DNA of 64,000 bases from Nocardioidaceae bacterium. Its GTDB lineage: Bacteria > Actinomycetota > Actinomycetes > Propionibacteriales > Nocardioidaceae. Position numbers and translations under genes: made by a program. Shown in pieces: positions 1 through 64,000 of the stretch (within the stretch, counting starts at the first letter, position 1; the number at the start of each line of letters is the position of its first letter). Location: NCBI GenBank assembly GCA_030655315.1, contig JAURVT010000034.1, forward strand, positions 1 through 64,000. The letters run 5' to 3'. The notes below the pieces were generated by a model. The model was given only the letters and a program-made list of their open reading frames with translations. It was not told the DNA's origin and made no database searches.

Positions 1-1
1 G

Positions 2-526
2 GCCCCCGCGGCCGCGCCGGTCGCCGCAGCGGCCGCACCCACCCCGGTACGTGCCTCGGTCGCCGAGGCGTCCAGCGCCGCGGCCCGTCTGCTCGAGATC
101 GCCACCCGCAACGCCGACGAGCTCGTCGAGGGTGCCAAGAACGAGGCCGACAGCATCGTCGGCGAGGCCCGCACCAAGGCCGAGCGTCTCGAGAACGAGT
201 CGCGCGGCAAGGCCGACCGGCTCGAGACCGAGGCTCGCGTCCGCGCGCAGAAGCTCGACTCCGAGACCGCCGAGCGTCGCCAGCAGGCCTTCGGCCGGAT
301 CGAGAAGGAGCGTGACGAGCTCCAGCGCGAGATCGAGCACCTCCGCTCGTTCGAGCGTGAGTACCGCAGCCGACTGAAGAACTACTTCCAGTCCCAGCTC
401 GCGTCGCTCGAGGGCCAGGAGTCCATGCCGAGCGAGACGCTCCCGGGCAGCGGCAGCGGCTCCACCGAGCACACGCCCAAGCGCCTGAAGTCCCTGTTCG
501 GCGAGGACGACTCCTCGCACGGCTGA
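2..526 (+). CDS. wag31: DivIVA/Wag31 polar growth protein, C-terminal part (5' end outside window)
   Basis: The open frame enters from the left edge and ends at TGA 524-526. An Ala/Pro-rich linker is followed by a long charged coiled coil rich in Glu, Arg and Lys, containing segments such as RLLEIATRNADELVEGAKNE and FGRIEKERDELQREIEHL, and then a Ser/Gly tail ending in FGEDDSSHG. This is the C-terminal half expected of actinobacterial Wag31, which assembles at cell poles and recruits the elongation machinery. Its place just before a convergent ileS matches the usual sepF-yggT-wag31-ileS order. The N-terminal DivIVA domain lies outside the window, so the family call rests on the coiled coil plus synteny. 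Confidence 0.85.
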   Translation, partial: APAAAPVAAAAAPTPVRASVAEASSAAARLLEIATRNADELVEGAKNEADSIVGEARTKAERLENESRGKADRLETEARVRAQKLDSETAERRQQAFGRIEKERDELQREIEHLRSFEREYRSRLKNYFQSQLASLEGQESMPSETLPGSGSGSTEHTPKRLKSLFGEDDSSHG

Positions 527-542
527 GACCGCACCGCACGCA

Positions 543-580
543 CGAAGGGGCGCCATCCCACCTGGGATGGCGCCCCTTCG
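543..580. terminator. Bidirectional hairpin terminator between wag31 and ileS
   Basis: The 18-bp arms at 543-560 and 563-580 are perfect inverted repeats separated by 2 nt. They lie 17 nt after the wag31 stop, and ileS converges on them from the other side. There is a short T-rich stretch after the stem on the plus strand. The symmetric stem between convergent genes suits termination in both directions. Confidence 0.8.
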
Positions 581-597
581 TCGTCCCCCGCCCCTCT

Positions 598-681
598 CGC
601 CGAGCGGCGCGAATCCGGGGTCGACACGCGACTCTCGCCCCGAACTTGCGCCGCCGGAGCACGGTTTTGCGCCACTCGGCG
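598..681. repeat. R1 intergenic palindromic element, copy 1
   Basis: This 84-bp element aligns without gaps to 18098-18181; about 66 of 84 positions are identical by eye. Its ends are inverted repeats of the form CGCCGAG.GGCGC and TGCGCCACTCGGCG. Both copies share the central block TCCGGGGTCGACACGC. It lies between the 3' ends of wag31 and ileS. A further arm-like motif, CGCCGAGTGGCG, occurs at 730-741 just before the ileS stop. It looks like a REP- or MITE-like non-coding element. Confidence 0.75.
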
Positions 682-745
682 AGGAATCAGCCGCCGCCCC
701 CGGCCGCGCCCGGACGGGCGCGCGGGCCGCGCCGAGTGGCGACCG

Positions 746-3700
746 TCAGGCGCGGACGAGGACGAACGCCACGCCGAGGTCGTCGTCGGTGACGGCGTCG
801 GCACCGAGGTCGTCGGGCGAGGCCACCTCCTCGAACGACGTCGCGAGCACCTCCTCGGCCACCTCGGCGCCGTGGGCCCGCAGGCCCTCGCCGACGGGGC
901 CGGTGGCGTGCCAGCGCACGACGATCCGGTCGCTGACCTCGAGGCCGGCGTTCTTGCGGGCCTCCTGCAGGGCACGGACGGCCTCGCGGGCGTGCCCGGC
1001 GCGGACGAGGTCGTCGTCCAGGTCGAGGTCCAGGGCCACGGTCTCGCCCTGGTCGTTGACGACCGACCAGCCCTCGCGCGGGCGCTCGGCGACGATCACG
1101 TCGTCGGCGTCCACCTCGACGTCCTCGCCCTCGACGACGACCACCGCGCGGCCGTCCGCGGCCAGGGCGGCGGCGAGCGCGGCGGCGTCGGCCTCGGCGA
1201 TCGCGGCCGCCACCACCGGGGTGCGCTTGCCGTGCTTCTTGCCCAGCGCCCGGAAGTTGCCCTTGGCGGAGTGGTCGACGAGGTCGCCGCCGGCGTCGCC
1301 GAGCGACTCCAGTGCCTGCACGTTGAGCTCGGCGCACACCTCGGCCCGCAGCTCCTCGCCGAGGCGCGCCCAGGCACCCGAGCCGACGAGCGCCCGCCGC
1401 AGCGGCTGGCGCGTGCGGACCTTGGCCTCGGCGCGCGCGGCGCGTCCGAGCTCGGTGACGCGGCGGGCCAGCGACACGCTCGCGTCCAGCCCCTCGCTGA
1501 GCTGCGACCCGTCCACGACGGGCCAGCTCGACAGGTGCACCGAGTCGGGCGCCGTGTCGTCGACCGGACGGACGACGTCCTGCCAGATGCGCTCGGTGGT
1601 GAACGGCACCATCGGCGCCATCAGCCGCGTCAGCACCTCGATCGACTCGTGCAGCGTGGTCAGGGCCGCGGGGTCGCCGGCCCAGAAGCGACGACGCGAG
1701 CGTCGGACGTACCAGTTCGACAGGTCGTCGACGAACGCCGCGATGGCCGCACCGGCGCGCTGGGTCTCGAAGCGCTCCAGTGCCGCGGTCACGTCGCCGA
1801 CGAGCGCCTGCGTGCGGTCGGCGAGCCACCGGTCCAGCACGGGACGCTCGGCCAGCGGCGGTCCGCCGTCGGACGGCGTCCACCCGGCGCTGCGGGCGTA
1901 GAGGACGTGGAACGCGACGGTGTTCCAGTAGGTCAGGAGCACCTTGCGGACGATCTCCTGCAGCGCCGTGTGCCCGATCCGGCGGGCGGACCACGGCGAG
2001 CCGGAGGCGGCCATGAACCAGCGGACGGCGTCGGCCCCGTGCTCGTCCATCAGCGGCATCGGCAGCAGGATGTTGCCGAGGTGCTTGGACATCTTCCGCC
2101 CGTCCTCGGCGAGGATGTGGCCGAGGCACACGACGTTCTCGTACGAGCTGCGGTCGAAGACGAGCGTCGAGACGGCCATCAGCGAGTAGAACCAGCCGCG
2201 CGTCTGGTCGATCGCCTCGCAGATGTACTGCGCCGGGAAGGCGCGCTCGAACTCCACGTCGGAGCCGGGGGCGTGCGGGTAGCCCCACTGCGCGAACGGC
2301 ATCGAGCCGGAGTCGAACCAGGCGTCGATCACCTCGGGCACGCGCCGGTAGGTGCCCGCCACGCCGTCGCGGGTGAACGTCACCTCGTCGATGAACGGGC
2401 GGTGCGGGTCGAGGTCGGCCAGGTCGCGCCCGGTCAGCTCGGACAGCTGCGCGAGCGACTCGACGACCACCACGTCGGACGGGTCGTCCTCGTTGCGCCA
2501 GATCGGCAGGGGAGTGCCCCAGTACCGGTTGCGCGAGAGGGCCCAGTCGACGTTGTTCTCCAGCCAGTCGCCGTACCGGCCCCACTGGATGGTCTCGGGG
2601 AACCAGTTGGTGTCGGCGTTCTCGCGCATCAGCGCGTCCTTGGCGGCCGTGGTGCGGACGTACCAGGCGGGCTGCGCGTAGTACATCAGCGGCGTGTGGC
2701 AGCGCCAGCAGTGCGGGTAGGAGTGCTCGTAGGGCACGTGCCGGAACAGCAGACCGCGCGCGTCGAGGTCGGCGACGAGCACCTCGTCGGCCTTCTTGAA
2801 GAACGCACCGCCCACCAGGGGGAGCGAGGCGTCGAAGGTGCCGTCCGGGCCGATCGGGTTGACGACGGGCAGGCCGTAGGAGCGGCACAGCTCGAGGTCG
2901 TCGGCACCGAACGCGGGCGCCTCGTGCACGACCCCGGAGCCGTCCTCGGTGGTGACGAAGTCGGCGGCGAGCACGGTGTGCACGGGGGCGTCGGTCTCGG
3001 GGAACGTCAGCAGGTCGAACGGGCGGACGTAGGGCGTGCCGACGAGGTCGCGGCCGGCGACGGTCTCGAGCACCTCGGAGTCCTCGCCCAGCACCCGCTC
3101 GCGCAGCGCCTCGGCGACGACGAGCAGCTCGCCGTCGGCGGTGCGGGCCACGACGTACGCGACGTCGGGGTTCACCGCGCAGGCGGTGTTGGACACGAGC
3201 GTCCAGGGCGTGGTGGTCCACACCAGCAGCGCCAGGCCCGCGTGGCGGGCCAGGAGGTCGCCGGACGCGACCGGGAAGCGGACGTAGACCGACGGGTCGA
3301 CCACGGTCTCGTAGCCCTGGGCGAGCTCGTGGTCGGACAGCGCGGTGCCGCAGCGCGGGCAGTACGGCGCGACGCGGTGCGACTCGACCAGCAGGCCCTT
3401 GGCGTGGATCTGGCCCAGCGCCCACCACACGCTCTGCACGTAGGACGAGTCCATCGTGCGGTACGGGGAGTCGGTGTCGACCCAGTAGCCCATCCGCTCG
3501 GTCATCTGCTCGAACTGGCCGACGTTGCGCTGCACCGCCTCACGGCAGCGGGCGTTGAACTCGGCGATGCCGAACGCCTCGATGTCGGGCTTGCCGCTGA
3601 AGCCCAGCTCCTTCTCGACCGCGATCTCCACCGGCAGGCCGTGGCAGTCCCAGCCGGCCTTGCGCTCGACGAGGTGCCCCTGCATCGTCTTGAACCGCGG

Positions 3701-3916
3701 GAACACGTCCTTGAACACGCGCGCCTCGACGTGGTGCGTGCCGGGGACGCCGTTCGCGGTGGGTGGTCCCTCGTAGAACGTCCAGCGGGGCGCGTCGGCG
3801 CTCGCCTCGAGCGTGCGCTCGAAGGTGCGCTCGTCCTTCCACAGCGCGAGGACCTCGCGCTCGAGCTGCGGGAGGTCGACGTGCGCGGGGACGGGGCGGT
3901 AGCCCTGGGCGGCCAT
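746..3916 (-). CDS. ileS: Isoleucyl-tRNA synthetase
   Basis: This 1056-residue cytoplasmic class Ia synthetase charges tRNA-Ile with isoleucine. The HIGH-equivalent appears as GTHH at residues 59-62, as in the eukaryote-like IleRS type common in actinobacteria. KMSKH lies near residue 605, and the region between them holds the editing (CP1) insertion. The long C-terminal part carries the anticodon-binding domain. The length suits the long type 2 IleRS. The ATG at 3916 follows a Gly/Ala-rich SD region and a T-box leader, so uncharged tRNA-Ile probably controls expression. It converges on wag31 and is divergent from the dksA-lspA-rluD run. Confidence 0.97.
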   Translation of the reverse strand: MAAQGYRPVPAHVDLPQLEREVLALWKDERTFERTLEASADAPRWTFYEGPPTANGVPGTHHVEARVFKDVFPRFKTMQGHLVERKAGWDCHGLPVEIAVEKELGFSGKPDIEAFGIAEFNARCREAVQRNVGQFEQMTERMGYWVDTDSPYRTMDSSYVQSVWWALGQIHAKGLLVESHRVAPYCPRCGTALSDHELAQGYETVVDPSVYVRFPVASGDLLARHAGLALLVWTTTPWTLVSNTACAVNPDVAYVVARTADGELLVVAEALRERVLGEDSEVLETVAGRDLVGTPYVRPFDLLTFPETDAPVHTVLAADFVTTEDGSGVVHEAPAFGADDLELCRSYGLPVVNPIGPDGTFDASLPLVGGAFFKKADEVLVADLDARGLLFRHVPYEHSYPHCWRCHTPLMYYAQPAWYVRTTAAKDALMRENADTNWFPETIQWGRYGDWLENNVDWALSRNRYWGTPLPIWRNEDDPSDVVVVESLAQLSELTGRDLADLDPHRPFIDEVTFTRDGVAGTYRRVPEVIDAWFDSGSMPFAQWGYPHAPGSDVEFERAFPAQYICEAIDQTRGWFYSLMAVSTLVFDRSSYENVVCLGHILAEDGRKMSKHLGNILLPMPLMDEHGADAVRWFMAASGSPWSARRIGHTALQEIVRKVLLTYWNTVAFHVLYARSAGWTPSDGGPPLAERPVLDRWLADRTQALVGDVTAALERFETQRAGAAIAAFVDDLSNWYVRRSRRRFWAGDPAALTTLHESIEVLTRLMAPMVPFTTERIWQDVVRPVDDTAPDSVHLSSWPVVDGSQLSEGLDASVSLARRVTELGRAARAEAKVRTRQPLRRALVGSGAWARLGEELRAEVCAELNVQALESLGDAGGDLVDHSAKGNFRALGKKHGKRTPVVAAAIAEADAAALAAALAADGRAVVVVEGEDVEVDADDVIVAERPREGWSVVNDQGETVALDLDLDDDLVRAGHAREAVRALQEARKNAGLEVSDRIVVRWHATGPVGEGLRAHGAEVAEEVLATSFEEVASPDDLGADAVTDDDLGVAFVLVRA

Positions 3917-4125
3917 GGGGTGCTCTCTTCGTCGCGGGAGCCGGGGCTCGGTGACGAAGGGACGATCGGCGCTGCTCGCGCCTCCCGCGGTACCACCCTC
4001 CTTGGCGTCCGAGGTGCAGACGCCCGCTCCAGGTCGTCGCGGCGGGGTCTAGTGGGCGCAGGGCCGGTGGGCCCCTCGCCGTTCTTCCCGCGGCTCGGGG
4101 GTGATGGCCCCGTCGACGCCGTGCG
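3917..4125 (-). promoter_or_regulatory. T-box riboswitch leader of ileS (translational type)
   Basis: Read on the minus strand, the ileS leader contains the canonical T-box AGGGTGGTACCGCG (plus positions 3986-3999), whose TGGT pairs with the tRNA acceptor end. An ATC triplet (plus 4103-4105) inside a G/C helix is a plausible Ile specifier. The span from specifier to T-box is short, consistent with the ultrashort stem I T-boxes known for actinobacterial ileS. Next to the start codon, CTTCGTC and GACGAAG can pair just before GAGAG, the likely SD, so control of initiation rather than termination is inferred. The exact 5' end is not determined. Confidence 0.85.
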
Positions 4126-4301
4126 ACGTCCCCATCCTACGAGGCGCGCGGGAGCGTCCGCGACGGGGTTTGACCGGCGCGGACGCCGATCGGTGCCCCC
4201 GCGAGCGGCGAGCCCGGTTGCCGCGGGACCGCCGGGTGCCTAGTGTCGCGCGCAACGCAGACCGTCGTCGTCCCGGCGCACGGTCGCCCGAAGGAGCCGA
4301 C

Positions 4302-5168
4302 ATGGCCACTGCACAGCCACGCAAGAGCGCGGTCGCGAGGGGTGCCGCGGCCCTGCGCGGCGCGGCTCGCAAGGTCGGCGGACGGGGGTCGTCCACCGAC
4401 ACGGTCCTCGAGCACGACACGCCCGCCCCGGCGAAGAAGGCGGCGGCGAAGAAGTCAGCGCCCGCCAAGAAGGCAGCGGCGAAGAAGACAGCGCCCGCGA
4501 AGAAGGCAGCGGCGAAGAAGCCAGCGGCGAAGAAGCCAGCGCCCGCGAAGAAGGCGGCAGGCAAGAAGGCGGCGCCCGCCAAGAAGGCGCCCGCGAAGAA
4601 GGCGACGGCGAGGAAGGCGGCACCGGCCACGAAGGCGTCGGCGACGAGGTCGGCGGCCGTCACGAAGGCCCCGTCTGCGAAGTCCGCGGCGAGCAGGAAC
4701 ACTTCTCCTGTGACGACGACCGTTCCGCCCAAGAAGACGACCAGCCCGAAGGCCACGCAGAAGGCCGCCACGCCGCCGACGCTCGTCGTCAAGGCCGACG
4801 AGGACCCCTGGACCACCGCGGAGCTCGACGAGGTCCGCGGCGAGCTCGAGACCGACCGCGACCGCCTGGTGGGCGAGATCACCGCCGCCGAGCGCGACCT
4901 CGCCACCCTGCTCGCGGACGGCGTCGACGGCGCCGGCAACGACCAGGCCGACGTCGGGTCCAACAGCCTCGAGCGCGACTCCGAGATGTCGCTCGCGGCC
5001 AACCACCGCGACATGCTCGAGCAGACCGAGAAGGCCCTGCACAGCATCGAGGCCGGTACCTACGGCGAGTGCGAGAGCTGCGGCAACCCCATCGGCAAGA
5101 TGAGGTTGATGGCATTCCCGCGTGCAACACTGTGCATGCCATGCAAACAGCGCGAGGAGCGTCGCTGA
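4302..5168 (+). CDS. TraR/DksA-type C4 zinc-finger protein with a histone H1-like Lys/Ala/Pro repeat N-terminus
   Basis: The ATG at 4302 is chosen because AAGGAG lies 6 nt upstream; this gives 288 residues. Roughly residues 40-110 are a low-complexity tract of [14 protein letters not shown] and PAKK units, visible in the DNA as repeated gcc-aag-aag blocks (4430-4620). The C-terminus holds a TraR/DksA domain: an acidic helix ([16 protein letters not shown]) and a C4 finger, CESC then 17 residues then CMPC. DksA-family proteins bind RNA polymerase through the secondary channel. The basic tail resembles H1/Hlp nucleoid-binding tails, so joint DNA and polymerase contact is inferred. It overlaps the start of lspA. 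Confidence 0.85.
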
Positions 5169-5806
5169 ACCCCAGCGACGACGACGGACCCGAGTCCGCA
5201 GGACCGGTAGGCCCCGCCCCCCGGCGTCGACGTCGGATCGGGTTCTTCGCCCTGGTCCTCATCGCGGTCTACGTCGTCGACCTCGTCACCAAGATCGTCG
5301 CGGTCGACCGGCTCGAGGGCCGTCCGCCCGTCGAGGTGGTCCCCGGCGTCCTCGAGCTCACCCTCATCCGCAACCCCGGGGCCGCCTTCGGCATGGCCAC
5401 CGGCTTCACGATCGTGCTCAGCGCGATCGCGATCGTGGTGTGCGTCGTGGTCGCGGTCGTGGCCCGGCGCCTGCGCAGCACGGTGTGGGCGCTCGCGCTC
5501 GGCCTGCTGCTCGGCGGGGCGCTCGGCAACCTCACCGACCGGATGTTCCGCGCGCCCGGCCCGCTCCGCGGCCACGTGATCGACTTCCTGGCCCTGCCCA
5601 ACTGGCCGGTGTTCAACATCGCCGACTCCAGCATCGTCGTCGCCGCCTGCCTGGTCGCGCTCCAGTCGTTCCGCGGCATCGGCGTCGACGGCGAGAAGGT
5701 CGTCGACGACGAGCCGCGCAAGCGCTCCCGACGTCGCGCCGCCACCGCCGACACGGACGCCGACGGGACCGCCGACCCGGCGCCGACCAAGGACCGCACG
5801 GAGTGA
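5141..5806 (+). CDS. lspA: Lipoprotein signal peptidase (signal peptidase II)
   Basis: This integral membrane aspartyl protease removes signal peptides from diacylglyceryl-prolipoproteins. It acts after Lgt, which is encoded at 29349-30296. Four hydrophobic segments are visible. The family motifs NPGAAFG, GNLTDR and FNIADSSI carry the conserved Asn and the two catalytic Asp residues. A long charged C-terminal tail (about 45 residues) exceeds the usual 160-170 residues. The start is uncertain: ATG 5141 gives 221 residues. A CTG at 5165 overlaps the upstream TGA and has GAGGAG before it, so it is an alternative. It overlaps dksA upstream and rluD downstream, which implies translational coupling. 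Confidence 0.9.
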
Positions 5807-6744
5807 GCGACGCCGACCTCGAGACCCGTACCTTCTACGTCCCCGACGGCCTCGCGGGCGAGCGGATCGACGCCGCCCTGGCGCGGCTGCTGGGGGTGTC
5901 CCGCACCCGCGCCGCCGACCTCGTGGCCGACGCCCACGTCCGCCTCGACGGGTCGGTGCCGGCCAAGTCCGAGCGGGTCGTCGGCGGCTCCCTGCTCGAG
6001 GTGAGCATCCCGCACGAGCGCGACGTCGCCGAGATCGTCCCGCACGTCGTCGACGACATGGTCGTCGTGCACGACGACGAGGACCTCGTGGTCGTCGACA
6101 AGCCCGCGGGCGTCGCCGCGCACCCCAGCGTCGGCTGGGACGGCCCCACGGTCGTCGGGCACCTCGCCGGCGCCGGCTTCCGGATCTCCACCTCCGGGGC
6201 CGCGGAGCGCCGCGGCATCGTGCACCGCCTCGACGTCGGCACCAGCGGCCTGATGGCCGTCGCGAAGTCCGAGATGGCCTACACCGCCCTCAAGCGCGCC
6301 TTCAAGCAGCGCGAGGTCGACAAGACCTACCACGCCCTCGTGCAGGGCCACCCCGACCCGTCCCAGGGCACGGTGGACGCGCCGATCGGCCGCCACCCCC
6401 GCCACGACTGGCGCTTCGCCGTCATCGCCGACGGCCGCCCCAGCGTCACGCACTACGACACGCTCGAGGCGCACCGCTTCGCCAGCCTGCTCAAGGTCGG
6501 CCTCGAGACCGGTCGCACCCACCAGATCCGTGTCCACATGAGCGCGCTCAAGCACCCCTGCGTCGGCGACATCCAGTACGGCGCCGACCCCACCCTGTCG
6601 GCCCGCGTGGGCCTGGAGCGCCAGTGGCTCCACGCCGTCGGCCTCGGGTTCGTGCACCCCCGCACCCACGAGCACGTCACCTTCACCTCCGACTACCACG
6701 ACGACCTGCAGAAGGCCCTCGACGTGGTGCGCACCAACGCCTGA
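5803..6744 (+). CDS. rluD: RluD-type 23S rRNA pseudouridine synthase
   Basis: This 313-residue protein has an N-terminal S4-like RNA-binding domain ([20 protein letters not shown]) followed by the pseudouridine synthase domain. The catalytic HRLD motif with the essential Asp is near residues 142-145 ([14 protein letters not shown]). RluD-family enzymes isomerise uridines in helix 69 of 23S rRNA, but the exact target here is inferred. The GTG start at 5803 overlaps the lspA stop in the GTGA pattern. lspA-rluD pairing next to dnaE is the conserved actinobacterial order. Confidence 0.9.
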
Positions 6745-6791
6745 GCCCTTCCGTCGCGGCGCTCAGCTCGCGGGCCCCTCCCGGCCCATTC

Positions 6792-6848
6792 GGACCGAGG
6801 AATCGGCGTATGACCGTCTGGGCTGGTCATATGCCGATTCATCGGTCC
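6792..6848. repeat. 24-bp near-perfect inverted repeat between rluD and dnaE
   Basis: The arms at 6792-6815 and 6825-6848 match at 22 of 24 positions around a 9-nt loop. The arms are relatively AT-rich (GGAATCGGCGTATGACC). No T-run follows, so a simple intrinsic terminator is less likely, although it could end the dksA-lspA-rluD transcript. No second copy was found in this window. The rest of the 307-nt gap contains a possible TAGGCT -10 hexamer upstream of dnaE. Confidence 0.7.
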
Positions 6849-7051
6849 CACCCCGAGCCACGCCGCACCACCCACCCGGAGGACCGTTCGAGCAGTCGTG
6901 TCGGAGGGGGGACGTACGCTTCGCGAAGGTAGGCTGGGGCTCCTTCCCCGGCACCGCCTGACGACGCCCCGTGGGCGTCCGACGGAGGGTCGTCACGACC
7001 CCGCAGCACCGCACCGATCACCCCTGGAGCCAGCCGAGGAGGCCCCCACGC

Positions 7052-10000
7052 ATGGCGAGTGACTCGTCGTTCGTGCACCTGCACGTCCACACCGAATACT
7101 CGATGCTGGACGGCGCGGCGCGCCTGTCGGAGATGTTCGAGCGCACGTCCGAGCTCGGCATGTCGTCGATCGCGATGACCGACCACGGCAACGTGTTCGG
7201 TGCCCACGAGTTCTACCGCAAGGCGCGCGCGGCCGGGGTCAAGCCGATCATCGGCATGGAGGCCTACCTCACCCCCGACACCCACCGCGGGGAGCGCAAG
7301 CGCGTCCGCTGGAACAAGGGCGGCGGCGACGACGTCTCCGGCGGTGGCGCGTTCACCCACATGACGCTGCTCGCGCAGTCCACCGCGGGCATGCACAACC
7401 TGTTCCGCCTCGCGTCGCGCTCGAGCATCGAGGGCTTCTTCTACAAGCCGCGCGCCGACCGCGAGCTGCTCAACGAGTACGCCGAGGGCCTGATCGGCAC
7501 CACCGGCTGCCCGTCGGGCGAGGTCCAGACCTGGCTGCGCATCGGCGACTACGCCAAGGCCCGCGAGTCCGCCGCGGAGTTCCAGCAGATCTTCGGCAGG
7601 GACAACTACTTCCTCGAGCTGATGGACCACGGCCTCGACATCGAGACCCGCGTCCGCGACGACCTCCTCAAGCTGTCCAAGGACCTCGGCATCCCGCCGA
7701 TCGCCACCAACGACTCGCACTACACGCACCCCGACGACGCCGTCTCGCACGACGCCCTGCTCTGCGTGCAGTCCGGCAGCACCCTGGCCGACCCCAACCG
7801 GTTCAAGTTCGGCGGCGACGGCTACTACATCAAGTCGCCGGCCGAGATGCGCTCCCTGTGGGAGGACAAGTACGACCTCAAGGAGGCGTGCGACAACACG
7901 CTGCTCATCGCCGAGCGCTGCGAGGTCGAGTTCGACGAGTCGGCCAACTACATGCCGCGCTTCCCCTGCCCGCCGGGGGAGGACGAGTCGTCCTGGCTGA
8001 TCAAGGAGGTCGACCGCGGCCTCAAGGTCCGCTACCCCGACGGCATCTCCGAGGAGGTCCGCGCCCGGGCCGACTTCGAGACCGAGGTCATCCTCTCGAT
8101 GGGGTTCCCGGGCTACTTCCTCGTCGTCGCCGACTTCATCAACTGGGCCAAGGAGCACGGCATCCGCGTCGGACCCGGCCGCGGATCGGGCGCCGGCTCG
8201 ATCGTGGCCTACGCGATGCGGATCACCGACCTCGACCCGCTCGTCCACGGCCTGATCTTCGAGCGGTTCCTCAACCCCGACCGCGTCTCGATGCCCGACT
8301 TCGACATCGACTTCGACGAGCGCCGTCGCGGCGAGGTCATCCGCTACGTCTCGGACAAGTACGGCGACGACCGCGTCTCGCAGATCGTCACCTACGGCAC
8401 GATCAAGGCCAAGCAGGCCGTCAAGGACGCCTCCCGCGTGCTCGGCTACCCCTTCTCCATGGGCGAGCAGCTCACCAAGGCGATGCCGCCGTCGGTGATG
8501 GGCAAGGACGTCCCGCTGCGCGACATCTTCGACACCGGCCACAAGCGCTACCACGAGGGCGGCGAGTTCCGGGCGCTCTACGACTCCAACGCCGACATCA
8601 AGAAGGTCGTCGACACCGCCACCGGCCTCGAGGGCCTCAAGCGGCAGTGGGGCGTGCACGCCGCCGGCGTCATCATGAGCAGCGAGCCGCTCCTCGACAT
8701 CATCCCGATCATGAAGCGGGAGCAGGACGGCGCGATCATCACGCAGTTCGACTACCCGACGTGCGAGTCGCTCGGCCTGATCAAGATGGACTTCCTCGGG
8801 CTCCGCAACCTCACGGTGCTCGACGACGCGCTCGACAACATCCGCGGCAACCGCGGCGTCGAGGTGGTCCTGGAGGACCTCACCTTCGACGACCGCCCGA
8901 CCTTCGAGCTGATGGCCCGCGGCGACACCCTCGGCGTCTTCCAGCTCGACGGCGGGCCGATGCGCGCGCTGCTGCGCAGCATGCGTCCCGACGTGTTCGA
9001 GGACATCTCCGCGGTCGGCGCCCTGTACCGGCCCGGCCCGATGGGTGCGGACTCGCACAACAAGTACGCCCGGCGCAAGAACGGTCGCGAGCCCGTCGAG
9101 CCGATCCACCCCGAGCTGGCCGAGCCGCTCAAGGAGATCCTCGGCGAGACCTACGGCCTGATCGTGTACCAGGAGCAGGTGATGGCCATCGCGCAGAAGC
9201 TGGCCGGCTACTCGCTGGGCCAGGCCGACATCCTGCGGCGCGCGATGGGCAAGAAGAAGAAGGAGGAGCTGGACCGGCAGTTCGAGGGCTTCTCCGGCGG
9301 CATGGTCGCCAACGGCTACTCGATGGCCGCGGTCAAGACCCTGTGGGAGATCCTCCTCCCGTTCTCGGACTACGCGTTCAACAAGGCGCACTCGGCCGCC
9401 TACGGCCTGGTGTCCTACTGGACGGCCTACCTCAAGGCGAACTTCCCGGCCGAGTACATGGCCGCGCTGCTCACCAGCGTCCGCGGCGACAAGGACAAGT
9501 CCGCGATCTACCTCAACGAATGCCGCCGGATGGGCATGAAGGTGCTCCCGCCCGACGTCAACGACTCCGACGCCAACTTCACCGCCGTCGACCTCGACAT
9601 CCGCTTCGGCATGGGCGCCATCCGCAACGTCGGCGTCAACGTCGTCGCGGGCATCGTCGAGGCCCGCCAGGAGCACGGCGCGTTCACCGACTTCGCCGAC
9701 TTCATGGACAAGGTCCCGACGCTCGTGTGCAACAAGCGCGTGATCGAGTCCCTGGCCAAGGCCGGCGCGTTCGACTCCCTCCAGCACCACCGGCGCGCGA
9801 TCGTCACCATCCATGAGGACGCCGTCGACCAGTACGTCGACATCAAGCGCAACGAGGCCATCGGCCAGGACAGCCTGTTCGGGGCGTTCGGCGACGACGA
9901 CGGCGGCTTCGCGGGCGTGTCGGTCAAGGTGCCCGACATCGACGAGTGGGACAAGACCACCCTGCTCGCGCACGAGCGCGAGATGCTCGGCCTGTACGTG

Positions 10001-10585
10001 TCGGACCACCCGCTGTTCGGCTTGGAGCACCTGCTGTCCCAGTCCAGCGACTGCACGATCGGCGACCTCCTCACCGACGAGTCCCGCGGCGACGGAGCGC
10101 CGATCCAGATCAGCGGCCTGATCACCGGCGTCCAGCGCAAGCTCACCAAGAAGGGCGACACCTGGGCGCTGATCACGCTCGAGGACCTCGAGGGCGCGGT
10201 CAACGTGATGCTGTTCCCGTCGGCCTACTCGCTGGCCGCACCGATGCTCGTCGAGGACGCGGTCGTCACGGTCAAGGGACGCATCAAGCGCAAGGAGGAC
10301 GTCCCCGAGATCACCGCCAACGAACTGACGATGCCCGACCTCAGCCGCGGCAGTGCCGGGCCCGTCGTGATCTCGCTGTCGGCCACCCGCTGCACCGGAC
10401 CCACGGTCGGCCAGCTCAAGGAGGTGCTCGCCACCTACCCGGGCATGACCGAGGTGCACCTGCGCCTCCAGAGCGGCGTCAGCACCAAGCTGATGCGCCT
10501 GGACCAGCGACTGCGCGTCACGCCGAGCCCGTCGCTGATGGCCGACCTCAAGGCCCTGCTCGGACCCAGCTGCCTCGCGTCGTGA
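7052..10585 (+). CDS. dnaE: DNA polymerase III alpha subunit (replicative)
   Basis: This 1177-residue protein is the catalytic subunit of the chromosomal replicase. It starts with an intact PHP domain (HLHVHTEYSMLDGA and TDHGNVFGAHEF keep the metal-binding His residues), which acts as the proofreading exonuclease in actinobacterial DnaE1. The polymerase active site PDFDIDFDERRR lies near residue 416. A helix-hairpin-helix region and an OB fold (GLITGVQRKLTKKG) follow. ATG 7052 is preceded by GAGGAGG. Length and PHP motif favour DnaE1 over the ImuC/DnaE2 type. Its stop overlaps the GTG of the next gene. Confidence 0.97.
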   Translation: MASDSSFVHLHVHTEYSMLDGAARLSEMFERTSELGMSSIAMTDHGNVFGAHEFYRKARAAGVKPIIGMEAYLTPDTHRGERKRVRWNKGGGDDVSGGGAFTHMTLLAQSTAGMHNLFRLASRSSIEGFFYKPRADRELLNEYAEGLIGTTGCPSGEVQTWLRIGDYAKARESAAEFQQIFGRDNYFLELMDHGLDIETRVRDDLLKLSKDLGIPPIATNDSHYTHPDDAVSHDALLCVQSGSTLADPNRFKFGGDGYYIKSPAEMRSLWEDKYDLKEACDNTLLIAERCEVEFDESANYMPRFPCPPGEDESSWLIKEVDRGLKVRYPDGISEEVRARADFETEVILSMGFPGYFLVVADFINWAKEHGIRVGPGRGSGAGSIVAYAMRITDLDPLVHGLIFERFLNPDRVSMPDFDIDFDERRRGEVIRYVSDKYGDDRVSQIVTYGTIKAKQAVKDASRVLGYPFSMGEQLTKAMPPSVMGKDVPLRDIFDTGHKRYHEGGEFRALYDSNADIKKVVDTATGLEGLKRQWGVHAAGVIMSSEPLLDIIPIMKREQDGAIITQFDYPTCESLGLIKMDFLGLRNLTVLDDALDNIRGNRGVEVVLEDLTFDDRPTFELMARGDTLGVFQLDGGPMRALLRSMRPDVFEDISAVGALYRPGPMGADSHNKYARRKNGREPVEPIHPELAEPLKEILGETYGLIVYQEQVMAIAQKLAGYSLGQADILRRAMGKKKKEELDRQFEGFSGGMVANGYSMAAVKTLWEILLPFSDYAFNKAHSAAYGLVSYWTAYLKANFPAEYMAALLTSVRGDKDKSAIYLNECRRMGMKVLPPDVNDSDANFTAVDLDIRFGMGAIRNVGVNVVAGIVEARQEHGAFTDFADFMDKVPTLVCNKRVIESLAKAGAFDSLQHHRRAIVTIHEDAVDQYVDIKRNEAIGQDSLFGAFGDDDGGFAGVSVKVPDIDEWDKTTLLAHEREMLGLYVSDHPLFGLEHLLSQSSDCTIGDLLTDESRGDGAPIQISGLITGVQRKLTKKGDTWALITLEDLEGAVNVMLFPSAYSLAAPMLVEDAVVTVKGRIKRKEDVPEITANELTMPDLSRGSAGPVVISLSATRCTGPTVGQLKEVLATYPGMTEVHLRLQSGVSTKLMRLDQRLRVTPSPSLMADLKALLGPSCLAS

Positions 10586-11202
10586 GCGAGCCCTGGATCC
10601 GGCTGACCCCGCTCGTCCCGCGGACGCCGCGGCTGCCGTGGCGCCCGCTGCTGGTCACCGTGGTCCTCGTCGGGGTCGCCGCGGTGCTGGCCGCGGTGGT
10701 CTGGTCGCGCCTGGCCGAGCCGCCGGAGTGGGTCGTCTCGCAGGGGGAGGGCTACCGGGGCACCGTCGAGAGCACGCAGCAGTTCGGCGTCATCGCCTGG
10801 TTCGTCGCGTGCTGCGGCGTGCCCGGCCTGCTCCTCGGTGCCGGGCTCGGCTGGAGGTACCACCGCCTGGGCTGGCCCTTCGTCCTGCTCCTCTCGGTGC
10901 TCGCGTCGCTCGCGGCCGTCCTCACCTGGCGCCTCGGCGTCCTGCTGGGCCCCGCCGACCCCACGGGCCGGTTCGCCGACCTCGCCGACGGCACCCGGGT
11001 GCCCGCCGCCCTCGTCCTCGACACCCCCGGGGCCCTGCTGGTCTGGCCGGTCGCGGTCCTGCTCGGGCTCGTCCTGGTGGTCACCCTCGCAGTTCCCGAG
11101 GAGGAGGAGCCGCTCGCCCGCGAGTGGGACGACGACTCCGCGGCGCCCGAGGTCGGGCAGGATCCGCCGCGACTCGCCTCCGGAGACCCCCGGAACCTCT
11201 AG
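10582..11202 (+). CDS. Hypothetical membrane protein, four transmembrane segments
   Basis: This 206-residue protein starts at a GTG that overlaps the dnaE stop (GTGA), so it is probably co-translated with dnaE. Four hydrophobic stretches are visible (around VTVVLVGVAAVLAAVVW, FVACCGVPGLLLGAGLGW, FVLLLSVLASLAAVL and LLVWPVAVLLGLVLVV). They are separated by a loop bearing PPEWVVSQGEGYRGT and end in an acidic cytoplasmic tail. Small multi-pass proteins of this kind often follow dnaE in actinobacteria. I do not recognise a functional motif. Confidence 0.75.
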   Translation: MSEPWIRLTPLVPRTPRLPWRPLLVTVVLVGVAAVLAAVVWSRLAEPPEWVVSQGEGYRGTVESTQQFGVIAWFVACCGVPGLLLGAGLGWRYHRLGWPFVLLLSVLASLAAVLTWRLGVLLGPADPTGRFADLADGTRVPAALVLDTPGALLVWPVAVLLGLVLVVTLAVPEEEEPLAREWDDDSAAPEVGQDPPRLASGDPRNL

Positions 11203-11273
11203 CCTGGGACGCGCGTCGGAGCATCACGAGACCCGCGCACCAGCACCAGCACCAGTACCTGGGGGAGAACCAC

Positions 11274-12935
11274 ATGTCGAACGACCAGCCGCCCTACGGA
11301 CCGCCTCCCGGCTGGGGCCAGGGTCCCCAGGGACCCGGTGCCCAGGGCCCGGGCCCGCAGGGAGGCCAGGGCTGGGACAGCCAGGGTCGCCCGCAGTGGG
11401 GCGGCCAGCCCGGCCAGCAGGGCCCGCAGTGGTCCACGGCCCAGCAGGCGCCGGCACCGCGCCGCAAGGGACTCTGGATCGGCGGCGCCGCCGCGGCCAC
11501 CGCGCTCGTCCTCGTGGGCGGCGGCGTGTTCGCTTTCCAGCAGGTGCTGGGCGGCGGCGGCGAGCAGCCCGCCGAGGCCATCCCCGACACCGCCCTGGCC
11601 TATGCGCGGATCGACCTCGACCCCTCGGCCGGGCAGAAGATCAACATCCTGCGCCTGCTGAACCGCCTCCCCGACTTCTCCGAGGAGACCGGCATCGACG
11701 ACGAGGACGCCGACCTGCGCAAGGTCCTGTTCGAGCAGACCCTCGGCAAGGAGGACTGCGACGTCGACTACGAGCAGGACGTCGAGCCCTGGATCGGCGA
11801 GCGGGCCGGAGCCGCCGCACTTCCCGGCAGCGGCGAGGAGCCCACGCCGCTCGTCGTCCTCCAGGTCACCGACGAGGACGCCGCCCGCGACGGCGTCAAG
11901 GCGCTCGAGGCGTGCGACGGGGCGTCCTCCGAGCCCTCCGGCTTCGCGTTCGTGGGCGACTACCTCCTCGTCGCCGAGAGCCAGTCCGTCGCCGACGACG
12001 CGGCGCAGGACGCCGAGGCCGGTCCGCTGTCCGAGGACGACGCGTTCACCGCCGACATGGACGAGCTCGGCGAGCAGGGCGTGGCCTCGGCCTGGGGCGA
12101 CATCGAGGGGCTGGCCCAGCTCTCGGGCGCCAGCGAGGACGACCTGAAGGTCGTCCGCGACCAGGGCCTGACGTCGGCCGCCCTCGCCCTGCGCGCCGGC
12201 AGCGACTACATCGAGGTCGCCACCGCCGCCCACGTCACCGAGGCTCCCGACACCGACCAGCGCTCGCAGGTCGGGCAGATGCCCGAGGACACCGTGGCCG
12301 CGGTCGGTTTCGCCGGCGGCGGCGACGCGGTCCAGCAGGGCTGGACCGCGATCGAGGACGCCCTGTCCACCACGCCCGGCTTCGGTGCCCAGCTCGACGA
12401 GGTCGAGTCAGCCACCGGCCTGAGCTTCCCCGACGACCTCGTCACCCTCTTCGGCGACAACCTGACCCTCGCCGTCGGCCAGGGCGGGCTCGCCGACATC
12501 GCCGAGCTGCAGGACCCCGCGCAGCTCCGCACGCTCGACGTCGGGCTCCGCTCGGTCACCGACGCCGCCGACCTGCAGGCCGTGATCGGCAACCTCAATC
12601 GCCTGATCGGCCAGGCCGGTGCGCCCGAGCTCGTCACCCGGGAGAGCGACGACGGCCTCGTCGTCGCCACGAACGACGACTGGGCCGGGCAGATGGCCGA
12701 GGGCGGGTCGCTCGGCGACTCCGAGGCCTACCAGAAGGTCGTGCCCGCGGGCGACGACGCGGTCGGCGTGTTCTACCTCGACGCCGACAAGGTCTCCGAG
12801 GTCGTCACCGCGGTCGGCGGCAGCGAGGCGGCCGAGGTGCAGAAGTACCTCGACCCCGTCCGCGCCATCGGCGTCTCCGGCTCCGCCCCCGACGGCGACT
12901 ACACCTCCGGCACCCTGCGAGTCTCCTTCGACTGA
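11274..12935 (+). CDS. DUF3352-like membrane-anchored protein with Pro/Gly/Gln-rich cytoplasmic head
   Basis: This 553-residue protein starts at ATG 11274, with GGGGGAGAA 8 nt upstream. Residues 1-60 are Pro/Gly/Gln-rich. A single transmembrane helix follows (LWIGGAAAATALVLVGGGVF), then a large acidic extracytoplasmic domain starting IPDTALAYARIDLDPS, a pattern typical of DUF3352 proteins in which the PDTALAYA phrase opens the domain. Near the end VGVFYLDADKVSE recurs in a similar role. The function of the family is not established. It has its own possible -10 (TAGCCT, 11200-11205) that overlaps the stop of the preceding gene. Confidence 0.75.
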   Translation: MSNDQPPYGPPPGWGQGPQGPGAQGPGPQGGQGWDSQGRPQWGGQPGQQGPQWSTAQQAPAPRRKGLWIGGAAAATALVLVGGGVFAFQQVLGGGGEQPAEAIPDTALAYARIDLDPSAGQKINILRLLNRLPDFSEETGIDDEDADLRKVLFEQTLGKEDCDVDYEQDVEPWIGERAGAAALPGSGEEPTPLVVLQVTDEDAARDGVKALEACDGASSEPSGFAFVGDYLLVAESQSVADDAAQDAEAGPLSEDDAFTADMDELGEQGVASAWGDIEGLAQLSGASEDDLKVVRDQGLTSAALALRAGSDYIEVATAAHVTEAPDTDQRSQVGQMPEDTVAAVGFAGGGDAVQQGWTAIEDALSTTPGFGAQLDEVESATGLSFPDDLVTLFGDNLTLAVGQGGLADIAELQDPAQLRTLDVGLRSVTDAADLQAVIGNLNRLIGQAGAPELVTRESDDGLVVATNDDWAGQMAEGGSLGDSEAYQKVVPAGDDAVGVFYLDADKVSEVVTAVGGSEAAEVQKYLDPVRAIGVSGSAPDGDYTSGTLRVSFD

Positions 12936-12945
12936 CTGCAGGCCT

Positions 12946-13031
12946 GGGCATCCGCGTGGGCGGCGTTGCTCGACACCAGGCGAACAAGACCAGTTCGCCT
13001 TCGTGTCGACGCCTCGCCCACCCGGATGCCC
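12946..13031. repeat. R2 intergenic palindromic element, copy 1
   Basis: This 86-bp element has terminal inverted repeats at 12946-12962 and 13015-13031 that match at 16 of 17 positions. Inner inverted pairs are CGACAC with GTGTCG, and GGCGAAC with GTTCGCC. A second copy lies at 48951-49034. Both share GGCGGCGTTGCT, GGCGAACAA and GTTCGCCTTC in the same order and spacing. It sits between convergent genes and could fold into a long branched hairpin. Confidence 0.75.
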
Positions 13032-13054
13032 GAACCGCAGTAGTCGGTGGGCTC

Positions 13055-13549
13055 TCAGCGGCGGGCGACGTCGGCCAGGGTGGCCGAGGTCAGTGTGACG
13101 AGGTCGTGCGGGCTCAGCTCGAGGTCGAGGCCGCGGCGGCCGCCGGAGACCAGGACGGTGTCCCACGCGGACGCGGACGCGTCGACCACGGTGGGCAGCG
13201 GCCTCCTCTGGCCCAGCGGCGAGATGCCGCCGACGACGTAGCCGCTGCTGCGCTCGGCGGCGGCGGGATCGGCCATCTGGGCCTTCTTGGCGCCCAGGGC
13301 GCGGGCGACGGCCTTCAGGTCGAGGTGGGTGTCGACGGGAACGACGGCCACCGCGAGCCCGCCGTCGGCCTCCACGACCAGCGTCTTGAGCACGCGGGAC
13401 GGGTCGACGCCCAGCGCGTCGGCGGCCTCGAGGCCGAAGGACGCGGCGCGGGGGTCGTGCTCGTAGGCGCGGACGGCGAACGTCACGCCCGCCTTCTCGA
13501 GCAGGACGGTGGCCGGGGTGCCGGCCGACGCGTCGCGCCGCCTGGCCAC
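13055..13549 (-). CDS. ybaK: YbaK/EbsC-type aminoacyl-tRNA deacylase
   Basis: This 164-residue protein of the YbaK/ProX fold hydrolyses mischarged tRNA in trans, typically Cys-tRNA(Pro). Visible family features are the opening TPATVLLEKAGV, VLKTLVVEADGG, ALGAKKAQMADP with its conserved Lys, and GGISPLGQRR, the family GGxSPxG loop. The GTG at 13549 lies 2 nt after the stop of the upstream gene at 13552-14214, so the two form a short operon. The exact substrate is inferred from the family. Confidence 0.9.
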   Translation of the reverse strand: MARRRDASAGTPATVLLEKAGVTFAVRAYEHDPRAASFGLEAADALGVDPSRVLKTLVVEADGGLAVAVVPVDTHLDLKAVARALGAKKAQMADPAAAERSSGYVVGGISPLGQRRPLPTVVDASASAWDTVLVSGGRRGLDLELSPHDLVTLTSATLADVARR

Positions 13550-13551
13550 CG

Positions 13552-14214
13552 CTAGTTCGGCGACCAGGAGGTGCGTGCCACCTCGACGGCCGGGAGGCTC
13601 GGGATGACCCGCATCGCCGAGATCTCCGAGACCAGCAGACGGGTGAACTGACGCAGCCGGGTGGCGTCGTCGGGTGCCTCGAGCAGCCCCTGGCGGTCGC
13701 GCATCGTCAGCACGGCCACCTGGGCCAGCGCGTACGACAGCTCACCGGGGTCGCTGGGGAGCTCGTCGACCGTGGAGTCGAGGTCGAAGGAGCGGAGCAG
13801 GTCGCGGTAGGCGCCGAACACGGCGCGGGCACGGCCGGCGGCGTCGTCGACGTCGCGTCCGGGGGAGTCGTCCAGGATCTCCACCTGGGCCCAGATGAAC
13901 GAGTCCGACGAGATCATCGCGTCCATCCGGATCCGGCGCTTGGCCATCACCTCGATGTCGAACCGGCCGTCGTCGTAGGCCTCGACGTCGGTGAGGCGGA
14001 CCTCGACGCCGACGCGGTGCGCCGACTGCACGCCGGTGTCGCCCACCTCGTAGCCCTCACGGATGGCGACGATGCCGAAACGACGGTCGTCCTCGGGCTG
14101 CGCGAGCAGGTGCGTCATCAGCTCGCGGTACCGGTCCTCGAACACGTGGAGCGCGAGCTCGGCACCGGGGAAGACCACGGATCCGAGCGGGAAGATCGGC
14201 AGCGGGGTGGACAC
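13552..14214 (-). CDS. Lon N-terminal-domain (LON substrate-binding) protein
   Basis: This 220-residue protein starts at a GTG and opens with [25 protein letters not shown], the classic start of the Lon N-terminal (PUA-like) domain. A helical segment follows. There is no ATPase or Ser-Lys protease domain. Stand-alone LON-domain proteins of about 200-220 residues are common in actinobacteria and Proteobacteria, and their biochemical role is poorly defined. It is divergent from hisD and pairs with ybaK downstream. Confidence 0.85.
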
Positions 14215-14282
14215 GTCCCCACGGTACCGCCCGCGTCGGCCGGTGCCCGGGAATCGGGTGCGGGTGCGGCCGGACCCTTTCG

Positions 14283-14288
14283 TAGACT
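14283..14288 (+). promoter_or_regulatory. -10 hexamer TAGACT of hisD (leaderless promoter)
   Basis: TAGACT ends 6 nt before the hisD ATG, so transcription should begin at or next to the start codon. There is no SD sequence before the ATG. It would drive the hisD-hisC-hisB-orf-hisH run. Confidence 0.6.
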
Positions 14289-14294
14289 GGTGCC

Positions 14295-15599
14295 ATGATC
14301 CGCCGCATCGACCTGCGCGACGCGCGTCCCTCCACGGGGTACGCCGACGTCGTCCCGCGCGCCCCGTTCGACGTGGAGGCCGCCGTGGACGCCGTCCGCG
14401 GCGTCTGCGAGGACGTGCGGCACGGTGGCGTCGAGGCGATCACCCGTTGGACCGCACGGTTCGACGGCGTCGAGGACGTCGAGCTGAAGGTCCCCGCCGC
14501 GGCCCTCGCCGACGCCCTGCGCGACCTCGACCCCGACGTCCGCGCGGGCATCGAGGAGTCCGTGGCCCGCCTGCGCGCCACCTGCGAGGCCGAGCTCGAG
14601 CACGACGTCACCACCCAGGTGGCGCCCGGTGCGACGGTCCAGCGCCGCATCGTGCCGATGAGCCGCGTGGGCCTGTACGTGCCCGGCGGCGTCGCGCCGC
14701 TCGTCAGCAGCGTGATCATGAACGCCGTGCCCGCCCAGGTGGCCGGGGTGCGTCAGCTCGCGGTGGCGAGCCCGCCCCAGAAGGAGTTCGGCGGCCTGCC
14801 CCACCCCACGATCCTGGCCGCCTGCGCGCTGCTCGGCGTGGAGGAGGTCTACGCGGTCGGCGGGGCCCAGGCCGTGGCGATGTTCGCCTACGGCGCCGGC
14901 CCGTGCGCCAAGGTCGACCTCGTCACGGGGCCGGGCAACATCTACGTCGTCGCCGCCAAGCGGCTCCTGAAGGGCGTCGTCGGCATCGACTCCGAGGCCG
15001 GCCCGTCCGAGATCGCCGTGCTCGCCGACGACTCCGCCGACGCCGTCTACGTCGCCGCCGACCTGGTCAGCCAGGCCGAGCACGGCGAGTCGTCGGCCTC
15101 GGTCCTCGTCACCGACAGCCCCGAGCTCGCCGACGCCGTCGACGTCGAGCTCGACCGGCAGGTGGCCGCGGCCAAGCACGCCGGACGCATCCGTGCGGCG
15201 CTGTCGGCCGAGCAGTCGGCCACCGTGCTCGTCCGCGACCTCGAGCAGGGGCTCGAGGTCGTCGACTCCTACGCCGCCGAGCACCTCGAGATCCAGGCAC
15301 GCGGCGGCGTCGCGCTGGCCCAGCGGGTGCAGAACGCCGGTGCGATCTTCGTCGGCGCCCACGCGCCGGTGTCGCTCGGCGACTACTGCGCCGGGTCCAA
15401 CCACGTCCTGCCGACGGCCGGCTGCGCCTGCCACTCCTCGGGGCTCTCGGTGCGCGCGTTCTGCAAGAACGTGCAGGTCGTCACCTACGACGAGGCCGCG
15501 CTGCGCTCGGTCGGTCCGATGGTCGTCGCGCTGGCCGAGGCCGAGGACCTGCCCGGCCACGGGTCGGCCGTGCGGGTGCGCCTGGCGCGGGAGGGCTGA
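14295..15599 (+). CDS. hisD: Histidinol dehydrogenase
   Basis: This 434-residue enzyme oxidises L-histidinol to L-histidine in the last two steps of histidine synthesis, using NAD and a zinc ion. Visible family segments are [23 protein letters not shown] and YAAEHLEIQ (catalytic Glu-His pair near residue 328), followed by [13 protein letters not shown]. The ATG is placed by the upstream leaderless promoter. The stop TGA overlaps the ATG of hisC by one base. Confidence 0.97.
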
Positions 15600-16678
15600 T
15601 GCCGCTCCCGGCCTGGGTGCCGGTGCGCGAGGAGCTGCGGGACGAGGTGCCGTACGGCGCCCCGCAGCTCGACGTGCCCGTCGCGCTCAACACCAACGAG
15701 AACCCCTACGGTCCCGGGCCCGAGGTCGTCGCCGACCTCGCGGCCGCGGTGACCGACGCGGCGTCGGGCCTCAACCGCTACCCCGACCGCGAGGCGACGG
15801 CGCTGCGCGAGGGGCTCGCGGCCTACCTCGGCCACGGCCTCGACGCGTCCCGGGTCTGGGCGGCCAACGGGTCCAACGAGGTGATGCAGCAGCTCCTGCA
15901 GGCCTTCGGCGGGCCCGGTCGCACCGCGCTCTCCTTCGCCCCGACCTACGCGATGTACCCCGAGTACGCGCGCAACACCCACACGCGCTGGGTCGCCGGG
16001 CGGCGGGCCGACGACTTCGGGCTCGACCTCGAGGCCGCGCTGGCCCTGATCGAGGCCGAGCAGCCGCACGTCGTCTTCCTCACCTCGCCCAACAACCCCA
16101 CCGGCACCGCGCTGACCGTCCACGAGGTCGAGGCGGTGTGCGCCGCCGCTCCGGGCGTCGTCGTGGTCGACGAGGCGTACGCGGAGTTCCGTCGCGCCGG
16201 GACGCCCAGCGCGCTCGAGCTGCTCGACTCCCACCGCACCCTGGTCGTCACCCGCACGATGAGCAAGGCCTTCGCGCTCGCCGGAGGGCGCCTGGGCTAC
16301 CTGGCCGCGGCGCCCGAGATCGTCGATGCCGTGCGCGTCGTCCGGCTCCCGTACCACCTGTCGAGCGTCACCCAGGCCGTCGCCGTCGCCGCGCTGCGGC
16401 ACGCCGACTCGCTGCTCGCCACGGTCGACCTGCTGCGCGAGACCCGCGACGCGTGCGCGGCGCGGCTCGTCGCCGACGGCCACCGGGTCGCCGAGTCCGA
16501 CGCCAACTTCGTGCTCTTCGGGCGCTTCGCCGACCGCCACGCGGTGTGGCAGGGCCTGCTCGACCGTGGTGTGCTGATCCGCGAGACCGGCCCCGACGGG
16601 TGGCTGCGGGTCTCGATCGGCACCGCACCGGAGATGGAACGCTTCCACCACGCCCTCAGAGAGGTCACCGCGCCATGA
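15599..16678 (+). CDS. hisC: Histidinol-phosphate aminotransferase
   Basis: This 359-residue PLP enzyme converts imidazole-acetol phosphate and glutamate to histidinol phosphate. It is a fold type I aminotransferase with NTNENPYGP near the start, [19 protein letters not shown], and the PLP-binding Lys in [15 protein letters not shown] near residue 223. The C-terminal Arg region reads [12 protein letters not shown] 15599 overlaps the hisD stop, and the 3' end overlaps hisB by ATGA. Confidence 0.96.
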
Positions 16679-17283
16679 CGAACGCACCCCGCCGCGCCCG
16701 CATCGAGCGCCGGACGTCGGAGTCGCACGTGGTCGTCGAGGTCGACCTCGACGGCTCGGGCCGCCACGACATCTCCACCGGCGTGGGCTTCTACGACCAC
16801 ATGCTGACCGCGTTCTCGCGGCACTCCCTGATCGACCTCACGGTGAGGACCGAGGGCGACCTGCACATCGACGCGCACCACACCGTCGAGGACACCGCCA
16901 TCTGCATCGGCCAGGCACTGCGCGAGGCACTGGGCGACAAGGCCGGCATCCGCCGCTACGGGGACGCCCTGGTGCCGCTCGACGAGGCGCTCGCGCAGGC
17001 CGTCGTCGACGTGTCGGGACGCCCGTACTTCGTGCACTCCGGGGAGCCCGAGCGCCAGATCACCGTCGTCATCGGCAACGGGTACTCCGGCTCGCTGACC
17101 GCGCACGTGCTCGAGTCGCTCGCCCACCACGGCGGGTTGACCATGCACGTCCGCCTGGTCGAGGGGCGCGACCCGCACCACATCGCCGAGGCGCAGTTCA
17201 AGGCCGTCGCGCGCGCCCTGCGCGACGCGGTGGCCCTCGACCCGCGCGAGTCGGGCGTCCCCAGCACCAAGGGCGCCCTGTGA
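16675..17283 (+). CDS. hisB: Imidazoleglycerol-phosphate dehydratase
   Basis: This 202-residue monofunctional dehydratase is manganese dependent and acts at step 6 of histidine synthesis. Metal-binding motifs are clear: [13 protein letters not shown]-type sequence ([12 protein letters not shown]), [17 protein letters not shown] and [12 protein letters not shown]. There is no phosphatase domain, unlike the enterobacterial fusion. It starts at ATG 16675, overlapping hisC, and its stop overlaps the GTG of a 53-residue membrane ORF. Confidence 0.97.
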
Positions 17284-17441
17284 GGATCGCGATCATCTGG
17301 TTCGCCATCGCGGGCGTCCTGCTCGGCGGCGCGTTCGCGTTCGCGCGGCAGAAGAAGCCGCTGTGGTCGGTGCTGCTCCTGGTGGCCATCGCGGCGGGCG
17401 TCGTCTGGTTCGGGTGGCTGAACTGGCAGGCGGTGCAGTGA
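17280..17441 (+). CDS. 53-residue membrane protein inside the his operon
   Basis: GTG 17280 overlaps the hisB stop and TGA 17439-17441 overlaps the GTG of hisH, so both ends are joined by GTGA overlaps. The product has two hydrophobic helices ([18 protein letters not shown] and [18 protein letters not shown]) separated by RQKKPLW, which predicts a cytoplasmic basic hairpin turn. Precise stop-start coupling on both sides makes it likely to be a real gene. Its function is unknown. Confidence 0.75.
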
Positions 17442-18070
17442 GCCCCCGCGTCGTCGTCCTCGACTACGGCTCGGGCAACGTCCGGTCGGTGGTGCGCGCC
17501 GTCGAGCGGGCCGGCGCCGAGGTGGAGCTGACGGCCGACCCCGCCGCGGCCGACCGCGCCGACGGGCTCGTCGTCCCCGGCGTCGGTGCCTACGCGGCCT
17601 GCATGGAGGGCCTCGACGCCGTCAAGGGCGGCCGGACCATCGGGCGGCGCCTGTCGGGCGGACGGCCGGTGCTCGGCATCTGCGTGGGCATGCAGGTCCT
17701 GTTCGACCAGGGCATCGAGCACGGCGTGGTGACCGCGGGCTGCGGCGAGTGGCCGGGCGTCGTCGAGCGGCTGCGGTCGCCGATCGTCCCGCACATGGGC
17801 TGGAACACCGTCGAGGTGCCCGACGGCTCGCGCATGTTCGAGGGGATCGCCGACGAGCGCTTCTACTTCGTGCACTCCTACGGCGTGCGGGAGTGGACGC
17901 TCGCCCCCGAGCGTCCCTTCACGCCGCCGCACGTGATGTGGACGGCCACCGGCGACGACCGCTTCGTGTCCGCGGTGGAGAACGGCCCCCTCTGGGCCAC
18001 CCAGTTCCACCCCGAGAAGTCCGGCGACGCCGGCGCCCGTCTCCTCCGCAACTGGCTCGCCACCCTCTGA
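17438..18070 (+). CDS. hisH: Imidazole glycerol phosphate synthase, glutamine amidotransferase subunit
   Basis: This 210-residue class I glutaminase supplies ammonia to HisF. The nucleophile Cys lies in [11 protein letters not shown], and the His-Glu pair lies in [10 protein letters not shown]. The start [14 protein letters not shown] and the phrase VPHMGWN are family hallmarks. The GTG start at 17438 overlaps the preceding small ORF. The partner hisF lies at 19621-20382, separated by a lipoprotein gene and priA. Confidence 0.96.
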
Positions 18071-18097
18071 CCCCCGCCCGCACCCGCCCCCCCTTCG

Positions 18098-18181
18098 CGC
18101 CGAGTGGCGCAAGTCCGGGGTCGACACGCATGTTCCGGCCCGATCCTGCGCCACTCGGGCACAGGTGTGCGCCACTCGGCG
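18098..18181. repeat. R1 intergenic palindromic element, copy 2
   Basis: This 84-bp copy has perfect 14-bp terminal inverted repeats, CGCCGAGTGGCGCA and TGCGCCACTCGGCG. An extra direct copy of the right arm lies inside it (TGCGCCACTCGG near 18147). It matches copy 1 at 598-681 along its whole length without gaps. It lies between two genes on the same strand, hisH and a lipoprotein gene, so the family is not tied to convergent gene ends. Confidence 0.75.
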
Positions 18182-18214
18182 GAACCGGGCGGACGGGGGG
18201 CGCGTCCCACCGCC

Positions 18215-18703
18215 ATGAGGACGCTGACCGCCCTGGCCGCCACCGCCCTGCTCGTGCTCACCGGGTGCGGGTCGGGCGGGTCCGCCTCCGAGGAGGCCAC
18301 GGCCCGGCCGCCGGCGACCACCTCGCCGACGGCGGTCGAGACCGGCGGGCCCGCCGTCGGCGGACCCTCCTTCGGCGAGCTCCCGGCGGCCCAGACGATC
18401 TCGGTCGAGCAGACCGCGGGGGAGCGCGCCGGCACCGTCTGGGCGCTGGAGAGCCAGCGCGACGCCGACCGTCCGGGTGCGTCGTCGGCGTTCGAGGCCG
18501 CCGAGCAGCCCGTGGTCGTCAACCAGGTCGGCTCGCCGCGACGGGTGGAGTCGGCCCGCGGCAGCGAGAACGCCTACCGCCTGACGATCGTCTACGACGA
18601 CGGGCAGCGGCTGCGCGTCGAGTCCGGCGAGTCCGGCCTCGCCGGCCCGCTGCTCGACGTGGTGTCGGCGGTGCGCAAGTCCGCGGAGCCCGTCAGCGGC
18701 TGA
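18215..18703 (+). CDS. Small secreted lipoprotein, function unknown
   Basis: This 162-residue protein has a short signal peptide and a lipobox, LVLTGCGS, with the lipidated Cys near residue 18. A Thr/Ala/Pro-rich linker leads to a compact domain ending in [18 protein letters not shown]. It begins at ATG 18215 with a G-rich SD about 10 nt upstream. It sits between hisH and priA on the same strand but is set apart by the R1 element. I do not recognise the domain. Confidence 0.75.
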
Positions 18704-18761
18704 CGCCCACGCGCCGACCGGGCGGTGACGAGGGGGCAACGGACCGGAGGAGCCGCACCCG

Positions 18762-18767
18762 TAGGAT
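18762..18767 (+). promoter_or_regulatory. -10 hexamer TAGGAT of priA (leaderless promoter)
   Basis: TAGGAT ends 7 nt before the priA GTG, fitting transcription that starts at the start codon. GGAGGAG at about 18746 lies too far upstream to act as its SD. Confidence 0.55.
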
Positions 18768-18774
18768 CTCGGCC

Positions 18775-19497
18775 GTGACCGCACTCGAGCTGCTGCCCGC
18801 CGTCGACGTTGCCGACGCCCAGGCGGTGCGCCTGGTGCAGGGCGCCGCGGGCAGCGAGACGTCCTACGGCGACCCCCTCGACGCCGCGCTGGCGTGGCAG
18901 GAGGGCGGGGCGGAGTGGATCCACCTGGTCGACCTCGACGCCGCCTTCGGCCGCGGTGACAACCGTGAGCTGCTGGCCGGCGTGGTCGGCCGCCTCGACG
19001 TGAAGGTCGAGCTGTCGGGCGGCATCCGCGACGACGAGTCGCTGGCCGTCGCGCTCGCCACCGGCTGCACCCGCGTCAACCTCGGCACCGCCGCGCTGGA
19101 GGACCCCGACTGGTGCCGCAAGGTCGTCGCCGAGCACGGCGACGCGATCGCCGTCGGCCTCGACGTCCGCGGCACCACCCTCGCCGCGCGCGGCTGGACG
19201 CAGGAGGGCGGCGACCTCTGGGAGGTGCTCGAGCGCCTCGAGCGCGACGGCTGCGCCCGCTACGTCGTCACCGACGTCACCAAGGACGGCACCCTGCGCG
19301 GACCCAACCTCGACCTCCTGCGCCAGGTCTGCGAGCGCACCGACAAGCCCGTCGTCGCCTCCGGCGGCGTCTCCAGCCTCGACGACCTCCGGGCGCTGGC
19401 CACCCTCGTCGACGCCGGCATCGAGGGCGCCATCGTCGGCAAGGCCCTCTACGCCGGCGCCTTCACCCTCCCCGAGGCCCTCCAGGCCGTCCGCTGA
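18775..19497 (+). CDS. priA: PriA: bifunctional HisA / TrpF isomerase
   Basis: This 240-residue (beta-alpha)8 barrel opens with [20 protein letters not shown], with the first catalytic Asp in AVDV; the second lies in [14 protein letters not shown]. In actinobacteria this protein isomerises both ProFAR (histidine) and phosphoribosylanthranilate (tryptophan). No separate trpF lies among the trp genes here, which supports the dual role. The GTG start is set by the -10 hexamer just upstream. Confidence 0.92.
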
Positions 19498-19502
19498 GAC
19501 CT

Positions 19503-19542
19503 GTCGGTGCCTGGTGATGCCCAGGCATCACCAGGCACCGAC
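19503..19542. repeat. R3 palindromic element, copy 1
   Basis: Perfect 19-bp arms (19503-19521 and 19524-19542) are separated by 2 nt. The arm GTCGGTGCCTGGTGATGCC is closely related to those at 39733-39780 and 57815-57854. It lies 5 nt after the priA stop and could serve as a terminator, but no T-run follows and another copy lies between divergent genes. Confidence 0.75.
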
Positions 19543-19608
19543 GACTCCGCGATTTCTGCCGTAAGTGAACCGGTCGGATCTGGATTCCGTGCTCCGCGCA
19601 ACGACGGG

Positions 19609-19614
19609 TAACGT
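19609..19614 (+). promoter_or_regulatory. -10 hexamer TAACGT of hisF (leaderless promoter)
   Basis: TAACGT ends 6 nt before the hisF GTG and there is no SD. It would drive hisF, the two ABC transporter genes and hisI, which overlap one another. Confidence 0.55.
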
Positions 19615-19620
19615 CAAGAC

Positions 19621-20382
19621 GTGAGCCTCGCCGTCCGTGTCATCCCCTGCCTCGACGTCGACGCGGGACGGGTCGTGAAGGGCGTCAACTTCACCGACCT
19701 GCGCGACGCGGGCGACCCGGTCGAGATGGCCGAGGTGTACGACGCCGAGGGCGCCGACGAGCTCACCTTCCTCGACATCACCGCCTCCTCGGACGACCGC
19801 GCCACCACCCGCGAGATGGTGGCCCGCACCGCCGAGCAGGTCTTCATCCCGCTCACGGTGGGCGGCGGCGTCCGCACCCCCGACGACGTCGACGTGCTGC
19901 TGCGCGCCGGCGCCGACAAGGTCGGCGTCAACACCGCCGCGATCGCCCGCCCCGAGGTGCTGTCCGACGTCGCGCGGCGCTTCGGCAACCAGGTGCTCGT
20001 GCTGAGCGTCGACGCGCGCCGCAGCGACGAGCAGCCGTCCGGGTTCGAGGTCACCACCCACGGCGGACGACGTTCCGCCGGGCTGGACGCCGTCGACTGG
20101 GTGCGGCGCGCCACCGAGCTCGGCGTGGGCGAGATCCTGCTCAACTCGATGGACGCCGACGGCACCCGCCAGGGCTTCGACCTCGAGATGATCCGCGCCG
20201 TCCGCGCCGTCACGCACGCGCCGCTCATCGCCAGCGGGGGAGCAGGGCGGCTCGAGCACTTCGCGCCCGCCGTCGAGGCCGGCGCCGACGCCGTCCTCGC
20301 GGCGAGCGTCTTCCACTTCGGCGAGTTCACCGTCGGCCAGGTCAAGCAGGCGTTGAGCGACGCCGGGCACCCCGTCCGGTGA
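19621..20382 (+). CDS. hisF: Imidazole glycerol phosphate synthase, cyclase subunit
   Basis: This 253-residue barrel makes imidazole glycerol phosphate and AICAR using ammonia channelled from HisH. It begins [20 protein letters not shown] with the first catalytic Asp, and the second is in [15 protein letters not shown]. The C-terminal phosphate-binding loop is [11 protein letters not shown]. Its stop overlaps the GTG of the first ABC transporter gene by GTGA. Confidence 0.97.
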
Positions 20383-22175
20383 GCGACCTCGGCACCAGCC
20401 TCGACTCCCGCGACGACGTCACCCGCCGCGGTCTGCGCATCCTCGGCCGCGGCATGAGCGAGCAGCGCGGCATGTTCTCGCTCGCGACGGTCGGCAGCCT
20501 GGTCTACGGCGCGCTGACGGTCGCCGACGCGTGGGTGCTCGGCTGGGCCACCGACCACGTCATCCGGCCCTCGTTCGAGCGCGGCGACCTCGTCACCGGC
20601 AGCGCCGTCATCGCGGTCCTGCTGTTCATCAGCGTCGCGCTGCTGCGCGCGCTGGGCGTGATCGCCCGCCGCCTCATCGGCGGCATCGTGTTCTACCGGC
20701 TGATGGCCGACTACCGCCGCCGCGTCACCCGCAAGTACCTCCAGCTGCCGATGGCCTGGCACGGCCGGCACCCCACCGGCCAGCTGCTGTCCAACGCCAA
20801 CGCCGACGTCGAGGCCGCCTGGGGCGTGATGATGCCGCTGCCGATGGCCGTCGGCGTCGTCGCGATGCTCGTCACCGCCATCGTCGCGATGCTCCTGGCC
20901 GACGTGGTGCTCACGATCGTCGGGCTGGTGATCTTCCCGCTGCTGTTCCTGATCAACGTCTTCTACCAGCGCTGGCTGTCGCCGCGGGTCACCCGGGCGC
21001 AGTCGCTGCGCGGCGTGGTGAGCTCGGTCGCGCACGAGTCCTTCGACGGCGCGCTCGTGGTCAAGACGCTGGGCCGCGAGGCCGAGGAGACCGAGCGCTT
21101 CGACCGGGTCAACCGCGAGCTGCGCGACGCCAACATCGCCGCCGGACGCATCCGCAGCGTCTTCGACCCGATGCTCGAGGCACTGCCCAACCTCGGCGTG
21201 CTGCTCGTCATCGTCCTCGGCGTCGACCGCGTGCTCTCGGGTGCCACGCAGCCCGGTGACGTCGTGCAGGTCGCCTACCTGTTCACCGTGGTCGCGTTCC
21301 CCGTCCGCGCGTTCGGCTGGGTGCTCGGCGAGCTGCCGCGCAGCGTCGTCGGCTGGGACCGCGTCGACTCCGTCCTCGCGGCCGAGGGCTCGATGCCCTA
21401 CGGCGACGCCGCCCTGCCCGCGGGCGGTGCGGTACGTCTCGGCGCCGAGCACGTCGACACCGGCTACGACGGGTCCCGCGTGCTGTGCGACCTGTCGTTC
21501 ACCGTCGAGCCCGGGCGAGTGGTCGCGGTCGTCGGCCACACCGGCGCCGGCAAGAGCACGCTCACCGACCTGCTCGTGCGGCTCCGCGATCCCGAGGAGG
21601 GCCGGATCACCCTCGACGGCGTCGACGTCCGCTCGCTCAGCCACGACGCGCTGGCCTCCTCGGTGGCCCTCGTGCCGCAGTCCACGTTCCTGTTCGACGA
21701 CAGCGTCCGCGACAACGTCACCCTGGGCGCCGACGTCACCGATGCCGAGGTCTGGGACGCGCTGCGCACCACGCAGGCCGACGGCTTCGTCGCCGCGCTC
21801 GCGCACGGCCTCGACACGCAGCTCGGCGAGCGCGGCACCACCCTCAGCGGCGGCCAGCGCCAGCGGCTCGCGCTGGCCCGCGCGCTCGTCCGGCACCCCC
21901 GGCTGCTCGTGATGGACGACGCCACCAGCGCCCTCGACCCCGACGTCGAGCGCCGCATCCTCACCGCGCTGGCCCGCCAGACCGCCGACGGCTCCGGACC
22001 CACCGTGCTCGTGGTCGCCTACCGCAAGGCCACCATCGCGCTGGCCGACGAGGTGCTCTACATGTCGCAGGGACGCATCGCCGACCGCGGCCGCCACGAC
22101 GAGCTGGTGGCGACGTCGTCGGCCTACCGCGACCTCGTCGACGCCTACGACCAGGCGAGGGAGGCCAACCTGTGA
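20379..22175 (+). CDS. Half-ABC exporter, subunit with degenerate ATP site
   Basis: This 598-residue protein has an N-terminal six-helix exporter domain and a C-terminal ATPase. Walker A is GHTGAGKST near residue 387 and the signature LSGGQ, near 488, is canonical. The Walker B end reads [10 protein letters not shown], with Asp in place of the catalytic Glu. The switch His is replaced by Tyr (VVAYRKATI, near 546). This pattern is typical of the non-catalytic partner in heterodimeric exporters. It overlaps hisF and the next ABC gene. The substrate is unknown. Confidence 0.9.
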
Positions 22176-24010
22176 GCGACACGCGCGAGATGCTCGGCAC
22201 CGCCGACGTCCCCACCGGACCCATGCAGGTGCTGCGCCGCGGACTCTCGCTGTCGCCCGCCCTGCGCGAGGGCCTGGGCCTGACGCTGCTCCTGGCCGGC
22301 CTCAGCACCGTCGGCGGAGCCGTCATCCCCATCGTCGTCCAGGTCGCCATCGACGACGGGCTGGGCACCGGCACCGACGTCGACCGCGGCCTGATCGTCC
22401 GGTACGCGCTGCTCGCGACGGGCGCCGTCCTGCTCACCGCGGTCGCGGCGTACTGGATGCGGGTCCGCCTGTACCGGGCGTCGGAGAACGGCCTGGCCCA
22501 GCTGCGCGTGCGCACCTTCCGGCACGTGCACGACCTCTCGATGCTCACCCAGAACAGCGAGAAGCGGGGGTCCCTGGTCTCCCGGGTGACCTCCGACATC
22601 GACCAGGTCTCGCAGTTCCTGCAGTTCACCGGCATCCTGATCGTGATCAGCCTCGGCCAGATCGCCGTCGCGACGGTGATCATGGCCTACTACTCCTGGC
22701 AGCTGACGATCCTGGTCTGGCTCTGCTTCGTGCCCCTGGTCGTCACGCTCAAGCAGGTGCAGCCCCGCATGTCGTCGGCCTACGACACCGTCCGCCGCAC
22801 CGTGGGCGAGATGCTCGGCGTGATCTCCGAGCCGGTCGTCGGCGCGGCGGTGGTGCGCGCCCACGCGATCGAGCGGCGCACCCAGGACCGGATCGACCAC
22901 GGCATCGACGCCAACTACCGGGCGCAGGTGAAGGCCCAGCGGCTCGTCTCGCTGACGTTCGCGTCGGCGGGCGTCGCCGGTGGGCTCGCCAACGCCGGGG
23001 TGGTCGTGCTCGGCGTCGTGCTGGGCGTCCGCGGCGACCTCACGCTCGGCACCGTCATCGCCTTCGCGTTCCTCGTCTCGCTGTTCATCCGCCCGGTCGA
23101 GATGGCCACCCAGGTCATCACCGAGGCGCAGAACGCGATCGCGTCCTGGCGGCGCGTGATCGAGGTGCTCGACACCCCCGCCGACGTCGAGGACCCCGGC
23201 CCGTCCGGGGCCCGGCTGCCCACCGAGGCCGTCACCGCCCGCTTCGAGCACGTCACGTTCGCCTACCCCGACGGCCCGCCGGTGCTCCAGGACGTCGACC
23301 TCACCCTCGCGCCGCGTGAGCGCGTCGCCGTCGTCGGCGAGACGGGCTCGGGCAAGACCACGTTCGCCAAGCTGCTCACCCGGCTGATGGACCCCTCCGA
23401 GGGTCGGGTGCTGCTCGACGGCACCGACATCTCGACGGTGTCGTTCGACTCGCTGCGCGAGCACGTCGTGATGGTGCCGCAGGACGGCTTCCTGTTCGAC
23501 GCGACCCTGCGCGACAACCTGCGCTACGGCGACCTCGACGCCACCGACGACCAGCTCGTCGCCGCGCTGGCCGAGCTCGACCTCGCCGACTGGTACGAGG
23601 GGCTCGCCGGGGGCCTCGACACCGAGGTCGGCCAGCGGGGCGAGTCGCTGTCGGCGGGGGAGCGGCAGCTCGTCGCGCTCACCCGCGCCTACCTCGCCGA
23701 CCCCGACCTGCTCGTCCTCGACGAGGCGACGAGCGCCGTCGACCCGCAGACCGAGCTGCGCGCCACCCGCGCGCTGGAGCACCTGCTCCAGGGCCGCACC
23801 GCCGTCACGATCGCGCACCGGCTCAGCACCGCCGAGACCGCCGACCGGGTGCTCGTGTTCGACCAGGGTCGCCTGGTCGAGGACGGCACCCACGCCCAGC
23901 TGGTCGGCGCCGGCGGCTCCTACGCCCGCCTGCACGCGAGCTGGGTGGCACAGTCCCAGCTGGGCCGTGACGCCGCCGACGCCGACGGCGCTGGCAGGAT
24001 GTCCCGGTGA
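22172..24010 (+). CDS. Half-ABC exporter, catalytic subunit
   Basis: This 612-residue partner of the preceding gene has six membrane helices followed by an ATPase. Walker A (GETGSGKTT), the Walker B Glu ([12 protein letters not shown]) and the switch His (TIAHRLST) are all canonical. Its signature is altered to LSAGE. The canonical site therefore pairs this Walker A/B/His set with the partner's LSGGQ. The other site pairs two degenerate halves, as in TM287/288-type heterodimers. The GTG start at 22172 overlaps the partner gene and its stop overlaps hisI. Confidence 0.92.
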
Positions 24011-24351
24011 GCTCCCTCGACCCCGACGTCGCCGCCCGGCTGAAGCGCGACGACCAGGGCCTGGTCCCCGCCGTCGTCCAGCAGGTCGGCACCGGCGAGG
24101 TGCTGATGGTGGGCTGGATGGACGACGAGGCGCTGCACCGCACCCTCACCACCGGTCGCGGCACCTTCTGGAGCCGCAGCCGCCAGGCCTACTGGGTCAA
24201 GGGCGAGACCTCCGGCCACGTGCAGCACGTGCGCGAGGTGCGGCTCGACTGCGACGGCGACACGCTGCTCGTCACGGTCGACCAGGAGGGCCCGGCCTGC
24301 CACACCGGCGACCACACCTGCTTCGACGCCGACCTGCTCCTGTCGACGTGA
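24007..24351 (+). CDS. hisI: Phosphoribosyl-AMP cyclohydrolase
   Basis: This 114-residue zinc enzyme carries out step 3 of histidine synthesis. Hallmarks are [29 protein letters not shown], the DCDGD motif and the Cys pair in [12 protein letters not shown] that binds zinc. There is no HisE pyrophosphohydrolase fusion; hisE and hisG are not in this window. The GTG start overlaps the ABC gene upstream, and the stop overlaps the next membrane protein. Confidence 0.96.
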
Positions 24352-24986
24352 GCGACGAGCCGGGCACCACGGTGGCCCCGACCGCGAGCCGGCGCTCCTA
24401 CGGACTGTCCGTCGTCGGCGGCATCGCCGCCGGCGGACTCACCTTCTGGGCGGCCACCCGCACCTGGGCGGCGGTCACCGTCCGCACGCCGGGCCTGCCG
24501 ACCGACCAGGTCGCCGTCGACGGACGCGCCGCCGTGCCGCTCGTCGCGGCCCTCGCGCTGGTGGTGATGGCCGGGTCCGTCGCCGTGCTCGCCTCGCGCG
24601 GACGCGTCCGGGTCGCCGTCGGCGTGGTCGTGCTGCTCGCCTCGCTCGGCGCCGCGATCGCGGTGGTCACCGGTGGCGGCAGCATCACCTCGGCCCTGGT
24701 CGACGCGCTCGGGCAGTCACCGGCGATGGCCGGCGACCGCGGCACCCAGCTGCGGCTGGCCGCGGACGCCGACGCGACCGTCTGGCGCTGGGTCGCGCTC
24801 CTCGGCGCCCTGGTCGGCCTGGCCGTCGGCGTGCTCGTCGCCCGCAACGCCCGACGCTGGCCCGTGATGGGCGGCCGCTACGAGAACCCCGCCACGCAGG
24901 CCGACGAGGCGGCGAGGCCCGCGTCCGACGCGAGCGACGCCGACCTGTGGAAGGCGCTCGACCGCGGCGAGGACCCCACCACCTGA
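24348..24986 (+). CDS. Trp-region conserved membrane protein (TIGR02234-like)
   Basis: This 212-residue protein has about four membrane helices. A Trp-rich first loop ([19 protein letters not shown]) and the C-terminal phrase [13 protein letters not shown] are typical of the Trp-biosynthesis-associated membrane protein family. It usually lies between trpE and trpC in actinobacteria. Here it directly follows hisI with a GTGA overlap, and trpE is absent. Its function is unknown. Confidence 0.85.
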
Positions 24987-25051
24987 CGGGTCCCGCGGTC
25001 ACCCGGACCGTAGGCTGGGGCCGTCCCACCTGATCACCGAGAGGAACCCCC

Positions 25052-25288
25052 GTGCACGGATCGTCCCCCGCCGCCTGGACCGGAGTCGTCGTGGCGCTGG
25101 TCGGCTTCACGGTCGGCGGCATCGGTCTGGTCGCAGGGCCCAGCTGGCCGGCGTTCTGGGTGGGCCTGGCGCTCGCTGCACTGGCCGCGCCGCTGGCCAA
25201 GGGCATGGCGATGGCCGGGTACGGCAACGACCACGTCCCCACCGCCCACACCGGCGAGGCCACCACCCCGGACCGCCAGGTCCCCTGA
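25052..25288 (+). CDS. HGxxPAAW-family small membrane protein
   Basis: This 78-residue protein begins HGSSPAAWTGV, the signature that names the family, followed by two membrane helices (VVALVGFTVGGIGLVAG and AFWVGLALAALAAPLAKGM). It ends in a soluble tail. GAGGAAC precedes the GTG start. A TAGGCT hexamer at 25011-25016 may be its -10. The family is typically found in the trp region of actinobacteria and its role is unknown. Confidence 0.85.
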   Translation: MHGSSPAAWTGVVVALVGFTVGGIGLVAGPSWPAFWVGLALAALAAPLAKGMAMAGYGNDHVPTAHTGEATTPDRQVP

Positions 25289-25305
25289 CGCACGGCACGG
25301 CTCCG

Positions 25306-25740
25306 ATGACCCCCGCAGGCGCACGGCTCCTGGACCGGCCGTCCCGGTGGACCACGATGCGCGCGCCGCTGGTGACGGCTGCGGCCGGCGCGTCGGCCGT
25401 CCTCGCGCTGCACCTGCGCGACCCGCACGCGCAGGGCTCGTGGGGGCTGTGCCCGTTCAGCTACCTCGTCGGGCTGCAGTGCCCGGGCTGCGGCGGTCTG
25501 CGGGCCGTCAACGACCTGACGCACCTGCAGGTCGGCGCCGCGGTGTCGAGCAACGTGCTCGCGGTGGTGTTCGCCGTGGTGATGGTCCTCGCCTGGACGC
25601 GGTGGGCGGTGGTGCGCTGGCGCGGGGGCGACGCGGCCCTGCTCAGCATCGGCCCGCGGGCGGCCGTCGCGATCGGTGTCGTGCTGGTGGTGTTCACGGT
25701 CGTGCGCAACACGCCGTGGGGCGCCTGGCTCGCCCCCTGA
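25306..25740 (+). CDS. DUF2752 membrane protein
   Basis: This 144-residue protein carries the DUF2752 core CPFSYLVGLQCPGCGGLRA, with three Cys residues, followed by two or three membrane helices. The ATG at 25306 is only 17 nt after the preceding stop, so it is likely co-transcribed. A start at ATG 25357 is possible but would drop the Arg-rich N-terminus. Function unknown. Confidence 0.8.
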   Translation: MTPAGARLLDRPSRWTTMRAPLVTAAAGASAVLALHLRDPHAQGSWGLCPFSYLVGLQCPGCGGLRAVNDLTHLQVGAAVSSNVLAVVFAVVMVLAWTRWAVVRWRGGDAALLSIGPRAAVAIGVVLVVFTVVRNTPWGAWLAP

Positions 25741-25770
25741 GGGAGCGGGCCAGACGCCGCGGTGTGCCGG

Positions 25771-26115
25771 TCAGCCGGCGATGCGCAGGAAGAGCAGCAG
25801 GAGCCAGGCGACCACGGCGACGATGCCGAGGATGAAGCCGGCCTGCGCCTTGCCGCTGCCGCCGAGGGCGCCGCCGCTGGCGGCGATCTCACCCTTGGCC
25901 TGCTGGCCGAGGACGATGGCGGCGATGCCCACCGGGCCGATGCACAGGCCGATGATGCCGGTGACGAGCGCCCAGGTGGCCTTCTGGCTGCTGCCGGCGG
26001 GCTGGCCGTAGCCGCCGCCGTACTCGCCGCCCGGCGGGGGCGGCGGGTAGCCGCCGCCGTAGCCGCCGCCCGGAGGCTGGTCGTTCCCGCCCGGAGGCGG
26101 AGGTGTGTAGCTCAC
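25771..26115 (-). CDS. DUF4190-type membrane protein with Pro/Gly-rich N-terminus
   Basis: This 114-residue protein starts at a GTG (26115) preceded by AAGGGGA. Residues 1-45 are Pro/Gly/Tyr-rich (PPPPGG, YGGGYPPPPPGGEYGGGY). Two membrane helices follow, with GIIGLCIGPVGIAAIVLGQQAKGEI between them, which is the DUF4190 pattern. It is the only minus-strand gene in the his/trp run. It separates trpC from the Trp-associated membrane genes and converges on the DUF2752 gene. Confidence 0.8.
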   Translation of the reverse strand: MSYTPPPPGGNDQPPGGGYGGGYPPPPPGGEYGGGYGQPAGSSQKATWALVTGIIGLCIGPVGIAAIVLGQQAKGEIAASGGALGGSGKAQAGFILGIVAVVAWLLLLFLRIAG

Positions 26116-26358
26116 GTGCGTTCCCCTTTGGTCGCGTGGCTGAGCGGCGAGCGTACCGGCTCGGGGTGTCGCGCCCGTGCCGGTCGACGGCGCCTGTGGA
26201 CGGCGGTGCGCCCCGCGCCCCACCGCGGCACGCGCCGCGGCCGTCCGGACCGTCCTGGGACATGCGGTGCTCCTCGGGATGCTGGGTGACCGGGTCCCGC
26301 GAGCGCGTGGCCCGACCGTCGTGCGCGGGGGCCGGTCCACGGCGTCCCCGGGGAGCGC

Positions 26359-26395
26359 TAGGCTGACCGGGTCCCGACCGCGTCCGCTGGAGGTG
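26359..26395 (+). promoter_or_regulatory. Probable trpC promoter -10 and SD
   Basis: TAGGCT (26359-26364) is followed about 25 nt later by CTGGAGG (SD-like) and then ATG 26402. The strand break caused by the upstream minus-strand gene means trpCBA needs its own promoter. No Trp-rich leader peptide was seen. Confidence 0.45.
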
Positions 26396-26401
26396 CGCCC
26401 G

Positions 26402-27208
26402 ATGTCCGTGCTCGAGGAGATCCTCGACGGCGTCCGCGCCGATCTCGACGTCCGCATGGCCGCGACCCCGCTCGAGGACGTCAAGGCGCAGGCCCTGCGA
26501 CAGGAGCCGAGCCTGGACCCGATGCCGCTGTTCCGCGCCGAGGGCGTGTCGGTCATCGCCGAGGTCAAGCGGTCGAGCCCGAGCAAGGGCGCGCTCGCCA
26601 CGATCAAGGACCCCGCGTCGCTCGCGGCGGACTACGCCGACGGCGGTGCGACCGCGATCAGCGTGCTCACCGAGCAGCGCCGCTTCGGCGGCACCCTGGA
26701 GGACCTCCGTGCGGTCCGCGCCCGGGTCGACGTCCCCGTCCTGCGCAAGGACTTCATCACCACGGCCTACCAGCTGTGGGAGGCGCGGGCGGCCGGTGCC
26801 GACATGGCGCTGCTGATCGTCGCCGCCCTCGACCAGAACGCTCTGTGCGCCCTGATCGACCGGGCCCGCTCCATCGGCCTCACGCCCCTGGTCGAGGTGC
26901 ACGACGAGCCCGAGGTCGAGCGCGCCCTGGCCGCCGAGGCCGACCTGATCGGCGTCAACGCCCGCAACCTCAAGACGCTCGACGTCGACCGTGGCACCTT
27001 CGCCCGGCTGGCGCCGATGATCCCCGACACCGCCGTCCGCGTCGCCGAGTCCGGCGTCCGCGGGCCGCGCGACGTCATCGAGTACGCACGCGCCGGTGCG
27101 CACGTCGTGCTCGTCGGTGAGACGCTGGTGCGGGGCGACGACCCGCGCGCGTCGGTGGCCGACCTGGTCGCGGCGGGCACGCACCCCGCGCTCCAGCAGC
27201 GATGGTGA
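26402..27208 (+). CDS. trpC: Indole-3-glycerol-phosphate synthase
   Basis: This 268-residue barrel enzyme makes indole-3-glycerol phosphate for TrpA. It shows [14 protein letters not shown] with the catalytic Lys, [17 protein letters not shown] and VAESGVRGP, all family hallmarks. There is no fused TrpF domain, consistent with PriA supplying that step. The start is ATG 26402; an in-frame GTG at 26393 lies too close to the SD. Confidence 0.96.
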
Positions 27209-27257
27209 CGGCCCCCGCCGCCCCCTTCGCCACGACGACCCCGAGGACCGACCTGTC

Positions 27258-28507
<1,250 letters not shown>

Positions 28508-28511
<4 letters not shown>

Positions 28512-29311
28512 GCGTCCTGTCCGAGCGGCTGGCCGAGCTGCGCGCCGAGAACCGTCCCGCGCTCGTCGGCTACCTGCCCGCCGGGTTCCCCACGGTCGAG
28601 GGCTCGGCGCGCGTCATCGAGGCGATGGTCGACGGCGGCGTCGACGTCGTCGAGGTCGGCCTGCCCTACAGCGACCCGGTGATGGACGGCCCGGTCATCC
28701 AGGCCGCCGCCGGCCAGGCGCTCGCCGCGGGCACCCGCATCACCGACGTGTTCGACGTCGTGGCAGCCAGCGCCAAGACCGGTGCCCCCACCGTGGTGAT
28801 GACCTACTGGAACCCGGTCGAGCGGTTCGGCGTCGACCGGTTCGCCCAGCACCTCGCCGACGCCGGTGGCTCGGGCCTCATCACGCCCGACCTGATCCCC
28901 GACGAGGCCGCGGAGTGGACCACCGCCGCGAAGGCGCACGACCTCGACCAGATCTTCCTGGTCGCGCCGTCGTCCACCGACTCGCGCCTCGCGATGACCA
29001 CCCGCGCGTCCAGCGGCTTCGTCTACGCCACCTCGGTCATGGGCGTCACGGGCGCCCGCGGGCAGACCAGCAACCGCGCCCCCGAGCTCGTCAGCCGCCT
29101 GCGCGAGGTCACCGACCTGCCCGTCGGCGTCGGCCTCGGCGTCAGCAACGGCGACCAGGCCGCCGAGGTGGGGGCGTTCGCGGACGCGGTGATCGTCGGG
29201 TCCGCGCTGATCCGGTGCGTCCTCGACGCGGGCGACGACCTCGACCGCGGCCTGGAGGCCGTGCACGAGCTCGCCGCCGACCTGCGGGCGGGCGTCGAGC
29301 GCGCCCGCTGA
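28508..29311 (+). CDS. trpA: Tryptophan synthase alpha subunit
   Basis: This 267-residue barrel releases indole from indole-3-glycerol phosphate and passes it to Trp[10 protein letters not shown] and the catalytic Glu/Asp in [18 protein letters not shown] are present, as is the phosphate loop [14 protein letters not shown] overlap with trpB supports coupled translation of the two subunits. Confidence 0.96.
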
Positions 29312-29334
29312 CCTCGTCGGTCGGGCGGGGACCG

Positions 29335-29340
29335 TAGGAT
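29335..29340 (+). promoter_or_regulatory. -10 hexamer TAGGAT of lgt (leaderless promoter)
   Basis: TAGGAT ends 8 nt before the lgt ATG, and the intervening bases hold no SD, which suggests a leaderless transcript separate from trpCBA. Confidence 0.55.
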
Positions 29341-29348
29341 TCGCCCCG

Positions 29349-30296
29349 ATGATCCTCGCCAGCATCCCCAGCCCGAACCCCGCGCAGTCCCAGTGGACGC
29401 TGGGGCCGTTCACCATCCACGCCTACGCGCTGTGCATCCTCACCGGCGTCGTGGTGTGCCTGTGGCTGTCCGAGCGGCGCTGGATCGCCCGCGGTGGCCG
29501 TCCCGGCACGATCTACGACGTGGCGGTGTGGGCCATCCCGTTCGGCCTGGTGGGCGCGCGGCTCTACCACGTGATTACCAGCTGGAACCTGTACTTCGGC
29601 GAGGGTCGGCGTCCGATCGAGGCGCTGTACATCTGGAACGGCGGGCTCGGCATCTGGGGCTCGATCGCGCTCGGCGGCGTGGGCGCCTACATCGGCTGCC
29701 GTCGCGCCGGCGCGGACTTCCGCGCGTTCGCCGACGTCGTCGCGCCGGGGATCCTGCTGGCGCAGGCCATCGGCCGCTGGGGCAACTGGTTCAACCAGGA
29801 GCTGTACGGCGGGCCGACGACGCTGCCGTGGGGCCTGCAGATCGACCCCGCCTACCGCCCGGAGGGCTCCGAGCAGTTCGCGACCTTCCAGCCGACCTTC
29901 CTCTACGAGTCGTTGTGGAGCCTGGCCGCCGTCGGTGTCCTGCTCTGGGTGGACCGCCGCTACAAGCCGGGCCACGGTCGCCTGTTCGCGCTCTACGTGA
30001 TGCTCTACTGCGCCGGCCGCGGCTGGATCGAGGCCCTCCGCGTCGACGAGGCCTTCCAGATCGGCCCCTTCCGCCTCAACGTCTGGACCGCGATCCTGCT
30101 CTTCCTCGCAGCCCTCGCCTACTACCGCTGGTCCCTCACCACCCACCCCGGCCGCGAGGACGTCATCCAGGTCTGGGAGGACGACGAGGTCGGCGTCAAG
30201 TCGACCGAGGACCAGACCGACGACGACCCAACCCCGGCCGACGCCAGTCAGCCTGACGGCCCGAGCCCCAGGCTCCCGTCAGACGACGACAGGTAA
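29349..30296 (+). CDS. lgt: Prolipoprotein diacylglyceryl transferase
   Basis: This 315-residue membrane enzyme transfers diacylglycerol to the lipobox Cys of prolipoproteins; lspA and several lipoproteins are also encoded here. The Lgt signature is clear in GRWGNWFNQELYGGPT. YHVIT and RGWIEALRVDEAF are conserved regions too. About seven helices are expected. An acidic C-terminal tail rich in Asp, Glu and Thr extends beyond the core. The lgt position right after trpA is standard in actinobacteria. Confidence 0.95.
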   Translation: MILASIPSPNPAQSQWTLGPFTIHAYALCILTGVVVCLWLSERRWIARGGRPGTIYDVAVWAIPFGLVGARLYHVITSWNLYFGEGRRPIEALYIWNGGLGIWGSIALGGVGAYIGCRRAGADFRAFADVVAPGILLAQAIGRWGNWFNQELYGGPTTLPWGLQIDPAYRPEGSEQFATFQPTFLYESLWSLAAVGVLLWVDRRYKPGHGRLFALYVMLYCAGRGWIEALRVDEAFQIGPFRLNVWTAILLFLAALAYYRWSLTTHPGREDVIQVWEDDEVGVKSTEDQTDDDPTPADASQPDGPSPRLPSDDDR

Positions 30297-30550
30297 CTCC
30301 CACCCGGCACCGAGCAAGTCGACCAACAGCACCAGCAGGGGAGCCGATCCGTCCGTTCGGACATCTCGGTCCGCCAGCCCGGTGAGCGACCCGCACCCGG
30401 CAAGCAGCGTGGCTAGGCGGACGGAGACGGCCGAACTGACGGACCGGCGCCGAGCGGCGACCAGGACGTGCAGGGGCCGCGCTGGAAGCAACCCGAGCCG
30501 ACGAGCAGCACCCCCAGGAGCTGACCCCAGCCGAGGGAAGCAGCCAAGGA
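30297..30550. other. Non-coding gap after lgt
   Basis: This 254-nt gap holds no frame with convincing coding character. It is slightly less GC-rich than its surroundings and contains a small palindromic stretch near 30348-30376 (CCGTCCGTTCGGACA). No clear terminator stem or promoter was seen. It could be a decayed gene remnant. Confidence 0.4.
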
Positions 30551-31096
30551 CTAGACCGAGTCCGACGACACCGAGGCCGGCGGTGCCACGTCCGCGGCCT
30601 CGGCCCGCACGACGGGCACGGGATCGAGGTCGCCGTGCCCGGCGGGGGTGTAGGGCTGGTCGGTGGGCAGGGCCGCCATCCACGTCTCGACGGCGTGGAG
30701 GACTCGCTCGACGAGCTCGGGAGCCACGTCGACGTCGTGGCCGGCCGCCGCGAGGGTGAGCGAGGCGACGCTGTAGCTGGTGGCGAGGGGATGGGCGGCG
30801 ACGAGCTCGACGTCGAGCTCGAGGGCCGCGGCGGTGGCCGGGACGTCGATCGCGTGGAGCGCGTCGAGGTCGTCGTCGGTGAGGAGGTCGAAGCGGTCGT
30901 GCAGGCGGTGCAGCACGTCGCCGTCGACGTCGCCGAGCTCGACCTGCTCGCCGACGACGGTGCAGCCGCGGTCGAGCAGCTCGTCGACGGCGCTCCGGAT
31001 CAGGGTGCACCAGACCTCGGCCTCGTCGAGCTCGAGGCCGGTCACGACGGCGACGCGTCGCGCGACGACGGCGGCGCCGACGGGGGAGGAGCTCAT
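30551..31096 (-). CDS. Hypothetical protein, 181 residues
   Basis: The start is ATG 31096 and the stop TAG at 30551-30553. The product is acidic and helical, with repeated Leu/Asp/Val patterns (DLDALHAIDVP, ALELDVELVAAHPLA), and has no signal peptide or membrane segment. GTGTCGCC precedes the ATG without a strong SD. It is divergent from the VIT1-type gene, with 84 nt between the starts. Codon use matches its neighbours. I do not recognise the family. Confidence 0.6.
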   Translation of the reverse strand: MSSSPVGAAVVARRVAVVTGLELDEAEVWCTLIRSAVDELLDRGCTVVGEQVELGDVDGDVLHRLHDRFDLLTDDDLDALHAIDVPATAAALELDVELVAAHPLATSYSVASLTLAAAGHDVDVAPELVERVLHAVETWMAALPTDQPYTPAGHGDLDPVPVVRAEAADVAPPASVSSDSV

Positions 31097-31180
31097 GGCG
31101 ACACCGTAGGGCGCCCGGTCGTCGTGGGGGCTGGATTGCGCGAGAACGTAGGAACCTGCGGGAGGTCCTACCGTGGTCCC

Positions 31181-31918
31181 ATGGACCAGGAGAACCGTCC
31201 CGACGTCGGGCTGCCCGACGTCCACTCGGGCACCCACTCGCACCCGGACGTGACCGGCGGGTGGCTGCGCCCCGCGGTGTTCGGGGCGATGGACGGGCTG
31301 GTGTCGAACTTCGCGCTGATCATGGGCGTCGCGGGAGGCACGGCGGCGTCCGACCGCAGCCCGCTGGTGCTGGCGGGCCTGGTGGGCCTGGCCGCGGGCG
31401 CGTTCTCGATGGCGGCGGGGGAGTACACCTCCGTCGCGAGCCAGTCCGAGCTGGCGCGCGCCGAGGTGGACGTCGAGCGGCGGGAGATCGCCCTCAACGG
31501 CCCGGCCGAGGAGGACGAGCTCGCCCGGCGGTTCATGGGCCGCGGCGTCGAGGAGGACGTCGCCCGCCAGGTGGCGCGGCAGATCCACGACGACCCCGAG
31601 ATCGCGGTCCGCGTGCACGCGCGCGAGGAGCTGGGCATCGACACCGACGACCTCCCCTCGCCGGTCCTGGCGGCCGGCTCGTCGTTCCTCGCGTTCGCGA
31701 TCGGCGCGCTGCTGCCGCTGCTCCCGTTCCTGCTCGGGGCGTCCGCGCTGTGGCCGTCGGTGACGGTCGCTCTGCTCGCGCTCTTCGTGTGCGGGGCCGT
31801 GGTCACCCGGGTCACCACCCGTCCGTGGTGGTTCGGCGGCCTGCGCCAGCTCGTCATCGGCGTCGCGGCGGCCGGCGTGACGTACCTCCTCGGCACCGCC
31901 TTCGGCGGGTCGGCCTGA
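31181..31918 (+). CDS. VIT1/CCC1-family iron/manganese transporter
   Basis: This 245-residue membrane protein shows the VIT1 fold: MDGLVSNFALIMGVAGG in the first helix, AGAFSMAAGEYTSVASQ in the second, a charged cytoplasmic segment (EEDELARRFMGRGV, HAREELGID) corresponding to the metal-binding domain, and three further helices. The family exports or stores Fe(II) or Mn(II). The His-rich N-terminus (VHSGTHSHPD) could also bind metal. ATG 31181 follows GGGAGG at a slightly long spacing. Confidence 0.85.
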   Translation: MDQENRPDVGLPDVHSGTHSHPDVTGGWLRPAVFGAMDGLVSNFALIMGVAGGTAASDRSPLVLAGLVGLAAGAFSMAAGEYTSVASQSELARAEVDVERREIALNGPAEEDELARRFMGRGVEEDVARQVARQIHDDPEIAVRVHAREELGIDTDDLPSPVLAAGSSFLAFAIGALLPLLPFLLGASALWPSVTVALLALFVCGAVVTRVTTRPWWFGGLRQLVIGVAAAGVTYLLGTAFGGSA

Positions 31919-32130
31919 CGCGTCCGGCGTCGGCGGGGGCCTGCGGAGTGGGAGGGGTCCGGGGCGTCGGTGCCGACGTCTCGATCGTGTAACCTGACCA
32001 GGCTGCAGGGCCAGAGTCGTCCCCGTGGAGATTCCCCCGTCGACCGCCGTGCGGCACCGACCTGCGGGATCCAACATTGGACCAGTGGCCCGGCGTCGGT
32101 CGGGCACCGTGACGACCGGAGAGGTGTCGC

Positions 32131-35100
32131 ATGGACGCATCCCCCCGGCCCCAGGGCCTGTACGACGGACTCCACGAGCACGACGCCTGCGGCGTCGCCT
32201 TCGTGGCGACGTTGACGGGCCAGGCGACCAACGACATCGTCGCCAAGGGCCTGACCGCGCTGCGCAACCTGGACCACCGGGGTGCCTCCGGCGCCGAGCC
32301 GGACTCCGGTGACGGTGCGGGCATCCTCATGCAGGTCCCCGACGCGTTCCTGCGCGGCTCGGTCGACTTCGACCTGCCCGACGCCGGCGCCTACGCCGTG
32401 GGCGTCGCGTTCCTCCCCGAGGACGCCGACGAGGCCGCCAAGAGCCGCTCGCGCATCGAGCAGGTCGCCGACGAGGAGGGTCTGACGGTCCTCGGCTGGC
32501 GCGAGGTCCCCGTCGAGCCCGGCATCCTGGGCGCGACGTCGCGCGGGTGCATGCCGTCGTTCTCCCAGCTGTTCGTGTCGGCAGCCGCCGGCGGCGCCAC
32601 CGACCTGGCGCTGGACCGCCTCGCCTACTGCCTGCGCAAGCGCGCCGAGCACGAGGTCGGCGTCTACTTCCCGACGCTGTCGGCCCGCACCCTGGGCTAC
32701 AAGGGCATGCTCACCACCGAGCAGCTCGAGCAGTTCTTCCCCGACCTGCTGGACGAGCGGATGGCCTCGGCGGTCGTCATCGTGCACAGCCGGTTCTCGA
32801 CCAACACCTTCCCGAGCTGGCCGCTCGCGCACCCCTTCCGCTTCATCGCGCACAACGGCGAGATCAACACCGCCAAGGGCAACCGCAACTGGATGCGGGC
32901 CCGCGAGGCGCTCCTCGCCACCGACGCGATCCCGGGCGACCTCGAGCGCCTGTTCCCCGTCATCGACCCCCAGGGCAGCGACTCCGCCTCGTTCGACGAG
33001 GTCCTCGAGCTGCTGCACCTGAGCGGCCGCTCGCTGCCGCACGCGATGATGATGATGATCCCCGAGGCGTGGGAGAACGACCCCACGATGGACGCCAAGC
33101 GCCGTGCGTTCTACGAGTTCCACTCCGCCCTGATGGAGCCCTGGGACGGCCCCGCGTGCGTCTGCTTCACCGACGGTCGCCAGGTCGGCGCCGTGCTCGA
33201 CCGCAACGGCCTGCGTCCCGGCCGGTACTGGGTCACCGACGACGGCCTGGTCGTGCTGGCCTCCGAGGCCGGTGTGCTCGACCTCGACCCGGCGACCATC
33301 GTCGAGAAGGGCCGCCTCGAGCCCGGCAAGATGCTGCTGCTCGACCTCGACGAGGGCCGCATCGTGCCCGACGCGGAGATCAAGGACGGCCTCGCGGCCG
33401 CCGAGCCCTACGACGAGTGGCTCTACTCCGGCCTGATCCGTTTCGAGGACCTGCCCGAGCTCGAGCACGTCGTCCACACGCACGCCTCGGTCACCCGGCG
33501 CCAGCAGGTGTTCGGCTACACCGAGGAGGAGCTGCGCATCCTCGTCTCGCCGATGGCCAAGACCGGGGCCGAGCCGATCGGCTCGATGGGCACCGACACC
33601 CCGCTCGCGGTGCTGTCGGACCGTCCGCGGCTGCTGTTCGACTACTTCAGCCAGCTCTTCGCGCAGGTGACCAACCCGCCGCTCGACGCGATCCGCGAGG
33701 AGCTCGTCACCTCGCTCGGTGGCCTGATCGGCCCCGAGGGCAACGTCCTCGAGCCGGGCCCGGCCTCGTGCCGCATGCTGCAGCTGCCGTTCCCCGTGAT
33801 CGACAACGACGAGCTCGGCAAGATCCGGCACGTCAACCGTCACGGCGACAAGCCCGGCTACGCGGCGCACGTCGTCCGCGGGCACTACGACGTGCACGGC
33901 GGCGGCGAGTCGCTGCGCACGCGTCTGGACGAGATCTGTGCCGAGGTGTCCGCGGCGATCGAGGACGGCGCGCGCATCATCGTGCTGTCGGACCGCCACT
34001 CCAGCGCCGACGTCGCGCCGATCCCGTCGCTGCTGCTGACCGGCGCCGTGCACCACCACCTGGTGCGCGAGAAGACCCGCACCCGCGTCGGTCTGGTGAT
34101 CGAGGCGGGCGACGTCCGCGAGGTGCACCACGTCGCGCTGCTGATCGGCTACGGCGCGTCCGCGGTCAACCCGTACCTGGCGATGGAGTCCGCCGAGGAC
34201 CTCGCCCGCAACGGCGTGATCGTCCAGGGCGTCGAGCCCGAGAAGGCCGTCCGCAACCTCGTGTACTCGCTCGGCAAGGGCGTGCTCAAGGTGATGAGCA
34301 AGATGGGCGTCTCGACCGTCGCGTCCTACACCGGCGCGCAGATCTTCGAGGCCGTCGGGCTCTCGTCCGACCTCGTCGACCGCTACTTCACCGGCACCAC
34401 GTCCAAGCTGGGCGGCATCGGCCTCGACGTGATCGCCGAGGAGGTGCGCCGCCGGCACGCCAAGGCGTACCCCACGAGCGGCATCCCGGCTGCGCGCCGG
34501 CTGCTCGACACCGGCGGTGAGTACCAGTGGCGTCGCGGCGGTGCCGAGCACCTGTTCGACCCCGAGACGGTCTTCCGCCTCCAGCACTCCACCCGTACCG
34601 GTCGCTACGACGTCTTCAAGCAGTACACGAGCCGGGTGGACGAGCAGTCCGAGCGGCTGATGACGCTGCGCGGGCTGCTGGCGTTCGACGCCGAGGGCCG
34701 CGAGCCGATCTCGATCGACGAGGTCGAGCCGGTCAGCGAGATCGTCAAGCGGTTCTCCACCGGCGCGATGTCGTACGGCTCGATCAGCCAGGAGGCGCAC
34801 GAGACCCTCGCGATCGCGATGAACCGCCTCGGCGCCAAGTCCAACACCGGCGAGGGCGGCGAGCACCCCGACCGCCTCTACGACCCCGAGCGTCGCAGCG
34901 CGATCAAGCAGGTCGCGTCGGGACGCTTCGGCGTCACGTCGGAGTACCTCACCAACGCCGACGACATCCAGATCAAGATGGCGCAGGGCGCCAAGCCAGG
35001 CGAGGGCGGGCAGCTGCCCGGCCCGAAGGTCTACCCGTGGGTCGCCGAGACGCGCTACTCGACGCCGGGCGTCGGCCTGATCTCGCCGCCGCCGCACCAC

Positions 35101-36660
35101 GACATCTACTCGATCGAGGACCTCAAGCAGCTCATCCACGACCTGAAGAACGCCAACCCGGCGGCGCGCGTGCACGTCAAGCTCGTCTCCGAGGTCGGCG
35201 TGGGCACGGTGGCGGCGGGGGTGTCCAAGGCGCACGCCGACGTGGTCCTGATCTCCGGCCACGACGGCGGCACGGGCGCGTCGCCACTGACGTCGCTCAA
35301 GCACGCCGGCGGTCCGTGGGAGCTCGGCCTGGCCGAGACCCAGCAGACGCTGCTGATGAACGGCCTGCGCGACCGCATCGTCGTGCAGTGCGACGGCCAG
35401 CTCAAGACCGGGCGCGACGTCGTCATCGCGGCGCTGCTCGGCGCCGAGGAGTTCGGCTTCGCGACGGCGCCGCTGGTGGTGTCGGGCTGCATCATGATGC
35501 GCGTCTGCCACCTCGACACCTGCCCTGTGGGCGTCGCGACGCAGAACCGCGAGCTGCGCAAGAAGTACTCCGGCAAGGCCGAGTACGTCGTGAACTTCTT
35601 CGAGTACATCGCCGAGGAGGTGCGCGAGATCCTGGCCTCGCTGGGGCTGCGCACCATCGAGGAGGCCGTGGGCCACGCCGAGCTGCTCGACTCCCGCGAC
35701 GCGGTGCAGCACTGGAAGGCCCAGGGCCTGGACCTGACGCCGATCCTGCACGTGCCCGAGCTGCCCGAGGGCGCGTCGCTGCGACGCACGCGCGGGCAGG
35801 ACCACGGTCTGGACCGTGCGCTCGACAACGAGCTGATCGCGCTGGCCGGAGACGCCCTCGAGCGCTCCGAGCCCGTCCGCGCCCAGGTCGAGATCCGCAA
35901 CGTCAACCGCACCGTCGGCACCATGCTCGGTCACGAGGTGACCAAGCGGTTCCGCGGCGACGGCCTGCCCGACGACACGATCGACATCACCTTCACCGGT
36001 GCGGCCGGCCAGTCGTTCGGCGCGTTCGTGCCGCGCGGCATCACGCTGCGCCTCGAGGGCGAGGGCAACGACTACGTCGGCAAGGGCCTGTCGGGTGGAC
36101 GCATCGTCGTCCGTCCGCCGCGCGACGCCGAGTTCGTCGCCGAGGACCAGATCATCGCCGGCAACGTGATCGGCTTCGGTGCCACGTCGGGCGAGCTGTT
36201 CCTGCGCGGACGGGTGGGCGAGCGCTTCTGCGTCCGGAACTCCGGCGCCACGGCCGTCGTCGAGGGCGTCGGCGACCACGGCTGCGAGTACATGACCGGG
36301 GGCCGGGCCGTCGTGCTCGGCGCCACCGGCCGCAACTTCGCGGCGGGGATGAGCGGGGGCGTCGCGTACGTCCTCGACCTCGACCACGACCGCGTCAACA
36401 CCGAGATGGTCGAGCTCGGCGACGTGCCCGAGGACGCGTCGGAGGAGCTCCGCTCGCTCGTGGTGCGCCACGGCGAGGAGACCGGCTCGACCGTCGCGCA
36501 GGCGCTCCTGTCGGACTGGGCGGGCAGCGTGGCCCGCTTCACGCAGGTGATGCCGGGCAACTACCGCAAGGTCCTGGCGGCCAAGGCCGAGGCCGAGGAG
36601 AACGGCCTGGACGAGGACGAGACCACCGAGGCGATGATGGGAGCGGCGAGCCGTGGCTGA
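32131..36660 (+). CDS. gltB: Glutamate synthase (NADPH) large subunit
   Basis: This 1509-residue protein converts 2-oxoglutarate and glutamine to two glutamates. The class II amidotransferase nucleophile is Cys20 in [10 protein letters not shown], exposed after removal of a propeptide of 19 residues. A central domain, an FMN-binding synthase domain ([22 protein letters not shown]) and a C-terminal beta-helix follow. The 3Fe-4S Cys set lies in [15 protein letters not shown] near residue 1120. GAGAGG precedes ATG 32131. A TAACCT hexamer near 31988 may be its -10, giving a leader of about 135 nt. The stop lies 8 nt inside gltD. Confidence 0.97.
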
Positions 36661-38119
36661 CCCGAGAGGATTCATCACGACTCCCCGCGAGGTGGCCGAG
36701 CGCCGCCCCGTGGAGGAGCGCGTGCAGGACTGGAACGAGGTCTACCCCGGTGGGCCCGGTCGGGCGCTGCTGCCGATCATCACCGAGCAGGCCGGACGCT
36801 GCATGGACTGCGGCATCCCGTTCTGCCACAACGGCTGTCCGCTGGGGAACCTGATCCCCGAGTGGAACGACCTGGTCTGGCGCGACGACTGGGAGGCCGC
36901 GACCGAGCGTCTGCACGCCACGAACAACTTCCCCGAGTTCACCGGGCGGCTGTGCCCCGCGCCGTGCGAGACCGCCTGCGTCGTCGGCATCAACCGCGAC
37001 CCGGTGACGATCAAGAACGTCGAGGTCTCGATCATCGACAAGGCCTGGGACGAGGGCTGGGTCCGTCCCGAGCCGCCCGAGTGGCTCACCGGCAAGACGG
37101 TCGCGGTCGTCGGCTCCGGCCCGGCCGGGCTCGCGGTCGCCCAGCAGCTGACCCGCGCCGGCCACACCGTCGCGGTCTACGAGCGCGACGACAAGCCCGG
37201 CGGGCTGCTCCGCTACGGCATCCCCGAGTTCAAGATGGAGAAGGTCCAGCTCGACCGTCGCATCGACCAGATGCGCAAGGAGGGCACGATCTTCCGCTGC
37301 GGCTCCAAGGTGGGGGAGTCCATCACCGGGCCCCAGCTGCGCGACCGCTACGACGCGGTCGTGTTCGCGACCGGCGCCACCGTCCGTCGCGACCTCCCCG
37401 TCGACGGGCGCGAGCACGGCGGCATCCTGCAGGCGATGGACTTCCTGCCCCCGGCCAACCGCGTCGCGCTCGGCGAGGAGGCCCCGGGCCAGGTGACCGC
37501 CACCGGCAAGGACGTCGTCATCATCGGCGGCGGCGACACCGGCGCGGACTGCCTCGGCACCTCGATCCGTCAGGGCGCCCGCACGGTGACGCAGCTGGAG
37601 ATCATGCCGCGGCCGGCCGACGAGCGTCCCGACGCGCAGCCGTGGCCCACCTACCCGATGACCTACAAGGTGTCCTCGGCGCACGAGGAGGACGGCGAGC
37701 GGGTCTACTCGGTCTCGACCAAGCGGTTCCTCGGCGACGACGACGGCCAGGTCAGCGGCCTGCTCCTGGCCGAGGTGGAGATGAAGGACGGCAAGCTCAC
37801 CGAGATCGAGGGCACCGAGCGCGAGATCCCGGCGCAGCTGGTGCTGTTCGCGATGGGCTTCACCGGTCCCGAGACCGACGGCGCCGTCGCCCAGCTGCGG
37901 CTCGACACCGACGAGCGCGGCAACCTGGTGCGCGACAAGAGCTACATGACGTCGGTGCCCGGCGTCTTCGTGGCCGGCGACGCCGGCCGCGGCCAGTCGC
38001 TCATCGTGTGGGCCCTGGCCGAGGGACGGGCCTGCGCCGCCGGCGTCGACGCGTACCTCTCGGGCGAGACCAACCTGCCGGCGCCGATCCCGCCGACGGC
38101 CCGCCCGGTCACCGCCTGA
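36653..38119 (+). CDS. gltD: Glutamate synthase small subunit
   Basis: This 488-residue flavoprotein passes electrons from NADPH through FAD and 4Fe-4S clusters to GltB. N-terminal Cys motifs are [17 protein letters not shown] and [10 protein letters not shown]. The FAD-binding loop is [12 protein letters not shown], and the NADPH site is [13 protein letters not shown]. The GTG start at 36653 overlaps gltB, with GGGAGCGG as SD. Confidence 0.97.
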
Positions 38120-38135
38120 CGCACCCCGCTCCACC

Positions 38136-38167
38136 CGAACGCCCCCGGCCCCGGCCGGGGGCGTTCG
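38136..38167 (+). terminator. Hairpin terminator after gltBD
   Basis: Perfect 15-bp arms CGAACGCCCCCGGCC and its complement flank 2 nt, 16 nt after the gltD stop. A short T-containing tail (TTCGTCGTC) follows. Confidence 0.75.
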
Positions 38168-38242
38168 TCGTCCGCGCCGGGTCGTCCCCGACACGTCACC
38201 GAGAATTGGTCGAACTGACTGTAAATCGTGACCGTGAACGCC

Positions 38243-38248
38243 TATGGT
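38243..38248 (+). promoter_or_regulatory. -10 hexamer TATGGT of pyk (leaderless promoter)
   Basis: TATGGT ends 7 nt before GTG 38256. An ATG at 38244 lies inside the hexamer, so using it as the start would require a different promoter. The AT-rich tract just upstream (GACTGTAAATCGTGACC) stands out from the local GC content. Confidence 0.55.
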
Positions 38249-38255
38249 GTCTCTC

Positions 38256-39713
38256 GTGCGTAGAGCCAAGATCGTTTGTACCCTCGGACCCGCCACCGAC
38301 CCCGAAGGCAAGCTCCTCGAGCTCGCCGAGGCTGGTATGGACGTCGCCCGGCTGAACATGAGCCACGGCGACCACCCCGACCACGCCATGAGGTACGACC
38401 AGGTGCGGGCCGCCACCGACAAGACCGGCAAGGCCATCGCGATCCTCGCGGACCTGCAGGGTCCCAAGATCCGTCTCGGCCGGTTCGCCGAGGGCCCGGT
38501 CGACCTCAGGGTCGGCGACACGTTCGTCGTCACCGTCGACGACGTGCTGGGCGACTCCGAGCGCTGCTCGACCACCTACAAGGGCCTGCCGGGCGACGTC
38601 AACGTCGGCGACCAGATCCTGATCGACGACGGCCGCGTCGGCCTGCGGGCCACCGCGGTCTCGGCCACCGACGTCACCTGCGTGTGCGAGATACCGGGCC
38701 GGCTCAGCAACAACAAGGGCATCAACCTCCCGGGCGTCGCGGTGAGCGTGCCCGCGATGTCCGAGAAGGACATCGACGACCTCCGCTGGGCGCTGCGCAA
38801 GGGCGTCGACTTCATCGCCCTGTCGTTCGTGCGCTCGGCCGAGGACGCCGCCGACGTGCACAAGATCATGGACGAGGAGGGCATCACCCGCCCGATCATC
38901 GCCAAGATCGAGAAGCCCCAGGCCGTCGAGAACCTCGACGAGATCATGGACGCCTTCGACGGCGTCATGGTGGCGCGCGGCGACCTCGGCGTCGAGCTGC
39001 CGCTCGAGCAGGTCCCGATCGTGCAGAAGCGCATCGTCGAGAAGGCCCGCCGCAACGCCAAGCCGGTCATCGTCGCCACCCAGATGCTCGAGTCGATGAT
39101 CAGCTCGCCCCGCCCCACGCGCGCCGAGGCGTCCGACGTCGCCAACGCGATCCTCGACGGCGCCGACGCGGTGATGCTCTCGGGCGAGACCAGCGTGGGC
39201 GAGTTCCCGATCGAGACCGTCCAGACGATGGCGCGGATCATCTCGACCACCGAGGGCGAGGGCCTGCCGCTGATGGCGGCCTACACCTGGAAGCCCAAGA
39301 CCCGCAGCGGCATCATCTGCCGCGCCGCGGCCGACGTCGCCGAGGCGATCGGCGCGCGCTACATCGTCTGCTTCACCACGATCGGCGGCTCGGCGCGACG
39401 CATGACGCGCTACCGCTCGCCCGTCCAGGTGCTGGCCTTCACGCCGGTGCCGGTGGTGCGCTCGCAGCTCGCGCTGTCGTGGGGCGTCGAGACGTTCCTG
39501 GTGCCCGAGGTCGAGCACACCGACGAGATGGTGCTGCAGGTCGACCGCGCGCTCTACGAGTCCGGTCGCCTGAACGAGGGCGAGGAGGTCGTCATCGTCG
39601 CCGGGAGCCCCCCGGGCATCCCGGGCTCGACCAACGCCGTGCGCATCCACCGGATGGGCGACGCCATCAAGGGCGTGTCGCCGGCGTACCGCACGCCGCT
39701 CGAGCGCACCTGA
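38256..39713 (+). CDS. pyk: Pyruvate kinase
   Basis: This enzyme makes pyruvate and ATP from phosphoenolpyruvate and ADP. The GTG at 38256 gives RRAKIVCTLGPAT, the usual N-terminus; an in-frame ATG at 38244 would add four residues but lies in the -10. Core motifs are MSHGDH, LADLQGPKIR, IAKIEKPQAVEN (catalytic Lys), MVARGDLGVELP and ATQMLESMI. The length of 485 residues suits a full type II enzyme with an allosteric C-terminal domain. Confidence 0.96.
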   Translation: MRRAKIVCTLGPATDPEGKLLELAEAGMDVARLNMSHGDHPDHAMRYDQVRAATDKTGKAIAILADLQGPKIRLGRFAEGPVDLRVGDTFVVTVDDVLGDSERCSTTYKGLPGDVNVGDQILIDDGRVGLRATAVSATDVTCVCEIPGRLSNNKGINLPGVAVSVPAMSEKDIDDLRWALRKGVDFIALSFVRSAEDAADVHKIMDEEGITRPIIAKIEKPQAVENLDEIMDAFDGVMVARGDLGVELPLEQVPIVQKRIVEKARRNAKPVIVATQMLESMISSPRPTRAEASDVANAILDGADAVMLSGETSVGEFPIETVQTMARIISTTEGEGLPLMAAYTWKPKTRSGIICRAAADVAEAIGARYIVCFTTIGGSARRMTRYRSPVQVLAFTPVPVVRSQLALSWGVETFLVPEVEHTDEMVLQVDRALYESGRLNEGEEVVIVAGSPPGIPGSTNAVRIHRMGDAIKGVSPAYRTPLERT

Positions 39714-39732
39714 TCCACCCCCGCTCCGCCCC

Positions 39733-39780
39733 ACCTGTCGGTGCGAGGTGATGCTCCGGCATCACCACGCACCGACAGGT
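39733..39780. repeat. R3 palindromic element, copy 2
   Basis: The arms at 39733-39754 and 39759-39780 match at 21 of 22 positions around a 4-nt loop. The arm is ACCTGTCGGTGCGAGGTGATGC. It lies between the convergent pyk and beta-amylase genes, so it could double as a terminator for both. Confidence 0.75.
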
Positions 39781-39785
39781 CTCGT

Positions 39786-41225
39786 TCAGGGGGTCCGCGC
39801 GGCGATCAGGGCGGCGTACCGACGTGCTCCCACGCCCTCGGCGACGTCGCCCATGCGCAGGACGGTCAGGCCGTCATACCCGTGGTCCTCCACCGCGTCG
39901 ACGATCCGGTCCCACCCCTCGTCGGAGTAGACGCCGCCCGCGAGCGCGTTCTCGCCCTTGAGGTCGACGCGCTGGCGGGTGGCCTCGTCGCCGACCCAGC
40001 CCACGAGGGTCTGGGCCAGGGAGTACTGCGGCGCGTAGTCCTGGTCCATCATCTCCAGGCAGGTGAAGTGCATGACGGTGTGCCGGCCGGTCTCGCGCTG
40101 CACGGTCCGGGCCAGGCCCACGAACCGGGCGTAGCCGTGGCCGCGCACCGGACCCGTGGTGCTGATCAGGCCCGACGTGACCTCGGCCGCCCGCGGGAAG
40201 TCCGGGTTCGTCATCGTCCAGTGGACGCCGGGGACCTTGTAGCCGAGGTCGGCGCGCGGGAACGTCCGGCCGAGCGCCTTCGCGACGGTGGTGAGCATCC
40301 GCTCGCCGTGCTCGGCGAGCGACGCGTTGTACCAGTCGACGACGTCGCGTCCGTAGCGCGTGTCGCGGTAGGTGCCGTCGGCGAAGAACGACTCGGCGTC
40401 GGCCGGCGGGGCGATCTGACGGACCGAGCGGTAGGACGTGCCCCAGGCGCGGTTGACCCGGCGCAGCGAGCCGTACCGGTCGACCGTGTCAGCGCGGAAG
40501 TCGGCGACCGCCAACGGCGAGTACGCCTGGAGCGCTCCGCGCGTCGGGTAGCCGGTGCCGGTGTCGTGCGCGTTGTACGACGGGTAGCGCAGCTCGCCCG
40601 ACGGGCCGAGCGAGACGTTCACCTCGACGACGTCTCGGCGCAGGTCGCGGCCGTATCGGTGCGCGAAGGCGCGGGTGAAGTCGCGGTACTCGCCGAGCAC
40701 CAGCTCGTCGGCCCAGCCCTGGACCGTCTCGGCCGAGACGTTGCCCTGCTCGCTGCGGTGCTTGAGGCCGTCGCGGTCGAGCGTCACCCCGTGCAGGCGC
40801 CGTCCGTCGTACTTGGACCACAGCCACGACGGCAGCAGGCTCGTGTAGTCGTCGCCGACGTTGCCGCCGCACTGGTGGAACGACAGGATCGGGGCCAGGT
40901 CGAGGCCCTGGGCCGTGACCGTGTCGAAGACGCGGTCGTAGTAGGACCAGTCGAACCGGTTGTCGCCCGCCTTCTCCACGTCGCCCCACCAGACGTCGAC
41001 GCTGACCGCCTGCACGCCGTAGGCCTTGACCCGGCGCAGGTCGGCGGTGAAGTCGGCCCAGTCGGTGACCTTGAGCGGAGCCATCACGTTGGCGGTGAAG
41101 TCGCCCGACGGGGCAGGGCGGTGGACGGACCCGGCCTGGGCCGGGGCGGAGAGGGCCACGGCGGCGGTGACGGACACCGCGATCGAGGTGGCCACGGCGA
41201 GGACAGCGGGGGAGCGCAGGCGCAT
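39786..41225 (-). CDS. Secreted beta-amylase (glycoside hydrolase family 14)
   Basis: This 479-residue protein has a signal peptide (LAVATSIAVSVTAAVALS, likely cut after APAQA). The two family 14 signatures are present: SFHQCGGNVGD near residue 113, and GPSGELRYPSY near residue 208 with the acid/base Glu. The second catalytic Glu is in LKGENALAGG near residue 423. Beta-amylases release maltose from the non-reducing ends of starch. They are common in plants and patchy in bacteria. ATG 41225 is chosen over an upstream in-frame start because it directly precedes the signal peptide. Confidence 0.9.
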   Translation of the reverse strand: MRLRSPAVLAVATSIAVSVTAAVALSAPAQAGSVHRPAPSGDFTANVMAPLKVTDWADFTADLRRVKAYGVQAVSVDVWWGDVEKAGDNRFDWSYYDRVFDTVTAQGLDLAPILSFHQCGGNVGDDYTSLLPSWLWSKYDGRRLHGVTLDRDGLKHRSEQGNVSAETVQGWADELVLGEYRDFTRAFAHRYGRDLRRDVVEVNVSLGPSGELRYPSYNAHDTGTGYPTRGALQAYSPLAVADFRADTVDRYGSLRRVNRAWGTSYRSVRQIAPPADAESFFADGTYRDTRYGRDVVDWYNASLAEHGERMLTTVAKALGRTFPRADLGYKVPGVHWTMTNPDFPRAAEVTSGLISTTGPVRGHGYARFVGLARTVQRETGRHTVMHFTCLEMMDQDYAPQYSLAQTLVGWVGDEATRQRVDLKGENALAGGVYSDEGWDRIVDAVEDHGYDGLTVLRMGDVAEGVGARRYAALIAARTP

Positions 41226-41280
41226 GGTCGTCAGTATCGAGGTGTGGCGCGGGTCACACAACCGGCGCACGCGGGGCGGG

Positions 41281-41363
41281 TGCCGGGTGCGGGACTCGAA
41301 CCCGCACGTCCTCGCGGACAGTGGTGTTTGAGACCACCGCGTCTACCATTCCGCCAACCCGGC
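41281..41363 (-). tRNA. tRNA-Leu (anticodon CAA)
   Basis: The 83-nt class II tRNA has a perfect 7-bp acceptor (GCCGGGT with ACCCGGC), discriminator A, a D arm GCGGAATGGTAGACGC and an anticodon stem GTGGT/ACCAC. The loop CTCAAAC gives anticodon CAA (plus 41328-41330), reading UUG. A long variable arm and a T arm GCGGG-TTCGAGT-CCCGC complete the cloverleaf. CCA is not encoded. The tRNA-Leu to pdtaR order also occurs in mycobacteria. Confidence 0.97.
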
Positions 41364-41390
41364 CCGTCGTCGTGCCGCGACGAGGAGGGA

Positions 41391-41396
41391 TAACCT
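41391..41396 (+). promoter_or_regulatory. -10 hexamer TAACCT of pdtaR (leaderless promoter)
   Basis: TAACCT ends 6 nt before GTG 41403. GAGGAGGG lies immediately upstream of the hexamer, too far from the start to be an SD for it. Confidence 0.55.
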
Positions 41397-41402
41397 TCTC
41401 AC

Positions 41403-42053
41403 GTGTCCGCCGAAGCCCCTCGCACGCCCGCCCCGCGCCGCGTCGTCATCGCCGAGGACGAGGCGCTGATCCGGCTCGACCTCGCGGAGATGCTGACCGA
41501 GGAGGGCTACGAGGTCGTCGGGCAGGCCGCCGACGGGGAGCAGGCCGTGCGGCTGACGGTGAGCGAGCGACCCGACCTCGTCGTGATGGACGTCAAGATG
41601 CCCAAGCTCGACGGCATCTCGGCGGCCGAGCAGATCGCCGCGCAGCGCATCGCGCCCGTCGTCATGCTCACGGCGTTCAGCCAGCGCGACCTCGTCGAGC
41701 GGGCCCGCGACGCCGGCGCGATGGCCTACCTCGTCAAGCCGTTCAGCAAGTCCGACCTGGTGCCCGCCATCGAGATGGCGGTCAGCCGGTTCGCCGAGCT
41801 GGCCCACCTCGAGTCCGAGGTGCAGGACCTCACCGAGCGGCTCGCCGCCCGCAAGGCCGTCGACCGCGCCAAGGGCGTCCTGCAGGAGTCGCTCGGGCTC
41901 AGCGAGCCCGACGCGTTCCGCTGGATCCAGCGCACGGCGATGGACCTGAGGATGTCGATGCGGGAGGTCGCCGAGGGCGTCGTCGCGCAGGGACCGGCCC
42001 TCGCCGGCGGCACCGGAGCCACCGGTGACGGGCCGGTGACCGGCGGCGCCTGA
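41403..42053 (+). CDS. pdtaR: ANTAR-domain response regulator (PdtaR-type)
   Basis: This 216-residue protein has a receiver domain (VVIAEDEALIRLDLAEML, phospho-Asp in VVMDVKMPKLDG, Lys in YLVKPFSKSDL) and a C-terminal ANTAR RNA-binding domain (RKAVDRAKGVLQESLGLSEPDAFRWIQRTAMD). ANTAR regulators bind twin hairpin loops in mRNA leaders to prevent termination. The mycobacterial counterpart works with the sensor PdtaS. No sensor kinase gene lies nearby. Confidence 0.93.
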   Translation: MSAEAPRTPAPRRVVIAEDEALIRLDLAEMLTEEGYEVVGQAADGEQAVRLTVSERPDLVVMDVKMPKLDGISAAEQIAAQRIAPVVMLTAFSQRDLVERARDAGAMAYLVKPFSKSDLVPAIEMAVSRFAELAHLESEVQDLTERLAARKAVDRAKGVLQESLGLSEPDAFRWIQRTAMDLRMSMREVAEGVVAQGPALAGGTGATGDGPVTGGA

Positions 42054-42248
42054 GCGTCCGTCGACGTGGTCGCAGGCCCTCTGCGGCGGCGTCCGGCCCG
42101 GTGAGGTCACAACTTGGCAACATCGGGTTTCGATTGCACGACTGACACGTTCGCGTGACAAATCGAGGCTAGGTTCTTGCCCACGTGGCAGCGGGCGATC
42201 CCCGCGATCATGTGACACGACCACCCTCACCGATCTCCCGGAGGATCC

Positions 42249-43574
42249 ATGACACGCCCCTCACGTGTGGCGCGCATCGCTGCCATCGCCGCCGCCAGCG
42301 CCCTCGCGCTCGCCGCCTGCGGCGGTGGCGGAGACAGCAGCGACGAGTCCAGCGCCGCCGCGAGCTCGAGCTCCGGCTCGACGAACAAGCAGATCTACTT
42401 CGTCGACGGCAACACCGCCGACTACAGCTCGGACTTCGACGCCGGCACCCTCGCGGGCGTCAAGGCGACGTACCCGGGCCCGAAGCTCGCCGACGACTTC
42501 CGCGAGCGTCTGCTCGGTGTCGACAGCAGCCTCAAGGACTTCACCTACGCGCAGGAGTCGTACGACGCCGTCATCCTCGCGGCGCTGGCCGCCGAGGCCG
42601 CCGACAGCGACAACTCCAAGGCGATCGCCGAGCAGATGCAGGCCGTGTCCTCCGGTGGCACCAAGTGCACGTCCTTCCCGGACTGCAAGGAGCTCCTCGA
42701 CAACGACGAGGACATCGACTACGACGGCGTCAGCGGTCCGGTCGACTTCAACGCCACCGGCAGCCCGTCCGCCGCCACCATCGGCATCTACGAGTACGGC
42801 GAGGACAACAACTACAAGGCCGTGGACTACGAGGAGGGCGAGGTCACCGACTCCGGTGAGCCCGCTGCCAACCAGCAGATCACCGGCGACGTCCCCGACG
42901 GCGACGGCACGTTCACGGTCGGCTCGCTGCTGCCGCAGACCGGCGACCTCGCGTTCCTCGGCCCCCCGGAGATCGCCGGCGTCAAGCTGGCCGTCAACGA
43001 GCTCAACGAGGCCGGCGGAGTCCTCGGCGCGGACGCGACCATCGTCCAGGCCGACTCCGGTGACGGCACCCCGAACATCGCCCCGCAGGAGGTCGACAAG
43101 CTCCTCGCGGCCAACTCCGACGTCATCGTCGGCGCGGCCTCCTCGTCGGTCTCGCTCAGCGTGATCGACAAGATCGTCAACGCGGGCGTCCTGCAGATCT
43201 CGCCCGCGAACACCTCGACGGCGTTCGACACCTACGCCGACAAGGGCCTGTACTTCCGCACGGCCCCCTCGGACGTGCTCCAGGGCAACGTCATGGCGAA
43301 CCTGCTCACCGACGACGGCAACACCGACATCGCGATCCTGGCCCGCCAGGACTCCTACGGTGAGGCCCTCGCCGACAACGTCGAGAAGTTCTTCACCGAG
43401 GCCGGCGGCAACGTCGTCGTCAAGAAGCTGTACGCGCCCGACGCGGCCAACTTCACCGCCGAGGTCAACGACGTCAAGGGCGCCGACCCGGACGCCATCG
43501 TCCTGATCGCGTTCGACGAGACCAAGAAGATCATCCCCGAGATGATCAAGGCCGGCATCGGACCGAACAGCTGA
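42249..43574 (+). CDS. Circularly permuted LivJ-type branched-chain amino-acid-binding lipoprotein
   Basis: This 441-residue lipoprotein starts at ATG 42249 after GGAGG. The lipobox LALAAC puts the lipid on Cys24, followed by a Ser-rich linker. Residues 47-199 (KQIYFVDGNTADYS to DNNYKAVDYEEGEV) correspond to the C-terminal half of family members. Residues 200-219 form a linker. Residues 220-441 (GTFTVGSLLPQTGDLAFLGP to KIIPEMIKAGIGPNS) correspond to the N-terminal half. In a normal member AGIGPN runs directly into KQIYFVDGN; here the gene stops at that point. Both halves appear complete, each present once, and the total length is normal. The likely partners are livHMGF on the opposite strand. 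Confidence 0.93.
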   Translation: MTRPSRVARIAAIAAASALALAACGGGGDSSDESSAAASSSSGSTNKQIYFVDGNTADYSSDFDAGTLAGVKATYPGPKLADDFRERLLGVDSSLKDFTYAQESYDAVILAALAAEAADSDNSKAIAEQMQAVSSGGTKCTSFPDCKELLDNDEDIDYDGVSGPVDFNATGSPSAATIGIYEYGEDNNYKAVDYEEGEVTDSGEPAANQQITGDVPDGDGTFTVGSLLPQTGDLAFLGPPEIAGVKLAVNELNEAGGVLGADATIVQADSGDGTPNIAPQEVDKLLAANSDVIVGAASSSVSLSVIDKIVNAGVLQISPANTSTAFDTYADKGLYFRTAPSDVLQGNVMANLLTDDGNTDIAILARQDSYGEALADNVEKFFTEAGGNVVVKKLYAPDAANFTAEVNDVKGADPDAIVLIAFDETKKIIPEMIKAGIGPNS

Positions 43575-43594
43575 TCTGAGTCCCGCCTGACGTC

Positions 43595-43630
43595 AGGCCC
43601 CGTCCCACCCTCGCGGGTGGGGCGGGGCCT
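43595..43630 (+). terminator. Terminator after the permuted binding-protein gene
   Basis: The 16-bp arms AGGCCCCGTCCCACCC and GGGTGGGGCGGGGCCT (one G-T wobble) flank TCGC and are followed by TTCGCGTTCT. The stem starts 20 nt after the stop codon. Confidence 0.8.
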
Positions 43631-43756
43631 TTCGCGTTCTCGCGGCCCTGTTCGGTGCTGCTGCTGCTGCTGCCGGCGGGCCGGCCGATCCGGGTCAGGA
43701 CCGTGTCGAAGGCCGCAGCGAGGACGTGACGGGCGGGCGCCGCGGTCGTCCTCCGG

Positions 43757-43953
43757 CCGGCGGTGCGTCAGCAACCACCCGTGGGCAGGGCGGTGCGTGA
43801 ACAACCAGGCGCCGGGTCTCGGTGGTTGCTGACGCACCGGCGGTGCCGGTCGCTGGTTGCTCACGCACCGGCGGTGGGTATGGCCCCAGGATCGGGCGGA
43901 TCGTGGTGCCATACCCACCGGTGCCCCGCCGGGGAGGTGCCATACCCACCGCC
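43757..43953. repeat. Cluster of interlocked inverted repeats between two convergent liv genes
   Basis: Arm a (43761-43779, CGGTGCGTCAGCAACCACC) pairs with a' (43821-43839). Arm b (43791-43808, CGGTGCGTGAACAACCAG) pairs with b' (43853-43870) at 17 of 18 positions. The order a, b, a', b' means the stems interlock. Arm c (43872-43884, CGGTGGGTATGGC) pairs with 43908-43920, and the right arm recurs directly at 43939-43951. The rest of 43631-44019 holds no gene. Confidence 0.75.
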
Positions 43954-43971
43954 ACCACCGCCGGGACGCAC

Positions 43972-44008
43972 GACGGCCCGCCGCCCCACGCGGGGGTGGC
44001 GGGCCGTC
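43972..44008 (-). terminator. Terminator of the livHMGF operon
   Basis: GC-rich arms at 43972-43987 and 43993-44008 pair along 16 bp with one G-T wobble. On the minus strand the stem begins 11 nt after the livF stop. Confidence 0.7.
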
Positions 44009-44019
44009 AGGTGTGGTGC

Positions 44020-44847
44020 TCAGGCCTTGGCGAGGGTGCCCAGGTAGAGCTCGATCACCTTGGGGTCGTTCATCAGCTCGCGGCCGGGGGCGGTGTAGGC
44101 GTTGCGTCCCTGGTCCAGGACGTAGCCGCGGTCGCAGATCTGCAGGCAGCGACGGGCGTTCTGCTCGACCATGATGATCGAGACGCCGGCACGGTTGATC
44201 GCGCGCGTCTGGACGAACACCTCGTCCTGCAGCGCGGGCGACAGGCCCGCGGACGGCTCGTCGAGCAGGAGCACGGACGGCTCCATCATGAGCGCGCGGC
44301 CCATCGCGACCATCTGGCGCTCACCACCGGACAGCTGGCCGGCGCGCTGGGTCTGGCGCTCGATCAGGGCCGGGAAGATGCTGCCGACGAAGTCGATCCG
44401 CTCGTCCAGCTTCTTGGGCGCCTGGTAGCAGCCCATCTGCAGGTTCTCGAAGATCGTCAGGCTCGGGAAGACGTTGTTCGTCTGCGGCACGAACCCGATG
44501 CCCTTGGTGACGAGGCTGTCGGCACGGTCGTTGGTGATCTCCTCGCCGCGCAGCTTGACGCTGCCGGTGTGGATGTTGACCAGGCCGAACAGGGCCTTGA
44601 GGAGCGTCGACTTGCCGGCGCCGTTGGGACCGATGATGCCGACCAGCTCGCCCTCGTGGCAGTACAGGTCGGTGCCGTTGAGGATGTTGACGCCCGGCAG
44701 GTACCCGGCGATCAGGTCGTCGGCACGCAGGATGGCGCCCTCGGCCCGTCGCAGGTGCTCGTCGCGACCGGCGTCCTCGGGCGGCAGGCCCGGGATCTCG
44801 CTGACGGCGTCGGGGGAGTCGGGCCCGGGGACGAGCTCGCTGGTCAT
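44020..44847 (-). CDS. livF: Branched-chain amino-acid ABC transporter ATPase LivF
   Basis: This 275-residue cytoplasmic ATPase has Walker A GPNGAGKST, signature LSGGERQMV and Walker B VLLLDEPSAGLSP, the LivF subgroup pattern. GYLPGVNILNGTDL starts the domain and the switch His position reads IIMVEQNA, as usual for LivF. A 40-residue acidic N-terminal extension (LVPGPDSPDAVSEIPG) is longer than typical. The ATG overlaps the livG stop by 4 nt. Confidence 0.95.
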   Translation of the reverse strand: MTSELVPGPDSPDAVSEIPGLPPEDAGRDEHLRRAEGAILRADDLIAGYLPGVNILNGTDLYCHEGELVGIIGPNGAGKSTLLKALFGLVNIHTGSVKLRGEEITNDRADSLVTKGIGFVPQTNNVFPSLTIFENLQMGCYQAPKKLDERIDFVGSIFPALIERQTQRAGQLSGGERQMVAMGRALMMEPSVLLLDEPSAGLSPALQDEVFVQTRAINRAGVSIIMVEQNARRCLQICDRGYVLDQGRNAYTAPGRELMNDPKVIELYLGTLAKA

Positions 44848-45710
44848 CGTGCCTCCGTCTCGGGCGCGGCCGAGGGGTCGCGCTCCTGGGTGATGTCGGT
44901 GTCGTGGTGCTCACCGAGGTAGGCGTCGATGACGCGCTGGTCGCCCATGACCTGGTCGGGCGTGCCCTGGGCGATCACCTTGCCCTGAGCCATCACGATG
45001 ACGTGGTCGGAGATGTCGCGGACCATGTCCATGTCGTGCTCGACGAAGAGCACGGTCATGCCGTCCTCGCGCAGGGACTTGACGTGGCCGAGCAGGGACT
45101 GCTTCAGGGCCGGGTTGACGCCGGCCATGGGCTCGTCGAGCATCACCAGCTCGGGCTCGACCATGAGGGCGCGCGCCATCTCGAGGAGCTTGCGCTGGCC
45201 GCCGGAGAGCGACCCCGCGAAGTCGTCCTCCTTGGCGTCGAGCTTGAACCGCGCGAGGAGCTCGCGGGCCCGCTCGGTGTTGGCCTTCTCCTGACCGCTC
45301 CACAGGCCGCTGAACAGGGCGCTGAAGAACTTCTCGCCCTTCTGGCCAGTGGCCGCGAGGCGCATGTTCTCGAGCACCGAGAGCTTGGAGAGCACCTTGG
45401 TGAGCTGGAAGGTGCGCACCATGCCGAGACGCGCGACCTTGTGGGCCGGCGTGTTGGCGATGGAGCGACCGTTGAACGTCCACGTGCCCGTGTCGGCCTC
45501 GTCGAAGCCGGTGAGCAGGTTGAAGAACGTCGTCTTGCCGGCGCCGTTGGGGCCGATCAGCGCGGTGATCTTGCCCCGCGGGATCTCGACGTGCTCGACG
45601 TCGACGGCCTTGAGGCCGCCGAAGGTCCGGGTGACGTTGTCGGCCACCAGGATCGGGTCGTCGATCGAGGGCTTGGCGGGGTCCTGGGCGAGCTCTGTCT
45701 TATCGGGCAT
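44844..45710 (-). CDS. livG: Branched-chain amino-acid ABC transporter ATPase LivG
   Basis: This 288-residue ATPase has Walker A GPNGAGKTT, signature LSGGQRKLLE, Walker B LVMLDEPMAGVNP and switch VLFVEHDMDMV, all characteristic of LivG. Its start overlaps livM by 11 nt and its end overlaps livF by 4 nt, so the ATPase pair is translationally coupled. Confidence 0.95.
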   Translation of the reverse strand: MPDKTELAQDPAKPSIDDPILVADNVTRTFGGLKAVDVEHVEIPRGKITALIGPNGAGKTTFFNLLTGFDEADTGTWTFNGRSIANTPAHKVARLGMVRTFQLTKVLSKLSVLENMRLAATGQKGEKFFSALFSGLWSGQEKANTERARELLARFKLDAKEDDFAGSLSGGQRKLLEMARALMVEPELVMLDEPMAGVNPALKQSLLGHVKSLREDGMTVLFVEHDMDMVRDISDHVIVMAQGKVIAQGTPDQVMGDQRVIDAYLGEHHDTDITQERDPSAAPETEAR

Positions 45711-46671
45711 CGAGCGCGATCTCCTTACGGTCGCCGAAGACTCCCTGGGGACGGAAGATCATCAGCAGGATGAGGGCGATCCCCACGATCATGAACCTCA
45801 CGGAGCCGATCTGCTGATCGGTGATCAGCCAGGTCGGCAGGATCGGGTTGTCGCCGGCGGTGAGGTCGCCGAGGATGCCGCTGATCAGGGACAGCGAGCC
45901 CCAGAACACGACGGCACCGAAGATGGGGCCGAAGATCCGGGCGGCGCCGCCGAGGATCAGCATCGTGTAGACGATGAACGTCAGGTCCGAGCTGAAGTTG
46001 TCGGGCTGCACCGAGTTCTGCCCGAACGCGAGGATGAAGCCGCCGAGGCAGCCGATCAGGCCACCGAGCACGAGCGCCTGCATCTTGTAGGAGTAGACGT
46101 TCTTGCCCAGGCTGCGGACGGCCTCCTCGTCCTCGCGGATGGCCTTCAGCACGCGTCCCCAGGGGGAGCGCATGAGGAGCAGCAGCAGCAGGCTCGACAG
46201 CAGGACCAGGGTCCAGCCGACGACCATCACCCAGAAGTCGTCCGGGCGGAAGCCCAGCACCGGCCCGCTGAACGGGTTGGCCTCCTGGAAGGCGGTGGAG
46301 AACTGCGAGACGCCGTCGCGCCCGTTGAAGTAGTCCTTGAACGAGGCCCCGAAGAACAGCCGGATGACCTCGGCCGCCGCGATGGTCGCGATGGCCAGGT
46401 AGTCGGCTCTGAGTCGTAGCGTCGGGATGCCGAGGATCAGCGCGAGCAGCGCCGTGGCGGCGAGCCCGACGAAGATCGCGACGAAGAACGGCAGGTCGAA
46501 CGAGGCGACGCTGACGGCGAACGCGTACGCGCCCACCGCCAGGAAGCCGGCCTGGCCGAAGTTGAGCAGCCCGGCGTAGCCGAACTGGACGTTGAGGCCG
46601 ATCGCGGCGAGGCAGAAGTACACGGCCTGGATGCCGATGGCGGCGCGCAGTGCGCTCTCGATGGTGTCCAT
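45700..46671 (-). CDS. livM: Branched-chain amino-acid ABC transporter permease LivM
   Basis: This 323-residue permease has about eight helices and the family phrases LNVQFGYAGLLNFGQAGFLAVGAYA, LRADYLAIATIAAAEVIRL and the cytoplasmic EAA-like loop SPWGRVLKAIREDEEAVRSLGKNV. It ends in FRPQGVFGDRKE. The start at 46671 lies 15 nt after the livH stop. Confidence 0.94.
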   Translation of the reverse strand: MDTIESALRAAIGIQAVYFCLAAIGLNVQFGYAGLLNFGQAGFLAVGAYAFAVSVASFDLPFFVAIFVGLAATALLALILGIPTLRLRADYLAIATIAAAEVIRLFFGASFKDYFNGRDGVSQFSTAFQEANPFSGPVLGFRPDDFWVMVVGWTLVLLSSLLLLLLMRSPWGRVLKAIREDEEAVRSLGKNVYSYKMQALVLGGLIGCLGGFILAFGQNSVQPDNFSSDLTFIVYTMLILGGAARIFGPIFGAVVFWGSLSLISGILGDLTAGDNPILPTWLITDQQIGSVRFMIVGIALILLMIFRPQGVFGDRKEIALDAR

Positions 46672-46686
46672 GGTGGTCCTCCCGGC

Positions 46687-48003
46687 TCAGCCGATGCGTT
46701 CTCTGCGTCCGAGCAGACCTTGCGGTCGCACGAGCAGGATGATGATGAGCAGGAACAGGGCGGCGGCGATCTTGAGCTCCGACGGGATGAAGATCGTCGA
46801 CACCTCGATCAGGACGCCCACGATGAGGCTGCCGATGATGGCGCCCCAGATCGAGCCGAGACCACCGACGGTGATCGCGGCGAACATGACCAGCAGGATC
46901 TGCGCGCCGAGGTCGAACTTCACCGACTGGGTGAAGCCGAGCAGGACGCCGCAGGTACCGGCCAGGGCCGCGCCCACCGTCCACACGACCGTGATGACGC
47001 GGTCGACGTTGATGCCGGTGGAGGCCGCGAGCGCCGGGTTGTCGGCGATCGCGCGGGTGGCGCGTCCGATGCGGGTGCGCTGCAGGGCGAACGTGACGCC
47101 CAGCAGGAGCACGATCGCGACGAACAGGCAGACCAGGTCGCGGATCGTGTAGGTGATCGGGCCGGCCGTGATGCCCTCGGGCGTCGAGTACTGCCGGTAG
47201 TTGCTGGTGCGTCCGCCGGTGAAGAACTGGAAGACGTTGCGCAGCAGGAACTGCAGGCCGATCGAGACGATCATCATGGCGATCAGCCCCGTGCCCCGCC
47301 GTCGTAGTCGTCTCCAGAAGACGGTGTCCTGCACGTACCCGAAGGCACCGGACAGGATGATCGCCAGCAGGGCCGAGATCCAGATGGACAACCCCGCCGT
47401 CACGTTGAACGTGTAGGTGAGGATCGCGCCGAAGGTGACCAGCTCGCCGTGCGCGAAGTTGGTCAGGCCGGTGGTGCCGAAGATCATCGACAGGCCCAGG
47501 GCGCCGAGCGCGAGGATCACGCCGAAGTAGAGGCCGTTGTAGATGATCTGGGGGAGCTCGCTGAGCCCGCTGGCGGCCTGGCTGTTGCCGGCGCCGAGCA
47601 GGTAGTTGACGCGCAGACCGAGCGTGTTCGTCAGCGTGATCGTGCGGGTGGCGGACTGGCCCTCGCGCAGGGCCACCCCGTCGGGCAGCGAGTCCTCGTC
47701 GAGGGTGACCTCGACCTGCTCGCCGGAGACGTAGGGGACCTCGGCCTCCCAGACGCCGCGGTCGTTGCTGGTCGCCTCGACGTCGGTGCCGCCGGTGGTG
47801 ACGGTGACGGTGGCGCCCTCGACGGGCGTCGAGCCGCCGTCGGACTTGTCCTGGAGGAGGCCGCGGACCGTGGTGGTCTGCCCGTCCTCCGCGGACACCG
47901 CAGCAGGGGCGCGGCCGTCCGCCGCGGTGGCGGGATGGGTGAATCCGCCGAGAAGCACCGCTGTGGTCAGCAGTGCCATGAGTGCCGCTATGCGCAGACG
48001 CAC
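46687..48003 (-). CDS. livH: Permease LivH with secreted beta-sandwich-like N-terminal extension
   Basis: This 438-residue protein is much longer than a standard LivH (about 290-310). Residues 1-27 form a cleavable-looking signal peptide (ALMALLTTAVLLGGFTHPATA). Residues 40-130 read TTVRGLLQDKSDGGSTPVEG, VTVTTGGTDVEATSNDRGVW and so on, a carboxypeptidase-regulatory-like beta sandwich. The permease starts near residue 145 (PQIIYNGLYFGVILALGALG) and has the LivH phrases GLTNFAHGELV and GRATRAIADNPALAASTGI. The GTG start at 48003 is the first gene of the operon. Confidence 0.9.
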   Translation of the reverse strand: MRLRIAALMALLTTAVLLGGFTHPATAADGRAPAAVSAEDGQTTTVRGLLQDKSDGGSTPVEGATVTVTTGGTDVEATSNDRGVWEAEVPYVSGEQVEVTLDEDSLPDGVALREGQSATRTITLTNTLGLRVNYLLGAGNSQAASGLSELPQIIYNGLYFGVILALGALGLSMIFGTTGLTNFAHGELVTFGAILTYTFNVTAGLSIWISALLAIILSGAFGYVQDTVFWRRLRRRGTGLIAMMIVSIGLQFLLRNVFQFFTGGRTSNYRQYSTPEGITAGPITYTIRDLVCLFVAIVLLLGVTFALQRTRIGRATRAIADNPALAASTGINVDRVITVVWTVGAALAGTCGVLLGFTQSVKFDLGAQILLVMFAAITVGGLGSIWGAIIGSLIVGVLIEVSTIFIPSELKIAAALFLLIIILLVRPQGLLGRRERIG

Positions 48004-48316
48004 ATCAGGCTCCTGTCACGGGAATGGGCAGCACGCAGGGGATCGGCCCTCGGCTGTCATGGCTGTGCCGGAGCATAACCACATCCATGTGTCGGAACTG
48101 TCACATGGAGCGTTCAGGCGACTTCGTGACCTGGTTGTTGCATTGGCCCCCGCCGACGGGGCGCCGACGAGGTCGCGCGGCGCCGGTCCTAGCATCGACG
48201 CCGAGGGTCCCGGACCGTCCCGGACGGTGCCCTCGACCCCCTGATGCCGGGCCGCCGGCCCGTGTACTGTGACCGTCCGGGGGCTAGAGCACCGCGTGTG
48301 ACCGTGAAGGAGAGCC
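48004..48316. other. Divergent control region between livH and the GNAT gene
   Basis: This 313-nt gap has no gene. The livH-proximal 100 nt are AT-richer than average (near 48075-48105) and contain TTATGCT on the minus strand, a possible -10. An imperfect hairpin lies near 48203-48234 (ACCGTCC, then CGGACGGT). AAGGAGAG just before 48317 is the SD of the GNAT gene. Confidence 0.4.
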
Positions 48317-48928
48317 GTGTCCCGTCTGCCCGTCGTCGTGCGTCACGCCGAGCCCGAGGACGCCGCGTCGCTGATCGAGCTGTGGACGGCGTGCGTCGAC
48401 CTCGCCGGCAACGACGCCCCGGACTCGTTCAACACCGGCACCCTGTGGCGCCAGCCCACCGTCGCCGAGGCCGCCACCGCGGTCGACGCCTACGTCGCGA
48501 GCCCCGAGCGCCGCCTCATGGTCGCCCTGCTCGACGGCGAGATCGTCGGCGTCCTCGCCGTGTCGCTGCGGCCCCTCACCCCGATCCACACCACGCGCAC
48601 CATGGTGGTGAGCGACCTGCACATCTCACCGGCCTGCCGTCGCAAGTTCGTCGCCTCCACCCTGATGTCCGCCGCGGTGTCGTGGGCCGAGGAGTGCGAC
48701 TGCGAGGTCGTGCTCACGTCGGCCCCCGCCAGCTCGCGCGACGCCCACCGATTCCTGACGCGCCTCGGCTTCGGTCAGGTCGCCGTCGTGCGTGGCGCCC
48801 AGGTCAGCGTCCTGCGCTCACGGTTCGCCGGCATCGCCACCAGCTCCAAGGACACCGGCCGCCTCATCGCGATGCGCCGCACCCTCCGTCGGCGGCAGGA
48901 CGCCGGCAAGCTCCGCCCCGGCCTCTGA
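48317..48928 (+). CDS. GNAT-family N-acetyltransferase
   Basis: This 203-residue protein begins PVVVRHAEPEDAASLIELW, the standard GNAT start. It has VALLDGEIVGVLAVSL (beta 4) and a partial acetyl-CoA loop at LHISPACRRKFVASTLMSAAV, where the R-x-x-G pattern is weak. DAHRFLTRLGFGQV closes the fold. It carries a basic tail. The GTG start follows AAGGAGAG. The acceptor substrate is unknown. Confidence 0.8.
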   Translation: MSRLPVVVRHAEPEDAASLIELWTACVDLAGNDAPDSFNTGTLWRQPTVAEAATAVDAYVASPERRLMVALLDGEIVGVLAVSLRPLTPIHTTRTMVVSDLHISPACRRKFVASTLMSAAVSWAEECDCEVVLTSAPASSRDAHRFLTRLGFGQVAVVRGAQVSVLRSRFAGIATSSKDTGRLIAMRRTLRRRQDAGKLRPGL

Positions 48929-48950
48929 CGCACCCCGCTCTGAGGCGCCC

Positions 48951-49034
48951 GGCATCCCGTCCGGCGGCGTTGCTGCCTCGTCGGCGAACAACCCCGGTTC
49001 GCCTTCCTCGGCGCGCCTTGCCGGACGGGCGCCG
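48951..49034. repeat. R2 intergenic palindromic element, copy 2
   Basis: This copy shares with 12946-13031 the ordered blocks GGCATCC, GGCGGCGTTGCT, GGCGAACAA, GTTCGCCTTC and GCC. The outer arms extend imperfectly to about 48941 and 49042 (TGAGG with CCTCA). It lies between the GNAT gene and polA on the same strand. Confidence 0.75.
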
Positions 49035-49092
49035 ATCACCTCAGAGACGCGGTCCGGGGTTCGCCGCACCCTGGACCGTCGGTGGCGGGCGA

Positions 49093-49098
49093 TAGGCT
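49093..49098 (+). promoter_or_regulatory. -10 hexamer TAGGCT of polA (leaderless promoter)
   Basis: TAGGCT ends 6 nt before GTG 49105. A TGGACC at 49072 is a weak -35 at a spacing of 15 nt. Confidence 0.55.
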
Positions 49099-49104
49099 CG
49101 CGAG

Positions 49105-51792
49105 GTGGCTGCCACCAAGACCGACGCGAAGCGACTGCTGCTGATCGACGGGCACTCCGTCGCCTACCGGGCGTTCTTCGCCCTGCCGGTCGAGAACTTC
49201 TCGACGAGCACCGGCCAGCACACCAACGCCGTGTACGGGTTCACGTCGATGCTGATCAACGTGCTGCGCGACGAGCAGCCCACGCACCTCGCGGTGGCGT
49301 TCGACGTCTCGAGGCAGACGTTCCGCACGGTCGAGTACGCCGACTACAAGGGCAACCGCTCCAAGTCCCCCGAGGAGTTCAGCGGGCAGGTGTCCCTGGT
49401 CAAGGAGGTGCTCGAGGCGATGAGCATCCGGTTCCTCGAGCTCGACGGCTACGAGGCCGACGACATCATCGGCACCCTGGCCACCCAGGCCCAGGACCAG
49501 GGCTTCGAGGTCCTCATCTGCACCGGCGACCGTGACGCGCTGCAGCTCGTCTCCGAGACCACCACGGTGCTCTACCCGGTGAAGGGCGTCTCCGAGCTCA
49601 CGCGGATGACCCCGGCCGTCGTGGAGGCCAAGTACGGCGTCGTGCCCGCGCAGTACCCCGAGCTCGCCGCGCTCGTGGGCGAGACCAGCGACAACCTCCC
49701 CGGCGTGCCGGGCGTCGGGCCCAAGACGGCCGCCAAGTGGATCGCGCAGTTCGGGGACCTCGAGACGCTCGTCCGCGACGTCGACCAGGTCAAGGGCAAG
49801 GCGGGGGAGTCGCTGCGCACCCACCTGAGCGACGTCATCCGCAACCGTCGGATCAACGCCCTCGTGCGCGACCTCGCCCTCGAGGCGGGCCCCGACGACC
49901 TCGGCCTCCAGCCGTGGGACCGCGACGCGATCCACCGGGTGTTCGACGGCCTGGAGTTCAGAGTGCTCCGCGACCGCCTCTTCGACACCCTCAGCTCCGC
50001 CGAGCCCGACGCCGAGGACGGCTTCGACGTCGAGACCGTCGTCCTCGCGGCCGGCGAGGTGGGCGGCTGGCTCGACGAGCACGCCGGACCCGGGGCCCGG
50101 GTCGGCCTGCACGTCGCCGGCACCTGGGGCGCCGGCACGGGCGACGTCCACGGCCTGGCGCTCGCCGTCCCCGACGGCGTCGCGGCCTACGTCGACGTCG
50201 CGACCCTGGAGCCCGACGACGAGAAGCAGGTGGCCGACTGGCTGGCCGACGACGACCGGCCCAAGGTCATGCACGACGCCAAGGGCCCGCTCCTCGCGAT
50301 CCGCGCCCGCGGCTGGACGCTCGGGGGCCTCACCCGCGACACCGCGCTGTCGGCCTACCTCGCCCGTCCCGACCAGCGGTCCTACGACCTCGCCGACCTC
50401 ACCCTGCGCTACCTGCACCGCGAGCTCCGCGACGAGGCCGAGGACCCCGCCCAGCTGACGCTCGAGGTCGGAGGCGACGTCGACGAGTCGTCCGCGGCGA
50501 TGCTCCGGGCCCGCGCGGTGGCCGACCTCGCCGCCGCGTTCGACGCCGAGCTCGAGGAGATCAACGGCACCGACCTGCTGACCGGCGTCGAGATCCCGCT
50601 CGTGGGCGTCCTGGCCGACATGGAGCAGACCGGCATCGCGGTCGACGACGAGCGGCTCGCCGAGCTGGAGTCGGAGTTCTCCGACACCGTCGCCAAGGCG
50701 GCCGCCGACGCGTACGAGGTGATCGGCCGCGAGGTCAACCTCGGCTCGCCCAAGCAGCTGCAGGTCGTGCTGTTCGACGAGCTGGCGATGCCCAAGACCA
50801 AGCGCACCAAGACCGGCTACACCACCGACGCCGACGCGCTGGCCGGACTGTTCGACAAGACCCAGCACCCGTTCCTGGCCCACCTGCTCGACCACCGCGA
50901 CGCGATCCGGCTGCGCCAGACCGTCGAGGGCCTGCGCAAGACGATCGCCGACGACGGACGCATCCACACCACGTACAACCAGACGATCGCGGCCACCGGG
51001 CGGTTGAGCTCCACCGAGCCCAACCTGCAGAACATCCCGATCCGCACCGAGTCCGGTCGTCGCATCCGCAGCGCGTTCCGCGTGGGTGAGGGCTACGAGA
51101 TGCTCCTGACGGCCGACTACAGCCAGATCGAGATGCGGATCATGGCCGACCTGTCCAAGGACGAGGGCCTGATCGCGGCCTTCCTGTCCGGCGAGGACTT
51201 CCACACCGTGATGGCCGCACGGGTGTTCGGCGTCGACCCCGGCGACATCACCACCGCCATGCGCAGCAAGATCAAGGCGATGAACTACGGGCTCGCCTAC
51301 GGGCTCTCGGCCTACGGGCTGTCCCAGCAGCTCGGCATCGACACCCGCGAGGCGCAGGGCCTGATGGACGAGTACTTCGAGCGCTTCGGCGGCGTGCGGG
51401 ACTACCTGCGCGGCATCGTCGGCGAGGCCCGGTCCACCGGCTTCACCGAGACGATCATGGGACGGCGTCGCTACCTGCCCGACCTCAACAGCGACAACCG
51501 CCAGCGGCGCGACATGGCCGAGCGGATGGCGCTCAACGCGCCCATCCAGGGCTCGGCGGCCGACATCATCAAGGTCGCGATGCTCAACGTGCAGCGGGCG
51601 CTGCGGGTCACCGACGTCCGGTCCCGGCTGCTGCTCCAGGTGCACGACGAGCTGGTGCTCGAGGTGGCGCCGGGGGAGCGCGAGACCATCGAGGCGATGG
51701 TGCGCACCGAGATGGCCAACGCCGCGCAGCTGACCGTCCCGCTCGACGTCTCGGTCGGCATCGGCACCACCTGGCACGACGCCGGCCACTAG
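49105..51792 (+). CDS. polA: DNA polymerase I
   Basis: This 895-residue repair and Okazaki-fragment polymerase has an N-terminal 5'-3' exonuclease (LLIDGHSVAYRAFFALP, ELDGYEADDIIGTLA, GETSDNLPGVPGVGPKTAAKW). The middle 3'-5' exonuclease-like domain lacks the metal-binding DxE motif, so it is probably inactive in proofreading, as in other actinobacteria. The polymerase domain has DYSQIEMRIMA near residue 670 and QVHDELVLEV near 846. Confidence 0.97.
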   Translation: MAATKTDAKRLLLIDGHSVAYRAFFALPVENFSTSTGQHTNAVYGFTSMLINVLRDEQPTHLAVAFDVSRQTFRTVEYADYKGNRSKSPEEFSGQVSLVKEVLEAMSIRFLELDGYEADDIIGTLATQAQDQGFEVLICTGDRDALQLVSETTTVLYPVKGVSELTRMTPAVVEAKYGVVPAQYPELAALVGETSDNLPGVPGVGPKTAAKWIAQFGDLETLVRDVDQVKGKAGESLRTHLSDVIRNRRINALVRDLALEAGPDDLGLQPWDRDAIHRVFDGLEFRVLRDRLFDTLSSAEPDAEDGFDVETVVLAAGEVGGWLDEHAGPGARVGLHVAGTWGAGTGDVHGLALAVPDGVAAYVDVATLEPDDEKQVADWLADDDRPKVMHDAKGPLLAIRARGWTLGGLTRDTALSAYLARPDQRSYDLADLTLRYLHRELRDEAEDPAQLTLEVGGDVDESSAAMLRARAVADLAAAFDAELEEINGTDLLTGVEIPLVGVLADMEQTGIAVDDERLAELESEFSDTVAKAAADAYEVIGREVNLGSPKQLQVVLFDELAMPKTKRTKTGYTTDADALAGLFDKTQHPFLAHLLDHRDAIRLRQTVEGLRKTIADDGRIHTTYNQTIAATGRLSSTEPNLQNIPIRTESGRRIRSAFRVGEGYEMLLTADYSQIEMRIMADLSKDEGLIAAFLSGEDFHTVMAARVFGVDPGDITTAMRSKIKAMNYGLAYGLSAYGLSQQLGIDTREAQGLMDEYFERFGGVRDYLRGIVGEARSTGFTETIMGRRRYLPDLNSDNRQRRDMAERMALNAPIQGSAADIIKVAMLNVQRALRVTDVRSRLLLQVHDELVLEVAPGERETIEAMVRTEMANAAQLTVPLDVSVGIGTTWHDAGH

Positions 51793-51860
51793 CGGGCCGC
51801 GTCGCCGGTGAACGCCCTGCGTCGGCAGGGTGGACGCGATCCTGAGCGCACGTTACGAAA

Positions 51861-51890
51861 TTGTGACGTCCGGTTACCGGAGAGTAGTGA
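51861..51890 (+). promoter_or_regulatory. Probable sigma70-type promoter upstream of the membrane/heptad-repeat gene pair
   Basis: TTGTGA (51861-51866) and TAGTGA (51885-51890) are spaced 18 nt apart, inside a patch with lower GC than its surroundings. A leader of about 95 nt would follow before ATG 51993. Confidence 0.5.
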
Positions 51891-51992
51891 CAAGCCCCTG
51901 AAGCGCGTGGTGGAATCCGCGCGGAGGGAGCAAGGCCGCGGACCGCACGGAGCGCCGCGAGGGACGGTAGTGCCCGGAGCCGGCTCGAACAC

Positions 51993-52565
51993 ATGACCAA
52001 GAACGTCCTCCCCGGTCTGCTGCTCGCAGCGGCCGGGGCACTCACGATCGCGCTCGGGCACCTGCTCGGTCTCGACCTCGACCAGGTGGCGCTGCTCGGT
52101 GTCGCGCTGGGCGGCGTGATCGGGCTCGTGCCCGACCGCGGCCCGCTCGCCCGCATCGGCGGCTTCCTCGCCGGCTTCGTGCTCGCCTGGGTCGGCTACG
52201 CCGTCCGCGCGGCCGTGCTGCCCGACACGGCCGTCGCCCGCGGCCTGGTCGTCTTCCTCGTCGTCCTCGGCTGCATGCTCGTCGCGGTCGCGACCGTCTC
52301 GCGCCTGCCGCTGTGGTCCACACTGGTCGGTGCCGCCGCGCTGGTCGGCGCCTACGAGAGCGCGTACGTCGCCTCGCCGCCCGACTTCGTCGCCCAGTCC
52401 AGCGCCGCCGCCACCACCGTCCTGCTGGCCGCGGCCCTCGGCACGCTCGGTGCGTCCCTGCTCGGGCCCGACATCGCCAAGCAGCGCGAGGCCGAGCAGA
52501 CCACCGGCCACCGCGGCACGCCCGTCCACACCGGCCCCGCCCTGAACGAGGAGGCCGCTCGATGA
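51993..52565 (+). CDS. Hypothetical membrane protein
   Basis: This 190-residue protein has about five or six hydrophobic helices (GLLLAAAGALTIALGHLLGL, VALLGVALGGVIGLVP, GLVVFLVVLGCMLVAVATV and others) and a polar C-terminal tail. It overlaps the next gene by ATGA, so it is probably translated together with the heptad-repeat surface protein. No known domain recognised; an accessory or anchoring role is speculative. Confidence 0.75.
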   Translation: MTKNVLPGLLLAAAGALTIALGHLLGLDLDQVALLGVALGGVIGLVPDRGPLARIGGFLAGFVLAWVGYAVRAAVLPDTAVARGLVVFLVVLGCMLVAVATVSRLPLWSTLVGAAALVGAYESAYVASPPDFVAQSSAAATTVLLAAALGTLGASLLGPDIAKQREAEQTTGHRGTPVHTGPALNEEAAR

Positions 52566-55297
52566 GCCGCCACGCCCACGCCCCCGTGCGTCGCTTCGCC
52601 GTCGTCGCCGCGCCCGTCGTCGCGCTCGGCCTCCTGACCGGCCCCGCGGCGATGGCCGCCGGGTCCGGCGGCGACGTCGACGTCGTCAACACCGAGACCG
52701 TGCAGGTCAAGCTCGACGCCGACGGCACCGTCGGCACCGAGCGCGTCTACGAGCAGGTCGCCCTGACCGGCAAGGGCACCGTCGACCTCGACAACCCGAT
52801 CTCGAACAACCGGCTGCGCAACCTCGACGGCTTCGGCGGGTTCGACGTCGAGGACGGCGTCCAGAAGGTGCAGGCCACCGTCGACGGGTCCGTGCGCTTC
52901 CGCACCGTGTCGAACTACTCCAAGAAGCTGCCGCTGAAGGTGACGGTCCGTTACTTCCTGGACGGCCGCCCGGTCTCGGCCGACGACGTCGTCGGGAAGG
53001 ACGGCGAGCTCGAGGTCCGCTACCGGGTCGAGAACGTCACCGGTCGCTCGCAGGACGTCACCTACACCGACGGCCAGGGCCAGGAGGTCACCGAGAAGTC
53101 CGACGTCGTCGTGCCGATGGTCGGCACCCTGACCACCACGGCGCCGTCGACCTTCACCGACGTCACGTCGGGCGAGGCCAACATCGCGGGCGACGGCAAG
53201 GGTGGCACCAAGCTCTCCTTCACCATGACGCTCTTCCCGCCCATCGGCTCGCCGACGGCCGAGTTCGGCTACACGGCGCAGATGAGCGACGGCCAGGTGC
53301 CCGCCGCGGCGATCTCCGCCGTGCCGGTCAACCCGCTGCAGAGCCCGTCGTTCAAGGGCGGTGCCGCCAGCTACCAGGGCGGTGCCCAGACCGGCGCCAC
53401 GCTGACCGCCGGTGCCACCACCATCGACGAGAACCTGCTCCGCCTCCGCGACGGCGCCTCCGACCTCCTCGCCGGGCTGATCCAGCTCCGCGACGGCTCC
53501 GGCACCCTCGCCGAGGGCCTCAACGACCGTGCCGTCCCCGGCACCCGCAAGGCCGCCGACGGCGCCGGCCAGCTCGCGGACGGCGCCGACCAGCTCGACA
53601 GCGGTGCCGCCCGCGCCGCCGCGGGCGCCGAGCAGCTCGACGCCGGTGCCAAGAAGCTCCGCACCGGCGCCAAGGCGCTGGACGCGGGCGCCTCGGACAT
53701 CGACGACGGCGCCAACCAGCTCGACGGCGGTGCCAAGACGCTCGACCGGGGCGCCCAGGACCTCGACGAGGGCGCCGAGGCCGTCGACACCGGTGCCAAC
53801 GCCGTCGCCGACGGCCTCGAGGAGGCCGGCGGCAAGGCCCCGGCCCTCATCGACGGCCTCGAGCAGGTGCAGGCCGGCCTCGGCCAGGTCGACGCCGGGC
53901 TGGAGAAGCTCGGCAAGGACGTCGGCGCCGGCGGTGCCCAGCTCAGCGCCGGCATCGACCAGCTCCAGGCGGGCATCGGGTCGAAGTCCGCGAACGGGAC
54001 CCTGCTCAACGGCGTGGCCCAGCTCCAGGGCGGCATCAGCGGCCAGATCGTCCCGGGTCTCGATCGCATCCTCGCCGGCATCCCGGAGTCGCGTGACGGC
54101 CTGCGGTGCGCGTCGGAGATCCTCGTCGACCTCGCGAGCAACGACGCGGCAGACGATCTCGACGTGGGCCGGTGCCCGCAGGGTGCCGGGGTGTCGGCCA
54201 TCCCCGCGACGCTCAGCCCCGCGGACCCGATTCGAGCTGGCGTGCTGCGTCAGGTGGCCGACGGTCTCGAGGACGGGTACGAGGGCCTCATCCGTCCCGA
54301 CGGCGAGGCGCCGGACCCGAACGACCCGACCCTCCAGGAGGGCGTGGGCGCCATCCGTGGCGGCCTCACCACGCAGATCCTCCCCGGCCTGACCCGTCTG
54401 GGCTGCGGCCTGGACAACACCTCCGACGGTGCGTGCGACGCCACGAAGCCGGGCCTGCTCCAGGGCATCGACCTGGTCGACGCGGGCGTCAGCCAGCTGA
54501 CGTCGGCGGTCGTGGCCGGCGTGGGCGACGCGGACGACACCCCCGAGGACGAGACCCTGCGCGGCGGCGTCAACGGCCTGCAGGCCGGCAACGCCGCCAT
54601 CACCGAGGGCGGCAACCTGCTCCTGTCGGGCCTGACCCAGCTGTCCACCGGCGCGGGAGCGCTCGCCACCGGCACCGGCCAGCTGGCCGACGGCACCGGG
54701 AAGCTCGCCGACGGGACGGGCACGCTGGTCGACGGCACGGGGCGTCTGGTCGACGGCACCGGGAGGCTCGCCGACGGCACGGGAACGCTGGCCGACGGCA
54801 CCGACACCCTCGTCGACGGCACGGGTCAGCTGGCCGACGGCAACGGCAAGCTCGCCGACGGCGCGAAGCGTCTGGGCGAGGGCGCCGGCCAGCTCGACAC
54901 CGGCCTGCTCACCCTCGTCGACGGTCTGGTCACCGCCGGCGACGGCGCGCTGAGGATCAACGAGGGCCTCGGCACCGCCAGTGACGGCGCACCCAAGCTC
55001 GTCGACGGCGCGCAGGACCTGTCGGACCAGGGCACCAAGAAGCTGGTCGAGGCGGGCGAGAGCACCGCCGCCGACTTCGGCCTCAAGTACGCCCTGATCG
55101 AGGCCGGCGCCGCCCGCGCCGGTGACGCGATGGCCTACGGGGCCCCCGAGGGCGCCGAGGGCTTCACCGCCTACAGCTACGACCTCGCCGGCGCCGACGG
55201 GGAGTCCACCCGCAACGCCGCCCGCGGCGGAGCAGCGCTCGCGGTCTTCGCCCTCGCCGGCGGCGTCGCGATCCTGCGCAGGCGCTTCCTGGCCTGA
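52562..55297 (+). CDS. Large surface protein with L-x-x-G heptad repeats (YhgE-like repeat type)
   Basis: This 911-residue protein has a signal peptide (VVAAPVVALGLLTGPAAMAA) and a 250-residue beta-rich N-terminal domain. Long arrays of seven-residue repeats follow (GAGQLADGADQLDSGA; later GTGQLADGTGKLADGT), matching the xxxLxxG-by-7 repeats of YhgE/Pip-type proteins. A Cys-containing segment (LRCASEILVDLASN and GCGLDNTSDGACD) separates two repeat blocks. A C-terminal helix and RRRFLA anchor it in the membrane. The repeat at 54670-54860 is also visible as a near-21-nt DNA periodicity. Confidence 0.85.
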   Translation: MSRHAHAPVRRFAVVAAPVVALGLLTGPAAMAAGSGGDVDVVNTETVQVKLDADGTVGTERVYEQVALTGKGTVDLDNPISNNRLRNLDGFGGFDVEDGVQKVQATVDGSVRFRTVSNYSKKLPLKVTVRYFLDGRPVSADDVVGKDGELEVRYRVENVTGRSQDVTYTDGQGQEVTEKSDVVVPMVGTLTTTAPSTFTDVTSGEANIAGDGKGGTKLSFTMTLFPPIGSPTAEFGYTAQMSDGQVPAAAISAVPVNPLQSPSFKGGAASYQGGAQTGATLTAGATTIDENLLRLRDGASDLLAGLIQLRDGSGTLAEGLNDRAVPGTRKAADGAGQLADGADQLDSGAARAAAGAEQLDAGAKKLRTGAKALDAGASDIDDGANQLDGGAKTLDRGAQDLDEGAEAVDTGANAVADGLEEAGGKAPALIDGLEQVQAGLGQVDAGLEKLGKDVGAGGAQLSAGIDQLQAGIGSKSANGTLLNGVAQLQGGISGQIVPGLDRILAGIPESRDGLRCASEILVDLASNDAADDLDVGRCPQGAGVSAIPATLSPADPIRAGVLRQVADGLEDGYEGLIRPDGEAPDPNDPTLQEGVGAIRGGLTTQILPGLTRLGCGLDNTSDGACDATKPGLLQGIDLVDAGVSQLTSAVVAGVGDADDTPEDETLRGGVNGLQAGNAAITEGGNLLLSGLTQLSTGAGALATGTGQLADGTGKLADGTGTLVDGTGRLVDGTGRLADGTGTLADGTDTLVDGTGQLADGNGKLADGAKRLGEGAGQLDTGLLTLVDGLVTAGDGALRINEGLGTASDGAPKLVDGAQDLSDQGTKKLVEAGESTAADFGLKYALIEAGAARAGDAMAYGAPEGAEGFTAYSYDLAGADGESTRNAARGGAALAVFALAGGVAILRRRFLA

Positions 55298-55363
55298 CGC
55301 GCGCACCACCGCCGACGCCCGTCGTCCTCCCCGGGACGGCGGGCGTCCGCGCGTCCCCACTCG

Positions 55364-55457
55364 TGTCGGATTCCCAGGTAGGCACGGTTTTCCGACGAAA
55401 CCGTGGAGAGTTCGCCGTGGTCCTGTCGGAAAACCGTGCCTACCTGGGAATCCGACA
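55364..55457. repeat. Perfect 33-bp inverted repeat with 28-nt spacer
   Basis: The arms 55364-55396 and 55425-55457 are exactly complementary over 33 bp. They are AT-richer than the genome and begin TGTCGGATTCCCAGG. The repeat lies between the convergent heptad-repeat gene and the methyltransferase gene. Perfect conservation of both arms suggests recent origin or selection on the pairing. Confidence 0.85.
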
Positions 55458-55474
55458 GGGCGGAGCGGGCGGCC

Positions 55475-56281
55475 TCAGCCCAGGTGGGAGCAGAAGATGG
55501 TGGTGCCGGGGAGGGTGGCGCCGCGCTCGGGTCCCCACCCGCCCCAGACGTGGGTGTTGCCGGGCGTCCACTCGGGCTCGACCAGGTCGTCGAGCACGAA
55601 GCCGGCACCGACGAGCGCGCGCACCCAGTCGCCGACGGTGCGGTGGTGCTCGGCGTAGGCGACCGAGCCGTCGGCGGCGTGCTCGAGGTAGGGGGCGCGG
55701 TCGAAGTAGGAGCGGACGACGCGCAGGCCGGCGTCGGTCGGGTCGTCGGGGAACATCCAGCGCACCGGGTGGGTCACCGAGAACACCCACGGCCCGCCGG
55801 GGCGCAGCACCCGGGCCACCTCGGCCATCGCGGCGTCCACGTCGCTGACGAAGGGGAGCGCGCCGAACGCCGAGCAGACGGCGTCGAACGCGTCGTCGGC
55901 CAGGGGGAGCGCGGTGGCGCTGCCGGCGAGGACGGGGACGTGAACGCCCGCGTCGTCGTCGAGGCGGCGTGCGTGCTGGAGCTGACGGGTCGAGACGTCC
56001 AGGCCCACCGGCCGCGCCCCCTGCGCCAGGAGCCAGCGCGAGCACTGGGCCGCCCCGCAGCCGATCTCGAGCACGTCGAGGCCGGCGACGTCGCCCAGCA
56101 GGTGCAGCTCGGCCTCGTCCGCGCCCTCGGGCGACCAGCGGAAGCCGGCGTCGCCGAGGAACTCGCCGTGCTCGGCCTGGTACTCGTCGGCCATCTGGTC
56201 CCACTCGCCGCGGTTGGCGTGCTCGACCTCGGCCGAGGTGGGGGAGGTCGGACGCGGGTCGGACGTGGAGAAGGGTGCCAT
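55475..56281 (-). CDS. Class I SAM-dependent methyltransferase
   Basis: This 268-residue protein has a Rossmann methyltransferase core: VLEIGCGAAQCSRWLLAQGA (motif I), PVGLDVSTRQLQHA (acidic end of beta 2), ATALPLADDAFDAVCSAFGALPF and VLRPGGPWVFSVTHP. The N-terminal phrase RGEWDQMADEYQAEHGEFLG is typical of a ubiE/tRNA-like actinobacterial subgroup with unknown substrate. The ATG at 56281 lies inside a strong hairpin; Met30 (MADEY) is an internal alternative. Confidence 0.85.
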   Translation of the reverse strand: MAPFSTSDPRPTSPTSAEVEHANRGEWDQMADEYQAEHGEFLGDAGFRWSPEGADEAELHLLGDVAGLDVLEIGCGAAQCSRWLLAQGARPVGLDVSTRQLQHARRLDDDAGVHVPVLAGSATALPLADDAFDAVCSAFGALPFVSDVDAAMAEVARVLRPGGPWVFSVTHPVRWMFPDDPTDAGLRVVRSYFDRAPYLEHAADGSVAYAEHHRTVGDWVRALVGAGFVLDDLVEPEWTPGNTHVWGGWGPERGATLPGTTIFCSHLG

Positions 56282-56308
56282 CGGGGACGATTGTCCCCGA
56301 TGGCACCC
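56273..56308 (-). terminator. 16-bp hairpin covering the methyltransferase start codon
   Basis: The arms 56273-56288 and 56293-56308 are perfect complements around a 4-nt loop. The stem lies 33 nt after the stop of the upstream gene on the minus strand, so it may terminate that transcript. The ATG of the methyltransferase (56279-56281) sits in one arm, so any read-through RNA would have a sequestered start codon. Confidence 0.7.
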
Positions 56309-56341
56309 TCGACGGTGGGTGGCCTCGTCAGCCGGCCCGGG

Positions 56342-57685
56342 TCAACGCACCCGGATCGTGCGGTAGGTGGACACGATGGACGTCGCGCCGCGCTTCTGTG
56401 ACACGCGGATCTTGTAGCGACCGTTGCGCAGCGTCTTGGTGGAGCGGACCTTGTAGGCGCCGGTGCCGGTCACGGTGGTGCGGGCGAGCACCTTGCCCGA
56501 CCGGGCGCGCACCGTGATCCTGCTCCCCGGGTAGCCGACGCCCTTGAAGGTCGGTCGGTTGGCCTTCGTCGACCTGACCGTGGTCTGCAACGGCTTGGCG
56601 CTCACCACGCGGAACGTGCGGACGACCGAGCCGGCCGATCCCCGTCGTCCGGTGGCGGACTGGCGGGCGACGACGGCGTAGGCGCCGCGGTTGAGCGTCG
56701 GCTTGGCGCGGACGGCCCAGGCGCCGCCGGAGGGCACCCGCACCGTGGCGAGGACGCGGCCGGCGGTGGTGCGCACGGTGACGACCGCTCCCGCGGTGCC
56801 CCGTCCGCTGAAGCGGGCGTGGCGCGTCGTGTCGTACCGCGCGACGCCGAGGGACGGACGAGCCAGCGCCGACGCCGCCGAGCCGGGCGTCCCGGGCGTC
56901 GTCGGGGTGCCGGGCGTGGTCGGGGTGCCCGGGGCTCCGGGCGTCCCGGGCGTGCCCGGGGTCCCGGGGCCGCCGGGGGTCCCGGGCGTCCCGGGGGTGC
57001 CGGGCGTGCCGGGCACTGACGGCAGGCCCGAGACCGGCAGGAGCTGCGTGATGAGCGTCGTGACGTTGCTGAGCCCGCCGCCGAGTCCCTGGAGCGAGGT
57101 GATCAGGCTGGTGGCGAGACCCGACAGCGAGCCGAAGGAGCCGCCGTTGCCTGCGCCGGTCAGGCCGCTGACGAGACCGGTCAGGAGCGCCTGGACGTCG
57201 GCCGGGTCGAGCGAGGAGCCGCCGCCGGCGGCACCGAGGAGCGCGTCGACCACCGAGGTGAGAAGGGTCCGCAGGTTGGCCGCGGTGAGCGGGCTGCCCG
57301 CGCCGCCGAGGTCACCGAGCGAGTCGACGAGGCGGGTCAGCAGGCCCTGCATCTGTGCGGGGCTGAGCTGGGTCGAGAGGGTCTCGAGCGCCGACCGGAT
57401 CGCGGCGGGGTTGCCGCTCAGCACGGCGTTCGACAGGGCGGTCAGCTGGGCGGTGGAGCCTCCGGTGCCGCTGAGGGCACCGGTCAGGTCGCCGACCAGA
57501 TCGGTGATGGCACCCGTCCCGCCGCCGGACGGCGGGCAGAGAATGGGCAGGATGCTGCAGACCACCGTGGGCTGGGCCACGACGGATCCTTGGGCGGGGC
57601 TCGCGAGGGCTGTTCCGCCGGTGGTGAACCCGAGTCCACCGGCTGCCAGGGCGGTGACGATTCCGCCGACGAGGATGCGCTTCAT
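56342..57685 (-). CDS. Secreted protein with Gly-Pro-Thr collagen-like repeat and Ig-like C-terminus
   Basis: This 447-residue protein has a signal peptide ([17 protein letters not shown]) and an Ala/Leu/Gly-rich helical region. A run of about 14 PGT/PGG/PGA units ([20 protein letters not shown]) follows, then two repeated basic beta-rich modules ([40 protein letters not shown]). The latter resemble Ig-like or bacterial surface adhesion modules. The ATG at 57685 is used instead of a GTG two codons upstream. No sorting signal (LPxTG) is present. Confidence 0.8.
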
Positions 57686-57814
57686 GACCACGACGCTAGG
57701 AGCGTCCGAGGCGCCGGCGTGGCGGGTCGAGCGAGCGCGGAGCCGTTCTTCACATCATCCAGATGGATGAGGAGACGGCTTGAGACGGCCTTGAACCCGT
57801 CGCGTCCCGGAGCC

Positions 57815-57854
57815 GTCGGTGCGTCGTGACGTCGGGGCATCACCACGCACCGAC
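57815..57854. repeat. R3 palindromic element, copy 3
   Basis: The arm GTCGGTGCGTCGTGACG (57815-57831) pairs with CATCACCACGCACCGAC at the right end at 15 of 17 positions. It lies between divergent genes, so it cannot be a shared terminator. Related 20-nt tracts (CTTGAGACGGCCTTGAACCC and CTTGAGGCGGCCTTGAGCCC) flank it at about 57778 and 57893. Confidence 0.65.
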
Positions 57855-57932
57855 AAGTCGGGAGGAGCGGGGCCAAACGACCCGTCGGCGGTCTTGAGGC
57901 GGCCTTGAGCCCGGGGGAGGAGCGATCGCCGG

Positions 57933-57938
57933 TAGCCT
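57933..57938 (+). promoter_or_regulatory. -10 hexamer TAGCCT of the M18 aminopeptidase gene (leaderless promoter)
   Basis: TAGCCT ends 7 nt before ATG 57946, with no SD between them. Confidence 0.55.
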
Positions 57939-57945
57939 CGCGGAC

Positions 57946-59241
57946 ATGCCGCACCCCGCCGCGAACCCGGCGACCGCCGAGAACCTCGCCACCTTCGTCG
58001 ACGCCTCGCCGTCGCCGTTCCACGTCTGCGCCACCGTCGCCGCCGCGCTCGAGACCGCCGGCTTCGCGCGGCTGGACGAGGGCGACGCGTTCCCCACCGA
58101 GGCCGGGCGCCACTACCTGGTGCGCGGGGGCTCGCTCGTGGCGTGGTCGACGACGTCGGCCGCCGGTCCGACGACGCCGTTCCGCGTCCTCGCCGGGCAC
58201 ACCGACAGCCCCAACCTGCGGCTCAAGCAGCACCCCGACCGTCGCCGTGAGGGGTGGCGCACCGTCGCCCTCGAGCCGTACGGGGGTGCCCACCTCAACT
58301 CCTGGCTCGACCGCGACCTCGGCATCAGCGGCCGCGTCACCGTGCGCGACGGGGGAGGCGCCACGACCCTGCTGGTGCACGTGGACGAGCCGGTGCTGCG
58401 GGTTCCGCAGCTGGCCATCCACCTCAGCGAGGACCGCAAGGGCGTCACGCTCGACCCCCAGCGGCACGTCGACGCGATCTGGGGGCTCGACACCGGCCAC
58501 GGCTCGGTGCTCGACCTCGTCGCCGGCTCCGTGGGTCGCGAGGCCGGCGACCTGCTCAACTGGGAGCTGATGACGCACGACACCGCGCCCAGCCGCGTGG
58601 TCGGCGTCGACCACGACCTCCTCAGCGCACCGCGCCTGGACAACCAGGGCACCTGCTTCACCGGTCTACAGGCGCTGCTGCACGCTGCCGACCAGCCCGA
58701 CAGCGGCGTCGTGCCCGTGCTCGCGCTGTTCGACCACGAGGAGGTCGGCAGCCAGTCCGACCGTGGCGCCTCCGGACGGCTGCTCGTGACGGTGCTCGAG
58801 CGCGTCGTGCTCGCCGCGGGCGGCGCCCGCGAGGACCTGCACCGGGCGCTCGCCGGCTCGGTGGTCGCCTCGGGCGACATGGCCCACGCCACCCACCCCG
58901 GCTATGCGGAGCGTCACGAGCCCGGCCACCACATCGCGGCCGGGGGCGGCCCGGTGCTCAAGGTGAACCAGAACCTGCGCTACGCCACCGACGCCGGCAG
59001 CGGCGCGGTCTTCGCGCTCGCCTGCGAGCAGGCCGGCGTCCCGCTGCAGCGCTACGTCCACCGTGCCGACCTCCCGTGCGGCTCGACCGTGGGGCCCATG
59101 ACGGCCGCGCAGACGGGCGTCTCGACGGTCGACGTCGGCGCCCCGCAGCTCGCGATGCACGCCGCGCGCGAGCTGATGGCCGCCGCGGACGTGCCGCTCT
59201 ACGCGGCCGCCCTCGGGGCGTTCCTCGCGCCGGCCCGCTGA
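57946..59241 (+). CDS. M18-family aspartyl aminopeptidase
   Basis: This 431-residue di-metal aminopeptidase has its metal-binding residues in [11 protein letters not shown] (His near residue 85), [30 protein letters not shown] and [11 protein letters not shown]18 enzymes remove N-terminal Asp/Glu or other residues in the cytoplasm. The ATG start is fixed by the -10 hexamer. It lies immediately before rpsA. Confidence 0.93.
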
Positions 59242-59288
59242 CCGTCGCCGGCGCCCGTCAGCACGGGGATCGGCGGCCCTGCCCCGCG

Positions 59289-59318
59289 TTGCACCGGGGG
59301 GTGGTGGGCGCGTATTGT
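59289..59318 (+). promoter_or_regulatory. Probable rpsA promoter
   Basis: TTGCAC (59289-59294) and TATTGT (59313-59318) are 18 nt apart, a good housekeeping-type promoter. It implies a leader of about 170 nt before rpsA, which contains no gene and may carry S1 autoregulatory structure (inference). Confidence 0.55.
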
Positions 59319-59497
59319 CGGACGAGCGTCTTCAGCCTGCATGACCCTCGGACGGAGCAGGCGATTGCTCGCGCCCTGCCGGGCGCGAGGTCCAGGTGGC
59401 CCTCCGGTCGCCCGTTCCTCCTCCTGGCACCCGCGATCCACTGGCTGTGCAGACGTGCCCGCACGAGCCCACCCATCCATCGGAGCCCATCCCACCT

Positions 59498-61030
59498 ATG
59501 ACGTCCAGCATCGCTTCACTCCCCACCACAGGCATCCCGCAGGTCGCCGTCAACGACATCGGCTCGGAAGAAGACTTCCTCGCAGCCATCGACCTGACCA
59601 TCAAGTACTTCAACGACGGCGACATCGTCGAGGGCACCATCGTCAAGGTGGACCGCGACGAGGTCCTGCTCGACATCGGCTACAAGACCGAGGGCGTCAT
59701 CCCCTCGCGCGAGCTGTCGATCAAGCACGACGTGGACCCCAACGACGTCGTCGCCGTGGGCGACGCGGTCGAAGCCCTCGTCCTCCAGAAGGAGGACAAG
59801 GAGGGTCGCCTGATCCTGTCGAAGAAGCGTGCGCAGTACGAGCGTGCCTGGGGCGACATCGAGAAGATCAAGGACGAGGACGGCGTCGTCGAGGGCACCG
59901 TCATCGAGGTCGTCAAGGGTGGACTCATCCTGGACATCGGTCTCCGTGGCTTCCTGCCCGCGTCGCTGGTCGAGATGCGCCGCGTGCGCGACCTCGCCCC
60001 GTACGTCGGCCAGACCATCGAGGCCAAGATCATCGAGCTCGACAAGAACCGCAACAACGTGGTCCTGTCGCGCCGTGCCTGGCTCGAGCAGACCCAGTCC
60101 GAGGTCCGCCAGAACTTCCTCACCCAGCTCCAGAAGGGCCAGGTCCGCAAGGGTCAGGTCTCCTCGATCGTCAACTTCGGTGCATTCGTGGACCTGGGCG
60201 GCGTCGACGGCCTGGTGCACGTCTCCGAGCTGTCGTGGAAGCACATCGACCACCCGAGCGAGGTCGTCACCGTCGGCGACGAGGTCACCGTCGAGGTGCT
60301 CGACGTCGACATGGACCGCGAGCGCGTCTCGCTGTCGCTCAAGGCGACGCAGGAAGACCCGTGGCAGCACTTCGCCCGCACCCACCAGATCGGTCAGATC
60401 GTCCCCGGAAAGGCGACCAAGCTGGTCCCGTTCGGTGCGTTCGTCCGCGTCGAGGAGGGCATCGAGGGCCTGGTGCACATCTCCGAGCTCGCCGAGCGTC
60501 ACGTCGAGATCCCCGAGCAGGTCGTGCAGGTCAACGACTCGGTCATGGTCAAGATCATCGACATCGACCTTGAGCGTCGCCGGATCTCGCTGTCGCTGAA
60601 GCAGGCCAACGAGACCGCCGCGGCCCAGGGTGACGACGAGTTCGACCCGACGCTGTACGGCATGACGTCGTCGTACGACGACCAGGGCAACTACATCTAC
60701 CCCGAGGGCTTCGACCCCGAGACCAACGAGTGGAAGGACGGCTTCGACGAGCAGCGCGCCACCTGGGAGCGCCAGTACGCCGAGGCCCACTCCCGCTGGG
60801 AGGCTCACAAGAAGCAGATCGTCGACGCCGAGCAGGCCGACCTCGAGGCGGGCCAGGCCGGCTCGTACTCCAGCGAGGCCGCCACGACGTCGTCCGACGA
60901 CGACACCGACGACGACTCGGACGCGCCCGCGCGTCCCGCGTCCTCGGCGCCGGCCTCGACCGGTGGCTCGCTGGCCTCCGACGAGGCGCTGCAGGCCCTG
61001 CGCGAGAAGCTCACGGGCGGCGGCGAGTAG
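59498..61030 (+). CDS. rpsA: 30S ribosomal protein S1
   Basis: This 510-residue protein has four S1 RNA-binding domains, starting near residues 41 (GDIVEGTIVKVDRDEVLLDI), 128 (DGVVEGTVIEVVKGGLILDI), 214 (GQVRKGQVSSIVNFGAFVDL) and 298 (GQIVPGKATKLVPFGAFVRV). Domain count and the acidic Asp/Ser-rich C-terminal tail are typical of actinobacterial RpsA. It binds mRNA on the 30S subunit and may contribute to trans-translation. The ATG at 59498 lacks a clear SD, as is common for rpsA. Confidence 0.96.
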   Translation: MTSSIASLPTTGIPQVAVNDIGSEEDFLAAIDLTIKYFNDGDIVEGTIVKVDRDEVLLDIGYKTEGVIPSRELSIKHDVDPNDVVAVGDAVEALVLQKEDKEGRLILSKKRAQYERAWGDIEKIKDEDGVVEGTVIEVVKGGLILDIGLRGFLPASLVEMRRVRDLAPYVGQTIEAKIIELDKNRNNVVLSRRAWLEQTQSEVRQNFLTQLQKGQVRKGQVSSIVNFGAFVDLGGVDGLVHVSELSWKHIDHPSEVVTVGDEVTVEVLDVDMDRERVSLSLKATQEDPWQHFARTHQIGQIVPGKATKLVPFGAFVRVEEGIEGLVHISELAERHVEIPEQVVQVNDSVMVKIIDIDLERRRISLSLKQANETAAAQGDDEFDPTLYGMTSSYDDQGNYIYPEGFDPETNEWKDGFDEQRATWERQYAEAHSRWEAHKKQIVDAEQADLEAGQAGSYSSEAATTSSDDDTDDDSDAPARPASSAPASTGGSLASDEALQALREKLTGGGE

Positions 61031-61049
61031 TCAGCACCGCACCACGCCC

Positions 61050-61083
61050 GACGGCCCTCACCCCTCGCGGGGTGGGGGCCGTC
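61050..61083 (+). terminator. Terminator after rpsA
   Basis: 15-bp arms (GACGGCCCTCACCCC and GGGGTGGGGGCCGTC) pair with one G-T wobble around TCGC, 19 nt after the rpsA stop. Confidence 0.75.
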
Positions 61084-61162
61084 GTGCGTCCGCCGGCGGC
61101 ATCCGACGAAGGTTGTCGTGCGAAACGGTTTGGGCTGACTCGCGGCGGGGCACAACAGGTCC

Positions 61163-63055
61163 ATGACGTCCTCCCGACCACTCCGCGTCGCCGCGCTCAC
61201 CCTCGCCGGCGGGCTCGCCGCGGCCCTCGTCCCGTCCGTCGTGCCGGCGGCGGCCGAGCCCACCGCCCCCGCCGTCGACTGCTCGTGGGCGACCGCGCCC
61301 GGTGTCACCGTCGACCAGGCCCTGGCGCGGGCCTCGGCGTCCACGGGCGTGCCCGAGCGGCTGCTGACCGCGGTGGCCTACCTGCAGTCGCGGTGGCAGG
61401 ACCACGACGGCGCGTCGAGCCGCACCGGCGGGTACGGCGTGATGAACCTGTCGCCGACGGCGCCCGAGGACGCGCGCGGCGACGACTCCCGCGCGTCGCA
61501 GGAGGCCCCGCTCGACCGGGCCGCGACGCTCACCGGCCTCGGTCGACGCGCCCTGGTGGGTGACCCGGCGGCCAACGTGTGTGGTGGCGCGGCGGTGCTC
61601 GCCTCGTGGCACACGGGCTCGGCGACGTCGTTGACGTCGTGGCGCGACCCGGTGGCGCGGTGGGCCGGGGAGGGGGACGGGCAGGACCTCGTCGACCTGA
61701 CCTGGGAGCTGATGCGTGACGGCCAGAGCGGGACGACGGCCACCGGAGAGCGCGTGGCGCTGGCCGCCGACCCCGGCCTGAGGACGCCGTCCCGCCCCCG
61801 GGGCGGGCGCGGCCCGGTGGACTGCCCGCGCGACCTCGACTGCGAGTGGCTGCCCTCGCCGTACACCGAGGACCCGGTGACGGGCGGGTACGGCAACTAC
61901 GACCAGGCGAACCGGCCGAAGGACCTCGACATCGACTTCATCGTCGTGCACGACACCGAGTCCGACTACGAGGGCACGATCGCGACGATCAGCAACCCGC
62001 GCTCCAACGTCTCGTGGAACTACACGGTGCGCTCGTCCGACGGCCACGTCGTGCAGCACCTGGACCCGAAGGACGTCGGCTACCACGCGGGCAACTGGTG
62101 GATCAACACGCACTCGATCGGCATCGAGCACGAGGGCAAGGCCGGCACCGGGGGCTGGTTCACCGAGGCGCAGTACCGCGCGTCGGCCAAGCTGGTGCGG
62201 CACCTGACGGCGAAGTACGACGTCCCGCGCGACCGCGCGCACGTCATCGGGCACGACCAGGTGCCCGGCACGGTGCCCGGTGCCACCCGCAACGTGCACT
62301 GGGATCCCGGTCCGTACTGGGACTGGGAGCACTACATGGACCTGGTGAGAGCCCCGATCGGCGGCGCGCGCCGGACCACCGGCCGTGTCCGCGTCGGCGA
62401 CGTGGTGACCGTGCGCCCGGGGTACGACCGGAACCAGCACGTCGTCACCGGCTGCGAGGAGGCCTCGCCGGGCTCGGGCGCCTGCGATCCCGCCGCGGGC
62501 ACGAACTACGTCGAGCTGCGCCAGGCGCCCGACGTCGCCGCACCGTTGGCGAAGGACCCGGGGTGGAAGCCCGACGGCTCCGCGTCCACCACCGGCGCGT
62601 CGGAGATCGGTGGCCGCGCCGCGGCCGGGACGCAGCTGGTCGTGCACGCCGTGCGCGGGGAGTGGGTGCAGGTGGCCTGGGCCGGCGAGCTGGTGTGGCT
62701 GCAGAACCCGGCGTCGCTACCGGTGCTGGTGCGCGGACACGGGACCGTGGTCACGGTCAGGCCCGGCGCCGCTCCCGCCTCGACCTATGGTCGCGCCTAC
62801 CCCGAGCAGGCCGCGTACCTCGACCCGGTGCCGTACCAGCCGGTGCTGCCGATCGAATACACGATCAAGCCGGGCCAGCAGTACGTGGTCGGCGACGACG
62901 ACCTGCGCTCGGACTACTACTACGCCAAGTCCTTCGACGCCTCGGTGCCCGGCGACCGGACGGTCGTCCGCGGCCGGGACCGGTACCTGTGGGTGTGGAC
63001 CGGCCACCGGATGACGTTCGTCAAGCGCGGTGACGTGGTGCAGCGGAGGCGGTGA
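61163..63055 (+). CDS. Secreted PGRP-type N-acetylmuramoyl-L-alanine amidase with N-terminal lysozyme-like domain
   Basis: This 630-residue protein has a signal peptide (VAALTLAGGLAAALVPSVV). Residues 45-180 look like a transglycosylase-type helical domain (ASTGVPERLLTAVAYLQSRW, GYGVMNLSP). The amidase_2/PGRP domain spans about 250-400, with zinc ligands in FIVVHDTES (near 259), YHAGNWWINTHS and VIGHDQVPGT (near 360). A C-terminal beta-rich region may bind the wall. It would cleave between MurNAc and L-Ala in peptidoglycan. ATG 61163 follows AACAGG, a weak SD. Confidence 0.87.
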   Translation: MTSSRPLRVAALTLAGGLAAALVPSVVPAAAEPTAPAVDCSWATAPGVTVDQALARASASTGVPERLLTAVAYLQSRWQDHDGASSRTGGYGVMNLSPTAPEDARGDDSRASQEAPLDRAATLTGLGRRALVGDPAANVCGGAAVLASWHTGSATSLTSWRDPVARWAGEGDGQDLVDLTWELMRDGQSGTTATGERVALAADPGLRTPSRPRGGRGPVDCPRDLDCEWLPSPYTEDPVTGGYGNYDQANRPKDLDIDFIVVHDTESDYEGTIATISNPRSNVSWNYTVRSSDGHVVQHLDPKDVGYHAGNWWINTHSIGIEHEGKAGTGGWFTEAQYRASAKLVRHLTAKYDVPRDRAHVIGHDQVPGTVPGATRNVHWDPGPYWDWEHYMDLVRAPIGGARRTTGRVRVGDVVTVRPGYDRNQHVVTGCEEASPGSGACDPAAGTNYVELRQAPDVAAPLAKDPGWKPDGSASTTGASEIGGRAAAGTQLVVHAVRGEWVQVAWAGELVWLQNPASLPVLVRGHGTVVTVRPGAAPASTYGRAYPEQAAYLDPVPYQPVLPIEYTIKPGQQYVVGDDDLRSDYYYAKSFDASVPGDRTVVRGRDRYLWVWTGHRMTFVKRGDVVQRRR

Positions 63056-63058
63056 GGC

Positions 63059-63211
63059 TCAGCGGAGCCAGGACTGCTCCCGGGCCTGCTCGTCGCGGTG
63101 GCTGCGGGGGAGCGGGCGGTGCCCGAGCCCGTCGTGCGAGACGAGCGCGCGGAGGCCGTGGACCAGGAGGACGACGGTGATGACGAGGGCGAGGGCGATG
63201 AGGAGGTTCAT
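63059..63211 (-). CDS. 50-residue single-pass membrane protein
   Basis: MNLLIALALVITVVLLVHGL forms one helix, followed by a basic, His-rich tail (GHRPLPRSHRDEQAREQSW). The stop is 3 nt from the convergent amidase stop. The start lies near a palindromic operator and the divergent GlxA-type regulator gene, so the regulator may control it. Function unknown. Confidence 0.55.
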   Translation of the reverse strand: MNLLIALALVITVVLLVHGLRALVSHDGLGHRPLPRSHRDEQAREQSWLR

Positions 63212-63236
63212 GGCAGTAATTCTCGTCCCGTCGGGA

Positions 63237-63284
63237 TCCTGCCACCAGTGGCAGGAGTGACATGGTCCCTTGATTTCCTGCCAC
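63237..63284. promoter_or_regulatory. Candidate operator between the 50-residue protein and the regulator gene
   Basis: TCCTGCCAC (63237-63245) and GTGGCAGGA (63248-63256) form a perfect 9-bp dyad with a 2-nt spacer. A third TCCTGCCAC half-site lies at 63276-63284. The position between divergent starts suits regulator autoregulation and control of the 50-residue gene. Confidence 0.55.
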
Positions 63285-63304
63285 TCGCGTCGCAGACTGA
63301 TCCC

Positions 63305-64000
63305 GTGCTCACGAACGTCGCCGCCCTGGTCCTCGACGACGCCGAGCCGTTCGGGATCGGCGTGCTCAACGAGGTCTGGAACGAGCCGTACCACCCCGAG
63401 GACGACTGCCCGACCTTCGACTTCGCGTTCTGCACCGAGGTGCCCGGCCGGGTGCGCAGCTCCTCGGGCATGGACCTCCACGTCGAGCTCGGCCTGGAGC
63501 GGCTCGCCGAGGCCGACCTCGTGACCATCGCGGCCAAGCGCGACTTCATGGACGTCCCGCCGGCCGTGCTGGACGCCGTGCGCGCCGCGCACGCACGGGG
63601 AGCCCGCGTGCTGGCGTCCTGCAGCGGGGTCTTCACGCTCGGGGCCGCCGGGCTCCTCGACGGTCGCCGCTGCACCACGCACTGGCGCTACGCCGACCTG
63701 CTCGCCCGCACGTATCCCGAGGCGCTGGTCGAGGCCGACGTCCTCTACGTCGAGGACGAGCGCGTGGTCACCGGGGCCGGCTCGGCCGCCGGCATCGACG
63801 CGTCGCTGCACGTGATGCGCGAGGAGTTCGGTGCCCGCGTCGCCGCCACCACCGCCCGTCGCATGGTGGTGCCGCCGCACCGCGACGGCGGCCAGGCGCA
63901 GTACGTCCGCACGCCCATCGTCGACGTCGAGGCGCCGACGCTCGAGCCGGTGCTGGCGTGGGCCCGCCGGCACCTCGACGACGACCTCTCGGTGGAGGTG
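63305..64000 (+). CDS. GlxA-family (DJ-1/PfpI plus AraC) transcriptional regulator, N-terminal part
   Basis: The frame starts at GTG 63305 and runs off the right edge, with 232 residues visible. It shows the DJ-1/PfpI-like domain: NVAALVLDDAEPFGIGVLNE, ARVLASCSGVFTLGAAGLLD with the nucleophile-position Cys, TTHWRYADLLA and VVTGAGSAAGIDASLHV. The last residues (EPVLAWARRHLDDDLSVEV) match the beginning of the AraC-type HTH domain that normally follows. The effector and targets are unknown. Confidence 0.88.
   Translation, partial: MLTNVAALVLDDAEPFGIGVLNEVWNEPYHPEDDCPTFDFAFCTEVPGRVRSSSGMDLHVELGLERLAEADLVTIAAKRDFMDVPPAVLDAVRAAHARGARVLASCSGVFTLGAAGLLDGRRCTTHWRYADLLARTYPEALVEADVLYVEDERVVTGAGSAAGIDASLHVMREEFGARVAATTARRMVVPPHRDGGQAQYVRTPIVDVEAPTLEPVLAWARRHLDDDLSVEV

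Follow-up and report, generated by a model that had tools for sequence, protein, structure and literature searches.

The window, i.e. the whole stretch of 64,000 nucleotides of Nocardioidaceae DNA that was analysed, contains an ORF at 42249–43574 on the plus strand that begins with ATG and encodes a protein of 441 amino acids with its lipobox cysteine at residue 24. A significant profile match, a lipoprotein signal and adjoining LivHMGF-type genes place this protein among the Peripla_BP_6, or LivJ-type (HAAT), substrate-binding proteins (SBPs). Table 1 lists the features of the gene and of its neighbours. The order pyk, ANTAR regulator, SBP and convergent livF-livG-livM-livH was found in most Nocardioidaceae loci examined, both in those with an SBP of the usual (canonical) order and in those with the circularly permuted form described below. 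In a few canonical loci the operon or the pyk-regulator pair lies on the opposite side. Since both forms occupy the same locus, the permuted gene replaces the canonical orthologue.

Table 1. Coordinates of the SBP gene parts and of the neighbouring genes in the window.
Feature	Positions	Strand	Basis
Pyruvate kinase (pyk), upstream landmark of the conserved locus	38244–39713	+	PF00224, PF02887; synteny
ANTAR-domain response regulator immediately upstream of the SBP gene	41403–42053	+	PF00072, PF03861; synteny
Lipoprotein signal peptide, lipobox Cys24 and Ser-rich spacer (residues 1–46)	42249–42386	+	Translation, lipobox
Canonical C-half, now N-terminal (residues 47–199); first element is the KQIYFVDGN strand	42387–42845	+	PF01094 end match; order compared with canonical orthologues
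Linker from old C-terminus to old N-terminus (residues 200–219)	42846–42905	+	Permuted proteins aligned with canonical ones
Canonical N-half, now C-terminal (residues 220–441), ending GIGPNS, and stop	42906–43574	+	PF13458, residues 222–438 = profile 2–216; order compared with canonical orthologues
Strong 16-bp hairpin, probable terminator (weak U-tract)	about 43595–43630	+	20 nt past the stop; MFE z −4.9
LivF-type ABC ATPase, convergent transporter operon	44020–44847	−	PF00005; LivF/UrtE-like, below NCBIfam cut-offs
LivG-type ABC ATPase	44844–45710	−	PF00005, PF12399; best NCBIfam match LivG, below cut-off
LivM-type permease	45700–46671	−	PF02653; best NCBIfam match LivM, below cut-off
LivH-type permease, lengthened at its N-terminus by about 150 extracytoplasmic residues	46687–48003	−	PF02653 at residues 154–423

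A gene for a glycosyl hydrolase of family 14 (beta-amylase-type; 39786–41270, minus strand) lies between pyk and the regulator, and it was not detected in this position in the relatives examined. At the N-terminus of LivH (47545–48003, minus strand), a signal-like segment and some 110 extracytoplasmic residues precede the permease; they match CarboxypepD_reg weakly, at an E-value of 7.5e-4 that does not reach the cut-off. A similar extension is present in nearly every LivH at the locus, in all families read and next to permuted or canonical SBPs alike; it might contact the SBP. Between the SBP gene and livF (43757–44008) there are several direct repeats and imperfect palindromes (GGTTGCTSACGCACCG, GTGGGTATGGCACC), which recur at a few other sites in the genome in the manner of a REP-like dispersed repeat. 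A consensus promoter scan reported no promoter. A preliminary description of this DNA had placed a terminator 20 nt behind the SBP stop codon. The hairpin is indeed there; its U-tract is weak, and it was not among the terminators reported by a consensus scan.

The same description had proposed that the two halves of the SBP stand in reversed order behind a normal lipoprotein signal. In the Pfam search, residues 222–438 matched positions 2–216 of the 343-position PF13458 profile (E = 8e-32), and the rest of this profile did not align anywhere in the protein. Residues 47–199 searched alone matched the end of PF01094 (profile positions 266–350 of 353), barely above the cut-off. Searched separately, the halves thus give two matches in reversed order, and canonical orthologues contain the same two blocks in the opposite order within a single ORF. 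Collinear matches over the full length came from other permuted proteins, with no such match to canonical ones. At the junction the canonical proteins read '...AGxGPQDVQTYFVDGN...', whereas the window protein ends in '...AGIGPNS*' and carries '...GSTNKQIYFVDGN...' in its N-terminal part, i.e. it stops where the canonical protein goes on to the strand, as had been claimed. Across the permuted junctions every block is kept and none is doubled, so that each half is present once. The alignment of permuted and canonical proteins also reproduced the proposed boundaries between signal, halves and linker. These comparisons confirm, at the level of sequence, a naturally circularly permuted LivJ-type lipoprotein. 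The linker joins the old termini and is partially conserved inside the Nocardioidaceae permuted clade; its supposed acidity is not conserved.

Comparison with known structures gave the same picture. Only the N-half of the permuted protein aligned to LivJ-type PDB entries (best match 221–435), whereas the de-permuted sequence aligned over most of its length (2–305 to 4gnr, 11–308 to 1usg). Both halves are homologous to LivJ, the leucine-specific binding protein and other HAAT SBPs (PF13458; PDB 1usg, 1z15, 3ip5, 4gnr), which likewise adjoin LivHMGF-type genes and share the pocket motifs. The window protein differs from them in its reversed halves, in its new termini before the YxVDGN strand and in the linker between the old termini. 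An AlphaFold model calculated from a two-sequence alignment instead of a deep one reached a pLDDT of 36 and was discarded.

We scanned 342 genomes of the family, and 25 of them, including that of the window, carry the permuted order. The 24 others (62–70% identity) comprise 11 single-contig assemblies, and a scan of contigs identified Marmoricola sp. Leaf446 as one named relative, whose contig_6 shares its protein with the member genome G116. Most of the remaining close matches in the family are canonical, with the halves in normal order and N-halves 53–72% identical. The permuted genomes contain only one close SBP copy. No relative turned up when viral contigs were scanned for further sequences. 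As the window derives from a 57-contig draft, the order could in principle reflect an assembly or sequencing artefact. Its presence in 24 other genomes, 11 of them single-contig, excludes misassembly, and six further families described below share the order, so that we give an artefact practically no weight. A chimera of two unrelated SBPs was also ruled out, as each half clusters with the same Nocardioidaceae orthologues as the other.

The dN/dS values between closely related permuted pairs range from 0.08 to 0.23, and the permuted genes are under purifying selection. The LivJ pocket motifs located by alignment (S299, A320/T322, Y370, the E424 region and D53) are conserved in permuted and canonical proteins and are drawn from both halves; we take these residues to line the ligand pocket, as in LivJ. 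D53 lies six residues inside the moved block, near the new N-terminus. A gene that is decaying or has lost its role in uptake is very improbable given these dN/dS values, the retained pocket motifs, its position as the sole close copy adjoining LivFGMH and the fact that it segregates with its own permease. The permutation probably leaves the two-lobed fold and the binding of amino acids unchanged, and homology would place the cut in a loop of lobe 2. Separately, Cys140 and Cys146 (about 42666–42686) do not vary in any of the 75 proteins compared, whether canonical or permuted, and they probably form a disulphide in the C-half.

Within Nocardioidaceae, one change is enough to divide permuted and canonical genomes in the LivM+LivH tree and likewise in the LivF+LivG tree; the tree of pyk and the regulator needs 12 changes between the two forms. 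Two close relatives, G322 (locus L070, permuted) and G248 (locus L096, canonical), carry opposite versions between matching flanks. Both flanks are 88–92% identical in DNA and the pyruvate kinases are 97% identical, while the SBP-LivFGMH block has a DNA identity of about 72% and protein identities of 45–77%. Together with the trees, this divergence between matching flanks indicates that the permuted SBP and the transporter genes belonging to it move as a unit. Most simply, the SBP-LivFGMH cassette was moved by homologous recombination.

Permuted orthologues were found in seven Actinomycetota families, i.e. Nocardioidaceae (f1) and the families f28, f37, f50, f58, f71 and f112. All four f28 genomes and about ten f37 genomes (plus one diverged copy) are permuted, and in f50 a permuted query is matched in 84 of 99 genomes, in 82 of the 99 over essentially its full length. 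The preliminary description had called the arrangement rare, which does not hold for a form present in 25 of the 342 surveyed genomes of its own family, usual in another family and most likely of several origins. Two cut sites are used. Cut A, just before the YxVDGN strand, occurs in f1, f28, f37 and f50, and cut B, about 25 residues past cut A and after DGNxGNALGExFxxG, in f58, f71 and f112. The linkers are alike inside clades and unlike across clades.

In a tree of the de-permuted SBPs the order changes at least five times, with seven gains if only gains are allowed and about nine reversions if there was a single gain. Under the faster model and quick tree used for the SBP AU tests, forcing all permuted SBPs into one clade was rejected (214 log units worse, p-AU 1e-4), as was one clade of f1 with f28/f37 (p 0.016); one clade of f50, f71, f112 and f58 was not rejected. 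The tree of the LivG/M/H partners shows four changes and also rejects one permuted clade (p-AU 6e-68). It contains a single, fully supported permuted clade in Nocardioidaceae and places f28/f37 as sister to this family with support of 80, so that one gain and one reversion are possible there. As both trees reject one permuted clade, at least three origins of the permutation in Actinomycetota are most likely, with reversion and gene conversion as caveats to this reading of the trees. A candidate reversion to the canonical form, locus L119, was rejected: its SBP lies among permuted ones, yet the partner tree groups it with canonical genomes, and its position in the SBP tree is therefore probably a long-branch effect. 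For L119 a single permuted clade was not rejected (p-AU 0.09).

The residue at which cut A falls is almost identical in f1, f28, f37 and f50, and these families conserve the locus, which would fit one ancient permutation at the base of the actinobacterial subfamily followed by repeated reversion, for example through a second duplication-and-loss cycle. We consider this unlikely, since on the SBP tree it takes nine reversions where five changes overall suffice, the outgroup and every reference LivJ protein have the canonical order, and there are two different cut sites with dissimilar linkers. Alternatively, one permutation could have spread horizontally, after which gene conversion between co-resident permuted and local canonical copies would have made one origin look like several. 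Exchange of the cassette is documented in Nocardioidaceae, and genome G951 has permuted and canonical copies side by side. Against this, the unpermuted partner genes give the same separate clades, and in trees of each half, which are noisy, the Nocardioidaceae permuted proteins stay with the canonical ones of the same family. Moreover, conversion across the permuted order would require matching on each half. This second scenario thus appears quite improbable.

With a probability of roughly 0.85, the gene would encode a functional membrane-anchored permuted SBP of a Liv-type (HAAT) ABC importer that originated by duplication, separately in several Actinomycetota, and whose cassette then spread. 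The proposed route leads from tandem duplication of the SBP gene through fusion to removal of the outer halves. It would have been taken once by the ancestor of the permuted cassette of Nocardioidaceae and independently elsewhere in Actinomycetota. In the present protein a linker of about 20 residues connects the old termini, and the new ones are situated immediately ahead of the YxVDGN strand. Homologous recombination at the pyk-regulator locus would later have spread the permuted SBP, together with the LivFGMH genes belonging to it, as an allelic cassette. Duplication of the SBP gene at the pyk-ANTAR locus recurs: tandem, unfused canonical SBP genes are present at L121 (G125, contig C78, 5385–8022) and L150 (G847, contig C33, 7936–11411). 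At L217 (G951, contig C374, 1293–3950) the regulator and livF enclose two SBP genes in tandem, one canonical and the other permuted and strongly diverged. The duplication-and-loss route is likely, as it fits the tandem copies at these three loci. No fused N-C-N-C intermediate was found among the relatives' loci examined.

As the cut probably lies in a lobe-2 loop, the lipid anchor would leave from lobe 2 and not from lobe 1, judging from the known LivJ fold. The linker would add a fourth crossing near the hinge and may tune opening and docking on LivHM. On balance, we lean towards the Liv-type SBP of the pyk-ANTAR locus being a hot spot of recurrent permutation, in which three or more lineages would each have opened one and the same loop region of lobe 2 on their own, with two cut points among them. 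The co-inheritance of the Nocardioidaceae permuted and canonical alleles with matching permeases would suggest selection on the position of the lipid anchor and the hinge linker.

Natural circular permutation is already known, including one permuted type I SBP. TpMglB-2 (Tp0684) of Treponema pallidum, the founder of the 'Type Ic' SBPs, is a permuted type I lipid-anchored SBP reported to have a working binding cleft; it is a glucose-binding relative of MglB in which the first three N-lobe strands are now C-terminal, and a fourth hinge crossing was noted (PMC4990184). The window protein, judged here from sequence alone, is likewise a naturally permuted, lipid-anchored type I SBP. It differs in the cut, its complete N-half (about 222 residues) being C-terminal with the part from the YxVDGN strand in front, and its Pfam and PDB matches are LivJ-type amino-acid SBPs, not MglB-like sugar-binding ones. 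We found no evidence that the two permutations share descent. Other natural permutations include saposin/swaposin, DNA methyltransferases and transhydrogenases, with duplication as one proposed route (PMC3320104). In contrast to these, close relatives here differ in permutation between alleles at one orthologous locus, partner genes included. Within the open-access literature on permutation and SBPs, where TpMglB-2 was the sole natural type I case (earlier notice elsewhere is possible), the new elements are the Liv-type case, the permuted and canonical alleles at one locus, the co-inheritance with permeases and the probable repeated origin at neighbouring cut points.

Circular permutation of proteins is known mainly from protein engineering, and the natural cases mostly separate distant homologues, in which the step and its consequences are no longer readable. 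Profile searches break up or shorten permuted proteins of this kind. The permuted and canonical orthologues described here are about 65–70% identical at one locus, even where the flanking DNA is about 90% identical, and such pairs are natural templates for permuted binding-protein sensors. Owing to the shared locus and the apparent recurrence, the effect of moving the termini of a Venus-flytrap protein on binding, on docking to the ABC permease and on membrane anchoring becomes testable, as does the question of whether selection favours the permutation.
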